In this document: one piece after another, positions 1 to 64,000 of the stretch
How the letters are laid out: each line of letters starts with the position of its first letter
Numbering within the stretch: position 1 is the stretch's first letter
Assembly (NCBI RefSeq): GCF_032884065.1
Contig: NC_088867.1
Coordinates: 44,827,453 to 44,891,452, forward strand
From: Artemia franciscana
Lineage: Eukaryota > Arthropoda > Branchiopoda > Anostraca > Artemiidae
DNA: 64,000 nucleotides
Direction: 5' to 3'
Position numbers and translations under genes: made by a program
Notes under the pieces: generated by a model
Databases searched by the model: none
What the model saw: the letters and a program-made list of their open reading frames with translations, nothing else
What the model was told of the DNA's origin: nothing

Positions 1-253
1 GCTAAATTTAATGTTAATTTTCACTCTAAATAATTACACGAGAAATTAACCTGAATTGAGCTTAGTGACGACAACCTCATTAGATACTGACAATTTGAAT
101 TTAGAAGACCTTGGCATTGTGACTGCGAGATTATGGCTGTTATCAAATTACACAAGAGAAAGGAGAAGGTTTTAACGAGTAACAATCGATAACTTGTAGT
201 GGACAGACTCCTAGTGATAACCTAAAAATATAGTTTTCTTTTATTTTAAAAGG
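1..253. other. Upstream flank of NAGK, no feature recognised
   Basis: AT-rich sequence immediately 5' of the NAGK start codon. It must contain the 5' UTR or promoter if exon 1 is the first exon, but no TATA box or other core element can be pointed to with confidence. Confidence 0.3.
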
Positions 254-27879
<27,626 letters not shown>

Positions 27880-27955
27880 TAAAACTAGTCATTCTTGGCT
27901 CCAGAAAGTTTGATCTTGTTTCCAATACAAGTTTTATGCTGAATTCTAAAAGTGA

Positions 27956-29640
27956 TTAAATAAAAAAAAAACAAGTTTTTTTAAATGAAAGTAAGGAGCG
28001 ACATTAAAACTTAAAACGAACAGAAATTACTCCGTATATGAAAGGGGCTTTTCCTCCTCGACACCCCGCTCCTTACGCTAAAGTTTTTTATTGTTTTAAA
28101 AAGTAGAGTTGCGAGAAAGAATCAAACTTTAGCGCAAGGAGCAGAGTGTCGAGGAGGAAAAGCCCCTTTCATATACGGAGTAATTTCTGTTCGTTTTAAG
28201 TTTTAATGTCGCTCCTTACTTTCATTTAAAAAAACTTGTTTTTTTTTATTTAATTTCTGAAAGTTTTTGAATTAATGCATGTCTGATTTTGGCTCTCCGT
28301 ACATAAATTACTAAAATGAAATTTGCATATTAATTATTTTTTTGGCTAAATGGCTTTCTCTTAGTTTTGATCAGACGATTTCGAGAAATAAAGGGTGGGG
28401 AAGGAGGTCTAGTTGCCTTCCAATTTTTCGGTTACTCAAAAAGGCAACTAGATCTTTTAATTTTTAAAGAACGTTTTTATTAGTAAAAATAAAAGTAACT
28501 TAAGAATTAACTTACGTAACAAACGTACATAACTTACGTTACGTTTTATCCCAATTCTTTAAGAATGACTCCTGAATCAGAAAGGCCGTAGAATAAATAG
28601 TTGAAATTATTTAAAAATTTTTAGCATAAAGAGTGAAGTATTTATCTCCTCCTAAATACCTCACTCTTTATGCTAAAGCACTTTTAGAACCCTTCATATG
28701 CATAATAATCTCTGTTCGTTTTAAGTTTTAATGCTTCTCCTTACTTTCAATTGAAAAAACTTTTTCATGTTTATATTTTCATTGTTTTTTTTTTATAGTA
28801 ATGCTAGAAAGTCCTGCGCCCTTTTCATTGAATTTCTCTTCCCCCATGAAATACTCCTCCAAGGAAAGATCCTCCCATATAGCCCCCTCCCCTGAACCCC
28901 ACACCCAAACCAAAAAAATCCCCCTGATAACATCAGTACACTTCCCAGTAACCATTACTGTATGTAAACATTGGTCAAAGTTTGTAACTTGCAGCCCCTC
29001 CCCCAGGGACTGTGGGGGGTAAGTCATCCCCAAAGACATAGTTATTATGGTTTTCGACTATGCGAAACAAAATGGCTATCTCAAAATTTTGATCCGTTGA
29101 CTTTGGGAAAAAAATGAGCGTGGGAGGGGGCCTAGGTGCCCTCCAATTTTTTTGGTCACTTAAAAAGGGCACTAGAACTTTTCATTTCCGTTAGAATGAG
29201 CCCTCTTGCAAAACTCTAGGACCACTTGGTCGATACGATGACCCCTGGGAAAAAACAAAAAACAAACAAAAAACAAATAAACACGCACCCGTGATTTGTC
29301 TTCTGGCAAAAAATACGAAATTCCACATTTTTGTAGATTGGACCTTGGAATTTTTTCTATAGGGTTCTCTGATAAGCTGAATGCGATGGTGCAATTTTCG
29401 TTAAGATCCTATGACTTTTAGGGGGTGTTACCCCCTATTTTCCAAAATAAGGCAAATTTTCTCAGGCTCGCAACTTTTGATGACAAAGACTAAATTTGAT
29501 GAAACTTATATATTTAAAATCAGCATAAAAATCCGATTGTTTTGATATATCTTTTAGTATCGAAATTCCGCTTTTTAGAGTTTCGTTTACTATTGAGCCG
29601 GGTCGCTCCTTACTACAGTTCGTTACCACGGACTGTTTGA
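27956..29640 (+). mobile_element. Fold-back element, copy D, most complete
   Basis: It begins TTAAATAAAAAAAAAACAAG. The first 298 bp (27956-28253) form an almost perfect inverted repeat with arms of about 130 bp around a loop of about 35 bp. The body resembles copies A and C. It has an internal palindrome at 28610-28680 and ends TATTGAGCCGGGTCGCTCC, then CAGTTCGTTACCACGGACTG and TTTGA at 29640. Frames inside are short and unlike any protein I know, so it looks non-autonomous. Confidence 0.85.
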
Positions 29641-30500
29641 AAATCAGGATTTGTCTATCACCCAAGATAATTTTCAGTTGGAATTTTTTTAATGGGTTTA
29701 AAACCCATTAAAATTTTAATGAAGTTTTTTAATGGGTTTAAATTGGTTTGTTTAAATTTCAAAATTGGGCTGTTTAATACTTGACGGGAAATTTAGGTTG
29801 ACCAAGAAACTTCTTCTACTGGGGCTCTTAATGGGGAAACTAGAAATACAATTTTGTATTGCTCACAGAATGTATGCAATGGTTTCTTCAACTTTTTTTA
29901 TCTTCTTAGAAATCCAACTTACAAATCCAGCCCTTTTCTAAAAAATCTTCTTAGAAAAAAAAGCCGAGTACGGCTAGTGCATAAACGTGTGAGTAATGGA
30001 AAAAATACGGCTGAACAGATGCATACATTATATGGAAAACTATGTACCCTTGGCAGGGAAATTTTATCGAGAAAATATTCAAAAAACGAGACAAATAAAA
30101 AAAAAACATAAAATCTTTAGGAGGAGGCATTTCCTGCCGAGGGTATACATTCTAAATGAAAACCTCGTTCGTCGTTTAATTCTGGGTGAGGGGGCTGACC
30201 TTTTTTGATTTGGGTTTATTGCTTTGAATTTTTCATTTTTTTTTTATTGGTTATTTCATTCCATGTTAATAGCTTTTGATTTTTCGATTTGGGTTTTGTT
30301 TCATTTTGATATCCACCTTGGTTGTTTTTGTCTTTTTGTTTATTTCCACCCTTTTTTCTGGTCTCAATCCAGTGGCGTATCTTTGTCAAAATGCTGGGGC
30401 GGGGTAAAGTTGGAGCCAATTTTGCCAAATAAAATAAAAATGACAATGAAAATTGAAAATTGAGCCATATAGTACCATAAAGGTATAGATATACTAATGA
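29641..30500. other. Intergenic stretch, nothing recognised
   Basis: AT-rich with poly-T/poly-A runs. An open minus frame at 30216-30653 is low-complexity and unsupported. Confidence 0.35.
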
Positions 30501-30504
30501 AAAC

Positions 30505-30790
30505 CGACATAGAGAAAAAAAATTCAAAAAAAGAAGACTTGAACTTTTGAGAGAAGATATAGAAGCCCTAAGAAATACCATAGACAAAAAAATATACGCT
30601 GCAACCACGAACAAATTTTCAAATATTTTTGTCGGACTCAGAACTAGAAACAAAAACCTCTACAGAAAAGTCCTTTAAAAAAAGATTATACGAAGAAGAC
30701 AAATGTACCAGCAGCTTCTACGCCAGACCCAGGCACGGCGAAGTGGCAGTCTAAACCCGCCAGCGTTTAGACTGCCATTTCGTACATAAA
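30505..30790 (+). pseudogene. Coding-like relic, Lys/Arg-rich, unidentified
   Basis: One + frame reads RRLELLREDIEALRNTIDKK, then IFVGLRTRNKNLYRKVL-stop. After a frame change comes KCTSSFYARPRHGEVAV. The composition is protein-like and suggests a helical segment, but I do not recognise the family. It ends in a perfect 13-bp hairpin (30744-30777). A transposon origin is likely but not shown. Confidence 0.35.
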
Positions 30791-31133
30791 CCTCGACGTT
30801 TTCAATGTCTATTGAATATTCTTTTGAAGGAGTCAACAGAGGGATCAGCAGGAATAATATCCCCAGGAAGATCGTTCTAGATGAAAGTGCAACGCTGGAT
30901 TAAGCATTTCTTCAAGTATTTGGTTCTTGGCGTATCCTCCTTTAGATAATTGAACCGAGCTATGTGCCTTAACGTCTGTCTTGTCGGTTAGATAAAGGGG
31001 GTAAATATACCAGAAAAAACACACCTACTGCCTTAATTTTACTTGTAAGATTCGTCCTTGAACAGTTTTATAGAGAGAATTTATTAAAAAAAAACACAAA
31101 AAAATATAAAAAAAAAATTTTGCCAAGAAAGCC

Positions 31134-31280
31134 TTATTGCTTACGTTCCTTTCTCGTTCGAGGGTCTAGGAGTTTACTTTTTATTTCGGCACGAATCTTT
31201 GCTAGGTTCTCGTCAAAGATGGCTGCAGGCTCGATCTTGAATTTAGTTTTTTTACGCAGGCTGTTCTCCCAAGCCTGCAT
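31134..31280 (-). CDS. Possible terminal exon or relic, 48 residues, unidentified
   Basis: The minus frame MQAWENSLRKKTKFKIEPAA continues through IFDENLAKIRAEIKSKLLDP to RKQ-stop. It is preceded by an in-frame TGA and an AG (GTGAAG), and AATAAA lies about 50 nt beyond the stop. That arrangement fits a 3'-terminal exon or the end of a transposon ORF. No family recognised. Confidence 0.3.
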   Translation of the reverse strand: MQAWENSLRKKTKFKIEPAAIFDENLAKIRAEIKSKLLDPRTRKERKQ

Positions 31281-31324
31281 TCTTCACTTTACCAAATCTA
31301 GATTTATGTTGTTCATTATTATAT

Positions 31325-32315
31325 TTTGATCTGACACTTTTTTTTAGGAGTTATAAGCTATTTTGCTTCTTAGTATGGGACGTGATCATCCCTTACTAGG
31401 TTGCTAGCTACCGCTGCAATCCCGATGTATATAGAAACTCCTTATATATCCTTTATATAGCCCTGATTACAAACAGGAAAGCCTACTGCTTTTCTTCTTT
31501 TTAAACAGCTCTCTATGATGTTCCAGCGCCCTGCTAGCTGAGGAGTAAAATCAGAAAAATATGTCTTTGATGCGGAATATTGTAGTTCAATCAAATTTTC
31601 TAGCTTTTCAAGCTAGTAGATTTTGCTCGCTAGTCAAGAAAAGGGACAGTAAGTTTACTATTTTGGGTTTTTGGACAAGGCGGTTCTAATAATATACTCC
31701 TTGTTTTGATCTGAAACTATTTTTAGGAGTTATGGGCTATTTTATTTCTTATTATTGGACGTGATCGTGTCTAACTAGGTTGCTAGCTACAGCTGCAACC
31801 CCGGCATAGATGTAACAAAAGGCACTAGATGTAGTAACTATGATTAAGAATTTGAAAGATAAGCGTGTATAAATGTTGAATTCAGTTCTTACGTTATATA
31901 TATTTATGGCGTCATTCATCAAGCTTGTACATGAAAATGAAGTTTTTTGTAAAAATATTTTACTCTGAATATATTTTTATGTCAAAAAGCAATAGATGTG
32001 GCAATTTCTTTTCAAATGAGTCATTAAACAGCTCCTATTGATGTTCCAGTGGGCTGGTAGCTAAGGAGAAAAACAGAATATAGCAGTTGAATTAGCGTTT
32101 CTTGTTTTTCAAGCCAGTAGCGTTTCCTCGTTATTCAAGCAAAGGGACGGCAAGTTTCATATATAGGGTTTTCGGACAAGGCGGTTTTAATGGTGTACTC
32201 CTTGTTTTGATCTGACACTATTTTTAGTAGTTATGGGCTATTGTATTTCTTAGCATAGGACGTCATCGCCTCTTACTAGGTTGCTAGTTTCCGCTGCAAC
32301 CTGGATGTATCGTCG
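31325..32315 (+). repeat. Three copies of a dispersed repeat, partly tandem
   Basis: The block TTTTGATCTGACAC...TTAGGAGTTATGGGCTATTT...GACGTGATC...TTACTAGGTTGCTAGCTAC...GCTGCAACC occurs at about 31329-31428, 31700-31803 and 32205-32303. An upstream block (AACAGCTC..ATGATGTTCCAG..GGGACAG..AAGTTT..GGACAAGGCGGTT) precedes the latter two. A fourth copy is at 61955-62083 and a partial one at 58868-58915. Confidence 0.8.
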
Positions 32316-33240
32316 CGGCAAGTGCAGGTCAAAGTAGAAATTAATATCGCTGAGCAGTACATCTAATTTAACCTTTAGGGTTTCATTGCACATCCCCTCT
32401 GAAATATATAAGTGACGCAAAAGCATAACTGTTGTATTTTCTTTAGTTTTATGTCATGGGGTGGTAAACCTGGAGTATCAATTGAATTGAAGAAACCTCA
32501 TCTCAGATTCAACATGTTTATTTTGTCTGAGAAAACCAGGAGGAAATACCTATTTTTGACCAGGGTATAAAATAGTACGGTGTACAGTAGTCCCGACGGT
32601 ACGGTGTTTGTTTTTTAGATTAATCAAATATTGGATAAGGCGTCCCGTAGACGTGCTTACTGTTGCAATAAAATTATCAATTTTCGACATATTAAACGTT
32701 CAAGTTTTGTAAGTTGTACTCTCACAGTATTTGACCCTCGTTGGATGAGTATTTAAAAGTTAGTCAGTATGTATGCGTAATTTTTATCAGTGTCGGTTTT
32801 ATTTTTCCTTTTGTTCACTCCTCTTAGTGAGTCTATGTTATGTATAGAGAGTAACAATAGATTATTATTATTACAGTTTCAGATATACGCCCCTAAAAAA
32901 AGTTAGATTCTTTTAACCCCAGGTGCCCCACGAATAATCTTATAAGGTAGGCTCATGTCATGGAGTAGATTCAAAGGTAGGAAAAATTTTGAATACCCAA
33001 TACATGTACATTACACATATGGGCAACTTGTGGCTCATGAGTCACATTTAGTTTTTTGAAAGCACTTAGAAAGAAATACAGAACAATAACGGAGATCGAC
33101 AGAAATGGAACTAATTTTCATTAAATTAAAAATAAAGAAAATACGATGAAAAATGTTATGCTATTCATTCCTAACGCTACCGTTATACGAACTATGAACC
33201 CGGTAAAAAAAAAAACAAAAAAAACAATGCCAAGTTTCAA
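32316..33240. other. Intergenic stretch, nothing recognised
   Basis: AT-rich intergenic sequence without an identified feature. Confidence 0.35.
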
Positions 33241-33289
33241 ACATAAATTCAGTCTACCAGCAATCAATAGCTATCATGCAAAAAAATGC

Positions 33290-33945
33290 TAATAAATGCT
33301 AATGCTAAATGCTAATAAACAAATCGAGGTGGTTGACCATTTCAAGTATTTTGGTCCTATTATATCTTTGGACGTCCTAATAGACCACGAAGCTGTTGCC
33401 CACTCGGTCAAGGCCTCTGGCATCCAAAGAAGGCTGTACCAAAGTAGGCTGAGCAACGTTTGAAAGATACCGATGATCCAACGTCCCACCAAAATGAAGA
33501 TCCTTGGAGCCTCAGTCAGTTCGATGCTCCTGTAAGGACCAGAGAGTTGGCCTGCAACTGCAGTCCAGTGCTGTCTCGATACTCTTCAATCTTAGTGACT
33601 CTGGAGAATTGAGGGAGTCTGATGGATAGACTTGGCCAGCAATGACCGCCTACGAAGTATGACTTCGCACTCTCTCTTTTCACACCAGGCTGCGTAGCGG
33701 ACAGTTCGCTGGTTTGGATATATTCTAGAGCTGCCTGCCGACACACCGGGTCAGATTATTTATGACTTTGAACGAGTCAGTAGTGGCAGGAACTGTCCAA
33801 GAGGAAGGCCCGATTTTCGGTATAATGGCAGTCTGAGGAAACTACTTGACTAGCTGAAATTTCGCTGTCAGATGATGCTGCCCACCCCACATGGAGAAAG
33901 TTGACGACGCTCTTAGCACTACCCCGGCATGAGGATTGAGTAAAG
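33290..33945 (+). mobile_element. Degenerate LINE ORF2 3' fragment
   Basis: The + frame NKQIEVVDHFKYFGPIIS matches the VD.FKYLGS.IS segment downstream of LINE RT catalytic motifs. Further on, shifted frames give pieces resembling RLRWFGHILRLP and a PRGRP tail. Multiple frameshifts make this a dead relic. Confidence 0.7.
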
Positions 33946-34055
33946 TAAGTAAGCAATAATGGCTATCAATATGTAAATATCTTTAATAATAGACGTTTCA
34001 ATTTTAATAATCTATATATATAAAAATAATTTGTATGTGTGTTATGTCTGTCGAG

Positions 34056-34238
34056 TGACGTCATGTTTGTGTCACCTGACGTCATGTTTGTCGACTGACG
34101 TCATTATAAGGATTGAGCTGTATGCGTCATGAAGTTGTTTGTCGACTGACGTCATGTTTGTCAACTCATGTTTGTCGACTGACGTCATTATAAGGATTGA
34201 GCTGTATGCGTCATGAAGTTGTTTGTCGACTGACGTCA
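34056..34238 (+). promoter_or_regulatory. Six TGACGTCA octamers at a Helitron 5' end
   Basis: TGACGTCA is its own reverse complement and equals the CRE consensus for CREB/ATF-type bZIP factors. It is joined to GTCGAC palindromes in most copies. The role is unknown: candidates are iterons bound by the Helitron Rep protein or a promoter/enhancer of the element. Confidence 0.5.
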
Positions 34239-34254
34239 TGTTTGTCAACTGATT

Positions 34255-34545
34255 AAATTACAGACGGGGACACCGGGACACAAATGGCGACCGGGACACC
34301 GGGAATATAAATGACGACCGGGAACCTCAAAGAGAAATTACAGACTGGGACACCGGGACACAGGGAATATAAAAGACGACCAGGACACAGGGACACAACT
34401 ACAACGGGGACGCCGGGGGCACAGGGGGGATATATAAATGACGACCGGGACACAGGGAATATAAATGGCGATCGGGACACTCAAAGAGAAATTGCAAACT
34501 AGGACACCGGGACTATAAATGACGACCGGGTCACAGGGACACATC
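34255..34545 (+). repeat. CCGGGACAC minisatellite (plus orientation)
   Basis: Irregular units such as GACACCGGGACACAGGGAAT followed by ATAAATGACGAC. Same array as 1400-1765 but on the opposite strand. Confidence 0.85.
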
Positions 34546-34716
34546 ATTAGAATAATGAGGTATAGATCTGAATACGGATTGTTTTTCCCATGGACAATTA
34601 TATGTTGCATGTTCAAGAGTCAGTAAACCTGACAATCTACAGACAATGGAACAGCGAAGAATGTTGTATATTCGCAAGTTTTACGAAGTTAAAACTGTGT
34701 CCCTATGTCCCACCTG

Positions 34717-35054
<338 letters not shown>

Positions 35055-35055
35055 T

Positions 35056-35480
35056 TTAACTACGTAAAACTTGCGAATATACAACATTCTTTGCTGTCCC
35101 ATTGTCTGTGCATATAAATAGATTGTCAGGTTTACCGACTCTTGAACATGCAATATATAATGGTCCAAGGTAAAACAATCCGTATTCAGATCTATACCTC
35201 ATGATTCTAATGATTGCCCTTGAGCTTTGTTGATGGTGATTGCTAATCGACCATTCCCTGTGTCGCCGTCGTCATTTATATACCCCCCTGTGCCCCCGGC
35301 GTCCCCGTTGTAGTTGTGTCCCTGTGTCCCGGTCATCATTTATATTCCCTGTGTCCCGTTCGTCATTTGTGTCCCGGTGTCTCAGTCTGTGATTTCTCTT
35401 CGAGTGTCCCGGGCGTCATTTATATTCCTTGTGTCCCGGTCGTCATTTGTATCCCGGTGTCCCGGTCTGTATATACATTC
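35056..35480 (-). mobile_element. Helitron piece: helicase C-terminus remnant plus minisatellite (unit 1)
   Basis: The minus strand encodes fragments around NKAQGQS and the terminal LYIRKFY region with frame breaks, followed by the TGTCCCGGTCGTCATTT array (35245-35478). Confidence 0.75.
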
Positions 35481-35727
35481 GTTTTTGAATTGGTGTTTTT
35501 TTTTAGTTTTTTACCTTTTTTTAGTTTTTTTAGTTATATCTCATGATTCTAATAATTGCCCTTGAGCTTTGTTGATGGTGATTGCTCATCGAACATTCCC
35601 TGTGTCCCCATCGTCATTTATATATCTCCTTGTGCCCCCCGGCGTCCCCGTTGTAGGTGTGTCCCTGTGTCCTGGTCGTCATTTATATTCCCTGTGTCCC
35701 GGTCGTCATTTGTATCCTGGTGTCAAA

Positions 35728-36313
35728 AGTATAGACGTCCACGAAATCAACAATATTGTTTTTACCAAGATTCGAGACCAGGCAGTCCTTTACAAGTCAG
35801 TCGACACAGTTTTGGAACCAAATGAAGCGGTTAATTATCCATCTGAATTTTTAAATTCCCTAGATCTTTCACGGTTTCCACCACACGTGCTACAACTAAA
35901 AATAGGCGTACCAATAATACTTTTAAGAAATATCAACCCACCAAAGCTTTGCAATGGCACGCGACTTGCCGTAAAAAAAACAAACAATGGAAAACCTAAT
36001 AGAGGCCACAATCTTGACAGGGCCTTTTGAGGGTGAGGCTGTTCTTATTCCTCGCATTCCCATGATTCCAACGGATCTGCCTTTTCAATTTAAAAGATTG
36101 CAATTCCCAATTCGATTAGCATTTGCAATCACCATTAACAGAGCTCAAGGTCAATCATTAGAAAAATGTGGTATAGATCTTAATACTGATTGTTTTTCCC
36201 ATGGACAATTGTACGTTGCATGTTCGAGGGTCCGTAAACCTGACAATCTATTTATATGCAGCGACAATTGGACAGCGAAGAATGTTGTATATTCGCGAGT
36301 TTTACGCAGTTAA
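35728..36313 (+). pseudogene. Helitron PIF1-like helicase C-terminus, frameshifted (unit 1)
   Basis: Encodes [35 protein letters not shown], then after a frame change in an A-run near 35978 FPIRLAFAITINRAQGQSLE (helicase motif VI) and [11 protein letters not shown], with a stop after VLRS. The 5' part is replaced by minisatellite sequence, so only the helicase C-terminus survives. Confidence 0.85.
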
Positions 36314-36492
36314 TTTGTATTGTATCTATCTATCTATCTATCTATATAAGAACAAGTTGTGTGTATGCATGTTTGTTTGTTTGTAAAAAGAGCGTTTGCA
36401 TATAACGTCATTATTAGTACATACGGCTTTGTATATGCACAGACAATGGGAAAGCCAAGAATGTTGTATATCTGCAATTTTTACGTAGTTTA

Positions 36493-36770
36493 ACTCCTGC
36501 AGACGAAATGAATGCTTGCCTGAAAAATTCTAATTTATGGGCACACGTAAAAATATTAAAATTAACTACAAATATGCGTGTCTGATTGCAAAACGATGAC
36601 TCTGGTCAAACATTTTCAGATCAATTGCTGGCAATTGGAAACGGAAAGCTCCCAGTAGACTCAATTTCAGGACGTATACAACTACCTGCTGATTTCTGTA
36701 ATTTAGTGACGTCCAAAAATGAATTGATTGAAAAAGTATTTCCGAATATTCTAAAAAATTATAAAAATAA
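36493..36770 (+). pseudogene. Helitron helicase middle fragment, cut by an inserted Helitron (unit 1)
   Basis: TPADEMNACLKNSNLWAHVK, KLTTNMRV (with an in-frame TGA after V), [16 protein letters not shown] through ILKNYKN. The frame stops exactly where the minus-oriented Helitron end CTAG begins at 36771. Confidence 0.85.
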
Positions 36771-37017
36771 CTAGCTGTTGGGGTGGCGCTTCGCGCCACC
36801 CCAACACCTAGTTGGTGGGGCGCTTCGCGCCCCCCAAGCCCCCCCGCGCGCGTAAGTCGTTACGCGCCATATTAGTTACGCGCCATTGTAGTTGTGTCCC
36901 TGTGTCCCACCTGTGAATAATGACGTCATATGCAAACGCTCTTTTTACAAACAAACAAACATGCATACACACAACTCGTTTTTATATAGATAGATAGATA
37001 GATAGATACAATACAAA

Positions 37018-37519
37018 TTAACTACGTAAAACTTGTGAATATACAACAGTCTTCGCTGTCCCATTGTCTGTGCGTATAAATAGATTGTCAGGTTTACCGA
37101 CCCTCAAAGATGCAACATACAATTGTACATTGGTAAAGCAATCTGTATTAAGATCTATACCGCATTTTTCTAGTGATTGCCCTTGAGCTTTGTTGATGGT
37201 GGTTGCAAATGTTAATCGAATTGGGAATTGCAATCTTTTAAATTGAAAAAGCAGATCCGTTGGAATCATGGGAATGCGAGGAATAAGAACAGCCTCACCC
37301 TCATAAGGCCCTGTCAAGATTGTGGCATCTATTAGGTTTTCCATTGTGTTTTTTTTACGGCAAGTCGCGTGCCATTACAAAGCTTTGGTGGGTTGATATT
37401 TCTTAAAAGTATTATTGGTACGCCTATTTTTAGTTGTAGCAGGTGTTGTGGACACCCTTAAGGATCTATGGAATTTAAAAATTCAGATGGATAATTAACC
37501 CCTTCATTTGGTTCCGAAA
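37018..37519 (-). pseudogene. Helitron helicase C-terminus, degenerate duplicate
   Basis: The minus frame has [20 protein letters not shown] through TINKAQGQSLEKCGIDL and ends VLRS-stop. It is preceded in a shifted frame by [17 protein letters not shown]. Several replacements of conserved positions (for example VASLRV for VACSRV) indicate relaxed constraint. Confidence 0.8.
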
Positions 37520-37525
37520 TACAAA

Positions 37526-38340
37526 TTAACTGCGTAAAACTTGCGAATATACAACATTCTTCGCTGTCCAATTCTCGCTGCATATAAATAGATTGTCAGG
37601 TTTACCGACCCTCGAACATGCAACGTACAATTGTCCATGGGAAAAACAATCAGTATTAAGATCAATACCACATTTTTCTAATGATTGACCTTGAGCTTTG
37701 TTAATGGTGATTGCAAATGCTAATCGAATTGGGAATTGCAATCTTTTAAATTGAAAAGGCAGATCTGTTGGAATCATGGGAATGCGAGGAATAAGAACAG
37801 CCTCACCCTCAAAAGGCCCTGTCAGGATTGTGGCCTCTATTAGGTTTTCCATTGTTTTTTTTACGGCAAGTCGAGTGCCATTGCAAAGCTTTGGTGGGTT
37901 TATATTTCTTAAAAGTATTATTGGTACGCCTATTTTTAGTTGTAGCACGTGTGGTGGAAACCCTGAAAGATCTATGGAATTTAAAAATTCAGATGGATAA
38001 TTAACCGCTTCATTTGGTTCCAAAACTGTGTCGACTGACTTGTAAAGGACTGCCTGGTCTTGAATCTTGGTCAAAACAATATTGTTGATTTCGTGGACGT
38101 CTATATTTTTGGGTGCGAGAATCGCTCTTTCACTTAGCCATTTATTATTTTTATAATTTTTTAGAATATTCGGAAATACTTTTTCAATCAATTCATTTTT
38201 GGACGTCACTAAATTACAGAAATCAGCAGGTAGTTGTATACGTCCTGAAATTGAGTCTACTGGGAGCTTTCCTTTTCCCATTGCCAGCAATTGATCTGAA
38301 AATGTTTGACCAGAGTCATCGTTTTGCAATCGGTTTGCAA
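37526..38340 (-). pseudogene. Helitron PIF1-like helicase C-terminal ~270 residues (unit 1)
   Basis: An uninterrupted frame from [16 protein letters not shown] through [39 protein letters not shown] and AITINKAQGQSLEKCGIDL to VLRS-stop. Motifs I-IV of the helicase and the Rep nuclease are absent. It is fused directly to the N-terminal repeat region in another frame. Confidence 0.85.
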
Positions 38341-38449
38341 TCAGATTGCTCTGATTCCTCGGCACGCTTTCTTCTCTTACTTTCTCTATCAGCAGCAAGC
38401 CTGATTTCTTGCTGTTCTTGTAATTCCTCGGCACGCTTTCTTTTCTTAC

Positions 38450-39045
<596 letters not shown>

Positions 39046-39295
39046 CGTTTTTGAATTGGTGTTTTTTTTTAGTTTTTTACCTTTTTTTTTAGTTTTTTTA
39101 GTTATATCTCATGATTCTAATAATTGTCCTTGAGCTTTGTTGATGATGATTGCTCATCGAACATTCCCTGTGTCCCCATCGTCATTTATATATCTCCTTG
39201 TGCCCCCCGGCGTCCCCGTTGTAGGTGTGTCCCTGTGTCCTGGTCGTCATTTATATTCCCTGTGTCCCGGTCGTCATTTGTATCCTGGTGTCAAA

Positions 39296-39881
39296 AGTAT
39301 AGACGTCCACGAAATCAACAATATTGTTTTTACCAAGATTCGAGACCAGGCAGTCCTTTACAAGTCAGTCGACACAGTTTTGGAACCAAATGAAGCGGTT
39401 AATTATCCATCTGAATTTTTAAATTCCATAGATCTTTCACGGTTTCCACCACACGTGCTACAACTAAAAATAGGCGTACCAATAATACTTTTAAGAAATA
39501 TCAACCCACCAAAGCTTTGCAATGGCACGCGACTTGCCGTAAAAAAAAAAAACAATGGAAAACCTAATAGAGGCCACAATCTTGACAGGGCCTTTTGAGG
39601 GTGAGGCTGTTCTTATTCCTCGCATTCCCATGATTCCAACGGATCTGCCTTTTCAATTTAAAAGATTGCAATTCCCAATTCGATTAGCATTTGCAATCAC
39701 CATTAACAGAGCTCAAGGTCAATCATTAGAAAAATGTGGTATAGATCTTAATACTGATTGTTTTTCCCATGGACAATTGTACGTTGCATGTTCGAGGGTC
39801 CGTAAACCTGACAATCTATTTATATGCAGCGACAATTGGACAGCGAAGAATGTTGTATATTCGCGAGTTTTACGCAGTTAA
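39296..39881 (+). pseudogene. Helitron helicase C-terminus, frameshifted (unit 2)
   Basis: Copy of 35728-36313. The A-run at the frameshift differs slightly between the units, and both are out of frame. Confidence 0.85.
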
Positions 39882-40060
39882 ATTGTATTGTATCTATCTA
39901 TCTATCTATCTATATAAGAACAAGTTGTGTGTATGCATGTTTGTTTGTTTGTAAAAAGAGCGTTTGCATATAACGTCATTATTAGTACATACGGCTTTGT
40001 ATATGCACAGACAATGGGAAAGCCAAGAATGTTGTATATCTGCAATTTTTACGTAGTTTA

Positions 40061-40338
40061 ACTCCTGCAGACGAAATGAATGCTTGCCTGAAAAATTCTA
40101 ATTTATGGGCACACGTAAAAATATTAAAATTAACTACAAATATGCGTGTCTGATTGCAAAACGATGACTCTGGTCAAACATTTTCAGATCAATTGCTGGC
40201 AATTGGAAACGGAAAGCTCCCAGTAGACTCAATTTCAGGACGTATACAACTACCTGCTGATTTCTGTAATTTAGTGACGTCCAAAAATGAATTGATTGAA
40301 AAAGTATTTCCGAATATTCTAAAAAATTATAAAAATAA
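40061..40338 (+). pseudogene. Host Helitron helicase fragment left of the insertion (unit 2)
   Basis: Same as 36493-36770. The reading frame ends in ...ILKNYKN plus AA and resumes with T AAA TGG CTA ([12 protein letters not shown]) at 42733, on the other side of the inserted element. Confidence 0.88.
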
Positions 40339-40585
40339 CTAGCTGTTGGGGTGGCGCTTCGCGCCACCCCAACACCTAGTTGGTGGGGCGCTTCGCGCCC
40401 CCCAAGCCCCCCCGCGCGCGTAAGTCGTTACGCGCCATATTAGTTACGCGCCATTGTAGTTGTGTCCCTGTGTCCCACCTGTGAATAATGACGTCATATG
40501 CAAACGCTCTTTTTACAAACAAACAAACATGCATACACACAACTCGTTTTTATATAGATAGATAGATAGATAGATACAATACAAA

Positions 40586-41093
40586 TTAACTACGTAAAAC
40601 TTGTGAATATACAACAGTCTTCGCTGTCCCATTGTCTGTGCGTATAAATAGATTGTCAGGTTTACCGACCCTCAAAGATGCAACATACAATTGTACATTG
40701 GTAAAGCAATCTGTATTAAGATCTATACCGCATTTTTCTAGTGATTGCCCTTGAGCTTTGTTGATGGTGGTTGCAAATGCTAATCGAATTGGGAATTGCA
40801 ATCTTTTAAATTGAAAAAGCAGATCCGTTGGAATCATGGGAATGCGAGGAATAAGAACAGCCTCACCCTCATAAGGCCCTGTCAAGATTGTGGCATCTAT
40901 TAGGTTTTCCATTGTTTTTTTTTTACGGCAAGTCGCGTGCCATTACAAAGCTTTGGTGGGTTGATATTTCTTAAAAGTATTATTGGTACGCCTATTTTTA
41001 GTTGTAGCAGGTGTGGTGGACACCCTGAAGGATCTATGGAATTTAAAAATTCAGATGGATAATTAACCCCTTCATTTGGTTCCGAAATACAAA
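40586..41093 (-). pseudogene. Second, degenerate helicase C-terminus in the same Helitron
   Basis: [20 protein letters not shown] and further residues, then after a frame change in a poly-A run [20 protein letters not shown] to VLRS-stop. It directly follows the stop of the first helicase copy, a tandem arrangement suggesting read-through or recombination between elements. Confidence 0.8.
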
Positions 41094-41899
41094 TTAACTG
41101 CGTAAAACTTGCGAATATACAACATTCTTCGCTGTCCAATTCTCGCTGCATATAAATAGATTGTCAGGTTTACCGACCCTCGAACATGCAACGTACAATT
41201 GTCCATGGGAAAAACAATCAGTATTAAGATCAATACCACATTTTTCTAATGATTGACCTTGAGCTTTGTTAATGGTGATTGCAAATGCTAATCGAATTGG
41301 GAATTGCAATCTTTTAAATTGAAAAGGCAGATCTGTTGGAATCATGGGAATGCGAGGAATAAGAACAGCCTCACCCTCAAAAGGCCCTGTCAGGATTGTG
41401 GCCTCTATTAGGTTTTCCATTGTTTTTTTTACGGCAAGTCGAGTGCCATTGCAAAGCTTTGGTGGGTTTATATTTCTTAAAAGTATTATTGGTACGCCTA
41501 TTTTTAGTTGTAGCACGTGTGGTGGAAACCCTGAAAGATCTATGGAATTTAAAAATTCAGATGGATAATTAACCGCTTCATTTGGTTCCAAAACTGTGTC
41601 GACTGACTTGTAAAGGACTGCCTGGTCTTGAATCTTGGTCAAAACAATATTGTTGATTTCGTGGACGTCTATATTTTTGGGTGCGAGAATCGCTCTTTCA
41701 CTTAGCCATTTATTATTTTTATAATTTTTTAGAATATTCGGAAATACTTTTTCAATCAATTCATTTTTGGACGTCACTAAATTACAGAAATCAGCAGGTA
41801 GTTGTATACGTCCTGAAATTGAGTCTACTGGGAGCTTTCCGTTTCCCATTGCCAGCAATTGATCTGAAAATGTTTGACCAGAGTCATCGTTTTGCAATC
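41094..41899 (-). pseudogene. Helitron PIF1-like helicase C-terminal ~268 residues
   Basis: Open frame from [17 protein letters not shown] to VLRS-stop. It shows [45 protein letters not shown] (motif VI) and [17 protein letters not shown]. It lacks Walker A/B and everything upstream. The longer open frame extending to 42551 is the wrong-frame reading of the N-terminal repeats. Confidence 0.85.
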
Positions 41900-42573
41900 G
41901 GTTTGCAATCAGATTGCTCTGATTCCTCGGCACGCTTTCTTTTCTTACTTTCTCTATCAGCAGCAAGCCTGATTTCTTGCTGTTCTTGTAATTCCTCGGC
42001 ACGCTTTCTTTTCTTACTTTCTCTATCAGCAGCAAGCCTGATTTCTTGCTGTTCTTGTGATTCCTCGGCACGCTTTCTTTTCTTACTTTCTCTATCAGCA
42101 GCAAGCCTGATTTCTTGCTGTTCTTGTAATTCCTCGGCACGCCTTCTTTTTTCACATTCTCTTTTAGCAGCAAGTCTGCTTCTGCGTTGCTCTGGTAGTT
42201 CCTCGGCATGCTTTCTGTTCTTTCTTTCTCTATCAGCCTCAAGCCTGTTTCCCTGCTGGTCTTTTGATTCCTCGGCACGCGTTCTTTTTTCACTTTCTCT
42301 TTTAGCAGCAAGTCTGCTTCTGCGTTGCTCTGGTAGTTCCTCGGCATGCTTTCTGTTCTTTCTTTCTCTATCAGCCTCAAGCCTGTTTCCCTGCTGGTCT
42401 TTTGATTCCTCGGCACGCCTTCTTTTTTCACTTTCTCTTTTAGCAGCAAGTCTGCTTTCGCGTTGCTCTGGTAGTTCCTCGGCACGCTTTCTTTTCTGAC
42501 TTTCTCTATCAGCAGCAAGTTTTTTGGCATAGACTCTTTGAGCATCTTCATCAGTCATTGTAAACTTAAACAT
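41884..42573 (-). CDS. Helitron N-terminal domain ORF, 229 residues with 23-residue repeats
   Basis: Starts MFKFTMTDEDAQRVYAKKLA, followed by about nine copies of a 23-residue unit of the form [20 protein letters not shown] followed by QEI (69 bp at the DNA level). It is highly charged and predicted helical. This kind of Arg/Glu repeat is common at the N-terminus of arthropod Helitron Rep/helicase proteins and may contact nucleic acid. The frame terminates at 41884, just inside the helicase segment, because the internal deletion joined the two parts out of frame. Whether it is expressed is unknown. Confidence 0.65.
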   Translation of the reverse strand: MFKFTMTDEDAQRVYAKKLAADRESQKRKRAEELPEQRESRLAAKRESEKRRRAEESKDQQGNRLEADRERKNRKHAEELPEQRRSRLAAKRESEKRTRAEESKDQQGNRLEADRERKNRKHAEELPEQRRSRLAAKRECEKRRRAEELQEQQEIRLAADRESKKRKRAEESQEQQEIRLAADRESKKRKRAEELQEQQEIRLAADRESKKRKRAEESEQSDCKPIAKR

Positions 42574-42732
42574 TAATAGATTTCTACGCGAACATATGTC
42601 TTATATAACTTGAATGACGTCACCTTCAAAGCAAAAATGATGGCAACTAATTTCATGACGTCAGCCGAAACATGACGTCACCTGATCCATCCACAGATCC
42701 ACACACAGACAACTTATTTTTATATATATAGA

Positions 42733-43587
42733 TAAATGGCTAAGTGAAAGAGCGATTCTCGCACCCAAAAATATAGACGTCCACGAAATCAACAATATTG
42801 TTTTGACCAAGATTCGAGACCAGGCAGTCCTTTACAAGTCAGTCGACACAGTTTTGAACCAAATGAAGCGGTTAATTATCCATCTGAATTTTTAAATTCC
42901 ATAGATCCTTCAGGGTTTCCACCACACGTGCTACAACTAAAAATAGACGTACAAATAATACTTTTAAGAAATATCAACCCACCAAAGCTTTGCAATGGCA
43001 CGCGACTTGCCGTAAAAAAAAACAATGGAAAACCTAATAGAGGCCACAAACTTGACAGGGCCTTTTGAGGGTGAGGCTGTTCTTATTCCTCGCATTCCCA
43101 TGATTCCAACGGATCTGCCTTTTCAATTTAAAAGATTGCAATTCCCAATTCGATTAGCATTTGCAATCACCATTAACAAAGCTCAACAATTGGACAGCGA
43201 AGAACGTTGTATATTCGCAAGTTTTACGCAGTTAATTTATATTGTATCTATCTATCTATCCATCTATATGAAAACGAGTTGTGTGTATGCATGTCTGTTT
43301 GTTTGTAAAAAGAGCGTTTGCAGATGACGTCATTATTAGTACATACGGCTTTGTATATGCACAGACAATGGGAAAGCCAAGAATGTTGTATATTCGCAAT
43401 TTTTACGTAGTTTGAAACACATATATAAATCTATCTATATTCACAGGTGGGACACAGGGACACAACTACAATGGCGCGTAACTAATATGGCGCGTAACGA
43501 CTTACGCGCACGGGGGGGCTTGGGGGGGCGCGAAGCGCCCCACCAACTAGGTGTTGGGGTGGCGCGAAGCGCCACCCCATCAGCTAG
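42733..43587 (+). mobile_element. Host Helitron, right part with intact 3' end
   Basis: Resumes the interrupted helicase ([19 protein letters not shown]), then has frame breaks. A deletion in motif VI joins INKAQ to the NWTAK region through a short shared CAA. A (CTAT)n leader follows, then two GC hairpins (43525-43541 and 43556-43578), each followed by CTAG (43547-43550 and 43584-43587). Confidence 0.85.
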
Positions 43588-43717
<130 letters not shown>

Positions 43718-44096
43718 TTTAACTACGTAAAACTTGCGAATATATAACATTCTTTGCTGTCCCATCGTCTGTGCATATAAATAGATTGTCAGGTTTACCG
43801 ACTCTTGAACATGCAACGCATAATGGTCCATGGGAAAACAATCCGTATTCAGATCTATACCTCATGATTCTATTGATTGCCCTTGAGCTTTGTTGATGGT
43901 GATTGCTAATCGACCATTTCATTTGTTGCCGTCGTCATTTATATATCCCCCTGTGCCCCCCGGCGTCCCCGTTGTAGTTGTGTCCCTGTGCCCGGGTCGT
44001 CATTTATATTCCCTGTGTCCCCGTCGTCATTTGTGTCCCGGTGTCCCAGTTTGTGATTTCTATTTGAGTGTCCCGGGCGTCATTTATATTCGTCAG

Positions 44097-44180
44097 GATA
44101 TTGTAGGGCATCGTAGCATCGATGAGTTTAAGCAATTCTTGTCAACTGATTGTTTCGCCTATAAAGAATATTATCTCGAG
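44097..44180 (+). other. Exon-like 84-nt segment inside a Helitron
   Basis: Bounded by CAG on the left and GTAAGA on the right, and open in frame for exactly 28 codons (DIVGHRSIDEFKQFLSTDCF followed by AYKEYYLE). No Helitron similarity. It could be a captured host exon, on the strand opposite to the element, or a piece of a retroelement. The protein is not recognised. Confidence 0.4.
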
Positions 44181-44301
44181 GTAAGAACTGATCACCGACC
44201 ACAACGATTGCCACTTTGTTGATAGTTGCGTATCAGGAGGCATCAATTCGATTGCTGTTTTTAAGCAGAAGCACTAAATTATTATTTTTGTGGAAAAGAT
44301 G

Positions 44302-44335
<34 letters not shown>

Positions 44336-44396
44336 TTTCTTTTTAGTTTTTTTGTAGTTTTTACCTTTTTTAGTTTTTTTCTTCTTTTGTATTAAT

Positions 44397-44476
44397 GCTA
44401 AAGCCAAGGTTCAAACCTGGAGCCTCTCGGACCTAGAACCTGAAACATAACGCTTTACCAACTCAGCTACTTCGGC
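44397..44476 (-). tRNA. tRNA-like segment inside a Helitron (probable pseudogene)
   Basis: The minus strand has an A-box-like TAGCTGAGTTGGTAAAGC, a B box GGTTTGAACCT within a T arm that pairs (CCAGG/CTTGG), and acceptor pairing GCCGAAG/CTTTAGC with one mismatch and one G-U pair. The anticodon arm does not fold convincingly, so no anticodon is assigned. Confidence 0.4.
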
Positions 44477-44832
44477 GTGAATACATTCGTTTTGAGCAGC
44501 TTCCTCGGGTGTTGCCATTGTAGGTTCTTCAGTCATTTTACAATTAGAAATTTCTCTTTCAACGGTCTTCTTACAATTAAAAATTTGTCTTTGAACGATA
44601 TTCTTAAATACCTGTGTCCTGGTCGTCATTTATATTGCCTGTGTCCCGTTCGTCATTTGTGTCCCGGTATCCCAGTCTGTAATTTCTCCTTGAGTGTCCC
44701 GGTCGTTATTTATATTCCCTCTGTCCCGGTCGTCATTTGTGTCCCGGTCTGTAATTTCTCTTTGAGTGTTTTTTCTTTTTAGTATTTTTTAGTTTTTTAC
44801 ATTTTTTCTTTTTTCAGTTTTCTTTTTCTTCT

Positions 44833-45183
44833 TTATTTTTCAGCTTCACTATGAAATACATATCGCCGAACCTTTGTTTTTTTAACTAAAATCTGGTAGG
44901 CATTGATGACCTTATCCAAGTCAAGATCCCAAACCCAATCATCATCGCTATCATTTTTAGTTTTGATATGTTTTGACTCTCGCTGTCCAGGTGGATCTTC
45001 ATCTAACTGCGCGGTTTTGCGTTCTTTAGCCTCAAGCCTGTTTCCTTGCTGTTCTTTTGATTCCTCGGGACGCTTTCGTTTCTGACTTTCTCTATCAGCA
45101 GCAAGTTTTTTGGCATAGACTCTTTGAGCATCTTCATCGGCTTTTGCCATTGTAAGTTCATCAGTCATTTTAAACTTAAACAT
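44833..45183 (-). pseudogene. Helitron N-terminal ORF fragment, 116 residues
   Basis: MFKFKMTDELTMAKADEDAQ, then RVYAKKLAADRESQKRKRPE, resembles the start of the 42573 ORF but with only about two repeats. It continues into a unique acidic tail DSDDDWVWDLDLDKVINAYQ and ends HSEAEK-stop. The tail has no counterpart in the other copy. Confidence 0.6.
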
Positions 45184-45338
45184 TAATAGATTTATACGTG
45201 AACATATATGTCTTAAATATCTTTAATGACGTCACCGTCGTAGCAAAAATGACGACAACTAACTTCATGATGCCAGTCGACACAGAAACATGACGTCACC
45301 TGATCCACAGACAGACAACTTATTTTTATATATATAGA

Positions 45339-45469
45339 TAGATATAATTCTAAAATTGTCAGGTAATTTTCTATTTTGAAATAAAAACTAAAAATTATTG
45401 CCCAGACAACATAAATATTTTTGATATTTACATAATAGCTTTAGTGGTTCTGGACTGAAAACTAAATAT
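45339..45469. other. Non-Helitron spacer
   Basis: AT-rich island between two Helitron pieces, possibly original host DNA. Confidence 0.35.
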
Positions 45470-45796
45470 GCTAATCAAATTGGGAATTGCAATCTTTTAG
45501 GTTGAAAAGCAGATCCATTGGAATCATGAGAATGCGTGGAATAAGAAAAGCCTCACCCTCAAAAGGCCCTGTCAAGATTGTTGCCTCTATTACGTTATAA
45601 CAGACATAACACGTCATTTGTGTCCCGGTCTGTAGTTTCGTCAGTCGACAAACATGACGTCAGACGACAAACAACTTCATGACGACATACAGCTCAATCC
45701 TTATAATGACATCAGTCGATAAACATGACGTCAGTCGACACACAAACATGACGTCAGTCGACAGACAGACAAACAACTTATTTTTATATATATAGA
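45470..45796 (-). mobile_element. Small Helitron derivative, minus orientation
   Basis: The 5' end TCTATATATATAAAAATAAG is at 45796, with TGACGTCA/GTCGAC leader repeats, then a helicase fragment (45470-45597) corresponding to the LTGPFEGEAVLIPRI to FPI segment. The 3' end is missing. Confidence 0.72.
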
Positions 45797-46090
<294 letters not shown>

Positions 46091-46683
46091 TTTGAATAAA
46101 CTTTTCAAAGCAAGTTTTAATTTAAACAATAGAACATATTTAATAATATGTCAATTTTAAATAGTAAGAGATGTCAGTAATGGACATAATATTGTAATAT
46201 ATGTCAATACGATGATTAATAATAGAATATATATCAATATTTCAATTATAAATGAGGTGCATATGCTATCTTCTGAGGAAAGTCGTAGTCTGCTACCCGC
46301 ATGATCAATCCCAGCACATCCACTTATCAAGATCGCTATAAAAAACATTGTCTAAGTACGTTTTCTGGGAATATATTCTCACCCGAACTTATTGGCCGTA
46401 AACATCAATCTCGGACCAGACCTCCTGTCAAAAGCCAGACGTATTTCTTCTTTCTAAGGAATTGTTTTCACCCTGGTCACTAATTCCTCTTCACTAGACA
46501 AGTTTAAGTCATTTTATTGAAAACGGATACCGCTTGCTACGGGAGCTCATAACACCCTGTTGATACCAGAATAGTGCCTTTAGAATGAGCTGTAGCACCC
46601 ATACAAGAGGAGACACCTCTGACTAAGCCCTTGATGAACGGCTACACTCAACCTTCACGGCTTTACTAAACTGTTTACATATT

Positions 46684-46740
46684 TTGGTTACTATTGAGCC
46701 GGGTCGCTCCTTGCTACAGTTCGTTACCACGAACTGTTTA
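46684..46740 (+). mobile_element. Fold-back element, isolated 3' end
   Basis: TTACTATTGAGCCGGGTCGC then CAGTTCGTTACCACGAACTG and TTTA. Only the terminal hairpin region remains. Confidence 0.8.
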
Positions 46741-47148
46741 ATGTGAGTTTCATCAGATAGCGCTAATATGGTTGTTAAAGCTTGTTTTTTTCCCTCATGA
46801 AAACAATAAAAGTTGCTGTTACTTGTCTTCCTTGATGATAACGGCAAATTGCCATTAAACATGGTGTTTAGGGTGGAGCAAAATAGTAAGAGAGGCGGGG
46901 CCAAAAGCCACCGATAATGGACAAATAGAACAACTGATAAAAGGAAATAGTTTAGATCAAAATGTCTGACAGTAAACTTGTCACAGATACTGAAGCGGTT
47001 TAACAGATTATTCTGACGTTTCTTTCAATAAATAAAATGCTGACATTGGAACATTTACCACTCGTTTACGTGTAGTTAATTTTGAGTTATTTTAACGGTT
47101 ATATTATCATTATTTTATTGCGTTTACGTTTATAAAAACGGTAAAGCG

Positions 47149-47154
47149 TTTATT
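47149..47154 (-). other. Candidate polyadenylation signal of the RASSF gene
   Basis: AATAAA on the minus strand about 270 nt beyond the stop codon at 47422. AATAAA is common in AT-rich DNA, so this is tentative. Confidence 0.3.
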
Positions 47155-47421
47155 TTACTGAATAAGCACAAAAAAATTTGTCGTTTGACACCTTCATTCT
47201 ATAATAAATTTTCACAATACGTTGAAAATTTTAGTTTTTTGATATCTCTCTCTCTCTAGGAAAAAAAAAAGCAATAAAAATCCAATATCCTGAAAAATAA
47301 TTTTTACTAGCCATTCTAACATAAAATCCAAAAAAGGAAAAACTGACGCAACGAATGCGAAAACACCAAGATAAAAAAGAAGAAGAAACAGCCACACCAG
47401 AAATTTGGACAATTTCCCATT

Positions 47422-62367
<14,946 letters not shown>

Positions 62368-63370
62368 CTGCAATGTAAAATGAGACTTGTTTTCTTAATT
62401 TAAACAATTTGGATCATTAGCAAAAGTCTAGAAGCTTTCTAGGTAACGAGAAAAACAAAGCAAAAACGAAAAATACCATTTTCTGGTTCGAAACCAGACA
62501 CAAAGAAAGAAAACCTGTGGAACTGATGGTGGCAGCCATGTCGTCCCTATCACCCCCGAAAGTTGCATCTTACATTTCCATACTTCTGAGACAATTGCAA
62601 AAAACCATTTGATGAGCTGTACTATGGGGTCACACTCACCAACCAACAAACAAATACATCTTAATTTAAATCAAATCAAATGAAATATCCTCCAAACAAA
62701 AAACCTAAAATTCATTTAGTTTTGGATAGTATTGAATGCATCCAAGAAATAGCTCTTAAAATAATTGCTAAATAGAATAAAGTCTCATACTCCTTAATGC
62801 TAAAAAAATAACAATAAAAAAAAACCAGAAATTAAAAGCATCAGAAGGCATGAGAATAAGGTTATGATTGCATTTCACAAAATAAGAAGTAATGAATTCT
62901 CGTATCAAAAATATTCACCCCTAAAAGACTCTCCAATTAAAATTCATTGACTTGCCTCAAGGAAAGAAAAAAAAAAAAAAACATTTTTCCTCCAAATCAG
63001 AAAAAAAATAACAATCCACCTCAATATGTTTCCAATTTTGTTTTCCCCACACATTCTTCGTTCCGTTTTTTTCTTTGATTCTATTTTTTCTTAAATTAAA
63101 TTTATTCCTGTTAGTAGTTTTTCAGCCAAACGTCGCTGACACTAACAAATTTTAGTGAAATCATCTCCAATTTTTTTTTTTACCCTGGGATGAAAACTGG
63201 TACAATCGGTGAGTTGAGTCTGTGAGCTTTATGACGTTGAGGCCGTTGTATAAATTTAATATGACGTTGTATAAATTTTTGTCTATAATAATAGTCTACT
63301 ATTAATAGCCATCATAACCGAGAACTAGTTTTGGTAGAGCTTCGAAACTTTGCCATGCATAAAGTTAATG
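62368..63370. other. RASSF intron toward the 5' exons, nothing recognised
   Basis: AT-rich. I looked for a C1 zinc-finger exon on the minus strand and found none. Confidence 0.35.
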
Positions 63371-63515
63371 TTAATTTTCTGCTTCTCCTTCTTGTTTTGG
63401 TTATCTGGAGACGCTAATGCATAGTCTCCATGCAATTCCTAGCCCTCCTACTGCAGGGATCAAACCCCAGGCCCCGTATTGCCAATCTGAGACCACTGTG
63501 CCATTACAGGGTTTA
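63365..63515 (-). repeat. tRNA-derived SINE candidate
   Basis: The minus strand has A-box-like TGGCACAGTGGTCTCAG and B box GGTTTGATCCC about 35 nt apart, followed by a body of about 75 bp ending AACAAGAAGGAGAAGCAG. No foldable tRNA remains. Confidence 0.4.
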
Positions 63516-64000
63516 ATAGTTTTCACTTTGATTAGTTAATTCCTTTATTATTCTGTTGACAGACGTCAATAGAATCAACGTCAACAAAGATCAACGTATT
63601 TTGTCTATTATGTAATTCTTTTTTATACTGGACGAATATTCTGTCTAGTGGAATAATTGTTGTCTAAATTATATGCCGGCCATGGCGTGCTGTTTTCATT
63701 CTGTAAAGTTGAAATAATCTTTTATTGATAGTTAGGCAATTGCCTTGCTATATTTCCAAAAACTTCTAGATGAGCTGTTGGTGAAATACTGTTGAGACTT
63801 CATAATCTAGAATCTAGATTATAGAAGTAGCAAAAAATGAACCTATAGAATCTATAGCGGCCAAGTGTGCTATCGTGCTCTCACATGTTCCTAGATGAGC
63901 TTTTAGCAATAATATGTTGAGAGGCATGTATTAAACATAGATTAAGCATTAAGCATATACAAAATTACAATTATAGAGGACTCTGTACAACTTTTCCAAT
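63516..64000. other. Right edge, nothing recognised
   Basis: AT-rich sequence, presumably intron of the RASSF gene. Confidence 0.3.

Follow-up and report, generated by a model that had tools for sequence, protein, structure and literature searches.

An apparently non-autonomous Helitron that probably inserted into the helicase gene of a related Helitron in Artemia franciscana

Two Helitrons in opposite orientation

The window analysed in this study, a stretch of 64,000 nucleotides from Artemia franciscana (contig NC_088867.1), carries at 40339-42732, on the minus strand, a Helitron of 2394 bp that appears to be non-autonomous and that lies within another Helitron of the opposite orientation. 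The boundaries of this insert are defined by termini common to other copies and by an exact empty-site alignment. Its first bases are TCTATATATATAAAAATAAG, with the initial TC at 42732, and it closes with a hairpin and CTAG at 40339; the coordinates, the orientation, both ends and the flanking bases were all found to be as given in a preliminary description of this DNA.

The host is a broken fragment. To the left of the insertion (40070-40338, plus strand), a Pfam search of the second frame identified the helicase by a match to PIF1 (PF05970, profile positions 163-218 of 223, E 2.9e-7; residues 2057-2107) at 40070-40222, and the flank alignment extends the homology at the DNA level past this match to 40338. 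To the right (42733-43587, plus strand), DNA alignment, self-BLAST and the end search recovered the C-terminal part of the helicase, followed by a 3' hairpin, CTAG and then T, so that the 3' end of the host, at 43587, is clear. At the other side, the 5'-end search returned the beginning of an outer plus-strand element, namely A and then TC, at 34011-34041, which we infer to be a candidate for the 5' end of the host.

The ends of the insert recur elsewhere in the window. Using the first 150 bases of the element as a query, nine matches were obtained besides the focal site. First, four long matches begin exactly at TC, at 45338(-), 1856(-), 34011(+) and 45796(-). Second, four short matches of 31 bases, at 36337, 36994, 39905 and 40562, also start with TC after A, and correspond to second 5'-like sequences situated internally and to the tandem copies of these. 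Third, a match near 45936 begins at base 3 of the element. The TC is preceded by A at the focal site, in three of the four long matches and in all four short ones; the base before it at 1856 is C, not A, which counts against the canonical reading. Matches to the last 150 bases, in turn, extend to the terminal base at 36771(-), 43587(+) and 750(-), and in all of them, just as in the focal copy, a T comes after CTAG. Counting 36771, the tandem duplicate, together with the focal 40339, there are three distinct 3' CTAG sites. Among the further 3'-end matches, some are partial and end before the terminus, and four of 42-43 bases represent the other strand of the hairpin.

This hairpin (40339-40379, minus strand) is predicted by DNA folding to consist of a 14-bp stem with a 3-nt loop, followed by a G-G mismatch and an outer CTAG/CTAG pairing, and it ends in CTAG. 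When folded as single-stranded DNA, the last 70 nt of the insert give -36 kcal/mol (z -9.62), with none of 200 shuffles as stable, and the 3' end of the host (43518-43587) folds similarly (-34.1, z -7.91, 0/200 shuffles), its stem having one more mismatch. From CTAG to CTAG the sequence is nearly self-complementary, and the structure is longer and nearer to the terminus than usual. Exact-pattern scans for the hairpin gave no matches in viral and prokaryotic contig collections, a result of little weight, since the genome of the window may itself lie outside them.

Long TA arrays adjoin the Helitron pieces, at 34720-35051, 38454-38617, 43588-43714, 45921-46037 and 900-1201; the first two bracket one of the tandem copies described below (copy A), and the array at 43588 starts directly after the 3' CTAG end. 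Other features of the neighbourhood include a tRNA-like match at 44396-44476 (minus strand; Rfam, 35.6 bits with a cut-off of 29), for which ARAGORN gives the anticodon CTA and, under bacterial settings, the name tRNA-Pyl, and which may be a pseudogene or a repeat derived from a tRNA. An exon-like open reading frame at 47422-47763 (minus strand) encodes a Nore1-SARAH domain (PF16517, E 2.2e-12) of the sort that RASSF-type genes carry and points to an animal, and weak reverse transcriptase fragments at 57240-57912 (plus strand) score 24.0 and 23.9 bits, under the Pfam cut-off of 29.6.

Coding content and composite structure of the insert

On its minus strand, the insert has an open frame of 485 aa (41094-42551) with a Pif1 2B domain on the C-terminal side (PF21530, E 6.8e-19), and an open reading frame of 229 aa (41884-42573) with STPR repeats (PF21107, E 3.7e-13), which repeat analysis resolves into 8.7 copies of 69-bp units. 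Because the repeat units are 69 bp, more than one frame is open across them. Self-BLAST further revealed two helicase C-terminal pieces arranged head to tail on the same strand (40578-41087 and 41086-41593), which are 92.7% identical. A search for relatives of the 485-aa frame in viral contigs gave 11 stretches by pattern and none confirmed by tblastn, a result that says little given the viral nature of the collection, and our literature search found no paper treating Helitrons together with STPR.

To this we add a six-frame scan of 33901-46202, in which Pif1 2B and PIF1 scored over the Pfam cut-offs, and STPR and UvrD_C_2 under them. No Rep-type family was found in these six frames at E 0.01, with stops read as X, a setting that reduces sensitivity: the STPR repeats score 25.7 bits in this way (cut-off 27) versus 50.1 bits on the intact open reading frame. 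The RepHel protein, which only autonomous members carry, was likewise not recovered, the insert having only C-terminal pieces of a helicase and STPR repeats. Since no Rep family was found next to these pieces, the insert looks non-autonomous on the basis of its sequence.

The end search also placed a second sequence resembling a 5' terminus inside the insert (40532-40562, minus strand), which agrees with the real 5' end in 26 of 31 bases. Because this sequence, at 40562(-), lies 224 bp ahead of the 3' end, the insert is probably composite. The pieces of the host carry a similar 5'-like sequence at the corresponding place, past the C-terminus of the helicase. The arrangement fits a model put forward in the account of the FoHelis elements of Fusarium oxysporum (PMC5148889), by which the products of self-insertion would combine a single 3' terminus with several 5' termini. 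It is tempting to speculate further that the insert transposed as one composite, bearing a pair of 5' termini and a single 3' terminus, that its near-self-complementary hairpin, running from CTAG to CTAG, could terminate either orientation and would thereby favour repeated self-nesting, and that the STPR frame may encode a DNA-binding accessory borne by the Helitron; we consider this extended scenario rather unlikely.

The insertion junction and the order of events

The preliminary description held that the two flanks, when read across the insert, form a helicase sequence still present without interruption near 41725 of the minus strand. We therefore aligned the joined flanks, taking 250 and 500 bases, with the reverse complement around 41712/41713. 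A total of 630 of the 642 columns are identical, and the differences, namely ten mismatches and two one-base gaps, all fall away from the join, which bears the claim out. No base is duplicated or missing at the join, apart from an ambiguity of one T at the 5' junction, where the insert begins with T and the target resumes with T; the placement between A and T, free of target duplication, thus carries this one-base ambiguity. A 40-base query over the join, allowing up to two mismatches, has two matches in the window, at 41732(-) and at 38164(-), the latter being the tandem duplicate of the former. As a control, none of 2000 random removals of 2394 bp yielded a comparable uninterrupted copy; this control also demanded an exact central 12-mer, a condition that makes it slightly more stringent than the true-join search, and the true join has such a 12-mer too.

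The empty site is accordingly exact to the base, as had been proposed. However, it is a paralogous stretch located within the insert itself, together with its tandem duplicate, rather than an independent locus: both uninterrupted matches in the window sit in the insert or in its duplicate, and no independent empty allele was seen there. Self-BLAST detected no second full-length copy of the insert within the window, the only second copy of the insertion being the 1683 bp of the 3' side of the element that are found in the tandem duplicate, at 36771-38453.

The duplication itself was delimited by self-BLAST and copy alignment, both copies being on the plus strand. Copy A (35052-38453) runs into a TA array where its insert stops, at 38453, and in copy B (38618-42021) the sequence goes on beyond 42021 to make up the complete insert. 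Their offset is 3566 to 3568 bp, and they are identical in 3382 of 3404 columns, with 20 substitutions and 2 gap columns. Nine of the 20 substitutions are bunched in about 190 bp (35193-35379 versus 38759-38945), a cluster for which gene conversion is perhaps responsible. The same insertion junction is present in both copies, at 36770/36771 in A and at 40338/40339 in B, and the insert in copy A retains, from its 3' end, 1683 of its 2394 bp, the 711 bp of the 5' side being absent. The preliminary description had noted that the insertion could be dated relative to its host. This holds, with the host preceding the insertion, and the junction shared by both copies allows the series to be extended: a real duplication would be the younger event, giving the order host, insertion, tandem duplication.

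Of the alternatives that we considered, the one that survives best concerns this last step. It accepts the insertion as real and takes the tandem duplication for an assembly artefact, arising because two haplotypes were laid end to end or because a TA array led to a misjoin, in which case the time step of insertion before duplication is lost. In our judgement, allelic variation could account for so small a difference between the copies (20 substitutions plus 2 gap columns over 3404), and there are TA arrays on both sides of copy A, with copy B beginning at one. However, the copies are unequal in extent, and the 711 bp absent from A follow B unbroken. We regard an artefact as the less probable of the two, while granting it an appreciable chance.

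Mode of insertion and relation to known Helitrons

Canonical Helitrons are described as having TC and CTRR ends, a palindrome near the 3' end and insertion between A and T (PMC4778049), and in ten sequenced Helraiser insertions from the same source TC is joined to A and CTAG to T. The insert has TC and CTRR ends and a hairpin palindrome near its 3' end, the latter being atypical in stem length and spacing. Its hairpin is longer than the 16-20 nt described in PMC4067079, and its stem stops 5 nt from the terminus, closer than the distance of about 11 bp given there, which counts against the canonical reading. Despite this, a Helitron-type insertion into a related Helitron, as originally suggested, is the best reading, supported by the join and by the ends found in other copies of the window.

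We thus favour, with a probability of roughly 93%, a rolling-circle transposition in which an internally deleted and apparently non-autonomous Helitron, served in trans by a Rep-helicase, entered the helicase gene of a closely related element, duplicating no target bases. The events would have been as follows. First, an earlier self-insertion in the lineage may have provided the second internal 5' end. Second, a Rep-helicase acting in trans would have mobilised the insert, presumably by way of a circular intermediate. Third, the insert would have entered the helicase gene of its close relative, in the opposite orientation and between A and T. The tandem duplication would have come afterwards, if it is real and not a matter of assembly.

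An element of the Helentron or Helitron2 kind, inserted between T and T, is very improbable. The 5' junction, ambiguous by one T, does permit such a parse, but TC and CTAG ends are present, most TC ends have A before them, and the outer 120 bases of both ends show no subterminal inverted repeat linking them, 361 of 500 shuffles being as good; we rejected this identity on the lack of such repeats. A rearrangement without transposition, in which Helitron copies of opposite orientation recombined by inversion or template switching, would suit a locus rich in inverted and direct Helitron pieces, with host and insert mutually inverted, but we rejected it as a very improbable cause of the junction in view of the base-exact ends, since both breakpoints match to the base termini found in other copies, and the two flanks adjoin to the base in the uninterrupted stretch.

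The proposed insertion of an apparently non-autonomous Helitron by rolling-circle transposition can be placed among known systems as follows. First, it resembles the canonical animal Helitrons Helibat and Helraiser, as described in PMC4778049, in its 5' TC, its 3' CTAG and palindrome, its target between A and T without duplication and its Pif1-like helicase, and differs from them in that no Rep was found in the insert and in its STPR repeats. Second, it is like DINE-1 and the HINE Helentrons, non-autonomous rolling-circle elements whose borders were also confirmed by means of paralogous empty sites; those elements, however, are described as having subterminal inverted repeats and a T-rich target (PMC4067079), and no such repeats were found in the outer 120 bases of the two ends of the insert. 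Third, among the FoHelis a putative autonomous Helitron holds a non-autonomous one, and the same account (PMC5148889) presents models for self-insertion in opposite orientation and for elements in which several 5' termini go with a single 3' terminus. These models of nesting and composite structure fit the present case as well, although the ends of FoHelis are non-canonical and Helitron2-like, whereas those of the insert are of the canonical kind and lie in an animal genome.

Nested and composite Helitrons have thus been published before (PMC5148889), PMC6544945 and PMC13282606 contributing no decisive evidence, and the present case is ordinary in kind. It leaves the view of how Helitrons work unchanged, and offers a clean case of self-nesting, resolved to the base and with its events placed in relative order, which fits the published models of composite Helitrons.
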